Origin: Acidimicrobiia bacterium
GTDB taxonomy: Bacteria; Actinomycetota; Acidimicrobiia; Acidimicrobiales; Poriferisodalaceae
Direction: 5' to 3'
DNA: 64,000 bases
Assembly: GCA_012960315.1 (NCBI GenBank)
Contig: DUBN01000072.1
Span: 1 to 64,000 of the forward strand
This document shows, piece after piece, positions 1 to 64,000 of the stretch (the stretch's first letter is position 1; each line of letters starts with the position of its first letter). The notes under the pieces are model-generated. The model did not search any database, had not been told where the DNA came from, and saw only the letters and a program-made list of their open reading frames with translations. The position numbers and the translations under genes are program-made.

Positions 1-1082
1 CCACGGCCTCGGCCTTGATGGTCGGTCTAGCTCTAGTTGCAATGGTTTTGGTTGTCGGCACCAGTTTCAAAAAGACATTTTCTTCAATACTGGATTCCTC
101 TTTGGGGGCAGATTTCTTCATTGATACAGAGCGAGACGGTTCGTGGGGCTTCAGCCCCCAGCTCGTTGAAGAAATCAAAGAGATTGATGGTGTGGCGATA
201 GCTGTCGGCTTTCGCGGTGGAGTCGGCACCGCCCAAATGAGTGTCGCCGGTTCATCAAAAGACGTGATCGGTACTCAAGAAGAAGGTTTGGGCCACGTAC
301 TGGACATCTCGCTGATTGAAGGCAGCTATTCAGGCTTGTCCCACGACGGTGTCCTAGTACACAAGGATCCTGCCGAAGATCTGACCTTGGCTGTAGGCGA
401 TGTGGTGTCGGCAACATTCCCGGTTGCCGGTACGAAAGATTTGCGAGTTGTCGGAATTTTTGATGACGGTTCCATTCTCGGTAACTGGGTCATCGATATG
501 AGCACCTACGAAAGCGGGTTCGACCCGTCACTGCAGTCAGACCTTTTCGCCGCTGTAGAACTTGAAGACGGAGTTGAGGTCCAAAACATCCGATCGCAAC
601 TTGATGCGATCGCCATCAATTACCCTGAAGCGATCCTCCAAGACCGAACGGAGTACCAAGAAACAATTGAAGGCCGGATCGACACCTTGCTACTCACAGT
701 CAACGCACTGGTCGGTTTCGCTGTCATCATTGCGGTGTTGGGCATCGTGAACACATTGATGCTGTCAGTGTTCGAAAGAACAAGAGAAATTGGACTCCTC
801 AGAGCCGTTGGGATGACGCGACGTCAAACACGGCGAATGATCAGATGGGAGGCGGTAATCATCGCCGTATTCGGCGGGGTATTGGGAATACTTGTCGGAA
901 CTCTGCTCGGCTTTATCGCAGTTCAGGCGATGCCAGAGTCATTCATCACAGATTTCGGCATTCCAGTTGGAAATTTTGTCATCATTCTCGTCATGTGCGC
1001 TGCCGCGGGCGTCCTTGCCGCCATTCTGCCCGCTCGACGAGCAGCACGACTTAACGTCCTTGACGCGATCGCGCACCCGTAA
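1..1082 (+). CDS. FtsX-family ABC transporter permease, 3' part (5' end outside window)
   Basis: The reading frame is open from base 3, before the first possible TTG/ATG codons at 15 and 18, so the gene begins left of the window. The visible part starts with a transmembrane segment (about residues 5-25), then an extracytoplasmic MacB-like region of about 200 residues, then three C-terminal membrane helices. Between these lies the FtsX/MacB signature ERTREIGLLRAVG and the terminal PARRAARLNVLDAI. This matches the second FtsX half of large actinobacterial permeases that work with a LolD/MacB-type ATPase, probably exporting lipids, lipoproteins or peptides. Substrate cannot be told. Its stop TAA overlaps the ATG of the next gene by one base. 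Confidence 0.88.
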   Translation, partial: TASALMVGLALVAMVLVVGTSFKKTFSSILDSSLGADFFIDTERDGSWGFSPQLVEEIKEIDGVAIAVGFRGGVGTAQMSVAGSSKDVIGTQEEGLGHVLDISLIEGSYSGLSHDGVLVHKDPAEDLTLAVGDVVSATFPVAGTKDLRVVGIFDDGSILGNWVIDMSTYESGFDPSLQSDLFAAVELEDGVEVQNIRSQLDAIAINYPEAILQDRTEYQETIEGRIDTLLLTVNALVGFAVIIAVLGIVNTLMLSVFERTREIGLLRAVGMTRRQTRRMIRWEAVIIAVFGGVLGILVGTLLGFIAVQAMPESFITDFGIPVGNFVIILVMCAAAGVLAAILPARRAARLNVLDAIAHP

Positions 1083-1477
1083 TGTCGTTAGATCCCTTGA
1101 ACCCCACAAAAGACGTGAGCGCTTTCTTAGCCGAACGCCATCTCGCTTCGCTTACTTTGCTTCGCTCCGACGGCAGCCCTCACGTCTCAGCCGTGGGATT
1201 CACTTGGGATTTCGATGCTCAGTTGGTCCGAGTGATCACTTGGGCAGAGTCAATGAAAAGTCGGATTTTGGTGGAGTCACCTGGAGCTCGGGCTGTTGTA
1301 TGTCAGATTGACGGAGGCCGTTGGTTGAGCCTCGAAGGAACAGCGTTGGTATCTGCCGATCCTGATCGTTGCTTACAAGGAACGCAACGTTACGCCCAGC
1401 GGTATCGAGTGCCGCAAGAGCGGTCTGATCGTACCGTCATTGAAATTTCGGTGGACAAGATCCTCGGGTACGCCTAG
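1082..1477 (+). CDS. pyridoxamine-5'-phosphate-oxidase-like split-barrel protein (F420/FMN-dependent class)
   Basis: A 131-residue protein with the compact split beta-barrel layout of the PPOX/FDOR family: an N-terminal helix (FLAERHLASLTLLRSDGSPHV), strands around VGFTWDFD, and the segment SMKSRILVESPGARAVVCQ followed by GRWLSLEG. Members bind F420, FMN or heme and reduce or bind small molecules; which cofactor applies here cannot be decided from sequence alone. The start overlaps the upstream permease stop (TAATG), so the two are probably co-transcribed. It converges on the HelD gene with a 66-base gap. Confidence 0.8.
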   Translation: MSLDPLNPTKDVSAFLAERHLASLTLLRSDGSPHVSAVGFTWDFDAQLVRVITWAESMKSRILVESPGARAVVCQIDGGRWLSLEGTALVSADPDRCLQGTQRYAQRYRVPQERSDRTVIEISVDKILGYA

Positions 1478-1543
1478 CCCCTCTTGACTAGAAAGTTGCC
1501 GTGTGGATCTTCAACGACCCTGGCCGTATGGGTAGGGGTGGGC

Positions 1544-3649
1544 TTAGTCGACGAGTACTTGAGGCAGTGGACGCGCGTGCACTATCGCTAAACGCTTGGT
1601 GGAGCGAGTAAGGGCTACAAACAACGCTCGCAGACCTTGCGGTTCTTCATCAAGAATTGTCGCAGGTTCGATGACCACAGTTCCATCTAGCTCGAGGCCT
1701 TTTACGAGTTGCACTGGCACCAAAGCTATTTTGGGGTGGAGGGGACCACTGATGTTTCGACTCGCTGTCGTCGCCCGACCGTAATCAACGCCTTTTGCCC
1801 GAAGAGATTCGTCGACCATTTCGATGAGACTTGCGGGTGCAATAACGGCGATCGAACCGCCTTCAAGCGCCTCTGACTCTTCTAAAACCATTGATACGGC
1901 CTTCTCTACAAGTGATTGAACTGAAGCTATTGGTTGGCCTGCTACTTCAACCACGCGAGGTGGGCTACCGACCGAACGCACTGCTTTAGGCGGAGCGAGC
2001 TCAGGTGCAGCGACAGCAAGGACCTTGTTGGCCAGTTCGAGATTGGGTGCAGGAATACGGTAACTGAGCGTCAGTTCGCGAACACGGTGCTCACTTGCCC
2101 CGGCCGGCATGTAGTTCAACACCTCATCCCAGTTCGCTGCGGCCCCAGGGGCTGTTGCCTGCGCAATGTCTCCCACGAGTGTCATGGATCCGTTCAAGGA
2201 ACGGCGGGAGATCATTCGCAACGCCATTGGTGTGTGATCTTGAGTTTCGTCAACAACGATATGCCCGAACGTACGAATTTCAGGGTCTCGGGCCTTGCGC
2301 TTCCTATCTAAACGCGGCCCTAGACCCGAGTAGGCCTCGTCCAATAACGCCACGTCGGCGTCACTCCATCGATAATCGGATAACGACTCACCTCTTGGTC
2401 GAAACAGCGTCAGCGATTCTTTTTCGGAGAAATGTTCCCCTGTAGCCGAAGCGATAAGAGCCTTAGAGCCAAATAAATCTCTGAGTAACTGAGGCGGAGT
2501 CAGCACCGGCCACATCCATTCAAGCGCTTCAAGAACTCTGGAGTCACGCCGCAACCGATAACGCACATTGTCGGGGTCAGGTTGGGAATGGTGTGAAGCT
2601 GCAAGTGCTGCAAAGAACTCACGTTCAACGTATCGGCGTCCGGCGTTGTGTCGTCGATATCTTCGACGCGCCTCGCGAACAATGCCACGGCTTTGAGCTA
2701 CCGAAATACGCAACCGGGCGAGACCGAAGCCCACCACGAGGTCGTCCCGCAAGGCTCGTTCGCGGTCTCGAATAGCGTCTGCGACCACTGAGATCATCCG
2801 CTCATTTCCTTTGACGGCGGCTGAGTTCGACTCATCGGGAAGTGTGACGCGTACATCATCAAAAATATCGGCGAGTAAGTCCGCTAAGACCGTTAGATAT
2901 ACGCCGGCTTCGCCGAGACTCGGGAGAACCTGTTCGATGTAACGCAAAAACAACCGGTTGGGCCCTACTACGAGGACACCCTGACCTTCGAGCGGGAAAC
3001 GATGTGTGTAAAGGAGGTAGGCAGCGCGATGGAGTGCTACCACTGTCTTTCCGGTCCCTGGTCCACCTTGGACAATGAGCATCCCCTTAAGGGGATCGCG
3101 AATAATTTCGTCTTGTTCACCTTGAATCGTGGCGACGATGTCGCGTAGTTGCCCGTCGCGATTCTGGTCTAAAGCCGCTAACAAGGCACCGTGTCCCTGA
3201 AAGCCCTCATCTAACTGATCGAGGTCGAATAACTCATCTTCGATGTCGAGTAACTCCCGACCGCGACTCACGAAGTGTCGACGACGGACGATTCCCATCG
3301 GGTCTCGGCCGGTCGCCCGGTAGAAGGGTTCAGCTATAGGGGCACGCCAATCCACCACCACTGGTTCTTGTTCTTCGTCTGCTACGGCTAGTCGTCCGAT
3401 ATGGAACTGGTCGCGGTTATCTAAATCGATTCGTCCGAAAATCAGAGATGCTGAACCTAATTGGAGTTGACCGAGTCTGTTTTGGATGCTTCCTTCGATC
3501 ACGTCGCGTTCATAGCGAGCTTGGGTCGTTCCTCCGCGACTCACTTCAACCATTCCGCGTAATTTGCGCGCTCGGACGCGCGCCTGCTCGAGCAGGCGAT
3601 GTGCACGATCAATATGCGACTGTTCAGCTTCAATTTCGGGGTGAGTCAC
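1544..3649 (-). CDS. helD: HelD-type superfamily 1 helicase-like RNA polymerase recycling factor
   Basis: A 701-residue SF1 ATPase. The N-terminal coiled coil (about residues 1-60) is followed by the FGRID...HIGRLAV...VVDWRAPIAEPFYRA block typical of HelD. Walker A is GGPGTGKT at about residues 195-202, and Walker B/motif II reads VVDETQD near residue 465, followed by the motif III-like GDIAQAT. The C-terminal UvrD-like half ends with ALFVALTRSTKRLAIVH. HelD proteins bind RNA polymerase, pry stalled enzyme off nucleic acid and in some actinobacteria protect it from rifampicin. It is transcribed divergently from hemE across a 148-base gap. Confidence 0.9.
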   Translation of the reverse strand: MTHPEIEAEQSHIDRAHRLLEQARVRARKLRGMVEVSRGGTTQARYERDVIEGSIQNRLGQLQLGSASLIFGRIDLDNRDQFHIGRLAVADEEQEPVVVDWRAPIAEPFYRATGRDPMGIVRRRHFVSRGRELLDIEDELFDLDQLDEGFQGHGALLAALDQNRDGQLRDIVATIQGEQDEIIRDPLKGMLIVQGGPGTGKTVVALHRAAYLLYTHRFPLEGQGVLVVGPNRLFLRYIEQVLPSLGEAGVYLTVLADLLADIFDDVRVTLPDESNSAAVKGNERMISVVADAIRDRERALRDDLVVGFGLARLRISVAQSRGIVREARRRYRRHNAGRRYVEREFFAALAASHHSQPDPDNVRYRLRRDSRVLEALEWMWPVLTPPQLLRDLFGSKALIASATGEHFSEKESLTLFRPRGESLSDYRWSDADVALLDEAYSGLGPRLDRKRKARDPEIRTFGHIVVDETQDHTPMALRMISRRSLNGSMTLVGDIAQATAPGAAANWDEVLNYMPAGASEHRVRELTLSYRIPAPNLELANKVLAVAAPELAPPKAVRSVGSPPRVVEVAGQPIASVQSLVEKAVSMVLEESEALEGGSIAVIAPASLIEMVDESLRAKGVDYGRATTASRNISGPLHPKIALVPVQLVKGLELDGTVVIEPATILDEEPQGLRALFVALTRSTKRLAIVHARPLPQVLVD

Positions 3650-3797
3650 GCGTAAAACACCAGTTCAAAGAACTATCCAGCATAGCCTTCCCAAAAGTTT
3701 TGGGTCAGTTCGACAACTCCAATACGCCAGAAAGCCAACCGGTACCAGTACTCCAGTGGGGCTCCAGGCGTGAACCGACGGTAGCGTCGGAGATGAG

Positions 3798-4874
3798 ATG
3801 TCTCTTCCGCCCGACCATCCGAGCCGCTCGTTCACCGAGAATTCCTATTTACGAGCCTGCCGTCTTCAGCCAGTTGACCGCGTTCCGGTGTGGTTCCAAC
3901 GACAAGCGGGTCGGTCGCTACCCGAGTACAGGCAAGTTCGCGGCGATGGAAGCATTCTTCGCTCTATCGAAGACGCTTCGCTCACCGCTGAAATCACCAT
4001 GCAGCCCGTTCGTCGATACGGTGTCGACGCAGCAATTTTATTTTCCGACATAGTGGTCCCGGTTAATGCAGTGGGGTTCAAGATTGATGTAGTTCCTGGC
4101 GTAGGGCCAACAGCAGAACAACCGTTTCGAAGTAAAGAAGACCTAAACCGTCTGCGTCCGCTTGAACCAGATATCGATACTCCATATGTTTTGGATGCGG
4201 TCAGACTTCTAGTCGAACAACTCGAAGTTCCACTCATTGGTTTTGCCGGAGCCCCTTTCACAGTTGCTAGCTATTTGATCGAAGGTCAACCTTCGCGTGA
4301 TCACGCTCGAACCAAGTCGTTGATGCATTCAGACCCAAACCTTTGGCACGAATTGATGACCCGTTTGTCAGATATTTCGATCTCTTCTATGCGATCTCAA
4401 GTACTCGCTGGAGCGAGCGCAGTGCAACTATTCGATTCCTGGGCAGGGGCACTGCAACCTGTTGACTACGAGGAACACGTTCTGCCTCACAGCCGGCGGG
4501 TGTTTGAGGAGTTAGCTGACCTTGAGGTCCCGCGCGCTCATTTCGGGGTGGGGACTGCCGAAATTTTGTCCCTGATGAGTGAAGCAGGGGCAGATGTTGT
4601 TGGTGCCGATTGGCGGGTACCAATCGACGAGGTGCGACGTCGCGTGGGATCAAAAACTGCCGTCCAAGGCAATCTTGACCCTGCAGTCTGCTTAGCGGAT
4701 TGGCCTGTAGTGGCCGAACAGACTCGCCGAGTACTCAAGGCAGCTGGCGGAAAGCCGGGTCACATCTTTAATCTGGGGCATGGAGTCCTCCCAGAGACAA
4801 ACCCCGCGATACTTGAGCAGGTAGTGGAGTTGGTTCACACCGAAGGCCTTAACCCTGACCTATTGGCGACATGA
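3798..4874 (+). CDS. hemE: uroporphyrinogen III decarboxylase
   Basis: Converts uroporphyrinogen III to coproporphyrinogen III in heme synthesis. The 358-residue length is normal. Family motifs are present: PVWFQRQAGRSLPEYR near the N-terminus (substrate-binding arginines), ILFSDIVVP with the catalytic aspartate, GFAGAPFTVASYLIEG, FDSWAG, and GNLDP followed by HIFNLGHGVLPET near the C-terminus. A GGAG lies about 7 bases before the chosen ATG. The stop overlaps the ATG of the next gene (ATGA), so the two are translationally coupled. Confidence 0.96.
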   Translation: MSLPPDHPSRSFTENSYLRACRLQPVDRVPVWFQRQAGRSLPEYRQVRGDGSILRSIEDASLTAEITMQPVRRYGVDAAILFSDIVVPVNAVGFKIDVVPGVGPTAEQPFRSKEDLNRLRPLEPDIDTPYVLDAVRLLVEQLEVPLIGFAGAPFTVASYLIEGQPSRDHARTKSLMHSDPNLWHELMTRLSDISISSMRSQVLAGASAVQLFDSWAGALQPVDYEEHVLPHSRRVFEELADLEVPRAHFGVGTAEILSLMSEAGADVVGADWRVPIDEVRRRVGSKTAVQGNLDPAVCLADWPVVAEQTRRVLKAAGGKPGHIFNLGHGVLPETNPAILEQVVELVHTEGLNPDLLAT

Positions 4875-6250
4875 CCAAGCGTGCCGTAGTCGTCGGTGGA
4901 GGCATCGCAGGCCTCATCACGCTTTACCGCATCCGGCAGCAGTCGCCAGATACCGACGCTGTTCTTCTCGAAGCCTCTCCTCGTCTCGGCGGAAAGATTC
5001 TGACGACCAGTTTTTTGGGAAGGCCTATTGACGAGGCAGCCGATGCCTTCATCAGCAGAGTCCCCTGGGCACTTGAACTGTGCGAAGAACTCGGCTTGGA
5101 CAATTTTCTCATTAGCCCAGCGACGACGGACGCCTATGTCTTAGTTGATGGCGAACTACGAAAACTTCCTGAAGGTCTTCTTCTCGGGGTGCCAACGAAA
5201 CTGCTTCCGTTGTTACGAAGTCGAATCGTTAGTCCACTTGCTGTACTTCGCGCTGGTTTAGACCGAATCCGACCCGACGACTGGCCGGGCGACGATGAAT
5301 CCGTCGGTGGGCTTATTAGGCGCAGGATGGGCGATCAGATCGCTGATCGGCTAGTTGACCCTCTAATCGGAAGTATCAACGCAGGCGACACTGACCATCT
5401 TGACGTGGCGTTGGCCGCCCCTCAGTTAGAGACTGCGTCGCGACGGCACCGCAGTTTGATCGCGGGACTTAAAGAACAAACAAAAATCTCTCCCGAGAAT
5501 ACGAAACCGCTCTTCCTCAGCTTTGAGAACGGAATGGGTCACCTAGTCAAGGTGCTAGTGAACGCGCTCGGTGACGCTGACATTCGAACGAATACGCGCG
5601 TGACCAGCATTGCTAACAACGATGGGTATCTGAACATCACCACTAACGGCGCCACCATCGAAAGTGACGTCGTTGTTCTCGCAACACCTGCTCATCAAGC
5701 AGCAAACCTTTTATCTAGTTGCTCATCAGCCGCCAGTCGCCTGTCTTCCATAGAGCACGCGTCCGTCGCGTTAGTCACTATGGGCTTTCGTCGATCCGAC
5801 GTTCACCACCCCCTTGATGGTTCAGGTGTGCTGGTGCCTCATACCGAGGGGCTACTCACGACAGCCATCAGTTGGGGTAGCTCCAAATGGCCGCATTGGG
5901 TGGACGACGAACATGCCGTTTTTCGGGTGTCAGCCGGTCGAGCTGGAGATACGAGGGCATTGGCTCTCGATGACGACGATCTTGTTGAAGCGTTGCTCAC
6001 CGAAATAGCTCACATTTTGCACATTGAGGGGAGCCTCATCGAGTGGCGGGTATCGCGATGGATCGATGCATTTCCCCAGTACGCGCCAGGACACGATCGC
6101 TTGGTGAGCGCAATCGAACGTGATTTGCGGACAGAAATGCCTGGCGTTTTCTTGACCGGAGCTGCTTACAGAGGTCTCGGAATTCCGGCCTGCATCAGAC
6201 AGGGTGGCGAATGTGCAGATGCCGCCCTCGACTACCTCACAGCAAAATGA
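4871..6250 (+). CDS. hemY: FAD-dependent coproporphyrinogen III oxidase (HemY/CgoX type)
   Basis: A 459-residue flavoprotein of the HemY family. The N-terminal dinucleotide-binding motif is VVVGGGIAGL (residues 6-15), followed by the family block LEASPRLGGKILT. The C-terminal FAD-binding region is GVFLTGAAYRGLGIPACIRQG. In actinobacteria this enzyme oxidises coproporphyrinogen III to coproporphyrin III and is called CgoX; the hemQ gene at 22 kb supports that reading. It overlaps hemE by 4 bases at its start and the lnt-like gene by 4 bases at its end. Direct activity on protoporphyrinogen is possible but not expected. Confidence 0.93.
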   Translation: MTKRAVVVGGGIAGLITLYRIRQQSPDTDAVLLEASPRLGGKILTTSFLGRPIDEAADAFISRVPWALELCEELGLDNFLISPATTDAYVLVDGELRKLPEGLLLGVPTKLLPLLRSRIVSPLAVLRAGLDRIRPDDWPGDDESVGGLIRRRMGDQIADRLVDPLIGSINAGDTDHLDVALAAPQLETASRRHRSLIAGLKEQTKISPENTKPLFLSFENGMGHLVKVLVNALGDADIRTNTRVTSIANNDGYLNITTNGATIESDVVVLATPAHQAANLLSSCSSAASRLSSIEHASVALVTMGFRRSDVHHPLDGSGVLVPHTEGLLTTAISWGSSKWPHWVDDEHAVFRVSAGRAGDTRALALDDDDLVEALLTEIAHILHIEGSLIEWRVSRWIDAFPQYAPGHDRLVSAIERDLRTEMPGVFLTGAAYRGLGIPACIRQGGECADAALDYLTAK

Positions 6251-7683
6251 TCCGGCTGGCACCTGTTGGGCGATTCCTTCTCGGGGCAGTGATTTCACTA
6301 TCTCTTCCGCCGTATGGAATGTGGGTACTGGCTCCCATCGGATTAGGCATTTTCCTCAGAACTTCGCGGAGTCTAAGCCGCAGGCGCCGTTTGTTCGACG
6401 CGTGGAGCTTGTGGATGGGGTACTACGCAGTGGCTCTGACATGGATGATCGACTTAACCGTTCCTGGTTGGGTCATAGCGACTCCTGTTCAAGCCCTGAT
6501 TATGGCGTTGCCGATGGCATTCATTCCTGCCAACGGAATTGGACGTTCGATCTCTGTGCCTTCGGCCTTGGTGGTGGGCGAAGCCCTGCGATGGGTAGTC
6601 CCTTTCGGGGGCGTGCCAATGTCAAACCTCGCTCTGGGGCCAGTCGATACCTATCTTGTTGATGTCGTTCGCGTTGGGGGAGCTCTCCTCCTTATCGCTT
6701 CGATCGGCATTATTGCCGTTGGTGTCGAAGGGGCTTTATCGGCGCATCTACGAGCCACTTTGGGGCCGTTAGCCGCAATTGTGCTGTTAATCGCCGTCGC
6801 CCGTATGAGCCCCACAGGACGTACCGACAGTGTCATCAACGCCAGCGTTGTCCAAGCGGGTGGTGCATTAGGTACAAGAGCGGCAACGAGCAACCAGCTA
6901 GCAGTGTTCGACCGGCACCTAGAAGCTATAGCCAGACAACCTATCGATACGGATCTGATGGTCTGGTCCGAAAGCAGCGTGACGGCTGACGTACCGTTGG
7001 AAACAAGCGACGAGTTAGCGACTATTACTCAGCTGGCAACTGACCTCGATGCGGTCATAGTCGCGAATTTTTCGGAAACGGACGGGGATCGTTTTCGCAA
7101 CGCCTCTGTTTCCGTAAATCCCAATAGCGGGATCGCCGGACGATACGACAAGGTCCACCTTGTTCCATTCGGCGAGTACATACCTCTTCGCGGGTTTGTA
7201 GAGAATTTTGCCGACCTGTCGTTGATTCCCAGAGAGGCCTTAGCGGGCGATGGACCAGGATTACTCGAGTCACGTCTAGGACCAATCGGAAACGCAATTT
7301 CTTTTGAGGTGTACTTCCCTGAGCGAGTTCGCAGCGGAATAAAAGCCGGGGCTCGCATCCTCACTAACCCCACTCTGGCGTCGTCGTACACGACGTCGCT
7401 AGTTCCAGAGCAATCGCTCGCGAGCGCCAGGCTCAGAGCAATCGAAACTGACCGGTGGGTACTACAGGCCTCTACTACGGGTTACTCGGCGATTGTTTCT
7501 GCGAATGGAGATGTGATTCTCAGAAGCGACCTCCGAGAGCAAACAGTGCTCACCACTTCCGTCGAACTGCGCAGTGGAAACACGTGGGCAACTAAATTCG
7601 GCAAGCTGCCTATTTCTCTAATTGCGATGGGGTTACTGGCTGGAACAGCGTTATTTGAATTCAGACGTCGATCGTCAGGGTGA
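6247..7683 (+). CDS. lnt: apolipoprotein N-acyltransferase family protein, catalytic Cys replaced by Ser
   Basis: A 478-residue membrane protein: about six N-terminal helices (residues 5-185), a periplasmic nitrilase-like domain, and a terminal helix at about 460-475. Lnt transfers an acyl chain to the amino group of the lipoprotein N-terminal cysteine using a Glu-Lys-Cys triad. The Glu (E242 in VWSES) and Lys (K302 in YDKVHLVPFGEY) are present, but the expected ICYE/ICFE motif reads ISFE with Ser at 352 (TCT at 7300-7302). The ATG at 6247 overlaps the stop of the previous gene (ATGA) and is preferred over an in-frame ATG at 6211. The 3' end overlaps dtd by 23 bases. Activity is uncertain. 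Confidence 0.85.
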   Translation: MIRLAPVGRFLLGAVISLSLPPYGMWVLAPIGLGIFLRTSRSLSRRRRLFDAWSLWMGYYAVALTWMIDLTVPGWVIATPVQALIMALPMAFIPANGIGRSISVPSALVVGEALRWVVPFGGVPMSNLALGPVDTYLVDVVRVGGALLLIASIGIIAVGVEGALSAHLRATLGPLAAIVLLIAVARMSPTGRTDSVINASVVQAGGALGTRAATSNQLAVFDRHLEAIARQPIDTDLMVWSESSVTADVPLETSDELATITQLATDLDAVIVANFSETDGDRFRNASVSVNPNSGIAGRYDKVHLVPFGEYIPLRGFVENFADLSLIPREALAGDGPGLLESRLGPIGNAISFEVYFPERVRSGIKAGARILTNPTLASSYTTSLVPEQSLASARLRAIETDRWVLQASTTGYSAIVSANGDVILRSDLREQTVLTTSVELRSGNTWATKFGKLPISLIAMGLLAGTALFEFRRRSSG

Positions 7684-8098
7684 CTGGACCGTCATTGTGA
7701 ATTTCAACTTCCATGTGCTTTTGAAACCGGCCAGTCGAGACGTTGGCGCCAAGGTCGGTCAGCGCCTCACAGAGGCATCGAATCAGGGGTTCGGCTGTTT
7801 CTGGTCTAGCCGCCTGAACAAATGATGGGCGGCGGCCTTTTTTTGTGTCTCCGTAAAGGGTGAATTGACTGATTACTAAGACGTCGCCGGTGAGTTCACC
7901 TACGGCATGGTTCATCAATCCCTGTGTGTCTTCAAAAACCCGCAAGTTCCAGATCTTGTCAGCCAACTTTTTTGCGGTGGTTGTGTCATCCATATGAGTA
8001 ACGCCAACAAAGACGCATAACCCATTGCCGATAGCTCCAACAATGTGCTGGTCAACCGAAACTGAAGCTCGGCTGACTCTCTGTATTAATGCCCGCAC
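7661..8098 (-). CDS. dtd: D-aminoacyl-tRNA deacylase
   Basis: A 145-residue protein with the hallmarks of DTD: MRALIQRVSRASV at the start, SQFTLYGDTKKGRRPSF in the middle (the SQFTL active-site motif) and a C-terminal NDGPVT motif. It hydrolyses D-amino acids, and glycine mischarged on tRNA-Ala, from tRNAs and so proofreads translation. It converges with the lnt-like gene, and the last six codons of that gene lie antisense to the last codons of dtd. Confidence 0.95.
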   Translation of the reverse strand: MRALIQRVSRASVSVDQHIVGAIGNGLCVFVGVTHMDDTTTAKKLADKIWNLRVFEDTQGLMNHAVGELTGDVLVISQFTLYGDTKKGRRPSFVQAARPETAEPLIRCLCEALTDLGANVSTGRFQKHMEVEIHNDGPVTLTIDV

Positions 8099-8120
8099 GC
8101 TTCCTCACTCTCAGCACCTT

Positions 8121-8140
8121 CAGGAGCTCATGAGCACCTG
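8121..8140. repeat. near-perfect 20-base inverted repeat between dtd and the glycosyltransferase
   Basis: The core GCTCATGAGC is a perfect 10-base palindrome and is flanked by CAGG on the left and CCTG on the right, with one mismatched pair between core and flank. It lies 22 bases upstream of the dtd start and 96 bases upstream of the glycosyltransferase start. It could be an operator for either divergent gene; nothing links it to a known regulator. Confidence 0.35.
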
Positions 8141-8236
8141 GGCTACTGAGCCTACGAGTCGACCTTTGAGGCATTGGGTTACCGGCCGGTAGCATTGATA
8201 GTTACGTTTCGCCCGAGCGAGCTGGGAAAGGGTCTC

Positions 8237-9496
8237 ATGTCCAGCGAGCGTCCACTCCGCATCGCCTTTTTGACGTATCGAGGTCACCCCTACACCGGGG
8301 GTCAAGGTGTCTATACCCGTCACATGGCGCGCGAACTGACTGCCCTCGGGCATCACGTAGAAGTCATATCGGGACCGCCCTATCCCCACACTGATGAAGA
8401 TATCCCTCTGACCAAGTTGCCTAGCCTTGACCTTTACCGGATGCCCGATCCCTTCCGTATTCCGCGCCTTAGCGAATTCAAAGATCGTTTCGATGTACTG
8501 GAATATCTAGTCACAGCAGGAGCGACATTTGCTGAACCGCTTACGTTCAGTCTTCGAGCCCACCGAGAGTTGATGAGTCGCCTCGACGAGTTCGATCTGG
8601 TGCACGACAACCAGTGTTTAGGGTCCGGTATATGGAAAATTCACGAGGCGGGGCTTCCCGTGCTCGAAACCATTCATCATCCCATAACTGTGGACCGTCG
8701 ACTTGAGACGGAACACGCTCCAACGCCATGGAAACGTTTCACCAAGAACCGCTTTTACGCCTTTACGGGAATGCAGACCAAGGTCGCTCGACGGCTACCT
8801 CGCATCCTTACAGTGTCGTCAAATAGCTTCGCCGACATCGTCACCGATTATGGAGTTGATCCGGACCGGTTACACATAGTGCATGTCGGTGTTGATCCAA
8901 CGCAGTTTCATCCGATGGAACAGATTGATGTAGTTCCAGCAAGGCTCATGACCACGGCCAGTGCCGATGTTGCCATGAAAGGTCTGGCATTTTTGCTTGA
9001 AGCATTGGCAAAGCTCCGCACCGACGATCCCCGAGTCCATCTCGTTGTCATCGGCAAACCCAAATACGATTCTAGGGCTACTAGTCTTATCGAAGAACTT
9101 GACCTTTCCGACAGCGTCGAATTTGTGAGTGGTGTTTCGGACCAGCGCATTGTTGAGCTGTACAACCAAGCTGAAGTCGCGGTAGTGCCGTCCCTTTATG
9201 AAGGTTTCTCGTTGCCCGCTATTGAGGCAATGTCTTGTGGGGTGCCTCTCGTCGCGACTACCGGGGGGGCATTGCCCGAAGTAGTGGGTGATGACGGGGT
9301 GACCGCGCTTCAAGTGCCACCAGGTGATAGCGAAGCCTTAGCAGCCAAAATTCGATGGGCCCTAGCACAAAAAAATTTGCGAGCCACTGTTGGCAGTGCG
9401 GGCAGGAAACGGGTGGAACAAAATTTCTCGTGGCGGATTACTGCTGAACAAACGGTTGAACATTACTACGCGTTGCTGGATGAAACGGCTCGCTAA
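8237..9496 (+). CDS. GT4-type glycosyltransferase
   Basis: A 419-residue GT-B glycosyltransferase. The N-terminal domain begins IAFLTYRGHPYTGGQGVYTRHMARELTALGH, the usual acceptor-side glycine-rich start. The C-terminal donor domain has the E-x7-E motif in EGFSLPAIEAMSCGVPLVAT, where retaining GT4 enzymes bind nucleotide sugars. The ATG at 8237 follows a purine-rich GGGAAAGGG; an upstream in-frame start at 8174 would add residues with no family similarity. Its stop overlaps the ATG of the next gene (TAATG). It probably adds a hexose to a lipid or glycan acceptor; the actual acceptor is unknown. Confidence 0.88.
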   Translation: MSSERPLRIAFLTYRGHPYTGGQGVYTRHMARELTALGHHVEVISGPPYPHTDEDIPLTKLPSLDLYRMPDPFRIPRLSEFKDRFDVLEYLVTAGATFAEPLTFSLRAHRELMSRLDEFDLVHDNQCLGSGIWKIHEAGLPVLETIHHPITVDRRLETEHAPTPWKRFTKNRFYAFTGMQTKVARRLPRILTVSSNSFADIVTDYGVDPDRLHIVHVGVDPTQFHPMEQIDVVPARLMTTASADVAMKGLAFLLEALAKLRTDDPRVHLVVIGKPKYDSRATSLIEELDLSDSVEFVSGVSDQRIVELYNQAEVAVVPSLYEGFSLPAIEAMSCGVPLVATTGGALPEVVGDDGVTALQVPPGDSEALAAKIRWALAQKNLRATVGSAGRKRVEQNFSWRITAEQTVEHYYALLDETAR

Positions 9497-10236
9497 TGCT
9501 CACGGTTGACTACGACCGGCTGGGAGCAAAGCCGGGAGATCTGGTTCTCGATATGGGTTGTGGCGCAGGTCGTCACGCATTCGAAACCGTACGGCGCGGC
9601 TGTCGAATTGTGGCGCTTGACCAGAGCCTTGAAGAGCTCGTTGACGTCAGAAACACCTTCGCTGCAATGATTGAAGCCGGTGAACTGCACGGCCAGGTCC
9701 AAGGGCAACCAGTCAGCGCTGACGCCCTCAAACTGCCTTTCGCGGACGAAACATTCGATCGAATTATTTGCTCAGAGGTACTTGAGCACATACCTGATGA
9801 CCAAACCGCAATCGGGGAGCTTGCAAGGGTGTTACGACCAGGGGGCAGCATCGCTGTAACCGTGCCTGCCTGGGTAGCCGAAAAGATTTGCTGGAAGCTA
9901 AGCGACGAGTACTACGCCCCCAAAGCAGTCGGAGGACACGTCCGAATTTACCGGCGGTCGCAATTACGATCGAAAATTCGTCAAGTTGGTCTGCTGCCTT
10001 GTGGCTGGGATCGGGCTCACGCTTTGCACTCTCCTTACTGGTGGTTGAAATGTGCTGTAGGGCCAGCCAATGACAAGCACCGTCTGGTCAGGGCTTACCA
10101 CCGGATGCTGGTATGGGACATCGTTGAGAATCCCTGGATAACTCGCATTGTGGACCGTTTGCTGAATCCAATTATTGGCAAATCGATAGTGCTGTATGCG
10201 ATCAAACCCATCGTGGAGGAAGTGAATGCAGCCTGA
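9496..10236 (+). CDS. class I SAM-dependent methyltransferase
   Basis: A 246-residue Methyltransf_11-like enzyme. Motif I is VLDMGCGAGRH (about residues 16-26), the acidic residue after beta-2 is in IVALDQS, and motif IV reads FDRIICSEVLEHIPDD followed by LRPGG. The C-terminal third is less conserved and includes YRRSQLRSKIRQVGL. It is coupled to the glycosyltransferase at its start and overlaps the next gene by 11 bases. The context suggests methylation of a sugar or glycolipid intermediate, which is inference. Confidence 0.87.
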   Translation: MLTVDYDRLGAKPGDLVLDMGCGAGRHAFETVRRGCRIVALDQSLEELVDVRNTFAAMIEAGELHGQVQGQPVSADALKLPFADETFDRIICSEVLEHIPDDQTAIGELARVLRPGGSIAVTVPAWVAEKICWKLSDEYYAPKAVGGHVRIYRRSQLRSKIRQVGLLPCGWDRAHALHSPYWWLKCAVGPANDKHRLVRAYHRMLVWDIVENPWITRIVDRLLNPIIGKSIVLYAIKPIVEEVNAA

Positions 10237-11251
10237 ATTCACCAGAGTGTTGACCGAAGATCAAATCACGGCGACAGCATCAACCATTCTTGACCAGCAA
10301 TCCAAAGAAGGAATGATTCTTTGGTTCTCTGATGGGCATACCGATACTTGGAACCACACCGAAGCAGCCATGGCTTTGTCCGCCGCTGGCTTTGTTGATG
10401 CCGCAGCTCGCGCGTACGAGTGGTTAGCGAAGACTCAACGCGCAGACGGAAGTTGGCATCACTATTACCTCCTTGACCGCGTTGAAGACGCGAAGGTTGA
10501 CACGAATTGTTGCGCGTACGTGGCGACTGGGGTTTGGCACCATTACTTGACGACCGAAGATCTAGCTTTTCTAAAAGACATGTGGCCGATTGTGAGACGT
10601 TCCTTGGATTTCGTTGTCGACCATCAAGGTGCCGCTGGTCACATCCCGTGGGCTGTTCATACCAACGGGACGCCTTGGTCATATTCGCTAATTACCGGAA
10701 GTTCTTCGATTTATCATTCTTTGCGGTGTGGGATCGCTATCGCTCACCGGTTGGGCGAAGACCGGCCCGAATGGGAGTTCGCTGCCGTTCGCCTAGCCGA
10801 TCTTCTTCAATATCACGAAGCCGAGTTTGAGCCGAAACGGCGGTGGGCTATGGACTGGTATTACCCAGTGCTTGCCGGAGCAATCATCGGCGAGTCCGCT
10901 TCTCAGCGTCTAGCCGAACGATGTGAGGATTTCGTTCTTGAAGACCACGGAGTGCGTTGTGTTTCGGATCAACCGTGGGTGACGGCAGCTGAAACCTGTG
11001 AATGCGCTATGGCCTATCTCGCTGTTGGCGACGAACACAGTGCTCGGAGTCTGTTCGAAAGCGTTCAACCATTGCGGGATAACGATGGTGCGTATTTCAC
11101 TGGGATGGTATTTCCCGAACGCATCACCTTTCCAGACAACGAACGTTCGACGTATTCCAGCGCTGCCGTGGTCTTAGCCGCCGACGCGCTTGACCACAGA
11201 TCTCAAGGCTCCCGTCTGATTATCGGAGAAGGATTGCCCTTACTCCGGTAG
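10226..11251 (+). CDS. alpha/alpha-toroid (prenyltransferase/cyclase or six-hairpin-like) protein
   Basis: A 341-residue soluble protein with repeated helix pairs such as NHTEAAMALSAAGFVDAAARAYEWL followed by TQRADGSWHHYYL. That G-S-W rhythm is typical of toroid folds (prenyltransferase, terpene cyclase and six-hairpin glycosidase families). I see no DxDD or DDxxD terpene cyclase motif. Annotation pipelines often call such genes prenyltransferase, but I cannot support a reaction. It overlaps the methyltransferase before it and converges on the next gene. Its position with a glycosyltransferase and two methyltransferases suggests a role in the same pathway. Confidence 0.7.
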   Translation: MQPEFTRVLTEDQITATASTILDQQSKEGMILWFSDGHTDTWNHTEAAMALSAAGFVDAAARAYEWLAKTQRADGSWHHYYLLDRVEDAKVDTNCCAYVATGVWHHYLTTEDLAFLKDMWPIVRRSLDFVVDHQGAAGHIPWAVHTNGTPWSYSLITGSSSIYHSLRCGIAIAHRLGEDRPEWEFAAVRLADLLQYHEAEFEPKRRWAMDWYYPVLAGAIIGESASQRLAERCEDFVLEDHGVRCVSDQPWVTAAETCECAMAYLAVGDEHSARSLFESVQPLRDNDGAYFTGMVFPERITFPDNERSTYSSAAVVLAADALDHRSQGSRLIIGEGLPLLR

Positions 11252-11267
11252 CACATTGAACGGCTTC

Positions 11268-11894
11268 TCAACGCGAGCTACGCAACACCCGGAGACTGCC
11301 GACAGCCACATGCTCTGTGAAGCCGCCTTCGTTTACCGCTCGAAGGAAAATTTCGTAGGGGGGGCGTCCGCCATGCGCAGGGTCTCGAAAAACGTCGTGG
11401 ATCGCCAAAAATCCGCCGGGAGCTATTTTGGAAGCCCAATCGTCATAATCGGCGTGGGCTGGGATGGGGCCATGGCCACCATCAATAAACACCATCGAAA
11501 CCGGGGTTGCCCAGTGCGACGCGACGATTCGGGAATCTCCGACAATGGGCACGACCGAACCCTCGAGACCGGTTTCTTCCAGATTGCGACGCAAAACGGG
11601 CAGCGAATCAATTCTTCCTGTATCGCTGTTTACGACTTCGCCATCATAATGCTCCCACCCCTCTTGCATCTCTTCCGACCCACGATGGTGATCAATGGTG
11701 AACACCACTGAACCGGTCTCGGCAGCCGCCGCACCTATGTAAATGGTGGACTTTCCGCAGTAAGAACCAAGTTCCATGATTGGACCGGGAGCCGTGATGT
11801 TGAGCACTGTTTGGTAAAGGCACAGACCTTCGTCGTGGGGCATAAAACCTCGCGCTGAACGGGCCGCCGTTTCTAGATCACTTCTCATCATCAC
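11268..11894 (-). CDS. class I SAM-dependent methyltransferase (Methyltransf_24-like)
   Basis: A 208-residue protein with SAM-binding motif I IMELGSYCGKSTIYIG, a beta-2 acidic segment VFTIDHHRGSEEMQ, and MVFIDGGHG with the later APGGFLAIHDVF. This resembles the Methyltransf_24/cephalosporin-hydroxylase-like group acting on sugars or natural products. Three start codons run in series (GTG 11894, ATG 11891, ATG 11888); an AAAAGG lies about 7 bases before the GTG. The start region overlaps the end of the GtrA gene by 17 bases, so the two are likely co-expressed. Confidence 0.83.
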   Translation of the reverse strand: MMMRSDLETAARSARGFMPHDEGLCLYQTVLNITAPGPIMELGSYCGKSTIYIGAAAAETGSVVFTIDHHRGSEEMQEGWEHYDGEVVNSDTGRIDSLPVLRRNLEETGLEGSVVPIVGDSRIVASHWATPVSMVFIDGGHGPIPAHADYDDWASKIAPGGFLAIHDVFRDPAHGGRPPYEIFLRAVNEGGFTEHVAVGSLRVLRSSR

Positions 11895-12303
11895 GTTGAG
11901 ACCTTTTAAAGAGGATTTTCTCTAACAAGAAAAACTTGCCCAGCCAGATCAGACCGTAGGCCGTCAAGTTTGCCAGCATCACGATGGGCGTCGAACTCGA
12001 CCATTGATCGGCGATACCAACAAGAACCGACGAAATAGCGAGTCCAACGAGGCTGTACAGCCAAAACGGCAAGATTTCGTCACGCAACGAATGACTGTCA
12101 GTTCGACGCCAGACCCATGATCGATTCAAAAAATACGCCGGTATCGCGCCGATTGACACTGCGAAGGTGTTGGCGCCGATAGCAGGCCAGTCGATAATCA
12201 CCAATCCGACCCACAACGAGGTTTGGGTTATAGCTATTGCAACAATCGACACTCCGGAATATCGAAGTAGCTTGATTCGCAGGTCCCATATTTGGCTAGG
12301 CAC
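11878..12303 (-). CDS. GtrA-family membrane protein
   Basis: A 141-residue protein with four predicted membrane helices and the GtrA signature FAVSIGAIPAYFLNRSWVWR around residues 45-65. GtrA proteins are thought to flip polyprenyl-phosphate-linked sugars or act with surface polysaccharide glycosyltransferases. The start is GTG (12303). It precedes and overlaps a methyltransferase and lies next to a glycosyltransferase group, which fits a surface glycan role. Confidence 0.85.
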   Translation of the reverse strand: MPSQIWDLRIKLLRYSGVSIVAIAITQTSLWVGLVIIDWPAIGANTFAVSIGAIPAYFLNRSWVWRRTDSHSLRDEILPFWLYSLVGLAISSVLVGIADQWSSSTPIVMLANLTAYGLIWLGKFFLLEKILFKRSQRDDEK

Positions 12304-12321
12304 GTCGCGCAGTGTACGAGG

Positions 12322-12831
12322 CTACGCCGGGGGCACTTCATCTGCCTTGGGGCGATAGAAGCAAGCCAGAAGAGCAACGGCGGAACCAACTCCGCTCAAT
12401 ACCGTCAACAAAAACCACCCACGGCCGCTCCATGTCAACCCCAACGCATTATCAAGCGACCATGATCCGGGTCCAAGCAATGCCAGTGATGCTGCGCCGG
12501 CAGCAAGCACAAACACGTATTCCCATCCATCTTTGATGATGAAAAATCCGTTCTTTCGATGACCTACCCAGCCGGCGACGATCATGACTCCCATGTATCC
12601 CGTGCAGGCTAGGGGTGTCATCAAACCTGCAGCTATTGCGCAACCGAATACCACTTCGCTGGATGCTGCAAGATGAGCGTGCAAGATACCCGGTCTTAAC
12701 CCCTCACTGTCGAACCATCGGCCAACACCAGCGATGCCTCCACGGTATTTGGCAACACCGTGAAGTGCGAGCGTCACTCCTAGAACCAGTCTCAGAATTA
12801 ATAGACCTAAATCGATCGCGTTTTGGTCCAT
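12322..12831 (-). CDS. DoxX-family membrane protein
   Basis: A 169-residue protein with four membrane helices. The N-terminus LLILRLVLGVTLALHGVAKYRGG is the typical DoxX opening, followed by GLMTPLACTGYMGVMIVAGW. DoxX-like proteins are small quinone- or thiol-linked membrane proteins; function here is unknown. The start is well supported: AGGAGGAGATCGAAG directly precedes the ATG at 12831. GtrA follows 18 bases downstream. Confidence 0.85.
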   Translation of the reverse strand: MDQNAIDLGLLILRLVLGVTLALHGVAKYRGGIAGVGRWFDSEGLRPGILHAHLAASSEVVFGCAIAAGLMTPLACTGYMGVMIVAGWVGHRKNGFFIIKDGWEYVFVLAAGAASLALLGPGSWSLDNALGLTWSGRGWFLLTVLSGVGSAVALLACFYRPKADEVPPA

Positions 12832-12887
12832 CTTCGATCTCCTCCTAAGAGAACAGATTTTACTGGGCTTGCGGGGGCCGATCCTAT

Positions 12888-13274
12888 TTAATCGGCGGTG
12901 TTGACGAGATGAGTAGCTGCCATCGAAAAATATGCGAGCATTTGCTCTTGTAGATCAGCATCAATTTGGCTTTCGGATACAGCCGCGGCCATGTGGTGGT
13001 ACCAACGGTCTCGCTCAGCGACACCTACCCGCAGGTGCGCGTGACGCATTCGTAATCTCGGGTGCCCTCTGACGATCGAGTAATCGCCTGGCCCTCCCCA
13101 ATATTGTGCGAGGAAAAGCGCGAGCCAATAGCGAGATGGTTCCAGGTCATCAGGGTAGAGCGGTCGAAGCACTTCATCGGCCGCTACTCCCTGATAGAAG
13201 CGCGAACACAACTCATCGAACCATTGCAATCCGCCGACTCGTTCATAGATGCTGTCATTTGGTTGGTCATTCAA
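12888..13274 (-). CDS. glbO: group II truncated hemoglobin (GlbO-like)
   Basis: A 128-residue truncated globin very close in layout to mycobacterial HbO: VGGLQWFDELCSRFYQGV at the start, YWGGP in the middle (the conserved Trp at G8), and GHPRLRMRHAHLRVG, where the His of MRHAH is the expected proximal F8 ligand. It binds heme and handles O2, NO or peroxide. The gene starts 8 bases inside the end of the upstream acetyltransferase gene, so the pair is probably transcribed together. Confidence 0.93.
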   Translation of the reverse strand: MNDQPNDSIYERVGGLQWFDELCSRFYQGVAADEVLRPLYPDDLEPSRYWLALFLAQYWGGPGDYSIVRGHPRLRMRHAHLRVGVAERDRWYHHMAAAVSESQIDADLQEQMLAYFSMAATHLVNTAD

Positions 13275-13710
13275 TGTTCTCAGCCTCGTAGCGGTAAATA
13301 TTTGTCTCGCGAATCACAAACCCGAGGCGCTGGTAGAGCCTGTTGGCGGCTTCGCGTGAAGGGCGGGCGGTGAGATCGACCGTTTTGGCTCCCGCATTCA
13401 CAGCTATCTCTAGGGCGCGCCGGTTCAGCGCCTCGCCTACGCCGCGACCTCGAGCGCTCTCATCAACCACCACGTCTTCTATCCACGCTCGCATTCCCGT
13501 GGGAATCGGGAAAAGAACAAGGGTCATTGAGCCCAGGATCGTCTCGGTGTCGGTAGCTAGAAGGATGGTCGATGCTTCATGAGCGACGATGTCATTCAAC
13601 TCTTCGGCGGTAGGGGGAGGCCCAGATCTAGATAGCTGAGGTATGAGTTTGGCAAAGGCCGAGACGACTGCTTCGGTCACTTCGTCGCAGATAATGATCT
13701 CAATCGTCAT
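13267..13710 (-). CDS. GNAT-family N-acetyltransferase
   Basis: A 147-residue GNAT domain: VVDESARGRGVGEALNRRALEIA is the acetyl-CoA pyrophosphate-binding motif A (R/Q-x-x-G-x-G/A), with LTARPSREAANRLYQRLGFV as the B motif. The start at 13710 is chosen because the protein then begins with the first GNAT strand (MTIEIIICDEV); the longer frame to 13839 would run into the divergent PAC2 gene. The acceptor cannot be predicted. It overlaps the truncated hemoglobin gene by 8 bases. Confidence 0.85.
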   Translation of the reverse strand: MTIEIIICDEVTEAVVSAFAKLIPQLSRSGPPPTAEELNDIVAHEASTILLATDTETILGSMTLVLFPIPTGMRAWIEDVVVDESARGRGVGEALNRRALEIAVNAGAKTVDLTARPSREAANRLYQRLGFVIRETNIYRYEAENIE

Positions 13711-13735
13711 TGGGTCGCTCCCGATCAATGCCTTT

Positions 13736-14620
13736 ATGGTACGGATTGCAAGATCCGCAGATAGCCTTTTCGGCGTGGAACACGTCGACTGGAGCGAACA
13801 TCCCGTCTTGGAAGATGCTGTGCTCCTCTCAGCTTTCACTGGTTGGAACGACGCCGGAGATGCAGCAACCGAGGCCGTGGGTTATCTAACACGTCGGTAT
13901 GATTGTCGACAAGTAGCCACAATAGACCCTGAGTATTTCTACGACTTCGCGTCGGCGCGACCCAATGTGCGATTAGAGGGTGAGGAACGTCGTATTGATT
14001 GGCCGGTCAACGAGGTACGGGTGGGAGAACTTGACGACGGTCGTCCGCTCATAACCGTGTTGGGGATCGAGCCGAGGCTTCGTTGGCGCACTTTTTCTGA
14101 AGCACTGGTTTCGGTGGCACACCAATTATCGGCACAAACTGTGGTCACCTTGGGCGCTCTATTGACCGACACTCATCACCAGGCTCCAGTCGATGTAGTG
14201 GGTGCTTCCAGCAATGAGGTCATAAACCTGGAGCTTGGGCTGACTCCTTCTCAGTACGAGGGTCCCACTGGAATTATTGGTGTGCTCAACGAGGCTTTCC
14301 ATCACGGAGGCTTCGACAGTCTTTCGTTTTGGGCGGCGGTGCCTTCTTACATCGGTCACAATCCCTCCCCCAAAGCCGCTCTGGCGTTAGTGCAACGGGT
14401 CGTGGACTTCCTCGACATCCCGCTAGGGGCAACTGACCTGCAAATCGCTGCTGCCAGTTATGAGCGCCAAATCAACGAACTAGTCGAAAGTGACCCAAAC
14501 CTCGCCGAGTATGCGCAACAACTTCTTGACGACGCTGCCGACGAGGTCACTGACATGACAGATGATCCCGAAGCCATGATCGATGAACTTGAGCAGTTCT
14601 TGCGTCAGCAAGACGAGTAA
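13736..14620 (+). CDS. PAC2-family (proteasome assembly chaperone-like) protein
   Basis: A 294-residue actinobacterial PAC2 protein. The characteristic opening LLSAFTGWNDAGDAATEAVGYL is present, followed by VVTLGALLTDTHHQ, GILNEA-like GVLNEAFHH and FWAAVPSYIGHNPSPKAALALV. The C-terminus is an acidic helical tail. PAC2 relatives bind proteasome components in archaea and eukaryotes; the bacterial role is unclear. The ATG at 13736 leaves only 25 bases to the divergent GNAT gene; a GTG at 13775 is a possible alternative start. Confidence 0.87.
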   Translation: MVRIARSADSLFGVEHVDWSEHPVLEDAVLLSAFTGWNDAGDAATEAVGYLTRRYDCRQVATIDPEYFYDFASARPNVRLEGEERRIDWPVNEVRVGELDDGRPLITVLGIEPRLRWRTFSEALVSVAHQLSAQTVVTLGALLTDTHHQAPVDVVGASSNEVINLELGLTPSQYEGPTGIIGVLNEAFHHGGFDSLSFWAAVPSYIGHNPSPKAALALVQRVVDFLDIPLGATDLQIAAASYERQINELVESDPNLAEYAQQLLDDAADEVTDMTDDPEAMIDELEQFLRQQDE

Positions 14621-14638
14621 GGCTCGATCCGCGGTTCC

Positions 14639-15319
14639 TTAGTTAGGTTCCTCTTCCCACGGCAGTGAACGTGGTGGATCAAACTCGACTGGTTTCGTTT
14701 GTCCTTCAATCGCATCGAAGGCGTTGTCGACCCATCTTTCGAGACCTGCTAACGGCTCAGGCAATGAATCACGCGAGAACCACCCGACATCGCTAGTTTC
14801 GAGCGGATGGGACTGGAGTTCACCGCCTATCGCTCTGCAATGAAAAACCATCGAGTAGAGCGGTATCCGAGTGAAACCTTGTCGCATTCCATCCACGATC
14901 GAAATTAGCGACAGTGGCTCACAGTGGATACCCGTTTCTTCGTATACCTCTTTGATGGCCACTTCAACAGGTGAATAGCCGATATCCGCCCAACCGGTGG
15001 GGTACAGCCATACTCCACTGTCAGCGCGTTGGACTAGCAGAATCTCATTTTTTTCGTTACTGACGACAGCACCAACAGCAGATTTGGGGGTGACGTAGCC
15101 AGATACTCCCGTGCCCACCATGCGCATCCATTCATCCACCACAGCATTTATATCTGGGTCCGAGGTGACGGCTCCGCGGATGTGAGCGGCGACTTTCAGA
15201 ATCTCTTCGTACCGTTCCTTCTCATACAGGCTTTCGGTGAAACCCAAGCCGGTCCGAGCAATTCCGGAAAGTGTCTCCGCCCAGCCAAGTAGGTCCTGTC
15301 CCGTTGCTCGTTCTGGCAT
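14639..15319 (-). CDS. NUDIX hydrolase with N-terminal helical domain
   Basis: A 226-residue protein. Residues 1-75 form the helical N-terminal domain seen in a NUDIX subgroup (LLGWAETLSGIARTGLGFTESLYEKERYEEIL). The NUDIX box is GWADIGYSPVEVAIKEVYEETG, with the catalytic EVYEE intact but Tyr at the position usually held by the first Glu; relatives with GWADVGYS exist as I recall. It likely hydrolyses a nucleoside diphosphate derivative, possibly an ADP-sugar or similar. It converges with PAC2 (18 bases between stops). Confidence 0.87.
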   Translation of the reverse strand: MPERATGQDLLGWAETLSGIARTGLGFTESLYEKERYEEILKVAAHIRGAVTSDPDINAVVDEWMRMVGTGVSGYVTPKSAVGAVVSNEKNEILLVQRADSGVWLYPTGWADIGYSPVEVAIKEVYEETGIHCEPLSLISIVDGMRQGFTRIPLYSMVFHCRAIGGELQSHPLETSDVGWFSRDSLPEPLAGLERWVDNAFDAIEGQTKPVEFDPPRSLPWEEEPN

Positions 15320-15355
15320 TTGCGAGAGGTTACTCGTCGCCGTTAACGACTTGAG

Positions 15356-17641
15356 TCACTCGACAAGCATCAGCGCGTGTCGGAGAGCAACATCAACCTC
15401 TCTGCGGTGGAGTTCCTCCAGTGTCGGGCCATTTGAGCCCGTCACATAGAATGTGTCGACAACTTCGTTAGAGATAGTCTGAATTTTCGCCGAGCGAATA
15501 TCAAGCCCCATTTCAGCGAGAGTTCGCGTCAAGTGGTACAGCACACCGATGTGATCTTCAGTGTGCACCTCAATAATCGTCGCGTCGGTAGCAGATTCAA
15601 TGTCGAAGGTAACTCGCGTCAGCGCGGATTTTGCTGCTAGCGCTGTTCTACGTCGATACACGCGGGCTCGTTCAGCTATGCGGGCGTCGATAGCAAGGTG
15701 GCCTTGCAGGCATTCGTGAACGTCGTCAGTAACTCGGTTCCAGTCGACGGGTGCGTCGGGTTCGACGACGCGAAATTGAGACACTGCCATGCCTGCATCA
15801 CTGGAGTAGGCGTCGGCCTGCAATACGTCCAAGCCTCGCAGGGCTAATGCCCCGGCTGCTCTGCTGAAGACCCCAGCCTGGTCAGGAGCCACAATCGTCA
15901 CAGTATCGCCAGAGCCTTCTACGATTGTTTCTCCGTCTGCCATTAAGGCTTCGATGTGCTCCGTGACAAACGATCGTCGTTTTCTGTGAGTTTCTCCATC
16001 GCTAGATATGAAATCTGCGGTTCTTTCTGTGAGCGTCTGAACCAGGTGGGCTTTCCAGTCGCCCCATGCAGTTGGACCTGTCGCGATGGAATCCGACTCA
16101 GTTAACGCTGCAAGCAATTCTAAAAAGTCAACGGTTTGCACTTTCTGTGCAACGGCTCTCAGTGTCTGCGCGTCGTCCAAATCCCGTCGCGTCGCCACGT
16201 CGGGCAGCAATAGGTGGTGTTCGACAAGTCGAGTCAATACGAGTGAATCAGCCTCGGAGAACCCACAACGCAATGCGATCGGCCCGACGAGCCTCATGCC
16301 TACCTCTGTGTGATCTCCGGGATAGCCCTTACCTATGTCATGCAATAATGCCGCCATGACTAGAAGGTCAGACCGTTGCACGCGGTGCGTCAGACGTGCA
16401 GCTTCGGCGACTGTCTCTAGTAGGTGTCGATCCACGGTAAAGCGGTGGTACACGTTTCGTTGGGGACGCGACCGGTTTGGCGCCCATTCAGGGAGAAGAC
16501 GGCTCCAAACTTCGAAATAGTCAAGGGATTCGATGACGGGAATTGTTCGATCTCCGCCTTTGAGTAACTCCACAAATAGATCTCGGGCTCCTTGGGGCCA
16601 CGGATCAGGGAGGTCTGGCTGCCGCTCAGCGAGACGCCCTAACGATTCTCTCGCCAAAGGAAGACCTGATTCTGAGGCTCGAACTGCAGCGTGGAGCACT
16701 AAGAGCGGGTCGGTCGAAGGGTCGCCAACGATGACGATTTCATTATCGACGACGTGAAGCCCGTCTACATCAATATTTCGTACAGTGAGATCGTGTGGCT
16801 CTGAGTCAATATGTCGCCAAGTTTCGTCGCTCAGGTAGGCAATCCGTCTCGCCGCTGCTGCGATCCGCCCCATCAACAAGTCAGCATCAGGGTCGCTCAT
16901 GGCAGCTGCAACCGAGTCTTGCTCTTCAAGCAGCAGAACGTCTCCGCGTTTGCCACTTATTCGGTGTAACTCCACCCGCGCTTCGAGTAATACGCGGTAC
17001 GCGGCGTCAAGGAGTTCGCGGTCATGAACGGTGACCTCAACTCCTGCTCGCGTTGCCCAATCGATCGCGTGCACGTCGCGTAGACCTCCGCGACCTTCCT
17101 TCAAATCAGGCTCAAGTAAGAACGCGACCTCTCCAGCAAGTCGGTGTCGACGTGCAACGTTGCGCGCTAGTTCGTCAAGTCGATCTGAAGTGTGATCCGC
17201 CCACTGCGTTTCGTTACGAGCTAGTAAATCTTGAACTAACGACGAGTCTCCGGTAACGATTCGCGCGTTTAAGAGGCTTGTGGCAGTTTCAAGGTCCGTC
17301 GCGGCCAGTCGCAAAGTTTGGTCCACTGACCTTACTGAGTGTCCTAATTTGAATCCTTCGTCCCACAGCGGGTACCAGATTCGATCAGCAAATGAATCAA
17401 TATCTTCCCGTTCGTTGTGGACGAGCATCAAATCAATGTCGCTGGACGGGCAAAGTTCAGATCTTCCATAGCCGCCCAACGCGACAAGAGCGATGCCGCT
17501 ACCATCTTGAATCTCGCGAGCGTAAAGCTCAGTCAAAAATTCATCGGTGACTTCGGACAAGGCTCGGGGAATTTCCCAAGCAGACAGCTGTGTGTCTTCA
17601 ATCACCTTCCGCCGGAGTTCAGTGAGCGTCACTTCATTCAT
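15356..17641 (-). CDS. glnD: [protein-PII] uridylyltransferase / uridylyl-removing enzyme
   Basis: Controls nitrogen assimilation by modifying PII proteins. At 761 residues it is somewhat shorter than the E. coli enzyme. Domains in order: nucleotidyltransferase with GGYGRSELCPSSDIDL (56-71), the GlnD linker KEGRGGLRDV (181-190), an HD domain with LLHDIGKGYPGDHTEVG (432-448), and two ACT domains at the C-terminus (one starting TVTIVAPDQAG, one starting TIIEVHTEDHIG). The ATG at 17641 starts the protein right at the family N-terminus and overlaps the previous gene by 8 bases. No PII or amtB gene is in the window. Confidence 0.94.
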   Translation of the reverse strand: MNEVTLTELRRKVIEDTQLSAWEIPRALSEVTDEFLTELYAREIQDGSGIALVALGGYGRSELCPSSDIDLMLVHNEREDIDSFADRIWYPLWDEGFKLGHSVRSVDQTLRLAATDLETATSLLNARIVTGDSSLVQDLLARNETQWADHTSDRLDELARNVARRHRLAGEVAFLLEPDLKEGRGGLRDVHAIDWATRAGVEVTVHDRELLDAAYRVLLEARVELHRISGKRGDVLLLEEQDSVAAAMSDPDADLLMGRIAAAARRIAYLSDETWRHIDSEPHDLTVRNIDVDGLHVVDNEIVIVGDPSTDPLLVLHAAVRASESGLPLARESLGRLAERQPDLPDPWPQGARDLFVELLKGGDRTIPVIESLDYFEVWSRLLPEWAPNRSRPQRNVYHRFTVDRHLLETVAEAARLTHRVQRSDLLVMAALLHDIGKGYPGDHTEVGMRLVGPIALRCGFSEADSLVLTRLVEHHLLLPDVATRRDLDDAQTLRAVAQKVQTVDFLELLAALTESDSIATGPTAWGDWKAHLVQTLTERTADFISSDGETHRKRRSFVTEHIEALMADGETIVEGSGDTVTIVAPDQAGVFSRAAGALALRGLDVLQADAYSSDAGMAVSQFRVVEPDAPVDWNRVTDDVHECLQGHLAIDARIAERARVYRRRTALAAKSALTRVTFDIESATDATIIEVHTEDHIGVLYHLTRTLAEMGLDIRSAKIQTISNEVVDTFYVTGSNGPTLEELHRREVDVALRHALMLVE

Positions 17642-17933
17642 CGTTACGTCCAATGAGCGCAGGAAGTCGTTTGAAGAAAACCGACCGGGGCAGGGCTTCG
17701 GTGCACCCTCCCGCTGTCGCGGCCTGCAAGGTTTCCGCATCAACATGTGGAGCAAAGCCGACAACACGAGTCCCGGAAGGAAGGTGGCTCAGAACTTCTC
17801 CACGAGAGAGGTCTACGAGGATCAGGTCGGCGTCCACTGCCGCCAGATCCGAAGGCTCTTGCACGAACTGAACTGTGTCTCCGAAGCGGCTTCGGTCCAT
17901 CAGGTTTGGGACATAAGCAACAATCTGCTTCAT
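17634..17933 (-). CDS. small receiver-like conserved protein
   Basis: A 99-residue protein. The pattern DADLILVDLSRGEVLSHL followed by TRVVGFAPHVD and GGCTEALPRS resembles the second half of a response-regulator receiver fold (a D at the end of beta-3, then the beta-4 and beta-5 strands), without an attached output domain. The N-terminal acidic pocket is not clear, so phosphorylation is uncertain. It overlaps the gene on each side (TGATG at its start, 8 bases into glnD at its end), so it is translated with glnD. No function is known to me. Confidence 0.7.
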   Translation of the reverse strand: MKQIVAYVPNLMDRSRFGDTVQFVQEPSDLAAVDADLILVDLSRGEVLSHLPSGTRVVGFAPHVDAETLQAATAGGCTEALPRSVFFKRLPALIGRNDE

Positions 17934-18391
17934 CAGCTTTGAGCCTCTCGACGCCTCGAAAAATGCGTGTGAGCTTTGGCTGCTCCCCACGCTATTCCTA
18001 ATTCATGTGCGGTCTGACCAAAGTCAGAGAAGGCGGCTGGCGTCAAGCCGTAGACATCGTCAGGGAAGGTGTCTTCGGAGAAGTCGTCTCTTTCAATCGG
18101 TGGAATGTCATAGTTTTTTAAGACTTGAGTCGGATAGTTGGTGGCGCTTCGAAGAATCGACATCGGATTTGTGTCTTGTTGTTCAATGCCGGATTCCAAA
18201 AGCTGGCGCAACCGAAGGCCAACCTCCGTCGCGCATTTCTTTCCCGCTTCTTGAGTGTCGTTCGCTATTTCTTCACTCCAGTCGAGCGCCCATGCTTGAC
18301 AGATGAAGCGCACACGCGCTTCGACCCATTCGGGTAACGCAATTTCCAACTCTTGAGCTAGTTCCTGCCCGAGTTCAGTCAACGCAGTCAT
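17933..18391 (-). CDS. conserved hypothetical protein
   Basis: A 152-residue acidic protein that I do not recognise as a defined family. The N-terminal half is helical (ELGQELAQELEIALPEWVEARVRFI), and the C-terminal part has a striking DDVYGLTPAAFSDFG segment followed by HELGIAWGAAKAHTHFSRRR. No membrane segment or signal peptide is visible. Its ATG overlaps the larE stop by 4 bases and its stop overlaps the next ATG by one, so it belongs to the larE-glnD run. Confidence 0.7.
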   Translation of the reverse strand: MTALTELGQELAQELEIALPEWVEARVRFICQAWALDWSEEIANDTQEAGKKCATEVGLRLRQLLESGIEQQDTNPMSILRSATNYPTQVLKNYDIPPIERDDFSEDTFPDDVYGLTPAAFSDFGQTAHELGIAWGAAKAHTHFSRRREAQS

Positions 18392-19182
18392 CGAATTGAA
18401 TGATTCAGATTGCCGGAGCGGAAGCCCTCCAGGTCTAACGTCGCGTAGCGGTAGCCAACCGCTACAACGGCCGCGACAATGTCAGTTCTCCGCTCGAACA
18501 CCAGTGGGAATTGGTCAAGTTCAAATTCAAGTCGAGCGACGTCGCCGTAGTCTCTGACCCGGACTTGCTGAAACCCCAAAGCCTTTAGCGCCGCTTCTGC
18601 TCGGTCAAGTCTTCGTAACAGCGGTACCGTAACTTCCGTCCCGTAAGGGACGCGGGATGCAAGACAGGCAGCGGCTGGTTTGCTCCAGATTCGCAGCCCT
18701 AAATTTTTGCTGTGTTGTCGGATATCAACTTTAGAAAAACCAGCATCGACCAGCGGAAAGCGCGCCTCGCGTTCTTGAACGGCGGCTTGACCTGGTCGGT
18801 GATCCCCAAGATCGTCAAGATTGACACCAAGAACCACGACCGCGTTGTCAGAGTCAGCGAGCGGTCCAGCCACATCCATGAGCGCGGATTTGCAGTGGTA
18901 ACACCGGTCACTGTCGTTTACCCGGTACGCAGCGTTCTCCATCTCTGAAGTTTCAACCGCGGACCAATTCAGACCCCATTCTTGGGCAAGCGCTGAGCAG
19001 TCCGCTAGTTCACTATCGGCGAGGCTTGGCGAAACGGCAGTGAAACAGCGAACGGCGTCTGGACCGAGGGTGTCATTCGCGACCCATGCAAGAAAGGCAG
19101 AGTCGACTCCCCCGCTGAACGCAACTAAAACGCGTTCGAAGCTTTGAAGATTGTCGCGAAGCGCTTGTAAATCAGCCGTCAT
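18388..19182 (-). CDS. larE: LarE-like ATP-dependent sulfur transferase
   Basis: A 264-residue PP-loop protein. The PP-loop is AFSGGVDSAF (21-30). LarE adenylates pyridinium dicarboxylate mononucleotide and donates sulfur for the nickel-pincer cofactor. Three cysteines sit at the key places: C94 and C97 in RCYHC and C173 in ACLASR, the pattern of LarE enzymes that use a [4Fe-4S] cluster rather than sacrificing one cysteine. No larB or larC gene is in the window. The ATG overlaps the stop of the acyl-CoA dehydrogenase gene (TAATG). Confidence 0.88.
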   Translation of the reverse strand: MTADLQALRDNLQSFERVLVAFSGGVDSAFLAWVANDTLGPDAVRCFTAVSPSLADSELADCSALAQEWGLNWSAVETSEMENAAYRVNDSDRCYHCKSALMDVAGPLADSDNAVVVLGVNLDDLGDHRPGQAAVQEREARFPLVDAGFSKVDIRQHSKNLGLRIWSKPAAACLASRVPYGTEVTVPLLRRLDRAEAALKALGFQQVRVRDYGDVARLEFELDQFPLVFERRTDIVAAVVAVGYRYATLDLEGFRSGNLNHSIR

Positions 19183-20978
19183 TACATTCGTTCATTGGGG
19201 ATGGCAAAGAACAAGTCGGCTCCCTGAGTGATCGTCGGCACCAACCCAGCGACTGTCGGGAGGATCTGTTCCCCGTAGAACAATGATGTGGTGATTTTGT
19301 CGTTCAGGAAGTCCGCATCGCCATCACCTGCGTCGAGGAGTTGTTGGGCAACTTGTGCCGAACGAGCAAGGTAGTAGCCACCAACTACGACGCCTGCAAG
19401 GCGCAGGAATGGTGCAGCACCTGCGGCAGCATCGTTGGGTTGGGTTCCTAGACGCCCCCCCAACCAGAGTGCAGCCTCTCGCATTTGCGTCACTCCGTCA
19501 GCGAGAGCCTCCCCCAGTAATCCGAGACGATGATTGCCCGCCAGTTGTGATGCCAGGGTCGACATTTCCGAAAAGAACTTTTCGATTACTACTCCTCCGC
19601 CGAGGGGCAGTTTCCGGAAGACTAAGTCTGCCGCTTGGATTCCATTTGTGCCTTCATAGATGGGGGCGATGCGCACATCTCGCCAGTGTTGCGCCGCGCC
19701 GGTTTCTTCCATATAGCCAATCCCACCATGGATCTGAACACCGAGCGATGTCATCTCAACGCCGAGATCAGTACCCCATCCTTTAGAAATAGGGGTTAGT
19801 AACGCTGCTATCGCGTCCCAATGCTCTCGTTCCGATTCATCTGCGCTGCTATTAGCAAAGTCAATGGCCGCGGCGTTTGCGTACATCACACAACGCATGG
19901 CTTCGGCATTTGCTCGCATGGTCATAAGCATGCGACGAACATCAGCATGATCCGCTATCGGCGATGACTCTCCGGCCTCAAGTTCTGCGCCGATAGCCTT
20001 TCCCTGCTTTCGGTCGACAGAGTATTGACCAGCCTGTTGGTATGACCGGTCAGTTAGCGACAATCCTTGAAGCCCTACCGACAAGCGAGCGTTGTTCATC
20101 ATGGTGAACATAGCTCGCATCCCGGTATTTTCTTCTCCGACCAACCACCCTATGGCCCCGCCCTGATCACCGTATGACATGACACACGTGGGGCTCGCGT
20201 GGATCCCTATTTTGTGTTCGCTTGAAACGGCGCGGAGGTCATTTCGATCGCCAAGGCTGCCATCGTCATTCACAAGGAACTTAGGAACAATGAAAAGGCT
20301 GATTCCTTTAGTCCCTGGGGGAGCTTGAGGGGTTCGAGCGAGAACCAGGTGAACAATATTTTCAGTTAGCTCATGTTCGCCATAGGTAATGAATATTTTG
20401 GTTCCTGAAATCAGCCAAGTTCCGTCTTCACCTGGAACGGCTTTCGTTGTTAGGGCACCGACATCAGATCCGGCGTGCGGTTCAGTCAAGTTCATAGTCC
20501 CTGACCATTCGCCACTAACCATTTTGGGTAGATATATCTCTTGCAACGTTTCGTCGGCGTGATGGCTGATGGCATCGATTGCGCCTTGTGTAAGTAAGGG
20601 GCACAGGCTAAAAGCCATGTTTGACGCTGTCATCATCTCTTGCACGGCAACTCCCACGCACCACGGCATTCCGCCGCCTCCGTGATCTTCGTCCATGGAA
20701 ATGCCATTCCATCCGGCATCCACAAATCTTCTATACGCGTCGGTGAAACCTTCGGGATGAAATATTTGTCCGTTTTTCACGACAACACCCTCCTCGTCAC
20801 CTTTTCGGTTAAGTGGAGCCAGTTGCTCTTCCATAAAACGCGCTGCTTCATTGAGCACGCCCTCCACCGTGTCAAGGTCGGCTTGTTCATAGCCTTTTCG
20901 AGTCGCCAGTTGGGAAAGATCGGCGATGTGTTCGAGGACAAATAACATGTCGGCGGTAGGTGCACTGTATTCAGACAT
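19182..20978 (-). CDS. acyl-CoA dehydrogenase, long form with C-terminal extension
   Basis: A 598-residue FAD enzyme of the FadE5-like class, longer than the usual 380 residues because of a C-terminal helical domain. MNLTEPHAGSDVGALTTKAV marks the substrate/FAD middle domain, and IAPIYEGTNGIQAADL carries the expected catalytic Glu. It performs the first step of fatty acyl-CoA beta-oxidation. The start at 20978 is supported by GGAG ten bases upstream, preferred to the long frame from 21059. It heads the overlapping run that continues through larE to glnD. Confidence 0.92.
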   Translation of the reverse strand: MSEYSAPTADMLFVLEHIADLSQLATRKGYEQADLDTVEGVLNEAARFMEEQLAPLNRKGDEEGVVVKNGQIFHPEGFTDAYRRFVDAGWNGISMDEDHGGGGMPWCVGVAVQEMMTASNMAFSLCPLLTQGAIDAISHHADETLQEIYLPKMVSGEWSGTMNLTEPHAGSDVGALTTKAVPGEDGTWLISGTKIFITYGEHELTENIVHLVLARTPQAPPGTKGISLFIVPKFLVNDDGSLGDRNDLRAVSSEHKIGIHASPTCVMSYGDQGGAIGWLVGEENTGMRAMFTMMNNARLSVGLQGLSLTDRSYQQAGQYSVDRKQGKAIGAELEAGESSPIADHADVRRMLMTMRANAEAMRCVMYANAAAIDFANSSADESEREHWDAIAALLTPISKGWGTDLGVEMTSLGVQIHGGIGYMEETGAAQHWRDVRIAPIYEGTNGIQAADLVFRKLPLGGGVVIEKFFSEMSTLASQLAGNHRLGLLGEALADGVTQMREAALWLGGRLGTQPNDAAAGAAPFLRLAGVVVGGYYLARSAQVAQQLLDAGDGDADFLNDKITTSLFYGEQILPTVAGLVPTITQGADLFFAIPNERM

Positions 20979-21053
20979 CGGTATCTCCTCTTTGCAGGTT
21001 ATTAGACCCGGGCCTAATGAGGAATCACAGAATGCAAGTGACAGGATAAATCC

Positions 21054-21455
21054 ATGCAAGCTGCAAAATGTCGCAAGTTACTTGTGTCGGGCCGAGCCGC
21101 GGTCGGGTGGCTGTCTGTGTTGACACCCAATCTGATCGGGCGGGCATGGCGAATGCAACGTCCCCTTGATAACAACGTCAAATATGCAATCAGGCTTTTC
21201 GGTGCTCGTAACGCATTACTTGCCTATCAGCTATATCAAGCCGAGCGTTCAGATGCTGCTGCGGACGAGCTCGAAGAAGTTCTTCGGCAAGGGCTCGCCG
21301 TTGATGCGTTCGACGTTCTTTTCGGTCTCGCTTACCAGGCCGGGAATCGGAACAAATCTTTAACTGCAGCGATTCCTGTTGTGGCTTCAATGATCGGCTT
21401 AGTACTGGGATTCTTCGGGAGAGAGGAACACGACGCTGCTGGGAAAACTGGATGA
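21054..21455 (+). CDS. small conserved hypothetical protein, probably membrane-associated
   Basis: A 133-residue protein with a short N-terminal hydrophobic patch, a middle IRLFGARNALLAYQLYQAER segment, the motif QGLAVDAFDVLFGLAYQAG, and one clear C-terminal membrane helix (AAIPVVASMIGLVLGFF). The layout reminds me of DUF4267-type small membrane proteins, but I cannot confirm it. Transcribed divergently from the acyl-CoA dehydrogenase with a 75-base gap. Confidence 0.6.
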   Translation: MQAAKCRKLLVSGRAAVGWLSVLTPNLIGRAWRMQRPLDNNVKYAIRLFGARNALLAYQLYQAERSDAAADELEEVLRQGLAVDAFDVLFGLAYQAGNRNKSLTAAIPVVASMIGLVLGFFGREEHDAAGKTG

Positions 21456-21536
21456 TGAGGCAACGGGAGGGCCAGCCACGTTGACCTAACTAAGTATCCG
21501 AGTTGTGTAATGGGATATATCGCTGACAGAGGAGAG

Positions 21537-21950
21537 TTAGCGAAATATGTCACCTGGTTTTTGAGGCGGTTTGTGCTCGTCACGACGAGCTGTGTTGGAG
21601 TCATCTCCCCATTCGCTTGTCTCAGGAGAACTTGGCTGAAGGAACCAGTACAAGAGCGGCAAGCAGCCGATCCCTGTCAGTGCAATCCACAGCCATTTTC
21701 CGCTTCGCCCAACATCATGAAGACGACGTACGCCTAATGCAATGCTCGGAAGAATGTAGGCGATGCCATAAATGGCCTCCGGCCCGGTTTCGTCGCTGTC
21801 GATGCCAAAAATGGTCGCAAAGATGCCCCCAAGAACAAGAAACACAAAGGGGTGGATGAAAAAGGGCCACCAATAGGCAGATCGCGAGGACCGTCCCCGA
21901 AAATCTCGGTAACGCCGCCAGGAATCAGCGTAATAATTCAAAGCTTTCAT
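21537..21950 (-). CDS. DUF805-family membrane protein
   Basis: A 137-residue inner membrane protein. The N-terminal FRGRSSRSAYWWPFF and the central IALGVRRLHDVGRSGKWLWIAL are the defining DUF805 motifs (R-L-H-D-x-G-R-S-G). Three to four membrane helices are visible. No function is established. It lies 15 bases downstream of hemQ on the same strand. Confidence 0.86.
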   Translation of the reverse strand: MKALNYYADSWRRYRDFRGRSSRSAYWWPFFIHPFVFLVLGGIFATIFGIDSDETGPEAIYGIAYILPSIALGVRRLHDVGRSGKWLWIALTGIGCLPLLYWFLQPSSPETSEWGDDSNTARRDEHKPPQKPGDIFR

Positions 21951-21965
21951 TTCGAACCTCAGAAC

Positions 21966-22655
21966 TCAGTTAATCAGAACTTGTTGGACCACGACCTCGG
22001 CGTCGTCCAAGAGTCCGGTGTAAAACGCTCCGAACTCGCCGTAAATTGCCGACGCTTCGTCGTAACGCATCGTGTACACCACTTCCTTTAAATCGTCGAG
22101 ATGCGTGGCAAAAAGCGTCACCCCCCATTCGAAGTCATCGACCCCCGTCGACCCAGTAACTACCTGCAAGATCCGTCCACGAAAATTTCTTCCTGACTTG
22201 CCGTGTTCATACATGAGTTCACGTCGGGTCTCATAGGGCAGTGTGTACCAATTACCGCCAGATTCGCGACGTTTCGACATCGGGTAAAAACAGAACGCGT
22301 TTTTCCCTTCAGGTGGAAGTTCCGGGTGTAATCGAGGAGTTTTCATTTCCTCAGGCAAATCCGGAGAGTATTCCGAGGTCTCCGTCATAGAGATGTAGCT
22401 GTCAACAACCACCAAACCCGCTCGTTGAATCTGGCTTTGTAAGTTGCGGAGCCGCCATAGGTCGGGGCCGAGGGCCATAAATCCGATATCTGCTTTATGT
22501 CCAAATACAGCGACGCAAAGAACCTGGTGGTCGCTGTCTTGGATTTCTTTCACTGCAGCGACAACTCGTTGCCCATCAGTGCGATCCGTGGCTTTGCAGA
22601 ACAGATGGAGCACACCCCAGCCAACAGAAGTGGTGACATATTGGGGTTGGGTCAT
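21966..22655 (-). CDS. hemQ: coproheme decarboxylase (HemQ/ChdC, chlorite-dismutase family)
   Basis: A 229-residue member of the chlorite-dismutase-like family. In actinobacteria this enzyme decarboxylates coproheme to heme b, the last step of the coproporphyrin-dependent pathway. FCFYPMSKRR followed by NWYTLPYETRRELMYEHGKSGR contains the expected catalytic Tyr and the proximal His (of YEHGKSGR), and QVVTGSTGVDDFEWGVTLF and EFGAFYTG complete the signature. It fits with hemE and cgoX at 4-6 kb. fdhD ends 18 bases upstream. Confidence 0.94.
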   Translation of the reverse strand: MTQPQYVTTSVGWGVLHLFCKATDRTDGQRVVAAVKEIQDSDHQVLCVAVFGHKADIGFMALGPDLWRLRNLQSQIQRAGLVVVDSYISMTETSEYSPDLPEEMKTPRLHPELPPEGKNAFCFYPMSKRRESGGNWYTLPYETRRELMYEHGKSGRNFRGRILQVVTGSTGVDDFEWGVTLFATHLDDLKEVVYTMRYDEASAIYGEFGAFYTGLLDDAEVVVQQVLIN

Positions 22656-22673
22656 GTTGGTGATCCTATGGGT

Positions 22674-23474
22674 CTATTGATCAATGTGGCCGGCGTATAC
22701 GTTCATCGAGTCACTCCGCGCGAATCCGACCAACGTCATGTTGGCAGTTTTGGCTATGTCCACAGCGAGGGCACTCGGCGCGGATACTGCCACGAGAGTT
22801 CCAAACCCTGCACTCCAAGCCTTTTGAATCATCTCGAAGCTGGCCCGTCCACTGACGAAGAGGCCGAGTTGGTTTGAGCCCAGTTCTCCGTCCAGTACGC
22901 GGCGGCCAATGATCTTGTCAACCGCGTTGTGGCGGCCGATATCTTCACGGAGTAGTTCGATCTTTGCATCAGAGTTGAACACGGCGGCGGCGTGTAACCC
23001 TCCGGTCCGAGTGAACATCTCTTGTTGAGACCCAACCGTTTCTAAGACGTCGGTAATGGTCTGGGCCGTGAAGACCACAGGGTCGTTTATCGGATCGATT
23101 TGGGTTGCCAACTCAAGAAGGGTGGCCGATCCGCACAGGCCACAAGATGAACTCACGTTGCCGAGCCGCGGTTGAGGGACTGGGGCCCGTCCATCAGTGT
23201 CGACAGTGACAACGTTGTATTCATACTCCGCTGCGGGGCCCTCTCCGCAATATCGAACCTGCGTCACCGCAGCGTCTCTGAGAAGGTTTTCCGTGGAACA
23301 GAAACCGACAGCAAGTTCGTAGTCGTGCCCAGGTGTTCGCATCGTCGTGGCAACTAAATTTCCGTCAAGGCGAATCTCAAGCGGTTCCTCAACGACGACC
23401 TCGTCAGGAAATCGCTCGATTTCACCGCGGCGGATACGCTGCACAAAATATTTTTCGCTCCGGCCGCGTCGCAT
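22674..23474 (-). CDS. fdhD: formate dehydrogenase accessory sulfurtransferase
   Basis: A 266-residue FdhD protein that carries sulfur from a cysteine desulfurase to the molybdenum cofactor of formate dehydrogenases. The cysteine motif is SSSCGLCG (about residues 107-114); ELAVGFCSTENLL and DIGRHNAVDKIIG are conserved surroundings. No formate dehydrogenase subunit is present in the window, so the client enzyme must be elsewhere. Confidence 0.93.
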   Translation of the reverse strand: MRRGRSEKYFVQRIRRGEIERFPDEVVVEEPLEIRLDGNLVATTMRTPGHDYELAVGFCSTENLLRDAAVTQVRYCGEGPAAEYEYNVVTVDTDGRAPVPQPRLGNVSSSCGLCGSATLLELATQIDPINDPVVFTAQTITDVLETVGSQQEMFTRTGGLHAAAVFNSDAKIELLREDIGRHNAVDKIIGRRVLDGELGSNQLGLFVSGRASFEMIQKAWSAGFGTLVAVSAPSALAVDIAKTANMTLVGFARSDSMNVYAGHIDQ

Positions 23475-23540
23475 GCCGACAGGGTATCGCCGACCTGGGA
23501 ATTCGTGGCAAGAGTCGGTGGTCGCGATTCCTAACTATGT

Positions 23541-24023
23541 TTATTGGCGTTCAAGGGTCGCAGCAAGGTGATGCTGCAGAGGCTGACCCATCGCGGCCAT
23601 AGATAGGTCGTACGTCAGCGTGTCACCCTCGATTCTCAACAAGCGATGTACTCGCTCCACTGATTTGGCAGTGGGGCTAGTTTCGACATAGATCGATTCG
23701 AGGTTGATGACACAAGCTGACTCGTTCGAAGCAAAGGACCCTTGGTGGATTTCAACGATGCCTGAAGGCTGAGCGACCACTAGTTCTAACGCTGTCTCGC
23801 CGGTAGCACGCAAAAAGCCTTGTTCAGAATGAAGTGGGTCGCCATTTACAGCGTTTTTAGTCTTCTGCCCGTATGCGAGGAATGGCTTTCCGCTATGACC
23901 GAAGATGACTTCTTCTGTGTACTCAAAGTCGTCAATCGTCGGATAATGGCCTCTCCCTGAACCACGCCATTCGCCAAGAATGATCGATAATGATTCGCAC
24001 GCTTCGTGAAGTAATGGCTGCAC
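23541..24023 (-). CDS. nitrobindin-like heme-binding beta-barrel protein (THAP4/DUF1794 type)
   Basis: A 160-residue protein. GEWRGSGRGHYPT at residues 17-29 is the G-x-W-x-G-x-G-x-G-x-Y-P hallmark of nitrobindins, and the C-terminal MAAMGQPLQHHLAATLER contains the His expected to bind ferric heme. Family members bind NO and isomerise peroxynitrite. The start is GTG at 24023. It sits between fdhD and groEL on the same strand. Confidence 0.88.
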   Translation of the reverse strand: MQPLLHEACESLSIILGEWRGSGRGHYPTIDDFEYTEEVIFGHSGKPFLAYGQKTKNAVNGDPLHSEQGFLRATGETALELVVAQPSGIVEIHQGSFASNESACVINLESIYVETSPTAKSVERVHRLLRIEGDTLTYDLSMAAMGQPLQHHLAATLERQ

Positions 24024-24126
24024 CGAGACCCCGCTGAGAAACAGCTTTCAGATTAGGCTGCAAAGCCAGCAAAGGCTCGTCTCGCGACGTCTCCTGTTCG
24101 ACTTTGTCGGTATGAAATCAGTTTGC

Positions 24127-25836
<1,710 letters not shown>

Positions 25837-25863
25837 TTAGCACTCTCCTAGTGAGAGTGCTAA
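25837..25863 (-). promoter_or_regulatory. CIRCE operator (HrcA binding site)
   Basis: TTAGCACTC, a 9-base spacer, then GAGTGCTAA: both nine-base arms match the CIRCE consensus without a mismatch. It precedes groEL and is the textbook binding site of the heat-shock repressor HrcA. Confidence 0.97.
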
Positions 25864-26123
25864 CAGCCAATCAGCCAAGACCCTCCATTTGCAACCTGAG
25901 GGCCAGGATTCTGTATCAAATCTTTTGGTTTACTGCGATTTTTTGATGCCGCCAGCTGAGTGGTTGCCAAGCTGTGGAGCTACAACATTTCGTTCGACTG
26001 TCGACGCGTTGGTGGGACCCGTTCCTCACAGCATCGAATTTGGGTCTCGAAACTAGTTGCCGTCGTGGTTGGTCGAAGGTAGAGACTGTCGCGTCACTGT
26101 TGGATTGTTGGCGTTCTGGATGG
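25864..26123. other. intergenic region upstream of groEL without recognisable gene
   Basis: Together with the CIRCE leader this forms the only gap above 300 bases in the window (25753-26123). I see no open frame with family similarity, no tRNA and no strong hairpin. It should hold the groEL promoter, but I cannot assign -35 and -10 boxes with confidence. Confidence 0.5.
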
Positions 26124-27110
26124 TCACGTTAAGAGCTGGGGCGCGATTTGTGTGAGACATCTTTGGGTGTCATTAAAAGCTAGGTCCCGTCCGAAAATCT
26201 CTGTAAGTGAGTAGGTCGTCAAGTTTTTGGGAATCGTGGTACCCGGAGTGGTTGACCCCACCACGGCGACGACGGGAACTTGGTAACGGTCTGCCATTAA
26301 TGCAACACCGCCTACGACTTTGCCGTTAAATGACTCTTCGTCGAGGCGTCCTTCGCCAGTTATGACGAGGTCTGCTTCTGAAATTGCGTCAGCCAACTGA
26401 ATTTCTTCGGCGATTAGGCCGAATCCGTCGACGAGTTGGGCTCCGACGGCGGCAAGTCCGCCACCTAAGCCACCGGCAGCGCCTGCACGGGGTATGTCGC
26501 GAACTTCAACGCCAAATTCATTCAGGTAAATCTCCGCTAAGCGCGAGAGTCGACGACGCAGTAGCTCAATTTGGGCGGACGTCGCTCCTTTCTGAGGTCC
26601 AAAAACTGGTGCGGCGTCGAGAAATCTGGTTTGGACGTCGCAGGCGACGATGAGTTCAACCCCAGAGAAACGCACCAGTGGCTCCATGGCGCGTATTGCG
26701 CCTAACCCACCGTCGGTTGATGCTGAGCCTCCAACACCAATAACTATGCGCCGAGCTCCTGATGCTCTTGCTTCGGCAATCAACTCGCCTGTCCCGGCGC
26801 TGCTCGCGAGGAGAGGGTCGTTGCCTTCGCTACCGCCTGCGAGAAGTAACCCACTTGCTTGCGCCATTTCGATGACTGCCTGGCGTGAGGAGAACCTCCA
26901 TTTAGCTTCTACGCGATCTCCGAGGGGACCTGTTACTTGACTACTTCGGTTGGCTCCACCTAAGGCATCAAGAGTGCCTTCACCACCGTCGGCTAGGGGC
27001 ATAAAGATGACTTCCAGGTGGGAGGCCACTAGACCAGCTCCTAGGGCTTGAGCGGCCCCAGATGCGCTCGCGGTGCCTCGAAACTTGTCAGGGCATATGA
27101 CTATGCGCAC
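26124..27110 (-). CDS. glxK: glycerate 2-kinase
   Basis: A 328-residue GlxK/GckA-type kinase (glycerate kinase family 1). It starts MRIVICPDKFRGTASA, has MPLADGGEGTLDAL near residue 40, VIGVGGSASTDGGLGAIRAM near 120 and LVITGEGRLDEESFNGKVVGGVA near 255, all family signatures. It phosphorylates glycerate in the cytoplasm, feeding glyoxylate or glycolate carbon into glycolysis. It stands alone between the groEL leader and the LytR_C gene. Confidence 0.93.
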   Translation of the reverse strand: MRIVICPDKFRGTASASGAAQALGAGLVASHLEVIFMPLADGGEGTLDALGGANRSSQVTGPLGDRVEAKWRFSSRQAVIEMAQASGLLLAGGSEGNDPLLASSAGTGELIAEARASGARRIVIGVGGSASTDGGLGAIRAMEPLVRFSGVELIVACDVQTRFLDAAPVFGPQKGATSAQIELLRRRLSRLAEIYLNEFGVEVRDIPRAGAAGGLGGGLAAVGAQLVDGFGLIAEEIQLADAISEADLVITGEGRLDEESFNGKVVGGVALMADRYQVPVVAVVGSTTPGTTIPKNLTTYSLTEIFGRDLAFNDTQRCLTQIAPQLLT

Positions 27111-27133
27111 AAGAAAATAACCGATGCTATTGA

Positions 27134-27748
27134 CTATCCGGCGCTGGCCTTATCAATGCCTAACGCAATGAGAACGTCGGGCTCGTCATACCCGTCGTAG
27201 GCGCTCAAATCGGTGGGCATCTTGTATACGTCGTTTTGATCGTCGAGTCCTAGCAAAAGGGCAATATTTTGAGCTTCAAGCATCGACCGGGCTTGGTAAT
27301 GAACGCGTGTGCGGTCAAGCGGTGTGCCGTCCATATTGATTGGGGTTTTAATAATGAAGCCTTTGGTCTTGAGAAAGTCTGTTTTTTGCCCAGCTGCCCC
27401 ACGTACTGACGTTGAGTTAGCGACTTGGATTGAGACCTCTTCATTTGGTCGACCTTCAAAGCCCACCATCGTCCCGGCACCAGAGTCATCTGTGGTAGCT
27501 CCATTTTCTGGGGCTGACGTGGCTACGGTGATTCCAGGGAGGGTGGTCTCGGTCGAAGCAACGGTTTCTTCTTGTTCACTAGCTGCCTCGTCTTGCGTGG
27601 CCGCTGCTGTAGTCGGGGTCGACGCTGTGTCAAGAGTGGGCGTGTCCGTCCCTCTCAACAAATAAATCCCTACTGCAACAGCAACAATGACCAACAACAA
27701 CCCTCGTATCGCGGCAGCATTGCTTGGTCTGGACATGGGACCGTTCAT
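27134..27748 (-). CDS. membrane-anchored LytR C-terminal-domain protein
   Basis: A 204-residue protein: a short basic N-terminus, one membrane helix (about residues 14-32), a Thr/Ser/Ala/Glu-rich low-complexity stretch to about residue 95, then a LytR_C domain starting EVSIQVANSTSVRGAAG. The external domain usually accompanies cell-wall-associated proteins in actinobacteria. It overlaps DUF3263 by 4 bases, a pairing I know from other actinobacterial genomes. Confidence 0.85.
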   Translation of the reverse strand: MNGPMSRPSNAAAIRGLLLVIVAVAVGIYLLRGTDTPTLDTASTPTTAAATQDEAASEQEETVASTETTLPGITVATSAPENGATTDDSGAGTMVGFEGRPNEEVSIQVANSTSVRGAAGQKTDFLKTKGFIIKTPINMDGTPLDRTRVHYQARSMLEAQNIALLLGLDDQNDVYKMPTDLSAYDGYDEPDVLIALGIDKASAG

Positions 27749-28023
27749 CGAGCGACCTCCTGGTCGGCAGTACGGCGGGCGATGTGTTGTTGACGTCGGC
27801 GATCACGCAAACGTCGGAGTCGTCGAATAAGCAGCGGTTCGGCCAGTAGGGCAGCTTCGGAAGCTATGAGTTGGTTCAACACCTCTGCGTACTCCGACTC
27901 AGTGAGCTGAAACTGTTCCCGAACAGCTTGATCTCGCGGGGTGGCCGACTCCCACCACGACTGTTCAAAGTCGAGGATGGCTCGGTCTCGCTGACTAAGT
28001 TGTTGATGAGGCGCTTCTTCCAC
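27745..28023 (-). CDS. DUF3263-family protein
   Basis: A 92-residue protein. LSQRDRAILDFEQSWWESATPRDQAVREQFQLTESEYAEVL is the DUF3263 signature, with a helix-turn-helix-like character, followed by an arginine-rich tail (LLIRRLRRLRDRRRQQ). Function is unknown; a DNA-binding role is possible. It begins 28 bases downstream of the tRNA-Thr gene on the same strand and overlaps the LytR_C gene. Confidence 0.85.
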   Translation of the reverse strand: MEEAPHQQLSQRDRAILDFEQSWWESATPRDQAVREQFQLTESEYAEVLNQLIASEAALLAEPLLIRRLRRLRDRRRQQHIARRTADQEVAR

Positions 28024-28051
28024 GTCGATCAGTTTCCTTCCGGTTTCGCGG

Positions 28052-28124
28052 AGCCCGAGGTGGGAATCGAACCCACAACCCCCGCTTTACAAGAACGGTG
28101 CTCTAGCCGTTGAGCTACTCGGGC
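28052..28124 (-). tRNA. tRNA-Thr (anticodon TGT)
   Basis: A complete cloverleaf on the minus strand, 73 bases. The acceptor stem is GCCCGAG with CTCGGGC, the D stem GCTC with GAGC, the anticodon stem CCGTT with AGCGG (one G-U pair), and the loop CTTGTAA places TGT at 34-36. The T stem is GTGGG with CCCAC around TTCGATT. The 3' CCA is not encoded. Confidence 0.97.
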
Positions 28125-28169
28125 AGTGCACGCCCAGCGTAAACCCCAATGGGTCACTATTGATGTCGT

Positions 28170-29090
28170 TCACTGATCCATTTCTCTGCGACGTCGAACT
28201 TCGTAAATTGTTATCGCGGCTGCGTTTGACACATTGAGTGATTCAAGTTGCCCGTTTTGGGGGATCGATATGAGCTGATCGCATCTCTGGGTCACTAAAT
28301 GTGAGAGGCCTCGGCCTTCAGCGCCGAGCACAATCACTAACGATTCCTTGGCCACGCGTAACTGATATATGGAATCTTTTGAGGTTCCATCAAGGCCTAT
28401 GACCCATAGTCCTTCATCGGACATTCGCCGGAGCGCGGTGGGTAAGCCACCCACCAGCGCTATGGGCAAATGTTCCACTGCTCCCGCGGCAGCTTTTACC
28501 GCTGCCGGGGTCAGCCGAACCGCTCTATGGCGGGGGAGAATCACTCCTGTTGCTCCGGCCACTTCCGCTGTTCTGAGAATCGCGCCGAGGTTGCCGGGGT
28601 CAGTGACACCATCAAGTGCAACGACGAGCGCAGGCTCGTCTTGCCGGGTCGATAACAACACGTCGAGGTCTACGGGTTGAATCGGTTCCGCTGTAGCGAT
28701 TACTCCTTGATGAGATTCGGTGAGGGCATGCTCATCGAGTTTTCGTCGTGTGAGTTGCCGAATGGGAACTCTACGTTCCTCCGATAGATCAGCGATCTCA
28801 GCCAAGATTGCCGAATCGTGTACCTCTTCGCTAACAAGAACCTGCTCAACTCGGCGTCGTCCAGCTCGTAATAGTTCCCGAACTGCTTGGCGGCCTTCGA
28901 TGTGATCGCCACCTAGTTCACTGGACCGTGGGCGGGGTTTACCTTGAACATCAGTTCGGCTGGATGTGTTCTTGCGAGTAGATGAACCGCCTCGGTTTCG
29001 ATGCCCCCGATGATTATTGCCAGCAGGTTTTCGATTGTCCGGTTTGGCGCCCCGGCTTGGTCCCTTTGGACGTCCTCGAGAACTGCTCAT
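28170..29090 (-). CDS. rlmB: 23S rRNA (guanosine-2'-O)-methyltransferase RlmB / TrmH family
   Basis: A 306-residue SPOUT methyltransferase. The first 70 residues are a basic, disordered-looking RG/KP-rich tail; then GDHIEGRQAVRELLRAGRR starts the substrate-binding domain. The SPOUT knot motifs are NLGAILRTAEVAGATGVIL, VLGAEGRGLSHLV and SIPQNGQLESLNVSNAAAI. It methylates a guanosine in 23S rRNA (or a tRNA; the subfamily is hard to split). The ATG at 29090 overlaps the ispF stop by 4 bases, which decides the start over 29174. Confidence 0.92.
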   Translation of the reverse strand: MSSSRGRPKGPSRGAKPDNRKPAGNNHRGHRNRGGSSTRKNTSSRTDVQGKPRPRSSELGGDHIEGRQAVRELLRAGRRRVEQVLVSEEVHDSAILAEIADLSEERRVPIRQLTRRKLDEHALTESHQGVIATAEPIQPVDLDVLLSTRQDEPALVVALDGVTDPGNLGAILRTAEVAGATGVILPRHRAVRLTPAAVKAAAGAVEHLPIALVGGLPTALRRMSDEGLWVIGLDGTSKDSIYQLRVAKESLVIVLGAEGRGLSHLVTQRCDQLISIPQNGQLESLNVSNAAAITIYEVRRRREMDQ

Positions 29091-29557
29091 CTTTGCTCCA
29101 ACAGTGCAACCGCAATCGAAACGATGCCTTCGCCTCTGCCCAGAGCGCCAATACCTTCGGTTCGTTTTCCACACACCGTGACTGGCCCTCCCGCTGCTCT
29201 GGATAGGTTCAATTCCATCTCATCCTTGGCGGGGGCTATATGTGGTTCGTCGGTGATTACGGTGCAGTCGGCGTTCACTATCCCCCAACCAGCGGCTTGT
29301 ACGAGCTGCGCGGCTTGTTCAAGTAATTCGATGCTGTTAACACGATCCAGTTCCTGATCGTCGTCAGGAAAGTTTTGACCGATATCTCCCAAGCCGGCGG
29401 CACCAAGCACAGCGTCGATGACTGCGTGGGTCACAACGTCTGCGTCGCTGTGACCATCAAGTCCGCGATGTCCTGGGAAGTGAACTCCACCAATCACTAA
29501 AGGACGGTCGTCGTTGGCCCATTGATGAGCGTCGTATCCCTGTCCAATTCGCATCAT
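29087..29557 (-). CDS. ispF: 2-C-methyl-D-erythritol 2,4-cyclodiphosphate synthase
   Basis: A 156-residue MEP-pathway enzyme. The metal-binding GYDAHQ (usual GYDVHR) and the block HSDADVVTHAVIDAVLGAAGLGDIGQNFPDDD are present, with a C-terminal GIGALGRGEGIVSIAV that matches the family end. It cyclises CDP-methylerythritol phosphate. It is coupled to ispD upstream (4-base overlap) and to rlmB downstream. Confidence 0.96.
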   Translation of the reverse strand: MMRIGQGYDAHQWANDDRPLVIGGVHFPGHRGLDGHSDADVVTHAVIDAVLGAAGLGDIGQNFPDDDQELDRVNSIELLEQAAQLVQAAGWGIVNADCTVITDEPHIAPAKDEMELNLSRAAGGPVTVCGKRTEGIGALGRGEGIVSIAVALLEQR

Positions 29558-30210
29558 GAGTCAAGTCCCATCAATTGGGCGACGATGCCGATGTCACTAG
29601 GGTGTGTGATTTTGATCGCCGCAGCATCACCAGGAACCACCATGACGGTGCCACCAATTGCTTCGACTAAACCGGCGTCGTCAGTCGCTTGTCCCCCACC
29701 AGCATGGGCTTTCTCCAACATTCTTTTACTGAAAGCTTGCGGAGTCTGAATCGCCATAAGAGTGTCGCGATCTACCGTAGCCGCCACTTTCTTTCCGATG
29801 GGAGCGTCCACAACTCGTTTAAGTGTGTCGGTTACGGGCAGTCCAGGAACAGCTGCATCGGCACCGCCAAGCACAGCATCGATTACCGATAGGTACATCT
29901 GAATTGGGGCACCTGGCCGAGCGGCGTCGTGGATAACGACAATTTCTGCCGATTGCGGCAGCACCTCTAACCCGCTGCGCACTGATTCGCTTCGGGTGCT
30001 ACCACCAGCTACGACGATATCCGCTTGCGGCAACTCCGATTCCCCGATCATTTCAGCATTCACTACGAGAACAACTCCTTCGCAGCAAGATCGCGCTCTG
30101 GTCACGCTCCAGTCGACTACTCGCTGGTCCCCAAGTTTCACGAGTTGCTTGTTTCCACCAAATCGGGATCCCGATCCAGCGGCTAAGACAATCGACCATG
30201 CGCCTTCCAC
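29554..30210 (-). CDS. ispD: 2-C-methyl-D-erythritol 4-phosphate cytidylyltransferase
   Basis: A 218-residue nucleotidyltransferase of the MEP isoprenoid pathway. The nucleotide-binding start is VLAAGSGSRFGGNKQLVKLG (residues 8-27); VVIHDAARPGAP and ATVDRDTLMAIQTPQAF are conserved catalytic surroundings. It forms CDP-methylerythritol from CTP. It lies 121 bases downstream of clpC. Confidence 0.96.
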   Translation of the reverse strand: MEGAWSIVLAAGSGSRFGGNKQLVKLGDQRVVDWSVTRARSCCEGVVLVVNAEMIGESELPQADIVVAGGSTRSESVRSGLEVLPQSAEIVVIHDAARPGAPIQMYLSVIDAVLGGADAAVPGLPVTDTLKRVVDAPIGKKVAATVDRDTLMAIQTPQAFSKRMLEKAHAGGGQATDDAGLVEAIGGTVMVVPGDAAAIKITHPSDIGIVAQLMGLDS

Positions 30211-30280
30211 ATGACCACTCTGGCACTAGTCGAGTCCATTTCCTGCACTAGATAGGACGATTGGAGAAAAAGAAGGTTCG

Positions 30281-30324
30281 CAACGGCACTTTAAGGTGAA
30301 CATTTTAGGGGCGACACGCCGTTG
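30281..30324 (-). terminator. possible terminator after clpC
   Basis: Reading the minus strand after the clpC stop, CAACGGC pairs with GCCGTTG across a 30-base loop and is followed by CGAACCTTCTTTTTCTCC, a T-rich tract. The long loop makes it weaker than a classical Rho-independent terminator. Confidence 0.4.
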
Positions 30325-30331
30325 AAGTCTG

Positions 30332-32851
30332 TCAATCTGAGGTCGCAGCGTCCTCAAGTTCGACAGGTCCCGGGTCGAATCCGTCAATTGACCGGAACAC
30401 GATTTCGTCGGTGTCTTCGTCGGTGTCGACGACGATAATCTGACCGGCGTCGAACTCTTTGTACAAGATCCGCTCAGAAAGAGCATCTTCGACGTGTCGT
30501 TGAATGGCTCGTCGGAGCGGACGTGCACCCATGGTCGGGTCGTAGCCTTTTCGAGCAAGCCAGGCTTTTGCAGCGTCTGTGAGTTCGAGGCCAAGGCCTT
30601 GGGCTCGCAACTGTTCTGCTGTTCTCGCGATCATTAGGTCAACAATCTCGGTGACTTCATCCCTGGAGAGTTCGTGGAACACAATGGTCTCGTCTACACG
30701 ATTTAGGAACTCCGGTCGGAAGTGAGCTTTGAGAGCATCATTAACGATGTCTTTCATGCGTTCGTAGCTGACTGCCTCGTCGGCCTTAGTAAATCCGACG
30801 TTGGCTCTTCGAAGGTCGGCGGTACCAAGATTTGAGGTCATGATCAAAACGGTGTTGCGGAAGTCAACGGAGCGGCCTTGGGCGTCGGTGAGGCGACCTT
30901 CCTCAAGAATCTGCAACAAAGTGTTGAATACATCGGGGTGGGCTTTCTCAACTTCGTCGAACAAAACCACCGAGAATGGGCGCCGTCGAACTGCCTCAGT
31001 TAGCTGGCCGCCTTCTTCGTAGCCGATATAGCCAGGAGGCGACCCTACGAGGCGACTTACGGTGTGCTTTTCCATGTATTCCGACATATCCAAGCTAATT
31101 AATGCGTCTTCGTCCCCGAATAGAAACTCTGCAAGGGTCTTTGCCAGTTCTGTTTTCCCTACGCCAGAAGGTCCAAGGAAAATAAACGAGCCTCCGGGAC
31201 GTTTGGGATCTTTCAGTCCGGCGCGCGTACGGCGAATCGCTTGGCTAACTGCAGTAACCGCGTCTTGCTGACCGATGACTCGTTTGTGAAGTTCATCTTC
31301 CATCTTGAGGAGCTTTTGGGTCTCTTCCTCAGTGAGTTTGTAGACGGGAATGCCTGTCCAAATCGATAGAACTTCCGCTATCGCCTCTTCATCAACTTCG
31401 TCGAAGAGATCTACGCCGTCGGATTTGATTTGCTCCATCATCTCTGTGCGCCGATCCAACAGATTTTTCTCTTCGTCGCGTAACGAACCTGCCAGTTCGA
31501 AGTCTTGTTCTTCGACGGCCTGCTTTTTCTTATCAACGATTTCGGCAATCTTGTTTTCGATTTCCTTGTAATCGGGTGGCGTCTCCATGCGTTTGATTCG
31601 CAGACGGGCCCCAGCTTCGTCAATCAAATCGATGGCTTTGTCCGGTAAATGGCGATCCGCTATGTAGCGATCAGCCAAATTGGCTGCTGCTACTAATGCC
31701 TGGTCGGTGATCGTCACTCTGTGATGAGATTCGTAACGATCACGCAGTCCCTTAAGAATTTCGATGGTGTGGCTCAGTGTTGGCTCTTCAACTCGTATCG
31801 GTTGAAAGCGCCGTTCTAAAGCAGCGTCTTTTTCGAGATATTTGCGATATTCCTCAAGGGTCGTGGCGCCAATTGTTTGTAATTCGCCACGCGCCAACAT
31901 CGGCTTCAAAATTGAGGCTGCGTCAATCGCTCCCTCAGCAGCTCCCGCTCCCACCAACGTATGTAGCTCGTCGATAAACAAGATGATGTCACCACGTGTT
32001 TTGATCTCTTTAAGGACTTTTTTCAGTCGTTCTTCGAAATCTCCCCGATAACGCGACCCTGCTACGAGCGCGCCGAGGTCAAGGGTGTACAGCTGTTTTG
32101 CGCGCAGGGTTTCCGGGACTTCCCCCGCAACAATTTTTTGCGCCAACCCTTCGACTATTGCTGTCTTGCCGACTCCTGGTTCACCGATAAGCACTGGGTT
32201 GTTCTTGGTTCGTCGGGAGAGCACCTGCATCACGCGTTCGGTTTCGCGCATCCTGCCGATAACTGGGTCGAGTGTCTTGTCTCGAGCGTTTTGAGTGAGG
32301 TTGCGACCGAATTGGTCAAGTACAGCTGATCCGCCTTGTGGGCCATCACCGCGATTTGCTGAACCTCCAACGGTTTCTTTTCCGGGTTCAGAACCTTCCC
32401 CTTGGCCCGAACCGCTATAGCCCGACAACAATTGAATCACTTGTTGTCGAACACGAGATAGATCAGCTCCTAGCTTGACAAGAACTTGGGCTGCCACTCC
32501 TTCGCCTTCTCGGATCAGCCCTAACAAAATATGTTCGGTGCCGATGTAGTTGTGACCGAGTTGGAGGGCTTCACGGAGTGACAGTTCAAGAACTTTTTTG
32601 GCTCGCGGGGTGAAGGGAATATGACCGCTCGGCGACGACCCGCCCTGCCCAATTATTTCCTCAACTTGGCTGCGGACCGCTTCTAACGAAATCCCCAACG
32701 ATTCGAGAGCTTTTGCGGCGACACCTTCACCCTCGTGGATAAGCCCCAAAAGGATGTGCTCTGTTCCGATGTAGTTGTGGTTGAGAAGGCGTGCTTCCTC
32801 TTGAGCAAGCACAACAACTCGGCGGGCTCGATCGGTAAACCTTTCAAACAC
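30332..32851 (-). CDS. clpC: AAA+ chaperone ATPase ClpC
   Basis: An 839-residue Clp/Hsp100 unfoldase that feeds proteins to ClpP. Two N-terminal Clp_N repeats (each with [14 protein letters not shown]), NBD1 with Walker A GEPGVGKT, a middle UVR/coiled-coil segment, and NBD2 with [19 protein letters not shown] followed by [15 protein letters not shown]. The C-terminus is acidic. The start is GTG at 32851: the protein then begins [13 protein letters not shown] as in other ClpC, and GGAGG lies 5 bases upstream. No CIRCE is seen here. Confidence 0.97.
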
Positions 32852-32856
32852 TGAAT

Positions 32857-32861
32857 CCTCC
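32857..32861 (-). promoter_or_regulatory. ribosome binding site deciding the clpC GTG start
   Basis: GGAGG followed by ATTCA and the GTG codon at 32849-32851. It supports the GTG start over upstream in-frame codons. Confidence 0.8.
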
Positions 32862-32976
32862 AGGAGGCAAGTGTGCCCACAGGTGACGGGCGTTACTGGA
32901 GTGTAACCGGGCGAATGCTGTTGTCTTGCAGCAGTTGTCTCCCAAACCGCATGAAACCGTTTTGCCGACACCCAAA

Positions 32977-32988
32977 TGAAACGTTTCA
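32977..32988. promoter_or_regulatory. 12-base perfect palindrome between clpC and the polyprenyl synthase gene
   Basis: TGAAACGTTTCA is its own reverse complement. A related imperfect copy, TGAAACCGTTTTG, starts about 25 bases to the left. Both lie in the divergent promoter region, 45 bases before the synthase start and 125 bases before clpC. A dimeric repressor or activator could bind here, but no regulator is identified. Confidence 0.4.
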
Positions 32989-33032
32989 GGCTAGATGGAG
33001 TTGTCGTTTAGCTTTGCAGTTAAGTTTGCATC

Positions 33033-34019
33033 GTGGTTTCCCTCACTCCCCTCCAGCACCGCGCGGATCCCAGCGAGGATCTACGGCGAGTGGAGACAGC
33101 GTTACGAGACGCCGCGATGACTGACGATGACTTCTTGACTGAAGTGGCGTCTCACCTCATACCGGCTGGTGGCAAACGATTGCGGCCCGCGTTTGTGATT
33201 GCAGCAGCGCTTTCTTTGGACTCTGACGGTGAGCGCGCCGAGGCCCTGACCGATGCCATGGTGCGGGGCGGGGTAGCGGTTGAACTAGTCCATTTAGGGT
33301 CCCTCTATCACGATGATGTAATGGACGAAGCCGAAACGCGGCGGGGCATCGATGCGGTGAATCATCGTTGGGGGAACCTGACAGCAATCCTTGCTGGTGA
33401 TTTTCTTCTCGCAAAAGCTTCGGAATTGGCTGCTTCGTTGGGGACCGAAGTCGCTGAGTTACTTGCTGCAACAATTGGGCGACTCTGTGAGGGGCAGGTT
33501 CGTGAGTTACAACTGATTTACGACATCACCCGAACAGAAGAACAGTATTTGCAGGCTATTGCTGGAAAAACGGCTGCACTTTATGCCACCTCGTGTCGTA
33601 TTGGCGGGTTAGTAGCTGGCGCAGACCGGGGGGTGGTCGACCGATTGACCGAATTCGGTCACGCGTACGGTATGGCATTTCAGGTTGTCGACGACATTCT
33701 TGATCTCGTGGCAACCGATGAGGAACTTGGTAAGCCTTCGGGCAACGACCTGCGAGAAGGTGTTTATACCCTGCCCGTGATTCGGATGATCGCGTCGGAC
33801 GATCCGGTGACGGCGCTACTAGGTCAGCCGTTGGACGAAGAGACGCGGGACAAAGCTAGGAGAGCAGTGGTTGACGGGACCGAAATTGCAACGTCGAAAG
33901 TAACTGCTGAGGGTTTCGTTGGTGATGCCGTGAAAGCACTTGACGCGTTGCCTGACACGCCTGGTGTTTTGGGGATGCGCGACGCAGCTACAAATCTGTT
34001 GTCGGCTCTTGACCGTTAG
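33033..34019 (+). CDS. polyprenyl diphosphate synthase
   Basis: A 328-residue all-trans prenyl chain synthase. The first Asp-rich motif is HDDVMDEAETRRG (93-105), the second is VVDDILDLVATDEELGKPSGNDL; GGKRLRP near residue 46 binds isopentenyl diphosphate. It would build the side chain of menaquinone or another polyprenyl lipid; chain length cannot be deduced. The start is GTG at 33033. It is the first gene of a pair with the folP-like gene and diverges from clpC. Confidence 0.93.
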   Translation: MVSLTPLQHRADPSEDLRRVETALRDAAMTDDDFLTEVASHLIPAGGKRLRPAFVIAAALSLDSDGERAEALTDAMVRGGVAVELVHLGSLYHDDVMDEAETRRGIDAVNHRWGNLTAILAGDFLLAKASELAASLGTEVAELLAATIGRLCEGQVRELQLIYDITRTEEQYLQAIAGKTAALYATSCRIGGLVAGADRGVVDRLTEFGHAYGMAFQVVDDILDLVATDEELGKPSGNDLREGVYTLPVIRMIASDDPVTALLGQPLDEETRDKARRAVVDGTEIATSKVTAEGFVGDAVKALDALPDTPGVLGMRDAATNLLSALDR

Positions 34020-34039
34020 CGACGTCTGCGGAGCTTCTG

Positions 34040-34888
34040 GTGTGGCCAATCAACCGTAGTTATCAAGCATCGAGTTTCGATCCGGGACGCGGACCGGTTT
34101 GGGATTGGGGCCACCGCACGTATGTCATGGGGATCGTCAACGCTACTCACGATTCTTTTTCAGGTGATGGCATTGATGGCCAAATCGATAAAGCCGTGCT
34201 GTTAGCCACCGAGTTTGAGGCCTGTGGTGTCGACGTGATCGATATTGGGGGTGCGTCGTCGCGTCCCGGTGCTGAACCAACACCTGTTGCTGTGGAAAAA
34301 TCTCGGGTTGTTCCGGTAATTGAAGCGGTGCGCGACGCGGTAAATCTACCCATATCGATCGACACGACCTGGGCGGTCGTCGCAGAGGCCGCGTTAGACG
34401 CGGGAGCCACGGTGGTTAACGACATCACTGGTTTCCTCCTAGATCCCGATCTTTCGTCGCTCGTGTCTCAGCGCGGAGTGGGCGCCGTGGTGATGCACAA
34501 CCAGCGAGGGCGGGAGCATCGCGATGTGATCGATGACATCGTTGCTGGTTTCGATGAAACTCTCGCTGTATGTGAGTCCGCGCGGATTGAGCTATCAAAT
34601 TTGATTTTGGACCCGGGCTTTGGTTTCGGATGGTCAGTTGAGCAGAATTTGGAAATATTGCGTCGGCTACCAGAACTGACCCGATTTGAGTTTCCGCTGC
34701 TCATCGGCACGTCGCGAAAGTCATCTATTGGCACTGTGTTAGGCAGCGATATCGGGGAACGATTGTTCGGCACAGCGGCAAGTGTCGCTCTAGCAATTTG
34801 TGGGGGCATCGACGTGGTCCGAGTTCACGATGGGGCCGAAATGCGTGATGTTGTAATGATGACGGACGCGATTGTGCGATCCAACTGA
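34040..34888 (+). CDS. folP: dihydropteroate synthase family protein
   Basis: A 282-residue TIM-barrel protein of the DHPS family, starting at GTG 34040. Many active-site elements are kept: VMGIVNATHDSFS (usual NVTPDSF), DVIDIGG, SIDTTWA, VVNDITG, LIGTSRKSS and RVHDG. Two loops differ from the norm: TPDSF reads THDSF (His37) and GGESTRPG reads GGASSRPG (71-77). It may be a normal DHPS with a drifted loop or a FolP2-like paralogue without DHPS activity. It is not in the folB/folK cluster at 40 kb. Confidence 0.85.
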   Translation: MWPINRSYQASSFDPGRGPVWDWGHRTYVMGIVNATHDSFSGDGIDGQIDKAVLLATEFEACGVDVIDIGGASSRPGAEPTPVAVEKSRVVPVIEAVRDAVNLPISIDTTWAVVAEAALDAGATVVNDITGFLLDPDLSSLVSQRGVGAVVMHNQRGREHRDVIDDIVAGFDETLAVCESARIELSNLILDPGFGFGWSVEQNLEILRRLPELTRFEFPLLIGTSRKSSIGTVLGSDIGERLFGTAASVALAICGGIDVVRVHDGAEMRDVVMMTDAIVRSN

Positions 34889-34889
34889 G

Positions 34890-36185
34890 TCAGTTCGCCG
34901 CCTGCTCAACGGAATGATATTCACCGTCGAAGCCAAGATACTCAGCTCCATCGTTGCGGTAGAAGGAAGCAGCCTTTGCTTGCTCTAGAACCGCCAGCAT
35001 TGACGGCGGTTGGCCACCCTCCTTGTAGATTCGATCGATCACCCGCTTTGGGTTCAGATGATCCAGCATCTCGAATGGGCCGTGTACCCAGTTAAACCCC
35101 CACCGGATCGCGTTATCGATGTTGACGACGTCATCAGCAATTTCGGGCACTAAGCCCGCTGCATATCTCAGGGTTCCACCAAAAACTTTCCAAGCTAGTT
35201 CTCCCGCTGGGGAATCTTCAAAGATCACCTCGCCAAGCTCTGCCGCGGCGCCTTCGTGTGCAACTGGTTGCGCATCGCGCCATGTTTCGTTGAGGAGGTC
35301 GAAGGTTTCTTTTCTACGGGTACCGTCATCTAGCTTGATCTGGCGAGAGAAACCCCCATCGGCTTTTCGGCCGAGCTGGCCGTTGTCATGCATCCGTTGT
35401 TCAGCCGGCGGAAATGCCGTGTAGGCATGCCCCGCATCCGCTTGAGGCAAGTTAGTTGCAAGGTTTTTCCCTACGAGTTCCATCACGTCGAGACCAATGA
35501 GATCAATCAGCCCGTAAAGCCCGGTGGGAGGAAGGCCTACAGGAGCCGCAAGAATCGCGTCTACCGTCTCTTGACTCATTCCTTCGACGAGGAAGGGTTT
35601 TGCGAGATGTAACCCTGACAGCATGAAGAAGCAGCCGATACGGTTGCCAATGAAATTGACGGTGTCTTTTGCGTGCACGACACCTTTGCCGAGGCGCTTG
35701 TCACCGAATTCGGCAAACGCGGCAATCACATCGTCATGGGTGTCTTCACCGGGCACAAGCTCGAATAGGCGCATCACCTTCACGGGGTTAAAGAAGTGCG
35801 TGATTGCGACGTCGGCACGAAACCGAGCGGTCATTCCTTCAGATATGTGTCGCAGGGGGATGCCCGAGGTGTTCGACGAAATAACCGAACCATCTTTTCG
35901 GATCGGTTCCAGCCGGTTAAAGAGTTCTCGTTTTACTGATAGGTCTTCTACGACAGCCTCACAAACCCAGTCGTAATCTGAAACTGCTTCCAGATCGGTC
36001 TCTACGGTGCCTGTTGTCACTAAATGCTGAGCGTCCTGGTCAATTTGTTGCAGAGCGGCCTCGACAGCATCTGCGTTCATGTCGAGCAGTAGGACGCGGC
36101 ATCCAGCAGCCGCGCTCGCTGCGGCGATGCCAGCACCCATGGTTCCGGCGCCGACTACAGCAACGGATTCAATTGATCGAGACAA
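34890..36185 (-). CDS. 3-hydroxyacyl-CoA dehydrogenase
   Basis: A 431-residue NAD enzyme with a Rossmann domain (VAVVGAGTMGAGIAAASAAAG) and two C-terminal HCDH domains; SSNTSGIP and ITHFFNPVKVMRLFELVPG hold the usual catalytic Ser/Asn and His region. It oxidises 3-hydroxyacyl-CoA in beta-oxidation. The start is TTG at 36185, chosen because GGAGG is 8 bases upstream and the protein begins right at the Rossmann fold; the longer frame to 36422 overlaps the acyl-CoA dehydrogenase gene. It follows that gene by 53 bases, giving a two-gene beta-oxidation unit. Confidence 0.92.
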   Translation of the reverse strand: MSRSIESVAVVGAGTMGAGIAAASAAAGCRVLLLDMNADAVEAALQQIDQDAQHLVTTGTVETDLEAVSDYDWVCEAVVEDLSVKRELFNRLEPIRKDGSVISSNTSGIPLRHISEGMTARFRADVAITHFFNPVKVMRLFELVPGEDTHDDVIAAFAEFGDKRLGKGVVHAKDTVNFIGNRIGCFFMLSGLHLAKPFLVEGMSQETVDAILAAPVGLPPTGLYGLIDLIGLDVMELVGKNLATNLPQADAGHAYTAFPPAEQRMHDNGQLGRKADGGFSRQIKLDDGTRRKETFDLLNETWRDAQPVAHEGAAAELGEVIFEDSPAGELAWKVFGGTLRYAAGLVPEIADDVVNIDNAIRWGFNWVHGPFEMLDHLNPKRVIDRIYKEGGQPPSMLAVLEQAKAASFYRNDGAEYLGFDGEYHSVEQAAN

Positions 36186-36193
36186 GATGTATT

Positions 36194-36198
36194 CCTCC
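36194..36198 (-). promoter_or_regulatory. ribosome binding site deciding the TTG start of the 3-hydroxyacyl-CoA dehydrogenase
   Basis: GGAGG lies 8 bases before TTG at 36183-36185. No ATG or GTG in the frame fits a ribosome binding site and domain start as well. Confidence 0.75.
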
Positions 36199-36238
36199 GA
36201 AAAGTCCGACTCAGCGGGCAACAAATTTCGTTTCAGCG

Positions 36239-37390
36239 TTATCGGCCCACAATTTGTCGTCCGATGATCTCTTTCATTATTTCCGTCGTGCCGCCATAGA
36301 TCGTCTGGACTCTCGCATCGGCATATGCTCGAGCAATCGGATACTCGTTCATGAATCCGTAGCCGCCAAACAGCTGAAGGCATCGTGTGATGGTCCGTAA
36401 CTGCATTTCGGTGCACCACCATTTAGCTTCAGCAGCGTCCTCCGCTGTCAACTCGCCCACATTGAGAGCTTCGATTTGACGGTCTATGAAAACCCATGCC
36501 ATATCAAGTTCGGTTTTCATCTCGGCGAGTTCAAACCGAGTGTTCTGGAACGATGAAATCTTTTGACCGAATGCCTCGCGATCAGTGACGTATTCGACTG
36601 TCCAATCGAACGCAGCCTGAGCCGAAGCTGTTCCCGTTATTGCGATAGACAGCCGTTCTTGTGGAAGGTTCTTCACGAGGCTCAAAAAGCCTGCTCCCTC
36701 TCCTCCTAAAACGTTTTCTTCTGGCACAAAGACGTCATCAAAGAATAACTCTGCGGTGTCTTGGCTCTTCATGCCTAACTTGTCGAGATTTCGTCCTCGT
36801 TCAAACCCTTCCATTCCTTCTTCAAGAACGACGAGAGAGATTCCTCTGTGCTTTTCTGAGGGGTCGGTTTTCACGGCCGTGATTATGAGGTCGCTGTTGA
36901 TGCCGTTGGTGATGAAAGTTTTGGAGCCGTTGACGACGTAGCCAGCTCCTTCGCGAATAGCTGTTGTTCCCATCGACGCTAGATCTGAACCAATTGCGGG
37001 TTCGGTCATAGCAATTGCGCTCATCAGGTCGCCGTTAACAAGACCCGGCATCCACCGATCTGCCTGTTCCTCGTTGCAGTAGTTCAGAAAATATGGCAGG
37101 CAAACATCGTTGTGCAACGTGATGCACATCCCCGAGCCGACCACTGCGGCTCGTTGAATTTCTTCATTAATGATCGAGTTATACCGAAAGTCTTCAACCC
37201 CACCTCCGCCATAGGACTCGGGGGCTGCCATACCAAGGAATCCAAGCGAACCCGCCTTTCGAAACATTCCTTTGTCGACTTTTCCGTCATGCTCCCATTT
37301 CTCGTGGTTGGGGACGATCTCCTTCTCCACAAACGCTCGAACGGAGTCGCGGAACATGTCGTGTTCTTCATTAAAGATGACGCGGCGCAT
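36239..37390 (-). CDS. acyl-CoA dehydrogenase
   Basis: A 383-residue FAD-dependent dehydrogenase of normal length. AIAMTEPAIGSDLASMGTTAI and DREAFGQKISSFQNTRFELAEM are family signatures, and the C-terminus reads IYGGTTEIMKEIIGRQIVGR. The position of the usual YEGT glutamate is Gly, as in isovaleryl-CoA-type enzymes; the Glu in PQERLSIAI is then the likely base (inference). The start at 37390 is preferred to 37462, which would run into the divergent thioesterase gene. It precedes the 3-hydroxyacyl-CoA dehydrogenase. Confidence 0.92.
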   Translation of the reverse strand: MRRVIFNEEHDMFRDSVRAFVEKEIVPNHEKWEHDGKVDKGMFRKAGSLGFLGMAAPESYGGGGVEDFRYNSIINEEIQRAAVVGSGMCITLHNDVCLPYFLNYCNEEQADRWMPGLVNGDLMSAIAMTEPAIGSDLASMGTTAIREGAGYVVNGSKTFITNGINSDLIITAVKTDPSEKHRGISLVVLEEGMEGFERGRNLDKLGMKSQDTAELFFDDVFVPEENVLGGEGAGFLSLVKNLPQERLSIAITGTASAQAAFDWTVEYVTDREAFGQKISSFQNTRFELAEMKTELDMAWVFIDRQIEALNVGELTAEDAAEAKWWCTEMQLRTITRCLQLFGGYGFMNEYPIARAYADARVQTIYGGTTEIMKEIIGRQIVGR

Positions 37391-37454
37391 GCCGTGACCG
37401 TACCGGGTCAAGGTGCCCGCCTGCGAGACGAGTTGGCACGGTAGCGTGCGAGAC

Positions 37455-38114
37455 ATGAGCACCTGGGATGCAGTGAGTCGAGCCGCCAGTGCGATGCGCC
37501 GCTTAAATCGTGCACTTTCGGGCCGTCAACTCCCTGACGAAGCTCTCGATAAAATCACCGGCACTATCCACGATCTTGAGGATCGCTTTAGTGCCGGCAC
37601 CGATAGAAGCAAGCTCGACGACATGCTGACTCGCCCTCACCTCGCTGCGATTTATGCCGGCCAGTACACACCGCTTGACCTTGAAGTTGGCGAAGAGATC
37701 GAATTTGACCCTTTTTCCATTGCGGGCGGTGAGTTTCATCCGGCGTCAATCGGGTTGAAGTTCATCAAGGAATCGGCTGAAAGTGTTGTCAGCACAGGCG
37801 CAATTGATCCGATGTTCGCAGGGCCTCCTGAGCGCGTTCACGGCGGCGTTCAGGCGCTTATCATCGATGAGGTAATGGGTGCTCTCAATCGTATGCGGGG
37901 CCGCCAGGCTTACACTGCCTCCCTTCATGTTGACTATCGGGGTCCCGCACCTTTAGGCGTGGCTCTGACATTTCGTGCCTGGGTCGATCAGACTGATGGT
38001 AGGAAAATTTATTTGAAAGGGTCAGGAGATGGCCCTGAAGGTCGCTTCATGGAGGCAGAAGGCTTATTCATCCAACGCGAAGATCAACCCGACGGATCCC
38101 TCCCGAGTCCGTAA
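37455..38114 (+). CDS. PaaI-like hotdog-fold thioesterase
   Basis: A 219-residue protein whose C-terminal 110 residues form a hotdog domain: ERVHGGVQALIIDEVMGALNRMRG matches the PaaI/YdiI acyl-CoA thioesterase core, with the Asp of IDEVMG at the usual catalytic-helix position. The N-terminal 100 residues are an extra helical region. It probably hydrolyses acyl-CoAs. It is divergent from the acyl-CoA dehydrogenase (64-base gap), which suits shared regulation of fatty acid degradation. Confidence 0.83.
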   Translation: MSTWDAVSRAASAMRRLNRALSGRQLPDEALDKITGTIHDLEDRFSAGTDRSKLDDMLTRPHLAAIYAGQYTPLDLEVGEEIEFDPFSIAGGEFHPASIGLKFIKESAESVVSTGAIDPMFAGPPERVHGGVQALIIDEVMGALNRMRGRQAYTASLHVDYRGPAPLGVALTFRAWVDQTDGRKIYLKGSGDGPEGRFMEAEGLFIQREDQPDGSLPSP

Positions 38115-38126
38115 CGCGGCCTGAGT

Positions 38127-38140
38127 GGACCCTAGGGTCC
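38127..38140. terminator. perfect palindrome between convergent thioesterase and lysS genes
   Basis: GGACCCTAGGGTCC is a perfect 14-base palindrome just between the two stop codons, flanked further out by CTGA and TCAG. It could form a hairpin in either transcript. No T tract follows, so a terminator role is tentative. Confidence 0.38.
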
Positions 38141-39544
38141 CTAGCGTTCAGGGCGAAGAGTTGGGAACAGCACAACGTCGCGGATGCTTGTCGCACCAGT
38201 CAGCAACATCGCTAAACGGTCCATGCCGATACCTAAACCTCCTGTAGGGGGAAGCCCGTATTCCAAAGCACGCAGATAATCCTCGTCGACCATCATCGCT
38301 TCGGCGTCACCCCCAGCATTTTGAGCGGCCTGATCTTCAAACCGGGAACGTTGCTGATCGGGGTCGACGAGCTCACTAAACGCATTGCAGAGTTCGCGTC
38401 CGGCCAGAATCGCCTCAAAACGTTCTGTCATACCTGGTTTGTTTCGGTGCTCTCTCGCTAGAGGCGAAACTTCGGCTGGGTATTCCGTCACATATACGGG
38501 ACCCCAAAGAGCGCTCTCGGTCGTTTTCTCATAGATCTCCAAAATGAGTTTGCCTGACCCAAACGAATCTTTAAACGGCACGCCGTGCTCCACTGCAACA
38601 GCTCGGAGTTCGTCAATCGACATCTCGAGCGACAAGGTCACTCCAATCGACTCTTCTATTAGTTCAATCATCGTCGCTCGCCGCCATGGTCGAGCAACGT
38701 CAAGTTCGCGGTCACCAACCATTAGCACCGTCGAACCGGTGAGCTCAAGAGCAAGATGTTCTACGAGTTCCTCCACGAGATTCATGATGTCGTCGTAATC
38801 GGCGTACGCCTGATATAGCTCAAGCATAGTGAACTCTGGGTTGTGACGAGTCGAGAGTCCTTCGTTGCGGAATACTCGGCCGATCTCGAACACTTTGTCG
38901 AATCCTGCGACCGTTAATCGTTTGAGGTACAACTCAGGCGCGACTCTTAGGTACAGATCAAGGTCTAGGGCATTGTGGTGGGTAGTGAATGGTTGAGCAT
39001 TCGCTCCACCCGGTATCGGATGAAAAATGGGGGTTTCTACTTCAATGAAGCCTCGGTGCTCCATAAAAGATCGCGTAAGCGACATCATCCGACTTCTCAT
39101 GAGAAAAGTCTGTCTCGCTTCTGGAGTGACCCACAGATCTACGTAGCGTTGTCGGTATCGGGTATCTACATCGGTGATGCCATGCCATTTGTCGGGGAAC
39201 GGGCGGCGGGCTTCGGCCAGAAGAACCCAAGAATCTACTCTTACGCTGAGTTCTCCGCGTCGGGTGGTCATAACGACGCCCGTTACTCCAACCCAGTCAC
39301 CGAGATTGAGATCGCAAAACTTGTCAAACTCTGGTGTGGTCTTTGAAGGGGCAAAGAGTTGAATTCGACCGGAACCGTCGTCCAGGGTGGCGAAGGCGAG
39401 CTTGCCTTGAACCCGGCGCAGCATTAGCCGTCCCGCAATAGTGACCACATTGTCAGTTTCTTGACCCGCTTCAAGGTCGGCGTGGTGTGCGATCAGTTCC
39501 TCAACTCGGCTGTCAGTCACGAATCGGTAGGGAATTTCGGCCAT
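38141..39544 (-). CDS. lysS: lysyl-tRNA synthetase, class II
   Basis: A 467-residue enzyme. An N-terminal OB-fold anticodon domain (GRLMLRRVQGKLAFATLDDG) is followed by the class II core: motif 2 FEIGRVFRNEGLSTRHNPEFTMLE and motif 3 GGLGIGMDRLAMLL. It charges tRNA-Lys. GGAG lies five bases before the ATG. A 201-base gap to folK upstream includes inverted repeats. Confidence 0.96.
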   Translation of the reverse strand: MAEIPYRFVTDSRVEELIAHHADLEAGQETDNVVTIAGRLMLRRVQGKLAFATLDDGSGRIQLFAPSKTTPEFDKFCDLNLGDWVGVTGVVMTTRRGELSVRVDSWVLLAEARRPFPDKWHGITDVDTRYRQRYVDLWVTPEARQTFLMRSRMMSLTRSFMEHRGFIEVETPIFHPIPGGANAQPFTTHHNALDLDLYLRVAPELYLKRLTVAGFDKVFEIGRVFRNEGLSTRHNPEFTMLELYQAYADYDDIMNLVEELVEHLALELTGSTVLMVGDRELDVARPWRRATMIELIEESIGVTLSLEMSIDELRAVAVEHGVPFKDSFGSGKLILEIYEKTTESALWGPVYVTEYPAEVSPLAREHRNKPGMTERFEAILAGRELCNAFSELVDPDQQRSRFEDQAAQNAGGDAEAMMVDEDYLRALEYGLPPTGGLGIGMDRLAMLLTGATSIRDVVLFPTLRPER

Positions 39545-39745
39545 GTCTCCTCAATGACGCTCAGTTTCGTTGGCTTCGCACTCAACTCCGCGCAATAACC
39601 ATGACTCATGGTGCTTCATTAATCGCTCTAGTGGTGCGATCAATTGTGAAATAAGCATCCTTCGTCTTAAAAGTTTGGCGTCTGGTTGGTTCCACCTTCG
39701 CCTTTTGGGGATAGCGACGTCACTTTCTGCTTTGGATGCTGAGAT

Positions 39746-40216
39746 TTAGCAGCAAAGCAGGTCGCCGACCTGCACGATCACCTGGTCTGTAACTGTTTCT
39801 CGCCACAGTGGGGGCACTAACTCGGGCGCTAAGTCGGCTAGTGGGAAGAGGACGAAGGCTCTTTCGTTCATTCGCGGATGCGGAATCGTTAATTCTGGGT
39901 CGTTGAGTTCTAGGTCGCCGTACAGCAGAACATCAACGTCGAGGGTCCGCGGGCCCCAACGTTCTTTGCGGACACGTCCGGCCGATGTCTCAAGTTGTTG
40001 GCAAATGGTGAGAAGGTCGTAGGGGCTTACGGAGGTCTGAATTTCAACCACCATGTTGAGAAATGCCCCTTGGGACGGCCCACCAATTGGCGCTGTTTCA
40101 TATAGCCCTGAGACAGCGTGCTTGTCGGGGATGTCTCGCACTGCTCTCGTCAAGATTTCTCTACGGTCACCTAGGTTGGATCCCAGACCTATAAAACTTC
40201 TTACGGTTTGGGACAT
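39746..40216 (-). CDS. folK: 2-amino-4-hydroxy-6-hydroxymethyldihydropteridine pyrophosphokinase
   Basis: A 156-residue HPPK. GLGSNLGDRREIL at the N-terminus and RWGPRTLDVDVLLYGDLELNDPELTIPHPRMNERAFVLFPLADLAP are its signatures, the latter binding ATP and two magnesium ions. It makes the pterin pyrophosphate for dihydropteroate synthase in folate synthesis. It follows folB by 7 bases. Confidence 0.95.
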   Translation of the reverse strand: MSQTVRSFIGLGSNLGDRREILTRAVRDIPDKHAVSGLYETAPIGGPSQGAFLNMVVEIQTSVSPYDLLTICQQLETSAGRVRKERWGPRTLDVDVLLYGDLELNDPELTIPHPRMNERAFVLFPLADLAPELVPPLWRETVTDQVIVQVGDLLCC

Positions 40217-40223
40217 TTCGCCC

Positions 40224-40607
40224 TCATGTTCGTTGACGGTGACGGGTCACTCGAACAGCGCTGAAATTTAGGTCCGATGGCACCGGCGGGCGAATCTTCT
40301 TAACGGTCACTTCCACCGTTGAGACACCATCAAGTTCGAGCAGACGTTCTGCTACGAGTTGCGCTAGGCGTTCGAGGAGTTGGACCTTCGCCTCGAGGCA
40401 TATTTCTTCAATCGTTTGAGCCACCGATCCATAATCAACCGTGTCTTGTAAGTCGTCGGAATCACCGGCTGCTGACAGGTCGGAGTAGATATCGATATCG
40501 AGTTCCAACGGCTGAGCTCGCTCGCGTTCTTCTGGCAGGACACCCACGACGCACACGACGCGCAGGCCGCGTAGTTGGATGCAATCACTATTGCTCGGTT
40601 GTGTCAC
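40224..40607 (-). CDS. folB: dihydroneopterin aldolase
   Basis: A 127-residue FolB. IQLRGLRVVCVVGVLPEERERAQPLELDIDIYSDL is the family start with the pterin-binding Glu; DTVDYGSVAQTI and LLERLAQLVAERLL follow. It converts dihydroneopterin to the hydroxymethyl pterin used by FolK. It is directly followed by folK, and preceded by the phosphatase-like gene with a 2-base gap. Confidence 0.95.
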   Translation of the reverse strand: MTQPSNSDCIQLRGLRVVCVVGVLPEERERAQPLELDIDIYSDLSAAGDSDDLQDTVDYGSVAQTIEEICLEAKVQLLERLAQLVAERLLELDGVSTVEVTVKKIRPPVPSDLNFSAVRVTRHRQRT

Positions 40608-40609
40608 TG

Positions 40610-41125
40610 CTATGTGGTCTCCTGTTCAGGTTCCATACCGATCGCTATTTCAACTAGTTCCCGACCGTGCGGTCCTAGTCGTTGCTGGAAGATACGTTCG
40701 GCTATCGCTGTGACTTGGGGTCCGGTGGGAACAAGACCAGCCCACAACAAGTAAGCCGCCATCAACCCACACACGCGTTCTCCAACTAGTTCCTTGTGAA
40801 CGACAACTTTTTGGCCGGCCGATATAGCGCTGCGGATCTCGGTAAAGATGGCTTCCATGAATTGAGCAAGCTGGTCATGTGCAGGCCAGGGCCGATGCCT
40901 GAATGGCATGCCAAGTTCTTCATAATTGTGGAGGTTGTGTGATCCCGCAATGAGTGAATAGAGGACGTCGAATTCGTTTTGGCGAATCCAAATGATTTCT
41001 TCTTGGCGGCGAACACGCCGGTGGTGTTCGCCATAGCCCCCTGGACGCTCACAGATAGCGAGGGAGTCCTTGATCACCCAGACAAAGTTTTTGGGCTCAA
41101 TACCTTCTGCCCATTTTGCCTTCAC
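40610..41125 (-). CDS. dual-specificity-phosphatase-fold protein without catalytic cysteine
   Basis: A 171-residue protein with the look of a tyrosine/dual-specificity phosphatase: NFVWVIKDSLAICERPGG, then FDVLYSLIAGSHN, then KVVVHKELVGERVCGLMAAYLLW. In active enzymes the last block is H-C-x5-R; here it is H110-K111-x5-R117, so the nucleophilic Cys is Lys (AAG at 40793-40795). It could be a pseudophosphatase that binds a ligand or partner. It sits two bases before folB, which suggests an unknown link to folate synthesis. I cannot name a function. Confidence 0.72.
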   Translation of the reverse strand: MKAKWAEGIEPKNFVWVIKDSLAICERPGGYGEHHRRVRRQEEIIWIRQNEFDVLYSLIAGSHNLHNYEELGMPFRHRPWPAHDQLAQFMEAIFTEIRSAISAGQKVVVHKELVGERVCGLMAAYLLWAGLVPTGPQVTAIAERIFQQRLGPHGRELVEIAIGMEPEQETT

Positions 41126-41138
41126 GGTCGCCTATTCC

Positions 41139-41211
41139 GCATGCGTTAAGAAACGCTGATGCGAAGCAGATGTTACTTGTCAGATATCGGAGAGGCCACT
41201 GGCACTGTGGC
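41139..41211 (-). repeat. two short hairpins between hpt and the phosphatase-fold gene
   Basis: GCGTT-AAGA-AACGC with outer GCAT/ATGC arms at 41139-41162, and GCCAC-TGGCACT-GTGGC at 41195-41211. They may end hpt transcription. No T tract follows either. Confidence 0.3.
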
Positions 41212-41216
41212 GATGT

Positions 41217-41780
41217 TCAGGAGTTAGCTGATCTGTCGTACGCCCAAATATCGCGAAGGTTCCGGTAACGCTGGCCTACATCGAGTCCATATCCCACGAC
41301 CCACACCTGGGGAAGTCGAAATCCTGCGTATTTGACAAGGCCATCTAGGTCGGCCTGCTGCTCCTCTCGGACCAAAAGAGAGCAGAATTCCAAACTTGCC
41401 GGGTTCCTCGCTAAAAGGGTTTTTCTGAGGTATCGCAAAGTTAAACCGCTATCAACGATGTCTTCCACGATGATCACATCTCGGCCTTCGATGTCATCAT
41501 CGAGGTCCTTTATGATTCGAACCACGCCACTAGTGCGGGTAGAGCTTCCGTAGGAGGACACCGCCATGAAGTCGAGTTCGACGGGAAGGTCGATGGCACG
41601 GGCGAGGTCAGTGGTAAAGATGGCCCCGCCTTTAAGTACACCGATCAGCAAGGGGATTCGTCCGGCGTAGTCGTTCGCGATCTCTTGACCCAGTTGCTGG
41701 ACCCGAGCGCTGATTTCGGCGTGGCTTACAAGAATTTCGCTGAGGGCGGGGTCGGGGTGTAAGGCGCTCTGATCCGTCAC
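41217..41780 (-). CDS. hpt: hypoxanthine phosphoribosyltransferase
   Basis: A 187-residue purine salvage enzyme. VIIVEDIVDSGLTLRYLRKTL is the PRPP-binding motif, LIGVLKGGAIFTTDLARAI and MAVSSYGSSTRTSGVVRI flank the purine site. It makes IMP or GMP from bases. The start is GTG. It follows tilS with an 11-base gap, the classic tilS-hpt order. Confidence 0.96.
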   Translation of the reverse strand: MTDQSALHPDPALSEILVSHAEISARVQQLGQEIANDYAGRIPLLIGVLKGGAIFTTDLARAIDLPVELDFMAVSSYGSSTRTSGVVRIIKDLDDDIEGRDVIIVEDIVDSGLTLRYLRKTLLARNPASLEFCSLLVREEQQADLDGLVKYAGFRLPQVWVVGYGLDVGQRYRNLRDIWAYDRSANS

Positions 41781-41791
41781 AAGGTCGGAAC

Positions 41792-42688
41792 CTAGCCGGT
41801 ATCTCGAACTTTGCTACGCCCTTTAGGCAAGGTTTCGATTCTTAAGGTGCCACCGGTTCGTCGTACAGACCGACCGCCGTTTAACTCGGTGCCGAGAATC
41901 TCTCCCCGAGCGACTTCAAGAACTCGCTCAACGGAGGCAAAGTCGGGAGGGTGTTCATCTCGGAGCCACCTTCGGATTGCGCGGCGGGCCAATGGAAGTG
42001 GCGCTGCTATCAGGGAAGCGGCGTCCGTGGGGTCAATCTCTTCTGCAAGTTCGTCAAGCAAGTCGCGGTCGTTTTCTGCAACTTTCCCGGCGCGAGTCAG
42101 CAACGGAACCACGTCTCGGTCGGTGATCTCATTTAGGAGGGGTATGACTTCGTTCCGAACTCGATTTCGTCGAAATCGCGGATCGGCGTTGGTCGGATCA
42201 TTCACGGGCTCCCAACCGAACAGGTCGCATATTCGTTCGGTATCTGCGCGTCGAAGAGAGAGAAGTGGGTGGTGTTTTGGCCGCATACCGGCGGACGCAT
42301 CAAGACCTCCTCCTCGAAGGAGGTGCAGCAAGATCGTTTCCGCTTGGTCGTCAGCTGTGTGTCCGGTGAGAATCGTTTGAGGTAGCGCTGCAAATCGTGC
42401 TGATCGGGCGCGAGCTTCAAAGTTAGGTCCATCTTTCAGCTCGAGGGTCAGGGCTTCGAACCCCGCGTTAACTCGGTCGGAAAGCTCTGACACTCGGTCG
42501 CGTTCCGCTGAACCGTTTGGTCGGACCCCATGGTCAACGTGATACGCGATGACCCGCGATCCGGTCAATGAGGCAAGAATCAAAAGAGCTGAGGAATCCG
42601 CACCACCGGAGACAGCGCAATGCAGTATGCCGCTAGAGGGGAAGGTGCAATCTTGGAGGAATGCATCGATCTGATCGAGATCTGCCAT
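41792..42688 (-). CDS. tilS: tRNA(Ile)-lysidine synthase
   Basis: A 298-residue PP-loop ATPase that modifies the CAU anticodon of tRNA-Ile2. The PP-loop is AVSGGADSSALLILA near residue 25, and AYHVDHGVRPNG and TGHTADDQAETILLHLLRGGG are diagnostic. The shorter form lacks the C-terminal domains of the E. coli enzyme, as in other actinobacteria. It lies between the DUF2342 protease and hpt. Confidence 0.94.
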   Translation of the reverse strand: MADLDQIDAFLQDCTFPSSGILHCAVSGGADSSALLILASLTGSRVIAYHVDHGVRPNGSAERDRVSELSDRVNAGFEALTLELKDGPNFEARARSARFAALPQTILTGHTADDQAETILLHLLRGGGLDASAGMRPKHHPLLSLRRADTERICDLFGWEPVNDPTNADPRFRRNRVRNEVIPLLNEITDRDVVPLLTRAGKVAENDRDLLDELAEEIDPTDAASLIAAPLPLARRAIRRWLRDEHPPDFASVERVLEVARGEILGTELNGGRSVRRTGGTLRIETLPKGRSKVRDTG

Positions 42689-42701
42689 GTGAGAACCTCA
42701 G

Positions 42702-43754
42702 TTACGTGGCTGGCACTCGTTGCATCCATGCGGATGGGTCTCGGATCTCGACCATTGATGGCAGGTGATCTGGGTCACGCCAAATGACATCCACGGCGCG
42801 GCGACCGCGTTGCGACTCGATAGCTGCGATGAAGTCCTCTCCCGCTTGGTATTGCGCCAGCTTGGCTTCTATCCCCATAAATTTTTGCATGATCCGCGCC
42901 ATGCCTGTTGCCCCATTTCGTCGTTCGTGCATCACTCGGTGAAAACGCGAGGCGTGAGGTACGTGACCTGTCGCTGCGCGAGACATGGTGACATCACCGT
43001 GGCCTTCAACCAGGCTCATCATGCCGCCAACGGAATCCAACAGTTCTCGCTGACGCTCATTTGCGAATAGCTGGGCGACTCCGCCATCAGCCATCGGGTC
43101 TTGCCCCGCGCGACGTAACTTTATGAAATCTTGCAATCCTTGTTTAATTCGGTCAGGGTCCGGTTCGACTTCATCAAGCATTTCGTTTACCAGTTCTAAG
43201 AACCGGGGACGCAACCACGGCACTCCCGTGAATTGTGACCGGTGCGTTAACTCGTGCAATGCCAGCCAGAGCCTAAACTGTTTGGGCTCAAAGGCGAATT
43301 TTTTTTCAGTTGAAATGATATTTGGGCCGACGTAGTACACGAGGTCTTGTTCATCTCGATCTTCATCTTCGGCAAGTAACAGGTCGTACTGGCCTAGCAC
43401 GCGTCGAGACATCCAACCCAGGACCGCTCCTAATTCGGCCGCAGCGATTTTGCTAGTGATTTTGCTAGCAACGTTTGTTTCACCGGACTCAGCCAAGACT
43501 GGACGTAGCAGTCGGCGAAAAGCCCGGATGTTTGCATCGATCCATCCGGCGCGGTCAATCACCTGAGCGCGTGCGGAACCTTCACTGGAAACAAGGCCAG
43601 TTTCTGCCGCGACCAACTCTTCTGCCAGAGGGGTGAAACGGGCAAAATCTTCGTGCAATGAGCTCCCTAAATATGAACGCGACAATGGTTCGTCGCCCGC
43701 GACCCGGACCGCAACCCGGCGGGCTAACGCCCAGTCGACGGGCCCGTCCGTCAT
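42702..43754 (-). CDS. DUF2342 putative zinc metalloprotease
   Basis: A 350-residue actinobacterial protein once linked to F420 biosynthesis by phyletic pattern. LWLALHELTHRSQFTGVPWLR contains an HExxH zinc motif (HELTH), with a following NEMLDEVEPDPD helix that may hold the third ligand. VEGHGDVTM is also typical. No signal peptide is visible, so it should be cytoplasmic. The substrate is unknown. Its neighbour tilS is a usual one in actinobacteria. Confidence 0.85.
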   Translation of the reverse strand: MTDGPVDWALARRVAVRVAGDEPLSRSYLGSSLHEDFARFTPLAEELVAAETGLVSSEGSARAQVIDRAGWIDANIRAFRRLLRPVLAESGETNVASKITSKIAAAELGAVLGWMSRRVLGQYDLLLAEDEDRDEQDLVYYVGPNIISTEKKFAFEPKQFRLWLALHELTHRSQFTGVPWLRPRFLELVNEMLDEVEPDPDRIKQGLQDFIKLRRAGQDPMADGGVAQLFANERQRELLDSVGGMMSLVEGHGDVTMSRAATGHVPHASRFHRVMHERRNGATGMARIMQKFMGIEAKLAQYQAGEDFIAAIESQRGRRAVDVIWRDPDHLPSMVEIRDPSAWMQRVPAT

Positions 43755-43762
43755 TGTTGAAC

Positions 43763-43897
43763 TCAGCGCTTGGGATATCGGGGGGCTACAACTTTGACGA
43801 TGTACCCCGCGACGAGTTGAAGGACTCCAAGCACGGTGCCTATAGCAAGGGGCACAGCGAGCCAGAAATGCCAGACTTGAGCAGCAAGTGCGTTCAT
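43763..43897 (-). CDS. small single-span membrane protein
   Basis: A 44-residue protein, MNALAAQVWHFWLAVPLAIG onward, with one membrane helix and a basic end (PRYPKR). It begins at 43897; the longer frame to 43987 has no similarity upstream. It precedes the DUF2342 gene by 8 bases, so it is probably co-expressed. Function unknown. Confidence 0.6.
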   Translation of the reverse strand: MNALAAQVWHFWLAVPLAIGTVLGVLQLVAGYIVKVVAPRYPKR

Positions 43898-44015
43898 GTG
43901 GCCATCGTATCTAACCGTGCTGCAGACACGTTCAATCTGGGTACAGGTTCGTTGTGAATCCCGAGAATATGCGGGCCGTGTCAACAAAAGCGGCTGGTAG
44001 CGTCAGTGAGTCAGC

Positions 44016-44090
44016 GCCCGAGTAGCTCAGTGGCAGAGCGGCTCTCTCGTAAAGAGCAGGTCGCGGGTTCAATCCCCGCCTCGGGCTCCA
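44016..44090 (+). tRNA. tRNA-Thr (anticodon CGT)
   Basis: A complete 75-base cloverleaf with encoded CCA end. Acceptor GCCCGAG with CTCGGGC, D stem GCTC with GAGC, anticodon stem GCTCT with AGAGC around CTCGTAA (CGT at 34-36), and T stem GCGGG with CCCGC around TTCAATC. Confidence 0.97.
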
Positions 44091-44117
44091 TCGTTTATGA
44101 CACAACTACATCGTTGA

Positions 44118-45149
44118 CTAGTTGAGGTTCATGAATAGTTTCTGCAGGAGCAAGCGTTCGTTTGGGTTGCGACGCAGATCGTCACCAGCTTCAGTGACCG
44201 CAGTTAACGACGTTGAAGCGCGCACAGCGCTGAGGAGGCCCGTCGCGACGTCGTCACGAATGGAGATACCTATAGCGGTGATGCCCATTACAAGTTCGTC
44301 TGTCCGCAACCTCCGTAATTCTCTTTTGTGACGCTCTTCCAGCCTTCCACGCCCTAAACCTCGCTCGCCGAAACGGTCCGCGCGTTCATCAAGTTCGTTG
44401 CATTCGCGACCTTGTCGATCCTGAAGAGGGACAGCTGCGTCATCGATCATTGCCAGTAACCGATCTGCCGCTGCCGTAGCTGTGTTCCCACTTCCGTCCA
44501 GTGTTGTTCGAAGTTGTTGCCATGAAGTCCAACGTTCAAGGGCAGCATCGTCTGAGCCCAGGAGTAACGCGCGATCGATTGATCCGTTGGAAACCGCAGC
44601 TATGACCGATGAACGCTTCTGGTCAATTCCAGCTTCAAGTAAGAGTTCTATGAGGTCTTGCGGGCTAACAGCAGCTAGGTCGATTTGAGTGCAGCGAGAG
44701 GCGATAGTTGCCAACTCGGTAGGGATTTCTTCCGCAGTCAAGATGAAATAGGTCGATGGTGGGGGCTCTTCTAGAACCTTGAGAATCATTGGGGCAGAAA
44801 GGGAAGCTAGGTGGATGTCTTCAACGAGAATGACTTTTCGTTTGCCTTCAAACGGGCTCGTTGTTGCAGCTCTAACAATCTCCTTGGCTTGTCCCACGGT
44901 GAGTGAGGGGCCGTTGCGTTCGAACACGATCAGGTCTGGATGCTCTTCGAAAACAGCGAGTCTTCGATGACGTTCTGCATCGTCGGTTTCATGAGCTAAG
45001 AGTTCCGCGGCGAAGCTCGTGGCGATTGTTCGCGCCCCGCAGCCTGCTGGCCCGACGATGAGATAGGAAGGCAATGGGTTCGCAACTGCTGCTCGCAGCA
45101 TCGATATGGCAGCTGGTTGTCCAACGACTTCGCTGAAAGCATCACTCAT
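44118..45149 (-). CDS. holB: DNA polymerase III delta-prime subunit (clamp loader)
   Basis: A 343-residue AAA+ clamp-loader protein. The P-loop is degenerate (GPAGCGART), as often in the delta-prime subunit, and VILVEDIHLASLSAPMILKVLEEPPPSTYFIL is the Walker B/sensor region. C-terminal helices carry the collar domain. Its start overlaps the tmk stop by 4 bases, giving the usual actinobacterial tmk-holB order. Confidence 0.88.
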   Translation of the reverse strand: MSDAFSEVVGQPAAISMLRAAVANPLPSYLIVGPAGCGARTIATSFAAELLAHETDDAERHRRLAVFEEHPDLIVFERNGPSLTVGQAKEIVRAATTSPFEGKRKVILVEDIHLASLSAPMILKVLEEPPPSTYFILTAEEIPTELATIASRCTQIDLAAVSPQDLIELLLEAGIDQKRSSVIAAVSNGSIDRALLLGSDDAALERWTSWQQLRTTLDGSGNTATAAADRLLAMIDDAAVPLQDRQGRECNELDERADRFGERGLGRGRLEERHKRELRRLRTDELVMGITAIGISIRDDVATGLLSAVRASTSLTAVTEAGDDLRRNPNERLLLQKLFMNLN

Positions 45150-45742
45150 TTCACACCGACTGCGTTAGCGATCCTCTCAGCTACTTCCGCAATCGATCCG
45201 TCGCCGTCAACGACGATCCACCGATCTGGGTCTGCGCTAGCTAGGACCGCAAACCCATCAATTACCCGAGCGGCAAAGTCGGCGTCTTCGCGTTCCATTC
45301 GGTCTCGTTCGTCTCCTAGCCTGCCGTTCGCTGTATCGACTGGCACGGTCAGCAACACCACGAGATCGGGTAGCAGACCGCCGCTCGCCCATTCGACAAG
45401 CCGCATCAGTTCCTCTGTGGATTGGCCTCGACCGTGTCCTTGGTAGGCAAGAGTTGATCCATATGAGCGGTCAGTGATGACGTCGTTGCCTTGGGATAAT
45501 GCCGGCTCGACCACTTCCGCCAGGTGTTGTGCTCGATCGGCGGCGAAGAGCAGTGCTTCGGCGCGTTGAGTTGGTTCAGGACCGTTCCCCAGAAGCAAGT
45601 CGCGAATGGCTAGTCCCAGATCGGTACCGCCGGGTTCACGAGTGAGAACAGCGTTGATGCGGTCTGCAAGAAGTCGAGCTTGCGTCGATTTGCCGCTGGC
45701 TTCCCACCCTTCAAAGGCTATGTATCTTCCGCGTCGGCTCAT
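45146..45742 (-). CDS. tmk: thymidylate kinase
   Basis: A 198-residue kinase making dTDP. The P-loop is FEGWEASGKSTQ (usual EGxDGxGKST), with LTREPGGTDLGLAIRDLLL and the TDRSYGSTLAYQGHGRG lid region. The start at 45742 overlaps the MFS stop by 4 bases. It belongs to the topA-MFS-tmk-holB run. Confidence 0.94.
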   Translation of the reverse strand: MSRRGRYIAFEGWEASGKSTQARLLADRINAVLTREPGGTDLGLAIRDLLLGNGPEPTQRAEALLFAADRAQHLAEVVEPALSQGNDVITDRSYGSTLAYQGHGRGQSTEELMRLVEWASGGLLPDLVVLLTVPVDTANGRLGDERDRMEREDADFAARVIDGFAVLASADPDRWIVVDGDGSIAEVAERIANAVGVK

Positions 45743-47097
45743 GAAGACTTCTTTTGAGGAGCGCGCAGAGAAACCCACGCAAGTACAGATGCGACCAGCA
45801 TAAAAAGGCTAGCTAGCCATAAGGCCCCCCGAACACCGGGAAGGGCCATGGTCCATGATCCCACAGCGACTTCGTTGTCGAAGAGCACGTCAAAAAGCCA
45901 ATTGAAACCATCAGACAGAAATCCTCCGACGGTGATGGATAAAAGCAAACAAAAGCGCACCAATGTGTACAAGGCGCTGAACACTCGTCCTCTGAGGTGG
46001 TCCTCCACATGTTCATGGAGCAGGGTGAAACCCAGGACGTATACCGAACCAGCGCAGATGCCCATTGCAAAAACGCCGGCCAAGGTAAGGACCGTATTGG
46101 AACCCGACACCGCGAAAAGGAGGCAAATTCCCGCGCCGAACACTGACGCGACGAAAGTGTGTTCTTTGTTCAACCGTCGTTGCACTGCTGATAAAGCCGA
46201 GACTCCAACGGCTACTCCCAAGCCCAGGGTGACCAAAATGGTTCCAAATCCGGCGTTACCAGCCCCTAAGACCACGTCGTTGAAGACTGCGCCCAATGGG
46301 ATCAGCATCCCTCCGCCGATCATGCCGGTCCCCAGACCAATCAGGACGGCTCGTACCTGTGGGCTTATCGCAATGAAGCTCCATCCTTCACGCAGTTCCC
46401 GGACTCCTTGGGCTAAATCAATAGAGCCCGACTTTTTTTGCTCTCGGCGCCGTGCCACTAGAGGCAATGTTGCTATTAATCCAGCGGCCACCAGGAATGT
46501 CAACGCATCGAGGGCTAGCGCCCATTCAACCTGACCAGCACTGCTACCCCCCAAGAATTCAGCGAACTTCGCGAGGCCGATAAAGGCACCGGCCGCTAAC
46601 GGGAACGTCCCGTAAGCAGCAATTAAAGACAACGAATTCGCAGCGGTTAGCTGTTCTTTGGGCACCAGGTTCGGGACGATTGCTTCTTTAGCTGGTCCCC
46701 AAAGTGAGGTCGCTAATTCAAGGATCAGAGAGGCCAGCACAAGCCCCCAGATCTTCTCAATAAACGGAATGACCAGAAGCACTCCAGCGCGGAGAACATC
46801 GCAAATGATCAATAGCCGCTTCCGATTTACCCGATCAACGATCACCCCACCAACAGACGCTAAGAAGAAGCCAGGCAGTACTCGGGCAAGCATCACAAGG
46901 GCAATAGCTGATCCTGGTTGGTCTCCCCCGATGCGTCGAGCGATTTCAATAATCGCTAGAAACCCAATCCAGTCTCCGAACGCGCTGACTACCTGAGCGA
47001 TCCACAAGCGCAGGAAGCCAGGGCTTCCAAACACCGGGTGCGACCGCCCGAGACGGCTGTTCGTTCCCTCTGCTACGTGTGCGTCTAACTCATCCAT
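45739..47097 (-). CDS. major facilitator superfamily transporter
   Basis: A 452-residue protein with about 12 membrane helices. It opens HPVFGSPGFLRLWIAQVVSAFGDWIGFLAI and has DRVNRKRLLIICDVLRAGVLLVIPF after helix 2, which is typical of the MFS_3/EntS-like drug or siderophore exporters. An MFS gene in this place between topA and tmk is common in actinobacteria. Substrate unknown. The leader holds alternative hairpins. Confidence 0.87.
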   Translation of the reverse strand: MDELDAHVAEGTNSRLGRSHPVFGSPGFLRLWIAQVVSAFGDWIGFLAIIEIARRIGGDQPGSAIALVMLARVLPGFFLASVGGVIVDRVNRKRLLIICDVLRAGVLLVIPFIEKIWGLVLASLILELATSLWGPAKEAIVPNLVPKEQLTAANSLSLIAAYGTFPLAAGAFIGLAKFAEFLGGSSAGQVEWALALDALTFLVAAGLIATLPLVARRREQKKSGSIDLAQGVRELREGWSFIAISPQVRAVLIGLGTGMIGGGMLIPLGAVFNDVVLGAGNAGFGTILVTLGLGVAVGVSALSAVQRRLNKEHTFVASVFGAGICLLFAVSGSNTVLTLAGVFAMGICAGSVYVLGFTLLHEHVEDHLRGRVFSALYTLVRFCLLLSITVGGFLSDGFNWLFDVLFDNEVAVGSWTMALPGVRGALWLASLFMLVASVLAWVSLRAPQKKSS

Positions 47098-47120
47098 GTC
47101 CGTGATTCAAGATTCTGTGC

Positions 47121-47155
47121 AGCCTTCTGCCATTTGGAAGGCTAAGAGTCCTTCC
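47121..47155 (-). promoter_or_regulatory. two mutually exclusive hairpins in the MFS gene leader
   Basis: Read on the minus strand, GGAAGG (47155-47150) can pair with CCTTCC, or the overlapping AGCCTTC can pair with GAAGGCT (47127-47121). The shared middle segment cannot do both. This sits 24 bases before the MFS ATG. It could be an attenuator-like switch or chance. Confidence 0.3.
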
Positions 47156-47286
47156 GAAAAATCGGTGGTGACCGTGAGATCAATTTCGAATCAACACAGG
47201 ATATTAGATAATTTTTGTCTGTTGCTACCAGACCGGTCAGGAATTTCAACCCCGTCACTTTCACTAACGTTTATCGGTCCGCACGA

Positions 47287-50200
47287 TCAGATGCGTTTTT
47301 CCGCAAGAAGCTCAACTGCTCTTTCTGTAGAGAGTTCTTCAACGGAATCATGACTTTTCAACGATGCGTTCGTCTTCCCATCGGTTACGTAATGACCCCA
47401 TTTCCCGTCTTTAAGCAAAATCGGGTTGCCACTATTTGGGTCTTTACCCAGTTCCTTTAGTGGGGGTTTCGCTTTTGCTCGACCGAATTTTTTGGGCATC
47501 GCGAGAAGTTGCAAGCACTCTTCAAGAGTAATCGTGAACAGTTGTTCTTCCTTATCCAGACTGCGGCTTTCTCCGCCCTTCAACAGATATGGCCCGAATG
47601 GGCCATTTTGAACTGTGATCTCTACGCCATCTGAAGGATCCGTTCCAACGGTACGAGGCAGGCTAAGGAGTTCAAGTGCGTCCTCAAGAGTGACTCGTTC
47701 TATCGTCATCGTGTCAAAAAGTGAAGCGGTCTTGGGTTTTGGTTGAGATTTCAATTCGTCGATTCGATCCAGTTCCACAACAAGCTCGATAACGTTTTCA
47801 AACTCATTAGAGACCTCCATCAATGAGTTGATATTGACCAGGCGTTCTTGTTTCTCCTCAGATCGCAACTCTTTCATGTAGCCGGATTGATCTAGGCATG
47901 ACTGCAGAGCTGTCGGTGCGTCTAAGTCACGCATTTTTGCAATCGAGTTTCTCAACTTAAGAAACGATCGAATGGCCTTACGCGCTGCGGTTGATGAACC
48001 AGCTTCCTCCGCTTGTTCGAAGGCTTCGAGAAGGCTGATTCCGTTCTCCTTCCCATATTCAGCAAGGCGTTTGATGGCAGCTTCCCCAATTCCGCGTTTG
48101 GGGTTCTTAACTGCCTGACGAACCGAGTCATCATCAGGCTGTTCGGTCATACATCGCATGTACGCGAGAGCTACCTTCAGTTCTTTCTTATGCAGGGGGA
48201 GATTCAAGAGTTGTCCCCCAGGGGACGATGCCATCGGCATTTTGGGGAACCGCCCCAGAGACACGTAAGGACCGTAGGTACCCACCCTGGCAATGATCTC
48301 GAGACCGGTCTCCGGATCCATCCCTAAAACTCGCTCTTCGGGTGTTTCAAACAGTTCGATAGCCCGCTCAAGGGTGATCTCATCTGGTGCAATACCTGCA
48401 GGTAAAGAGCGAATTTGATCGCCTCTTTGTATGTAGGGGTTGGTCTTACCGACTTTGGCCACAACAAGTACGCCGTCCGCATCAATGCCAATAGGGATCG
48501 TGTTGATCTCTACGGCATCAATTTCCTTAAGATGTTCGTCAGACACCAGTTCACGAAGACCGGGAAGGGCCTTTCCGTCTCCATCGACACCCCCGAAATA
48601 GAAATCAGATAGCCATGGGGCAGACTCAAGTTCACCCTTGGATATCTCGTCGAGGTCATCTTCCATGCGGGCAGTCAGCGCGTAGTCAACTAGGTGGGAA
48701 AAATGATTCTCCATGAGACCGACGGTGGCAAAGGCAGTTAACGCCGGGACTAAAGCGGAGCCTTTTTTCCATACGTAACCTCGATTCTGGATCGTACCGA
48801 GGATGCTCGCATATGTACTGGGTCGCCCAATACCGAGCTCTTCTAACCGTCTAACTAAGGTTGCTTCCGTATATCGAGCTGGAGGTTTCGTTTCATGCTC
48901 TGCGCTTTCGACCGATAGGGCCTTCACTACGTCGCCTTTAGCAAGATTGGGAAGTTCGCGGTCATCTTCTTCATCTGATTGTTGGCCGTATATGAGGCGA
49001 AAGCCCGGCGAGGTGATCACGGTTCCACTGGTGCTGAACGCAACGGTGTCATCTCCGCTTCCTGAGCCCTCTAAACGAATTGTGACCGTCTGACCTTCGG
49101 CATCATTCATCTGGCTTGCAATAGTGCAATTCCATACAAGTTCGTACAACCGCGCTTCATCTGTCGAGGCGCCGAAACCAAGGTCAGCGGGTGCTCTCCA
49201 CGTGTCTCCTGCTGGACGAATTGCTTCGTGGGCCTCTTGAGCATTTTTTACTTTGCTCTTGTATCGCCGGGCGTCTGCAGGAAGATTCCCATTTCCAAAT
49301 CGCTCTCTAACCAAATCTCGGGCAGCACTAAGTGCAGCAGCAGACAACGTGGTGCTATCAGTACGCATGTAGCTGATGTAGCCCTGCTCATAGAGTCTTT
49401 GAGCGACACCCATTGTTCTGGCGGAGGAAAAACCAAGTCGCCGTCCAGCTTCCTGCTGAAGGGTCGACGTCATAAACGGTGGTGCAGGTCGACGTCGGTA
49501 TGGTTTCGATTCAACCGACTCAACAAGGAACTCTGCGCCACTCAGTGCGGACACCAATTCTTGAGCTTGTTTGGCTTCTAAGATTCTTCTGTCATCTCGG
49601 TTGAGTTCACCTTGGGCGTTGAAATCGCGACCAGTTGCAATTCGCTGGTCATTTATAGCGACAAGGGACGCCTCAAAGGACGAACCGGAAGACATCTGAG
49701 CTTCTACGCTTGAGTAGCCCGCTGTCTCAAATAAGATGCGTTCGCGTTCCCGTTCGACAATTAGGCGATTAGCGACACTCTGAACTCTGCCGGCAGAAAG
49801 GCCAGGCTTAACCTTCTTCCACATGACCGGAGAGACCTCAAAACCATACAGTCGGTCAAAAATTCTACGAGCTTCTTGAGCATCGACCATTCGGCGATCA
49901 AGTTCTCGAGGTGACGCAACTGCTTCACGGATCGCTTTCTCTGTGATTTCGTGAAAAACCATCCGATGCACTGGGACCGTGGGGTTAAGCACCTGCAACA
50001 AGTGCCACGCTATGGCTTCACCTTCCCTGTCCTCATCCGTTGCGAGGTACAGCTCGTCTACGCCTTTAAGCAGTTTCTTAAGTTTTGATACCTGCTTCGC
50101 CGAACTCTTCGGCACTACGTAGTAGGCCTTAAAATCATTTTCTACGTCTACACCCAAATTGGCCCACGATTCGCCTTTGTAGACGGCGGGTAGTTCACTT

Positions 50201-50322
50201 GCTTTATTTGGGAGGTCGCGTATGTGCCCTACCGAGGACTCAACCACATACTCAGAACCTAGAAAACGCCCAATAGTTTTGGCCTTGGCAGGCGATTCGA
50301 CGATAACCAGAGACTTTGGCAC
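47287..50322 (-). CDS. topA: DNA topoisomerase I with inserted UvrD/PcrA-type 2B domain
   Basis: A 1011-residue type IA topoisomerase, starting at GTG. It relaxes negative supercoils. The Toprim domain holds VIVESPAKAKTIGRFLG and DEDREGEAIAWHL; the active tyrosine is Y318 in YISYMRTDST. C-terminal repeats with G-PYV/PYL cores appear at about 669-690, 895-916 and 961-982. Between the first two lies a foreign-looking stretch (about 704-858) reading as a helicase 2B subdomain, with ALAYMRCM, PDDDSVRQAVKNPKRGIG and DQSGYMKEL. The repeat-region phrase KPKTASLFDTM resumes at once afterwards, so the frame is unbroken. The location before MFS-tmk-holB marks it as the housekeeping gene. Confidence 0.95.
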   Translation of the reverse strand: MPKSLVIVESPAKAKTIGRFLGSEYVVESSVGHIRDLPNKASELPAVYKGESWANLGVDVENDFKAYYVVPKSSAKQVSKLKKLLKGVDELYLATDEDREGEAIAWHLLQVLNPTVPVHRMVFHEITEKAIREAVASPRELDRRMVDAQEARRIFDRLYGFEVSPVMWKKVKPGLSAGRVQSVANRLIVERERERILFETAGYSSVEAQMSSGSSFEASLVAINDQRIATGRDFNAQGELNRDDRRILEAKQAQELVSALSGAEFLVESVESKPYRRRPAPPFMTSTLQQEAGRRLGFSSARTMGVAQRLYEQGYISYMRTDSTTLSAAALSAARDLVRERFGNGNLPADARRYKSKVKNAQEAHEAIRPAGDTWRAPADLGFGASTDEARLYELVWNCTIASQMNDAEGQTVTIRLEGSGSGDDTVAFSTSGTVITSPGFRLIYGQQSDEEDDRELPNLAKGDVVKALSVESAEHETKPPARYTEATLVRRLEELGIGRPSTYASILGTIQNRGYVWKKGSALVPALTAFATVGLMENHFSHLVDYALTARMEDDLDEISKGELESAPWLSDFYFGGVDGDGKALPGLRELVSDEHLKEIDAVEINTIPIGIDADGVLVVAKVGKTNPYIQRGDQIRSLPAGIAPDEITLERAIELFETPEERVLGMDPETGLEIIARVGTYGPYVSLGRFPKMPMASSPGGQLLNLPLHKKELKVALAYMRCMTEQPDDDSVRQAVKNPKRGIGEAAIKRLAEYGKENGISLLEAFEQAEEAGSSTAARKAIRSFLKLRNSIAKMRDLDAPTALQSCLDQSGYMKELRSEEKQERLVNINSLMEVSNEFENVIELVVELDRIDELKSQPKPKTASLFDTMTIERVTLEDALELLSLPRTVGTDPSDGVEITVQNGPFGPYLLKGGESRSLDKEEQLFTITLEECLQLLAMPKKFGRAKAKPPLKELGKDPNSGNPILLKDGKWGHYVTDGKTNASLKSHDSVEELSTERAVELLAEKRI
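47749..48213 (-). other. inserted UvrD/PcrA 2B-like domain within topA
   Basis: About residues 704-858 of TopA. Landmarks in helicase order: KKELKVALAYMR, then DDDSVRQAVKNPKRGIG, then ISLLEAFEQAEEAG, ARKAIRSFLKLR, LDQSGYMKELRSEE, RLVNINSLMEVSNEFEN and ELDRIDEL. These line up in the same order with PcrA 2B (for example EIKDILAYLR, DDDLSLLRIINVPKRGIG, DKSGYREML, RLENLDEFLSV). The flanking helicase 1A/2A motifs (Walker A, DExx, motifs IV-VI) are absent. Confidence 0.85.
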
Positions 50323-50408
50323 GGCGGTCAGTTATTCCCTATCAGTTGGGTAGGTATCAACTTGTGGTGGACAGAAACGATTAACGCCCTGCTCGCGGAA
50401 GTTACCGG

Positions 50409-51368
50409 TCATGGAGGGCTTTCCAACGCATCATCTCTATCAAAATTTCGAAATCGGGTCGCGATCTGGACTAATCCCACGAGACCGAGAGCTCCCATTG
50501 CTGCCGCTATTGACGCTCCGAGTACCTCGTCGATGTGGGGAATTCCAAGTCGTGTATCTTCGATTCCTCCGTCTGTCGTAGGCCACGGCCATAACACTCG
50601 GAGCGAGCCTGTCATCAGTCCTAGAAGGCCAGCAACTACATAGTCGCGATAACGGCTCAAGAGCCAGTGGAGGAAGTGACTAAACAGGCACAACCCAACG
50701 GCTGCCCCGAGGGCATATACGGTCAGTACGGCGAAATCCCGGCGTTCTATCACTCCGATGAGGTGGTCGTAGAGACCAATTGTGAGGAGAACAAAAGAGC
50801 CGCTGATACCAGGCAGAATCATCGCGCAGATGGCAAGAGCGCCTGCGAACAACACGACGATCGTTGTCGGGTTTTCGATGCTGCCAGATCTGACGCCGAG
50901 TAAGCCAAAGGTAAGTGCGGTACTGCCAACGAAGATCAAATATCGAGAACGACGCCACTGACTAATTTCGCGTCGTGTCACTAACGTCGATGCGGCAATG
51001 AGGCCAAAAAATACTGAAGAGACAATGACGGGGTGCTCTCGAATTTGGTCGCGAAGCCACGAGACCAGCAATACGACGGCCAGTATTATTCCCGCCAGAA
51101 GACTGATGAGGAACGACCAGTTGACCGCTCCGATTCTTCGCCTGAATCCGCGAAAGTCACCGCGTCCCAGTTTGCTGAGGGCTGTAGATATTGATTTGAT
51201 TTCTTCGATGAGACGGTCGTAAATACCTAGCAGCAGGGCGACGGTGCCACCTGAGACACCTGGCACTATGTCGGCGGCTCCCATGCAGAAACCGCGAAAT
51301 ATTTGTGTCGTGATGGTTCGCCACACACAGTGGACCGTACCGCGAGCACCCCTCAACTCCATCAGCAT
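50409..51368 (-). CDS. DUF368 membrane protein (undecaprenyl-phosphate translocase type)
   Basis: A 319-residue polytopic membrane protein. Two related motifs, GAADIVPGVSGGTVALLLGIYDRLI in the first half and CAMILPGISGSFVLLTIGLYDHLIG in the second, are the duplicated DUF368 signature. DUF368 (PopT) proteins have been reported as flippases that return undecaprenyl phosphate across the membrane for peptidoglycan and surface glycan synthesis. The gene is followed by topA with an 86-base gap. Confidence 0.87.
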   Translation of the reverse strand: MLMELRGARGTVHCVWRTITTQIFRGFCMGAADIVPGVSGGTVALLLGIYDRLIEEIKSISTALSKLGRGDFRGFRRRIGAVNWSFLISLLAGIILAVVLLVSWLRDQIREHPVIVSSVFFGLIAASTLVTRREISQWRRSRYLIFVGSTALTFGLLGVRSGSIENPTTIVVLFAGALAICAMILPGISGSFVLLTIGLYDHLIGVIERRDFAVLTVYALGAAVGLCLFSHFLHWLLSRYRDYVVAGLLGLMTGSLRVLWPWPTTDGGIEDTRLGIPHIDEVLGASIAAAMGALGLVGLVQIATRFRNFDRDDALESPP

Positions 51369-51542
51369 GGACAGTTCTTTTTCGGTCGCGTGTCGAACTA
51401 CTGAATCAGTTCAAAACAGTGTCGTTAATGCGGTACCAGGTGCGACGAGTCGCTCGTTTAGCGTGTCATCTGCAGTCAGCCCCATTTGGGCAACTGGATT
51501 AGACAACAGGTTCATACGGTTCGGGAACCGCAATTTATCGAA

Positions 51543-51560
51543 AGTTCGAGTGCGCGAACT
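51543..51560 (-). terminator. possible terminator after the SDR gene
   Basis: On the minus strand AGTTCG and CGAACT form a 6-pair stem with a 6-base loop, followed by TTCGATAAATT. It is 20 bases past the SDR stop. The T run is imperfect. Confidence 0.38.
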
Positions 51561-51580
51561 GAGGTAAGCAATGACGGTGA

Positions 51581-52387
51581 TCACTGCTGGTTCTTGTGAA
51601 CCCGATGGTCGATGCCGCTCACCAAGAATTCAGTGATGCGTCCCGGCAAAGCGGCAATCGCCATTGTCCCCGAAAGGCGTTTGGGGTGACGAACTTCTCG
51701 TTTTCCTTTCAGTACTGCCTGAACTGCGTCGGCAGCGACTTTTTCCGGGCTGACGTCTGCAATCATTCGTAGTTGTCGCAGCCGTTGTTGCGCGGCGTCA
51801 AACGCAGGGTTAGCGGTCACTCGTTCCCACATGCCCGTGTCCACAGGACCGAGGTGCATGGTGGTGACCTGAACTCCCGTGTTTTTGATTTCCATGCGTA
51901 CGGCTTCAGCAAAGCGGGTGAGTCCGGCCTTCGACGCACAGTAGGGGGCGAGCCCCGGTGCTGGTGTTATCGCCGCTAGGGAGGACGTGTAGAGGAGATG
52001 GCCGTGTCCTCGTTCAATCATGCCGGGCAGGGCTTGGCGAGTGAGGCGTAACGGGGCAAGAAGGTTAGTTGCAACGACCTGGGTGAGACGTTCTTCGGTT
52101 ATGTCTTCCACAAAATCTTGGGTCTCTATCCCCGCGTTATTCGCCAACACGTCGATTGGCCCTCCCTCGGCCTCAACACGTTGGATAAATCCATCCAGTT
52201 GGTCGGGGTCAGTAACGTCCAAAGGGTAGGAAGAACCGCCAAGTTCATCTGCTAACGCGTCGATATCCTCGACCGATCGTGCTGCCAGAGCTACACGTGC
52301 TCCTTCGTCAGCGAAGGCCCGAGCCAATGCCGCGCCGATCCCTCGGCTGGCGCCGGTGATTAATACCTGTGCGTTTCGGAGATCCAT
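51581..52387 (-). CDS. short-chain dehydrogenase/reductase
   Basis: A 268-residue classical SDR. The cofactor motif is ITGASRGIGAALARAF (TGxxxGxG), NNAG is present in VLANNAGIET, and the catalytic Ser and YxxxK are in TSSLAAI and APYCASK. It oxidises or reduces an unknown hydroxyl/keto substrate with NAD(P). It follows hppA across a 93-base gap containing a strong hairpin. Confidence 0.9.
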   Translation of the reverse strand: MDLRNAQVLITGASRGIGAALARAFADEGARVALAARSVEDIDALADELGGSSYPLDVTDPDQLDGFIQRVEAEGGPIDVLANNAGIETQDFVEDITEERLTQVVATNLLAPLRLTRQALPGMIERGHGHLLYTSSLAAITPAPGLAPYCASKAGLTRFAEAVRMEIKNTGVQVTTMHLGPVDTGMWERVTANPAFDAAQQRLRQLRMIADVSPEKVAADAVQAVLKGKREVRHPKRLSGTMAIAALPGRITEFLVSGIDHRVHKNQQ

Positions 52388-52429
52388 TGTTTAAGGCTAG
52401 GCCGTAGGCCATGATGGATAACCCAGCCG

Positions 52430-52467
52430 CGCTCGAGTTACCTCCTGTTCGGAAAGTAACCCGAGCG
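52430..52467 (-). terminator. strong hairpin between hppA and the SDR gene
   Basis: As a minus-strand RNA, CGCTCGGGTTAC pairs with GTAACTCGAGCG over 12 positions (one G-U), with a 14-base loop. On the plus strand one pair is lost, which favours a role in the hppA-direction transcript. No T tract follows, so it may be a terminator or an RNA-stability element. Confidence 0.55.
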
Positions 52468-52480
52468 TAGGAGCCGGTAA

Positions 52481-54592
52481 TCAAATAAACGCAGGAACAA
52501 AAACCAACGAAACGATCGTCATGACTTTGATGAGGATGTTCATGGCCGGTCCTGAGGTGTCTTTGAATGGGTCACCGATTGTGTCCCCAACAACTGCTGC
52601 GGAATGCGCGTCGGTGCCTTTACCGCCATGTGCCCCAGCTTCGATGTATTTCTTTGCGTTGTCCCAGGCTCCACCTGAGTTCGCCATGTAGATAGCCATT
52701 AAGAAGCCCGTAACAACCGCTCCCGCCAAGAATCCACCAAGAGCGTTGACATCGATGAACCCAATAGCGAGCGGCAAAACAATTGCCAAGCCTCCTGGTA
52801 AAAGCATTTCGCGCAAAGCTGCTTGGGTGGAGATGTCAACACAGCGTCGGCTGTCAGGCTTGACGCCTGGTCGTCCTTCTCGCAATCCCGGGATTTCCGC
52901 AAATTGTCGCCTCACCTCAACGATCATCGCTTGAGCTGCTCGACCCACCGCCGACATTGTCATCGCCGCGAAAACGAACGGTGTCATCGCTCCGAGAAAC
53001 AGGCCGATGGTCACAGCAGTGTCGTTGATATCAAGGTTGACGTCTGAGCCTGCGGTAAGGCTAAAGGATTTGAATAACGCTAAGGCAGTAACGGCCGCGG
53101 ACCCAACTGCGAAACCCTTCGCGACAGCTGCAGTGGTATTACCGAGTGCGTCAAGGCTGTCAGTCACCTCGCGCACTTCGGACGGAAGTTTCGCCATTTC
53201 GGCGATACCGCCTGCGTTGTCAGCGATGGGACCGTAAGCGTCGACTGCCACAATGACCCCGGTGACGGCCAACATGCCGATTGCGGACAGTGAGACACCG
53301 TAGAGACCGATGACGTCTCCCGTTTGGCCGAACGCCGCGCCCCCAAACCAGTAAGACAAGCCGATCATCGTTACGACCACAACGACCGACGGAAGCGTCG
53401 AAAGTTTGCCTTTCGCGATGCCCTCGATTACCACTGTCGCCGCGCCTGTTTCTGATTGCGCCGCGATGCCTTTTACTGGTTTGTAATGCTCGGAGGTGAA
53501 GTATTCCGATATGAAGCCAATCGCCCAGCCGCCAAGCAGGCCGATGATAATCGTGAACGCAAGATAGATAGGTGTTTGAACAATGTCAGAACCATCAGCT
53601 GTGGAAGCTCCACCGAATAACCACTGAGTGCCAGCAATGGCGAAGACGACGGTGAGGCCCATAGCGACGTACTGGCCGGTGTGAAGTTGCTTCGAAAGGC
53701 TCTGGCCTTCTTTCCCTCGGGTAAGTAAAGCACCGACGATCGATGCAATCATTCCTAGTGCTCCGATCAGAATCGGGTACATCAGCAGTGATTCGTAATC
53801 TCCGAACACCTGAAGTTCGTCGCCCTTAATAAAAACTCCGGACATGAGAAGTGACACCAGCACGATGGGGGCGACTATCGAACCAGCGTACGATTCGAAA
53901 AGATCGGCACCCATTCCGGCGACGTCGCCGACGTTGTCGCCAACAGCATCTGCAATCGTTGCTGGGTTGCGCGGATCATCTTCGGGAATTCCAGCTTCGA
54001 CTTTTCCAACTAGGTCAGCGCCAATGTCAGCAGCTTTGGTGAAGATACCGCCGCCAATACGAGCGAATAGAGCTATGGAGCTCGCCCCAAGTCCGAACGC
54101 CGCTACAACCTGAAAAGCGCTGTCAACTCCCAGCCAGGTGACCCACAGCAGGTAGTTGAAAGAAATGCCAAGCAAAGCCAGCCCAGCAACGGTGAAGCCC
54201 ATGACTGCACCGCCTTTGAAAGCAAGGGGTAAAGCCTTTGCAGCACCTTCGCGGGCCGCGTTTGCTGTTCTGGTGTTTGCCGCTGTCGCGATTCGCATAC
54301 CGATGAAACCAGCAACCGACGAGAGTAACGCTCCCATCAGATAGGCAAATGAAGCCGAGGGTCTTCCATCGATAGGTACCACCAACAGCAGCACGAACAT
54401 GGCGACCACAAAGACCGAAACCCACTGGTATTCGCGGCGAAGGAAAGCCATTGCTCCTTCACGGATAGCCTGGCCGATCTCTTTCATCAGATCGGTACCT
54501 TCGTCCGCCTTCATGACGGTCTTGGCAAAGTAGTAAGCAAGAACGAGCGCTAATGCTGAAGCGATCAGCGCAAAATAGGGAATCGCTGTCAC
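52481..54592 (-). CDS. hppA: membrane-bound proton- or sodium-pumping pyrophosphatase
   Basis: A 703-residue membrane pyrophosphatase with about 16 helices. The catalytic loop reads KVEAGIPEDDPRNPATIADAVGDNVGDVAGMGADLFESY, and ADNAGGIAEM and DTIGDPFKDTSGPA are conserved. It couples PPi hydrolysis to ion export. In GNTTAAVAKGFAVGSAA the position that is Lys in the K+-independent class is Ala, suggesting the K+-dependent class (inference); whether H+ or Na+ is moved is not settled. Confidence 0.96.
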   Translation of the reverse strand: MTAIPYFALIASALALVLAYYFAKTVMKADEGTDLMKEIGQAIREGAMAFLRREYQWVSVFVVAMFVLLLVVPIDGRPSASFAYLMGALLSSVAGFIGMRIATAANTRTANAAREGAAKALPLAFKGGAVMGFTVAGLALLGISFNYLLWVTWLGVDSAFQVVAAFGLGASSIALFARIGGGIFTKAADIGADLVGKVEAGIPEDDPRNPATIADAVGDNVGDVAGMGADLFESYAGSIVAPIVLVSLLMSGVFIKGDELQVFGDYESLLMYPILIGALGMIASIVGALLTRGKEGQSLSKQLHTGQYVAMGLTVVFAIAGTQWLFGGASTADGSDIVQTPIYLAFTIIIGLLGGWAIGFISEYFTSEHYKPVKGIAAQSETGAATVVIEGIAKGKLSTLPSVVVVVTMIGLSYWFGGAAFGQTGDVIGLYGVSLSAIGMLAVTGVIVAVDAYGPIADNAGGIAEMAKLPSEVREVTDSLDALGNTTAAVAKGFAVGSAAVTALALFKSFSLTAGSDVNLDINDTAVTIGLFLGAMTPFVFAAMTMSAVGRAAQAMIVEVRRQFAEIPGLREGRPGVKPDSRRCVDISTQAALREMLLPGGLAIVLPLAIGFIDVNALGGFLAGAVVTGFLMAIYMANSGGAWDNAKKYIEAGAHGGKGTDAHSAAVVGDTIGDPFKDTSGPAMNILIKVMTIVSLVFVPAFI

Positions 54593-54720
54593 GATGTCCT
54601 CTCAGTTCGGCCCAATTGAGTAGAAGATGCCGGTTCGGTCCGGGCCGACGGGGGTCCGACGCGGCAAGGTGCGCTTTGGCACCAAACGAAAAGCCTACGA
54701 AGCCGCGGCGTGCGCAGCAA

Positions 54721-55341
54721 CTACCTCTGACGGTCGATTAGTTCTATTCCCAATTCCTTTAGGCGGCGAACGAGGCCCTCTCGGTACTGGAAGTGGTGGC
54801 AGACCAGCCCTACAGCTTCTCCGCCTGCGACATTCACTTCTAGGTCGTCGATGAAAAGACAACGTTGTGGTGTCACTCCCAGTTGAGCCGTTGCAGTTAG
54901 GTAGGCACGTGAGTCAGGTTTCGCGACCCCAATTCGGTGAGTATTAATCACCACATCGAATCGATCTTCGAGGCCGACGCGTCGCAGATATTCTTCGAAT
55001 TGGTCGTGATTGTTCGTCAAAAGGCCCAGTTGAAGCCGCGGTGGCAACCTTTCAAGGAGTTCCACCATTTCAGCGTCGATGCGGCCTTCAAATTCAAAGA
55101 ACTTGGCCGCGATTGGGCGAATCGATTCTCCATGGTCGTTCACGAGCCTGCGTTCAGTTTCGTTTCGCCACTCACCCCACGTGAGTTTTCCTCTCGTAAG
55201 CGGCTCGTGGAGGTCCACCGCGAATGCCGTCGCAAATACGGTTCCACTTTCAACTCCAGCGTCAGCTTCAAAGGTCCAAAGGTCCGGCTCGTCCCATTGT
55301 CGGATGACTCCATCAAAATCAAAGAGAATCGCGTCGATCAT
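54721..55341 (-). CDS. HAD-family hydrolase
   Basis: A 206-residue phosphatase-like protein. Motif I is ILFDFDGVIRQ with the nucleophilic Asp; LGLLTNNHDQF is motif II and CLFIDDLEVNVAGGEAVG is motif IV. The cap is helical. It resembles epoxide hydrolase N-terminal-type or YihX-like HADs that dephosphorylate small metabolites. It overlaps nhaA by 4 bases. Confidence 0.88.
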   Translation of the reverse strand: MIDAILFDFDGVIRQWDEPDLWTFEADAGVESGTVFATAFAVDLHEPLTRGKLTWGEWRNETERRLVNDHGESIRPIAAKFFEFEGRIDAEMVELLERLPPRLQLGLLTNNHDQFEEYLRRVGLEDRFDVVINTHRIGVAKPDSRAYLTATAQLGVTPQRCLFIDDLEVNVAGGEAVGLVCHHFQYREGLVRRLKELGIELIDRQR

Positions 55342-56663
55342 TCGCTAGGAGGTGAGGGGTCGTTAAGTCGCAATAGCAGCAACGCTGCGATAGCTGCGAT
55401 TAAGGACGCCACAAGAATTCCGATCTTGGCGAGGTCGGTGATAGCGGGAGTTTCGAAGGCGAGCCCCGCTAGAAAGATCGATACCGTGAACCCGATCCCA
55501 GCAGCAAGTCCCATTCCAATGAATTGTGGCCATCGAACTCCTTCGGGGAGCGCGAATCCGAACCGTGTGGCTACCCAAGCAAATAGGGTGATGCCTACAG
55601 GTTTGCCTACGACAAGCCCTAAGACAATGCCAAGAGTGACACCGCTACTCGCTGCGGCAGAGATTTTGTCAGAACTCAACGATATGCCGGCATTTGCCAG
55701 AGCGAAGACCGGGATAATCATGAACGCAGTGAAGGGGTGGAGCATGTTTTCTAGACGTTCGGTCAAGGGAACCGACTCTTGAGCTAGGAAAGACGCGTGG
55801 CGGACTTCGGCCACATTGGCGTCGCTCGGAAGGGCATCCACTATTTGTTGGGCGTCGCGCTGATTAAGAAGAGGCCGTGCTGGGGTCAGTAACCCAAGCG
55901 CAACTCCTGCGATTGTCGCGTGAACTCCTGATTCCAAAGTGGCATACCAAATGAAGATGCCGAGTGCTGCATAGACCGGTATGGCCCAGACCCGAAGTCG
56001 TTGCAACACCCACACCGCGACCAGTCCTACAACTGCTATGAGCAGCCAGCTTGTGCTGAAGTCGCTGGTGTAGAAGATAGCAATTACCGCGATTGCGCCG
56101 ATGTCGTCAACAATCGCCAAGGTGAGGAGGAAGAGTTTGATTTTGGGGGAGACGCGCGCCCCCAGGAGAGCCACGATTCCAACGGCGAACGCAATGTCGG
56201 TGGCCATCGGGATGCCCCAACCTCGCGAAGCTTCACCTGCCCCATTGAGTGTCAGATATAGCGCTGCGGGGACGATCATTCCTCCGAGCGCGCCGATAGC
56301 CGGTAGAGCCGCGGCACGAAATGAGCTGAGGTCTCCTGTGACAAGTTCACGTTTTATCTCTAAGCCGACCACGAAGAAGAACAGTGCCATCAGGGCGTCG
56401 TTCACGAAGTGGCCAACACTGAGCTCAGGGAGATGCCAGGGTCCGACCGTCAACTCGATCTCGGCGTGCCAGAAGTTCTGGTATCCATCAGCCCAGGCTG
56501 AATTTGCCCATATCAGCGCTACAGCTGTCGCGAGAAGTAGCAAAACTCCTCCGGCAACTTCGCGATCTATGAAGCGAAGAACAGGGCGGGCTACGAACTT
56601 CGCCAGACGGTGGTCGCTGCTAGCGAATGTCGGCCGTTTCAGTAGTGAGTCGGATCCAGCCAT
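55338..56663 (-). CDS. nhaA: Na+/H+ antiporter NhaA
   Basis: A 441-residue antiporter with about 12 helices. The paired aspartates are in LAIVDDIGAIAVIAIFY, and GVLLLLATAVALIWANS and FFFVVGLEIKRELVTGDL are family signatures. It exports sodium in exchange for protons, in line with a saline habitat. Its stop overlaps the HAD start by 4 bases. Confidence 0.95.
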   Translation of the reverse strand: MAGSDSLLKRPTFASSDHRLAKFVARPVLRFIDREVAGGVLLLLATAVALIWANSAWADGYQNFWHAEIELTVGPWHLPELSVGHFVNDALMALFFFVVGLEIKRELVTGDLSSFRAAALPAIGALGGMIVPAALYLTLNGAGEASRGWGIPMATDIAFAVGIVALLGARVSPKIKLFLLTLAIVDDIGAIAVIAIFYTSDFSTSWLLIAVVGLVAVWVLQRLRVWAIPVYAALGIFIWYATLESGVHATIAGVALGLLTPARPLLNQRDAQQIVDALPSDANVAEVRHASFLAQESVPLTERLENMLHPFTAFMIIPVFALANAGISLSSDKISAAASSGVTLGIVLGLVVGKPVGITLFAWVATRFGFALPEGVRWPQFIGMGLAAGIGFTVSIFLAGLAFETPAITDLAKIGILVASLIAAIAALLLLRLNDPSPPSE

Positions 56664-56711
56664 GAACTAACCAGGCTAGAGCCACCGGCTTTGCTTCCCC
56701 GTGATTCAGGC

Positions 56712-57074
56712 TCAGTCATCGTTGAAAGGTGGCAACGTGTCACTCCGCTCAAAAAGGGAGCTCGTGTCGGTGGCATCAAGAATTTGATCTATCCGTTCGT
56801 TGGTTAGAACCACCAGTTGTCCATCTCTTTGCTTGACCTTCCGTCGTAAACCGATGAGTAATCCCAAACAAGTGGAGTCAATTAATTCAACGCTGGTCAG
56901 ATTGACAGCGATCCGCGGTTGATCGTCTCCAAGTTGGAGGGCCTGGTTGCTGGCGCTGCGCAGCGCTGGGACAGTAGCGAGATCAAGTTCACCCGACGCG
57001 GTAACAACGACCCAAGAGCCTCGCCGTTGCGCAGTGATGTTTCCCAACACTTCAGGAGAACCGCGGCATGACAT
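56712..57074 (-). CDS. STAS-domain anti-sigma factor antagonist
   Basis: A 120-residue SpoIIAA/RsbV-like protein: GELDLATVPALRSASNQAL and VELIDSTCLGLLIGLRRKVKQ, where the Ser of DSTCLG is the usual phosphorylation site. It would bind an anti-sigma factor when unphosphorylated. The chosen ATG overlaps the LLM gene by 23 bases; a GTG at 57050 just past that stop is a possible alternative. No partner kinase or sigma factor is in the window. Confidence 0.82.
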   Translation of the reverse strand: MSCRGSPEVLGNITAQRRGSWVVVTASGELDLATVPALRSASNQALQLGDDQPRIAVNLTSVELIDSTCLGLLIGLRRKVKQRDGQLVVLTNERIDQILDATDTSSLFERSDTLPPFNDD

Positions 57075-58176
57075 GTTCGGTGATGAGGTCTAAGGATTCG
57101 ATGATTTGGTCGCTGGAGTGAATACCTTGCGGGATCAGGAAGAAGACTTCATCGAATCCAAGTTTTTGGTGGGCCTCCTCAATTTGTCTGCTGATGGTGT
57201 CGGGACTGCCCACCAGTTTGAGTGGCAAACCTTGACCGAATTGATTGCCCCACTTTTCCCAGAACCACTCCATGTCCTGAAACTGTTTTTGGGCGTCGAT
57301 GTCGGTTGGAGCGCATACTGCTATTCCTCCCCAAGCAGCTTCGTGCCCTACGGGTTTTTCGATGTGATGGCGGGAAGCTTCTTCTCGGTAGGTGTTCCAT
57401 AGCGCTTCGCAGAAGTCCAGCTTGTCACTGAGGACAATGGGAGTTCCCCCATATTTTGCCCAAAAAAGCGCTGTTTTCATTGACATGGTGAAGCCCCCAT
57501 ATAGCGGGGGGTGCGGATGTTGCAGAGGTCGTGGAGCTATGCCGATCTCGTGGATCGTCATATCAGGGTCAACTCCTGCGCCGTAATCGGAGTAGACCGT
57601 CTGGGTGTGAGGGTTGAGATTGTCGTTAGGGAATTTCCAAAACTCGCCTTGGTAGCTGAAGGTTCGCTCGGTCAGCGCAGTGAGCACTACCTCAACAAAC
57701 TCAGCAAAAAATCGGCGATTGTATTCGTCGGTGTCAGTGTCTTTATTCCAGTACCCAACTGCTGCGAGGTCGGGCCGGATTTTTAGTTGGTCGACCCATC
57801 GGTGCTGGTATCCCCGAACAATACCAACGCCGAGCCGCCCGCCCGTCATGTGGTCGAGGGTAGAAATTTGTTCTGCCACACGCAAAGGGTTATGGGTGGT
57901 TGAGACGAATCCGCAGGAAATGATTCTGAGGCGTTCGGTTGCGTTGGCGATCCACGATGCCATCAGCCCTAGGTCGTTGGAGGCTTCGAAACCTTCGATC
58001 TGAAGGTGGTGTTCGGGGTGACCTAATCCGTGCCAGCCGTGCCGGTCGGCGTATCGGGCGATATCGGCAATTTCGGTGAGCATGCGTTGGTAGTAGTCGT
58101 TGTTGAGTCCTGCCAGGCCCGCTTCGAGCTCATCGCGCCGTCCCGTGGTGCAGTACATAAATAGGTTGAACTTCAC
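57052..58176 (-). CDS. LLM-class (luciferase-like) flavin-dependent oxidoreductase
   Basis: A 374-residue TIM-barrel protein. ADRHGWHGLGHPEHHLQIEGFEASNDLGLMASWIANAT and LDHMTGGRLGVGIVRGYQHRW are luciferase-family blocks, and PLYGGFTMSMKTALFWAKYG follows. It uses FMN or F420 and probably acts on an unknown small molecule. It follows TetR with a 23-base gap and overlaps the STAS gene. Confidence 0.88.
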   Translation of the reverse strand: MKFNLFMYCTTGRRDELEAGLAGLNNDYYQRMLTEIADIARYADRHGWHGLGHPEHHLQIEGFEASNDLGLMASWIANATERLRIISCGFVSTTHNPLRVAEQISTLDHMTGGRLGVGIVRGYQHRWVDQLKIRPDLAAVGYWNKDTDTDEYNRRFFAEFVEVVLTALTERTFSYQGEFWKFPNDNLNPHTQTVYSDYGAGVDPDMTIHEIGIAPRPLQHPHPPLYGGFTMSMKTALFWAKYGGTPIVLSDKLDFCEALWNTYREEASRHHIEKPVGHEAAWGGIAVCAPTDIDAQKQFQDMEWFWEKWGNQFGQGLPLKLVGSPDTISRQIEEAHQKLGFDEVFFLIPQGIHSSDQIIESLDLITEHVMPRFS

Positions 58177-58199
58177 GCGGAATCCTCCGAGAAGACTGT

Positions 58200-58823
58200 C
58201 TACGCGTCGCTAGCAAGCCCGTCGACCATGGTGGTCGCGAACATGCGTGCTACGCCGTCAATATCGAGTTCGCGATCTGGGCGCCACCAACTAACCACAG
58301 AGTTCATCGCTGCGATCGCCATCCGAGCGATGACCCGTGCTTCCACGTCATCTCGTAACGATCCGTCTCGTTGTCCCGACTCGATGAGCTTGACCCATCC
58401 ATTGGCGAACTCCCGCAACGCAACCGCGAGGTGTTTCCTTGTGGCTTCGGGCGATTCCTCAAAGCATCGAATGTTTGCTTGAGTGAAGTCTGAGTCAATG
58501 GTGATGGCTGTGACATAGGCGACGACAGCAACCGTGAGTCGGTCGTGACCTGAAGCGTCTTCTCCTGCCGCGCTTAAGCCAGCCCGTATGGCGTCGCGCG
58601 CGTGGTCGATGCCTACGCGCATCACTTCCTCAACGATCGCGTCTTTAGAGTCGAAGTGGTAGTAGAGACTCCCGGCTTGCATTTTTGCCACCGCTGCGAT
58701 TTCGGTCAGCGTCGCAGCCGCATATCCGTTGCGGGCCAGCACATCAGCTGCTGCGTCCAATATCCGGGTGCGCGTGCGTTCACCTTTGCGGATGCGATCA
58801 GGTGCAAGCTGGGTGGGAGTCAT
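58200..58823 (-). CDS. TetR-family transcriptional regulator
   Basis: A 207-residue repressor. The N-terminal helix-turn-helix is ILDAAADVLARNGYAAATLTEIAAVAKMQAGSLYYHFDSKDAIVEE (about residues 21-66), followed by a helical ligand domain. It likely controls the downstream LLM oxidoreductase gene, and perhaps itself. The ligand is unknown. Confidence 0.92.
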   Translation of the reverse strand: MTPTQLAPDRIRKGERTRTRILDAAADVLARNGYAAATLTEIAAVAKMQAGSLYYHFDSKDAIVEEVMRVGIDHARDAIRAGLSAAGEDASGHDRLTVAVVAYVTAITIDSDFTQANIRCFEESPEATRKHLAVALREFANGWVKLIESGQRDGSLRDDVEARVIARMAIAAMNSVVSWWRPDRELDIDGVARMFATTMVDGLASDA

Positions 58824-58890
58824 TGAGGCGAAGATAGTAGCTCAACGGACAATGTGAAGCGTCGCCGTGGCCACGCGATATTCAACGTCA

Positions 58891-60927
58891 TCAAAAACGT
58901 CCCGTAGCACTGAGGCGTCGTCGATGTTCTAGGAAGTCGACGAGGACGTAATCACCCAGATTGTCAGGGCTTGTGAAGAAAGCCCTCCCTCCGTTCATGC
59001 GGGTCATGGTTTCGACGAATTGGCGGAGGTAGCTATTGGGATCGAGCATAAAGATATTGATTCGAATGTCTTCTTTGGTGGCTCGGGCGACTTCTTTGAG
59101 GGTGGCCTCTACCGTTTCGGGAGCCGGGGGGTAGTTAAAATATGGCTGCCCGTTGGGTCCTATGTGTGCGGTGGGTTCTCCGTCAGTGATCATGATGATT
59201 TGTTTGGTACCGCTTTGTCGTCCCAATAGACGACGGGCGATCATGAATCCGTGCTGCATGTTGGTGCCGTACGCGTAGTCCCAGGAAACCTCGGGAAGCT
59301 GCTGGGCTTTGAATTCGAAGGCGGATTCGGCGAAGCCAACTAACCCAAGGTAGTCACGCGGGTACTGAGAACTGATCAGGGAATGGAGAGCCATGGTGAC
59401 TTTTTTGGCCGGCAGAAAGTTGTCACGCATGGGCATCGACAGGGATAGGTCGAGCATCAAAACGGTTGATGCTCGAGTGGTCATCTCTGTCCGCTCAATT
59501 TCAAAGTCATCTGGAGTGAGTTGAACCGGTGAACCGGGGCCTTGTCGACCAATGGCGTTGCGGATGGTCTGTTGGATGTTGAGGTTGAAGTTGTCACCAA
59601 ATTCGTATTGTTTGGTTTCGTAGGCTCGTTCGTGGCCGATCCCGGTTCGGGTGATTTGGTGCGAACCCACTTGGTCATCTATCAATTTTTCGAACAGGTC
59701 GCCGAGCGCGTTTTTCCCGATGGCTCTCAAAGCTCGGGGAGTCAGCTCTAATCGACCTTCTTTGTTCTCAGCGAGACCGTTCTCTTCGAGCATGCGAGCC
59801 ATTTCGCTGAGACGTTGCAGAGCTTCAGCGGATTCGCGTCCGAGGAGCTGTTCGACTCGTTCTGGGTCCACCTCGGCGAGCGCTCCGGGATTCGACGCGT
59901 TTTGCAGCATTTCTTGAAGCGAATCCAGGTCACCAAGTTGCTGCATGACGTCGGTGGCTTGAGGCATATTTAATTGCTCTTCGCCTCCGAACTGATAACT
60001 CCCATCCCAGTTCATGTCGGGGAAAGCTTCTTGTAAATGTTGAGCGAGTTGTTGGGTCTGCCATTGCAAATCCATGTCATCCATGAGTTCCGACGCGAGT
60101 TCTTGGAGCTGTTGCCGTTGTTCTGGTGTGAGTGAATTCATCATCGCCTGCATGGCCGCCATGCGTTCAGCCATGATTTCGAGGAGCTCATCGAGTGTCT
60201 CAGGATTTTCGGGGAAGAAATCGCCGTAACGATCCATGAATCCGTCGAAGTCGGTTTCTTTTCCTTGGTTTCGTTGCTCAATCATCTGATTGAGCTCAGA
60301 CATCATGTCTTTCATGCGCGACAAATCTTCGGGGCCCATCTCCCCCATCGCACCAGCCATCTGGTCGAATTGGCTTTGAGCTACTTCCTTTTTAAGGCGT
60401 TCAATGAGTTCTTCGAACTGCTCTCGTGCTTCGTTTGACACGAACTCGTAGTTCTGTAGGCCCCGAACTTTCCCGGCTAGATCCGGCGGCAGCATGTCGA
60501 GTTGAAGGTTCTTGTCTGCCGCTGAGGCTTCAGCGATGTCGGTGGCCCGTTGATCACCTGAGTCGGCGGCGTCCGCTACGTGGTCTTCGACGGCATCTCT
60601 TTCTTCGGCGACGACGTCATCAAGACTCTCGTTGATTTCGTCATAAATGCCACCAAGGTCGAACTGGTCAAGCATTTCTTGTCTGCGTTCTCGAAGTTGT
60701 TCGAGCATGTCGCGTAAACCTTGTAGGTGATTACCGTCTCGGTCTTCGAAACCTTGTTGCATGAGACGACGCATCGCTGCGTTGAGATCTCCGTGGTACA
60801 CCAGGTCGTCGGTGAGTTCTTTGAACAGGTCTTGCGCGTCGTAGTCGAATCCGACCTGTGTGCCGTCCCACGCGGAATAAAGGAAACGTGCGCCTTCTCG
60901 CTTTTTGCGTCGTCGTCTGATCACCAT
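58891..60927 (-). CDS. VWA-domain protein paired with MoxR-type ATPase
   Basis: A 678-residue protein. Residues 80-440 are long helical, acidic and Gln/Met-rich; the von Willebrand A domain occupies about 484-670 with MIDAS DLSLS at 493-497 and ITDGEPTAH. No signal peptide. It is followed upstream on the strand by the ATPase, as in the mycobacterial Rv0958/Rv0959 pair, where the two are thought to act as a metal-chelatase-like or chaperone machine. Confidence 0.88.
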   Translation of the reverse strand: MVIRRRRKKREGARFLYSAWDGTQVGFDYDAQDLFKELTDDLVYHGDLNAAMRRLMQQGFEDRDGNHLQGLRDMLEQLRERRQEMLDQFDLGGIYDEINESLDDVVAEERDAVEDHVADAADSGDQRATDIAEASAADKNLQLDMLPPDLAGKVRGLQNYEFVSNEAREQFEELIERLKKEVAQSQFDQMAGAMGEMGPEDLSRMKDMMSELNQMIEQRNQGKETDFDGFMDRYGDFFPENPETLDELLEIMAERMAAMQAMMNSLTPEQRQQLQELASELMDDMDLQWQTQQLAQHLQEAFPDMNWDGSYQFGGEEQLNMPQATDVMQQLGDLDSLQEMLQNASNPGALAEVDPERVEQLLGRESAEALQRLSEMARMLEENGLAENKEGRLELTPRALRAIGKNALGDLFEKLIDDQVGSHQITRTGIGHERAYETKQYEFGDNFNLNIQQTIRNAIGRQGPGSPVQLTPDDFEIERTEMTTRASTVLMLDLSLSMPMRDNFLPAKKVTMALHSLISSQYPRDYLGLVGFAESAFEFKAQQLPEVSWDYAYGTNMQHGFMIARRLLGRQSGTKQIIMITDGEPTAHIGPNGQPYFNYPPAPETVEATLKEVARATKEDIRINIFMLDPNSYLRQFVETMTRMNGGRAFFTSPDNLGDYVLVDFLEHRRRLSATGRF

Positions 60928-60956
60928 TGGTCGTAATTCCTATGCCATGTTGAGCT

Positions 60957-62357
60957 TTAGCCTCTACCCCGGTAGGTAGCGCGCACCCCGAGGGCCTCCT
61001 TGTTTAATCGTTTGGACAAATGGAGGCCTTCTAGGATGAGTTCGACGGCGCTCGCGAGGTCGGCGGGCTCAGCGGAGTCAGTTAGCTCCGATACGGCTTC
61101 GCTGAGTGCGGCGTTGCCGGCGAGTAAATCTGCGTATTCGCCGGACCCAATGTCATCACCTGTGTGCGCAACGATCCCTTCATCGAAACTGTCGACGACA
61201 GCTACCAGATCTTCAGGAGAGAAACGGCTTTTGAATACTTCGAGCACCGCTGCTTTCAACATTTGGTTGACGATTTGTCCGTCGCGGCCTTCTTCAATGG
61301 ATTCGATTTCGATTTTTCCACTTGACGATGCCATCAAGGCTTCTAGGTCACTGACGCGGGGTACGACATAACTCTCACCGGCTTGTAACGCTCGTCGGGT
61401 TGCGTTGGCTACCAGCGTCTCGTAGTTAGTAACAGTCATGCGAACAGACACCCCGGAGCGCTGATTCACTTGGGGGCTGGATCGACAGATATGGCTGAAG
61501 GTCGCTATGACTTCCGTCATGAATTCGGGGACGGTGATGGAGAGACCGTCCGCTTTGAGGGGGACCGCCTCTTGCTCGGCGATTTCCATTTCAGTGTCGA
61601 TTTCGAGTGGATAGTGAGTTCGGATTTGCGCTCCGAACCGGTCCTTTAGAGGGGTGATCAGTCGACCCCTGTTGGTGTAATCCTCAGGGTTGGCTGATGC
61701 GACAAGCAAAACATCTAGTGGCAGTTGCACCTTGTAGCCGCGGATTTGCACATCGCGTTCTTCGAGAACGTTGAGGAGACCTACCTGTATTCGTTCAGCT
61801 AAATCTGGGAGTTCGTTGATGGCGAAGATCCCGCGATTGGTTCGGGGCACCATTCCGTAGTGAAGGGTGAGTTCGTCTGAGAGGTATCGACCTTCAGCAA
61901 CTTTTATAGGGTCAACTTCTCCGATGAGGTCAGCGATGGAGGTGTCGGGGGTGGCGAGCTTTTCTCCGTAGCGCACGCTTCGGTGAGCCCAAGCGAGTCG
62001 TGTTTTGTCTCCACGTTTTTTCAGCAGATCTTTGGCATATTTTGACACCGGAGCGTAGGGGTCGTCGAAGATTTCCGAACCTTCGATGTAGGGCATCCAT
62101 TCATCGAGCAAAGTGACGAGTGAACGGATCATTCGGGTTTTGGCTTGGCCGCGCTCTCCTAAAAAGATCACGTCATGGCCCGCTAGTACCGCGTTTTCGA
62201 GTTGAGGCAACACAGTGTTTTCGTAACCGATGACTCCATCGAAGAGAGGTTGTGCTTTGGCAATGAGACCGACTGCGTTTTGTCGCATTTCTTCTTTTAC
62301 TGGTCGGGACACCCATCCCGATTTTCTTAGTTCTCCAACGTTGGTGGGCTGTGTCAT
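60957..62357 (-). CDS. MoxR/magnesium-chelatase-type AAA+ ATPase
   Basis: A 466-residue AAA+ protein. Walker A is GERGQAKTR at about 67-75; the loop ADLIGEVDPIKVAEGRYLSDELT and GIFAINELPDLAERIQVGLLNVLEERDVQIRGYKVQLPLDVLLVASANPED are strongly MoxR/BchI-like (Walker B with sensor). It probably remodels a protein or inserts a cofactor together with the VWA protein 29 bases downstream. Target unknown. Confidence 0.9.
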   Translation of the reverse strand: MTQPTNVGELRKSGWVSRPVKEEMRQNAVGLIAKAQPLFDGVIGYENTVLPQLENAVLAGHDVIFLGERGQAKTRMIRSLVTLLDEWMPYIEGSEIFDDPYAPVSKYAKDLLKKRGDKTRLAWAHRSVRYGEKLATPDTSIADLIGEVDPIKVAEGRYLSDELTLHYGMVPRTNRGIFAINELPDLAERIQVGLLNVLEERDVQIRGYKVQLPLDVLLVASANPEDYTNRGRLITPLKDRFGAQIRTHYPLEIDTEMEIAEQEAVPLKADGLSITVPEFMTEVIATFSHICRSSPQVNQRSGVSVRMTVTNYETLVANATRRALQAGESYVVPRVSDLEALMASSSGKIEIESIEEGRDGQIVNQMLKAAVLEVFKSRFSPEDLVAVVDSFDEGIVAHTGDDIGSGEYADLLAGNAALSEAVSELTDSAEPADLASAVELILEGLHLSKRLNKEALGVRATYRGRG

Positions 62358-62414
62358 GGGCGCACCCTAACCGCCGACGCGCACGTGCGGGTCGCTCAGA
62401 CCGCTACGGTCGGC

Positions 62415-64000
62415 ATGATCGTGAGTGGACTACAAGATAGAGAACGGGGAGTCTCCCTGTCGGGTCGCTGGAAGGCTCGACAGGCCGAAGAAGGTGACCG
62501 TCATCATGTGGGCGACATCGACCTCGATGACAGTGACTGGGTTGAGATCGAAGTTCCGGGCTTGTGGCGTAACGTTGAAGAGTTTTGTGACGCCGACGGG
62601 GTCTTGTACCGGCACCGCTTTGAACTCAAAGGATTGGATGAGCGGCGTCGCCGCTGGCTCGCTATCGATGGCCTCTGCTATCAAGGTGATGTCTGGTTCG
62701 ACGGGGCATACCTCGGAGACACGGAGGGATATTTCGTTGAACATTGTTTCGAGATCACCGAAGCGACGTCGTTAAGCGGAGAACACCTCTTGGCTATCGA
62801 AGCCACCTGCGATGAACCTGTTGATCGCACCGCTAAACGAAATATCACAGGCGTGTTGCAACATTCAGACAGTTTGGATCAGCGTTTGAATCCCGGCGGA
62901 CTTTGGCGAGACGTTCGCGTGGAGGAGACGGGACCGATCCGGGTCGACGATTTACGAGTTCTCGTTCTCGAAGCCGACAACGACAGGGCCATTATTCGAC
63001 TGGGAGCGACCCTCGATAGCGCTGTCACCACCACCGCAGACATCGGCACTCTGATCAGTTGCTCTGAAATAACTGAACACCAACAGCAGATCGTTCTTGC
63101 TCGCGGACGAAATGAAATTGAATGGCATGTTGCAGTCGAGAAACCGGAGCTGTGGTGGCCATTTGCTCTCGGCGACCAACCGCTTTACGACGTGCAGGTC
63201 GAAGTGAAGTTCGAAGGTGAACGGAGCGACATTCGTGTTCGTCGAACGGGCTTTCGGACATTTGAGCTTCGCAATTGGATCGCTTCGGTAAACGGCGAAC
63301 GAATTTTCCTCAAAGGCACCAATCTCGGTCCTTGCTCCAATGATCTATCGTCTGTTTCGCGTAGCGATTACCGACGGGATCTGACTCTCGCGAAGAACGC
63401 TGGACTTGATTTGGTTCGCGTACACGGCCACATCGCGCATCCTCACCTATATGAAGAGGCGGACAAGCTGGGGATTTTGCTTTTTCAGGATTTCCCGCTT
63501 CAGTGGGGGCATGCGCGCACCATCAAAATGCAGGCAATTCGTCAAGCAACGGCTGCGGTAGCTCAACTCGGGCATCACCCTTCCCTCGTTCTGTGGAGCG
63601 CACATAACGAACCCTTCCGCTACGACCACGCGCCGGGGGTTCGAGCAGATAGCGGCAACAACACGAAATACGGTCCGTTTGCCTCCCGCATTCAGCAGAT
63701 TCCGTCGTGGAATCGGACGATGTTGGACCGTTCAGTGAAGCGTTCTTTTGAAAAGGTTGACCCCACTCGACCTGTTATCGCTCATTCGGGTGTACCTCCC
63801 CATGTTCCTCAACTCGATGGAACCGATTCGCATCTTTGGTTCGGATGGCGGCATGGCGAAATCTCACATCTTCAAGCGTTGGCGTCACGATTGCCACGCA
63901 TGTTGAGATTCGTTTCAGAATTTGGGGCACAAGCCTTGCCCGCTGACGAGGAGATCGCCAAGGCATGTGAGTCGGACAAATTTCCTGATCTCGCAACGAG
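62415..64000 (+). CDS. glycoside hydrolase family 2 protein (3' end outside window)
   Basis: The frame is open from ATG 62415 to the right edge, giving 528 residues so far. The N-terminal sugar-binding domain (RRWLAIDGLCYQGDVWFDG), the immunoglobulin-like domain and the TIM barrel (GERIFLKGTNLG, AKNAGLDLVRVHGH) follow in GH2 order. The acid/base Glu is E399 in WSAHNEP and the nucleophile is E502 in FVSEFG. It resembles beta-mannosidase/beta-galactosidase-like enzymes of unsettled substrate. No signal peptide is seen. It is divergent from the MoxR gene. Confidence 0.9.
   Translation, partial: MIVSGLQDRERGVSLSGRWKARQAEEGDRHHVGDIDLDDSDWVEIEVPGLWRNVEEFCDADGVLYRHRFELKGLDERRRRWLAIDGLCYQGDVWFDGAYLGDTEGYFVEHCFEITEATSLSGEHLLAIEATCDEPVDRTAKRNITGVLQHSDSLDQRLNPGGLWRDVRVEETGPIRVDDLRVLVLEADNDRAIIRLGATLDSAVTTTADIGTLISCSEITEHQQQIVLARGRNEIEWHVAVEKPELWWPFALGDQPLYDVQVEVKFEGERSDIRVRRTGFRTFELRNWIASVNGERIFLKGTNLGPCSNDLSSVSRSDYRRDLTLAKNAGLDLVRVHGHIAHPHLYEEADKLGILLFQDFPLQWGHARTIKMQAIRQATAAVAQLGHHPSLVLWSAHNEPFRYDHAPGVRADSGNNTKYGPFASRIQQIPSWNRTMLDRSVKRSFEKVDPTRPVIAHSGVPPHVPQLDGTDSHLWFGWRHGEISHLQALASRLPRMLRFVSEFGAQALPADEEIAKACESDKFPDLAT

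Follow-up and report, generated by a model that had tools for sequence, protein, structure and literature searches.

Why should a protein with the layout of a dual-specificity phosphatase (DSP), but with lysine in place of the catalytic cysteine, be encoded directly ahead of the folate gene folB? The question arises from a 64,000-nucleotide stretch of an Acidimicrobiia genome (contig DUBN01000072.1; ‘the window’), in which a preliminary description had read the gene, here called X, as a conserved dead phosphatase, probably co-translated with folate genes and possibly a binder of a phosphorylated pterin or a regulator. The last base of the X stop codon is 40610 and the first base of folB is 40607, leaving a two-base gap as first described, and folK starts 7 bases past the end of folB (Table 1). 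Upstream lie an hpt-like gene and a gene that we take to be tilS-like. In the genome to which the window belongs, FolB and HPPK are encoded inside the window and FolE on a different contig. A strong Pterin_bind (folP-like) match occurs at 34127–34828 on the forward strand, opposite to and approximately 5 kb from folK; in 30/73 loci of named relatives, unlike the window, folP is directly upstream of X.

Table 1. Positions in the window of X, its features and its immediate neighbours.
Feature	Position	Strand	Basis
Protein X (DSP-fold pseudophosphatase)	40610..41125	-	ORF of 171 aa, GTG start
Arginine loop of X, residues 27–41, R-P-G-G-Y-G-E-H-H-R-R-V-R-R-Q	41003..41047	-	model and alignment
Degenerate P-loop of X, residues 110–117, H-K-E-L-V-G-E-R	40775..40798	-	codons read
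Lys111 codon of X, at the catalytic Cys position	40793..40795	-	codons read
folB, dihydroneopterin aldolase	40224..40607	-	PF02152, E 1.3e-30
folK, HPPK	39746..40216	-	PF01288, E 6.9e-40
hpt-like phosphoribosyltransferase, upstream of X	41217..41780	-	PF00156, E 2.1e-22
tilS-like gene (presumed), upstream of X	41792..42688	-	named from its sequence

Predicted fold of X

Taken as a single sequence X is weakly assigned: DSPc (Pfam PF00782) scored 15.1 bits (E 0.021) and did not reach its gathering cut-off of 33.5, and the sole NCBIfam match had E 0.067. Among the 39 homologues making up a profile (A1), seven matched DSPc at E≤1 (best 0.011). The assignment becomes firm with the profile match and the predicted structure. 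Profile A1 matched PDB 25xa (‘dual specificity protein phosphatase family protein’) at E 9.4e-10, and an AlphaFold model made from the window protein together with 63 homologues (pLDDT 91, pTM 0.87) had human VHZ/DUSP23 as its top solved structure (2img, Z 17.8, rmsd 2.3, 145 residues), with a second VHZ structure close behind (4erc, Z 17.5, rmsd 2.4, 145 residues); the two matches span residues 7/8–166 of the model. Foldseek placed the model against the same human protein at E 4.7e-8. The match extends across the whole domain of solved DSPs, and the DSP layout first claimed for X is thus borne out, the comparison of a predicted structure with DSP folds, suggested at the outset, having returned a VHZ-like protein.

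Loss of the active site

VHZ, an atypical DSP, is an active phosphatase with Asp65 and Glu134 as general acids, as stated in a passage of PMC9038691. Among solved folds it comes closest to X, but in X the catalytic Cys, a conserved Arg in the P-loop and the aligned acid are absent, and an arginine loop is present. The extent of the loss could be read from 206 profile matches, which gave 152 distinct sequences (151 from the class and one from f105, a family of a different class within the phylum) once duplicates had been merged and rows with >40 gaps dropped. In the window, the codons confirm H-K-x5-R where H-C-x5-R would be expected. His110 is found in 151/151 class sequences, and position 111 holds R in 39, G in 31, K in 27, A in 17, Q in 14, N in 8 and other residues in the remainder, which places it 140th when the 160 positions are ordered by conservation. 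Lys111, the conservation of which had been put forward as a check, is therefore not conserved, and as a catalytic or otherwise important residue it was rejected, since the position varies freely. Cys occurs at position 111 in 2/151 class sequences, and also in four relatives outside the class, all of them without a full CX5R; intact CX5R was found in 0/151, and HCX5R, by which an active Cys-based phosphatase is recognised, was absent from all 151 distinct class sequences. Cys-bearing homologues, the obvious challenge to a ‘dead’ reading, hence leave that reading standing.

Other parts of the site have gone as well. Arg117 of the P-loop is present in 96/151 sequences and absent in 55/151, Gly115 is absent in 55/151, and Ser/Thr occurs at position 118 in 2/151. 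Position 82, aligned by phmmer with the general-acid Asp of 25xa, is Asp in 1/151 and Glu in 3/151; position 84, near the aligned site, is Asp/Glu in 111/151, making a displaced general acid possible. With inactivating substitutions kept under selection (see below), X fits the definition of a DSP-fold pseudophosphatase.

The degenerate P-loop is acidic. Asp/Glu is found at position 112 in 146/151 sequences and at position 116 in 149/151, both positions being acidic in 144/151; the mean net charge of residues 111–117 is −1.8, and Gly120 is retained in 150/151. The old site is in this respect more conserved than an idle scaffold requires, and one could suppose a Cys-independent enzyme, some other hydrolase or transferase rebuilt on the DSP fold from His110, the acidic 112/116, the arginine loop and perhaps a metal. 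The residues named, together with Glu43 (151/151), Gly120 and the acid at 84, would suit such an enzyme, and there is precedent in pseudoenzymes with migrated catalytic residues (described in part of PMC10211241). The residue after His110 varies, however, and Arg117 is far from universal. Retention of His110 may also be structural, since proteins of the DSP fold commonly keep the histidine of HC for that reason. An enzyme of this kind is, on balance, unlikely.

The acidic P-loop also bears on a second alternative, that X is a STYX-like phospho-reader, the dead pocket of which would bind a phosphorylated protein in competition with kinases or phosphatases. Eukaryotic STYX shares with X the DSP fold and the loss of the catalytic Cys, human STYX (2r0b) matches the model with Z 13.9 and rmsd 2.7 over 142 aa, and the mode of action is one known for pseudophosphatases (PMC10211241, in part). 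STYX, as the same passages have it, reverts to activity by a single change, whereas in X the loss is on a greater scale: Cys, the aligned acid, Ser/Thr118 and, in 55/151 sequences, Arg are gone, and X has the arginine loop. A pocket with acid at two positions in 144/151 sequences, and with Arg117 and Gly115 each missing from 55/151, is less likely to read phosphate, and we regard a STYX-like role as very unlikely.

Spread and selection

Orthologues of X were found in 93/99 relatives, from genus to order level, and in 276/296 of the Acidimicrobiia genomes sampled, nearly always as one match each; homologues include Aquihabitans sp. G128 and the marine actinobacterium MedAcidi-G3. A phylum-wide profile search matched 43/396 genomes, made up of 37 Acidimicrobiia and six genomes of family f105 (profile E 2e-12 to 6e-24), and G070 was the only class member among the misses listed. 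Re-searching with the profile found X in four genomes of ~1 Mb (G102, G108, G113 and G120). The dN/dS of X, computable for four of seven relatives tried (L082, L083, L091 and L105), was about 0.04–0.14; X is under purifying selection. What had been proposed as a conserved, catalytically dead protein is indeed both, and its best reading is as a vertically inherited core protein of class Acidimicrobiia. Two other origins were considered: a pseudogene is ruled out by dN/dS and the 151 distinct homologous sequences, and for a phage or mobile element, viral contigs gave 37 pattern matches, 0 of which were confirmed as relatives.

Twenty class genomes gave no match to X, seven of them belonging to family f65 with completeness of 70–88%. 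G123 (99% complete) is also without X, but its contig starts beside folP (L231), so that a gap is possible and loss of X not sure; G188 (95% complete) has no X match and carries folB, folK and folE in a different order.

A near-universal pseudophosphatase in a bacterial class, streamlined genomes of ~1 Mb included, is a strong candidate for a core function. To our knowledge, pseudophosphatases have been described mostly from eukaryotes. A description of the X family was not found in those parts of the literature matches that were viewed; a 2018 search for class-specific signature proteins of Acidimicrobiia took the A. ferrooxidans proteome as its query (according to a passage of PMC5962788).

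Four loci with X are titled as other organisms (L114, Thermoanaerobacterales; L120, Acidobacteria; L135, Ferrithrix thermotolerans; L154, Bifidobacterium breve). These are probably mislabelled MAGs, since X and an Acidimicrobiia-like cluster misfit the titles.

Gene neighbourhood

In the class, X belongs to a co-directional cluster, tilS – hpt – (ftsH – folE – folP) – X – folB – folK – DUF2520 – (panD, nadC) – coaX – lysS, some members of which are missing from many genomes; the BLAST-based labels of folK and DUF2520 in L183–L187 are uncertain and were left out. Among named relatives searched by tblastn, folB lay downstream on the same strand and within ~1.1 kb of the start of X in 62/75 informative loci (80 minus five with <1.1 kb of downstream sequence); the idea that X always precedes folB thus holds for most loci, not all. 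In the other 13 loci, folK came next in L104, L113, L118 and L122, and lysS in L124. Where the distance was measured by ORF, X and folB were ≤20 bp apart or overlapping in 45/46 loci, the overlaps being overstated because ORFs were taken from the first start codon. The ORF-based count of folB was lower (46/68 loci), early starts having probably carried some ORFs beyond the distance limits. Co-transcription of X with folB is probable.

Linkage this tight speaks for a folate role, in which X would bind or process dihydroneopterin tri- or monophosphate, a phosphorylated pterin, at a step before FolB, although further members of the old cluster also neighbour X. As of 2007, most genomes lacked the gene for DHNTP pyrophosphatase, and a non-specific phosphatase was presumed to take off the last phosphate (both in passages of PMC1971073). 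Against it, X is kept at eight loci of named relatives where an adjacent folate gene was not found. At seven of these tilS lies 18–69 bp upstream of X, and at the eighth there is too little upstream sequence to tell; tilS, the commonest upstream partner, was within 7 kb upstream of X in 48/52 loci with enough flank. The best reading of the X–folB linkage is that it reflects the gene order of an old actinobacterial cluster, not membership of a pathway.

X and folate genes occur independently

Thirty-four genomes are without FolB; from the 20 of these that were listed, 12 with X were tested, G147 and G201 (with X, 77–88% complete) being left out. HPPK was undetected in 9/12 and FolE in 10/12, and in seven (G105, G126, G134, G217, G243, G281 and G368; completeness 93–99%) FolB, HPPK and FolE were all undetected with X present. 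One of these, G243, is 99% complete and consists of one contig of 4,968,626 bases. As controls, the FolB, HPPK and FolE searches matched 10, 11 and 11, respectively, of 14 well-known genomes. The converse arrangement is found in family f33, where all three folate proteins were present in 4/4 genomes and X in 0/4 by single-sequence and profile search. This family keeps tilS-hpt-folE-folP without X, and in its loci (L226–L229) the folP and folB matches lie ~115–230 bp apart in three, folB being unplaced there in the fourth. Absence of FolE is weak evidence taken singly, as G044 and G122 keep FolB and HPPK with PF01227 undetected, and the argument for folate independence therefore rests on the genomes without all three and on f33.

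X and the folate pathway accordingly do not track each other phylogenetically: seven genomes have X with FolB, HPPK and FolE undetected, and the four of f33 have these folate genes without X. This double dissociation largely refutes a role in handling phosphorylated pterins; the suggestion, made when the locus was first described, is not supported, was rejected as the main explanation and is now highly improbable. That X is kept where folate genes have been lost means that its job is probably not folate, and the case stands as a warning against inferring function from position in conserved clusters. De novo folate synthesis has probably been lost in some Acidimicrobiia, the seven genomes above being examples.

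The arginine loop

Outside the old active site, the family shares a loop with consensus E-R-P-G-G-x4-H-R-x-x-R-R. Arg36, Arg39 and Arg40 are each present in 150/150 class sequences with a residue there, Glu43 and Trp46 in 151/151, and Glu26, Arg27 and His35 each in 146/150. Four sequences from ~1-Mb genomes are without Arg27 and His35 and still have Arg36, Arg39 and Arg40. The mean net charge of residues 27–41 is +4.5. In the model the loop lies, by DSSP, between a strand (22–26) and a helix (40–49); within the interior of the model, confidence is lowest in block 31–40 (pLDDT 77). By model position and charge X thus has a basic β2–α1 loop of the PTEN type. In PTEN, pβ2–pα1 (residues 35–49) is the ‘arginine loop’, a positive patch that contributes to membrane binding, as a passage of PMC4700475 puts it. 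The likeness lies in a positive loop that occupies an equivalent position in the fold, from strand β2 to helix α1; PTEN differs in having an active site and a C2 domain, whereas X consists of a single bare domain and has no Cys-based catalysis.

We tentatively favour, as plausible though short of probable, the view that X is a folate-independent pseudophosphatase which uses its arginine loop to bind an anionic ligand or a membrane surface. A VHZ-like DSP fold would have lost Cys-based catalysis and been retained as a binding protein, and the loop H35-R36-x-x-R39-R40 would now be the working site, binding an anionic ligand or surface. More speculatively, that surface could be acidic membrane phospholipid. 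A fuller version, in which the P-loop turned acidic and expendable while the arginine-rich β2–α1 loop came to read anionic membrane lipid or polyphosphate, is doubtful as it stands. If true, it would make X the founder of a bacterial family and give a near-universal Acidimicrobiia core gene a function undescribed in bacteria.

The phospholipid idea derives from the PTEN analogy and from a scramblase-like gene that directly neighbours X in some loci without adjacent folate genes. Among 100 loci of named and other relatives (a genome may occur twice), this gene was found 15–70 bp downstream of X in nine, all without adjacent folate genes (L123, L135, L138, L143, L145, L155, L193, L195 and L196). 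The homology cluster to which it belongs, present near or farther from X in 28/100 loci in all, matched PF03803 in 6/6 members scanned (two from the nine loci), five of them also matching DUF2510. In L192 and L194, of the same lineage, the scramblase-like gene is not directly after X. On this footing a membrane lipid might be weakly preferred to RNA or a polyphosphorylated metabolite as the ligand.

Arginine-rich loops bind RNA and proteins too, which counts against the favoured reading, as do the restriction of the immediate scramblase-like neighbour to nine loci and the thioesterase-like neighbour of relatives outside the class. Also against it are the missing Arg27 and His35 in the four sequences noted above, the missing Arg39 in the f105 relative L078, the lower model confidence of block 31–40 and the possible displaced acid at position 84. 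An RNA- or tRNA-associated protein, with the basic loop contacting tRNA or rRNA together with TilS, would account both for the loop charge and for tilS upstream of X, including at the seven loci without adjacent folate genes where it is the close neighbour. Yet tilS stays in the old cluster with or without X, as f33 illustrates, and in L200 and L201, outside the class, neither tilS nor fol genes were found within 10–15 kb around the X relative. An RNA- or tRNA-associated role of this kind is quite unlikely.

The f105 relatives come from a different class of the same phylum. A thioesterase-like gene lies within ~1.1 kb of the X relative in L078, L079, L080, L081 and L201, and in the two of the five genomes that were scanned it matches 4HBT_2. 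The f105 proteins keep the DSP layout and the E-R-P-G...H-R motif, Arg39 being missing from L078. They differ from X in reading H-C-D-x-x-x-E-W at the P-loop (L078, L079, L080 and L201; the motif of L081 was unreadable and was left out of the count), with Cys kept and the Arg of the P-loop replaced by Trp. Since the motif and Cys occur together in this family, the arginine-loop motif seems, from the aligned sequences, to predate the loss of Cys.
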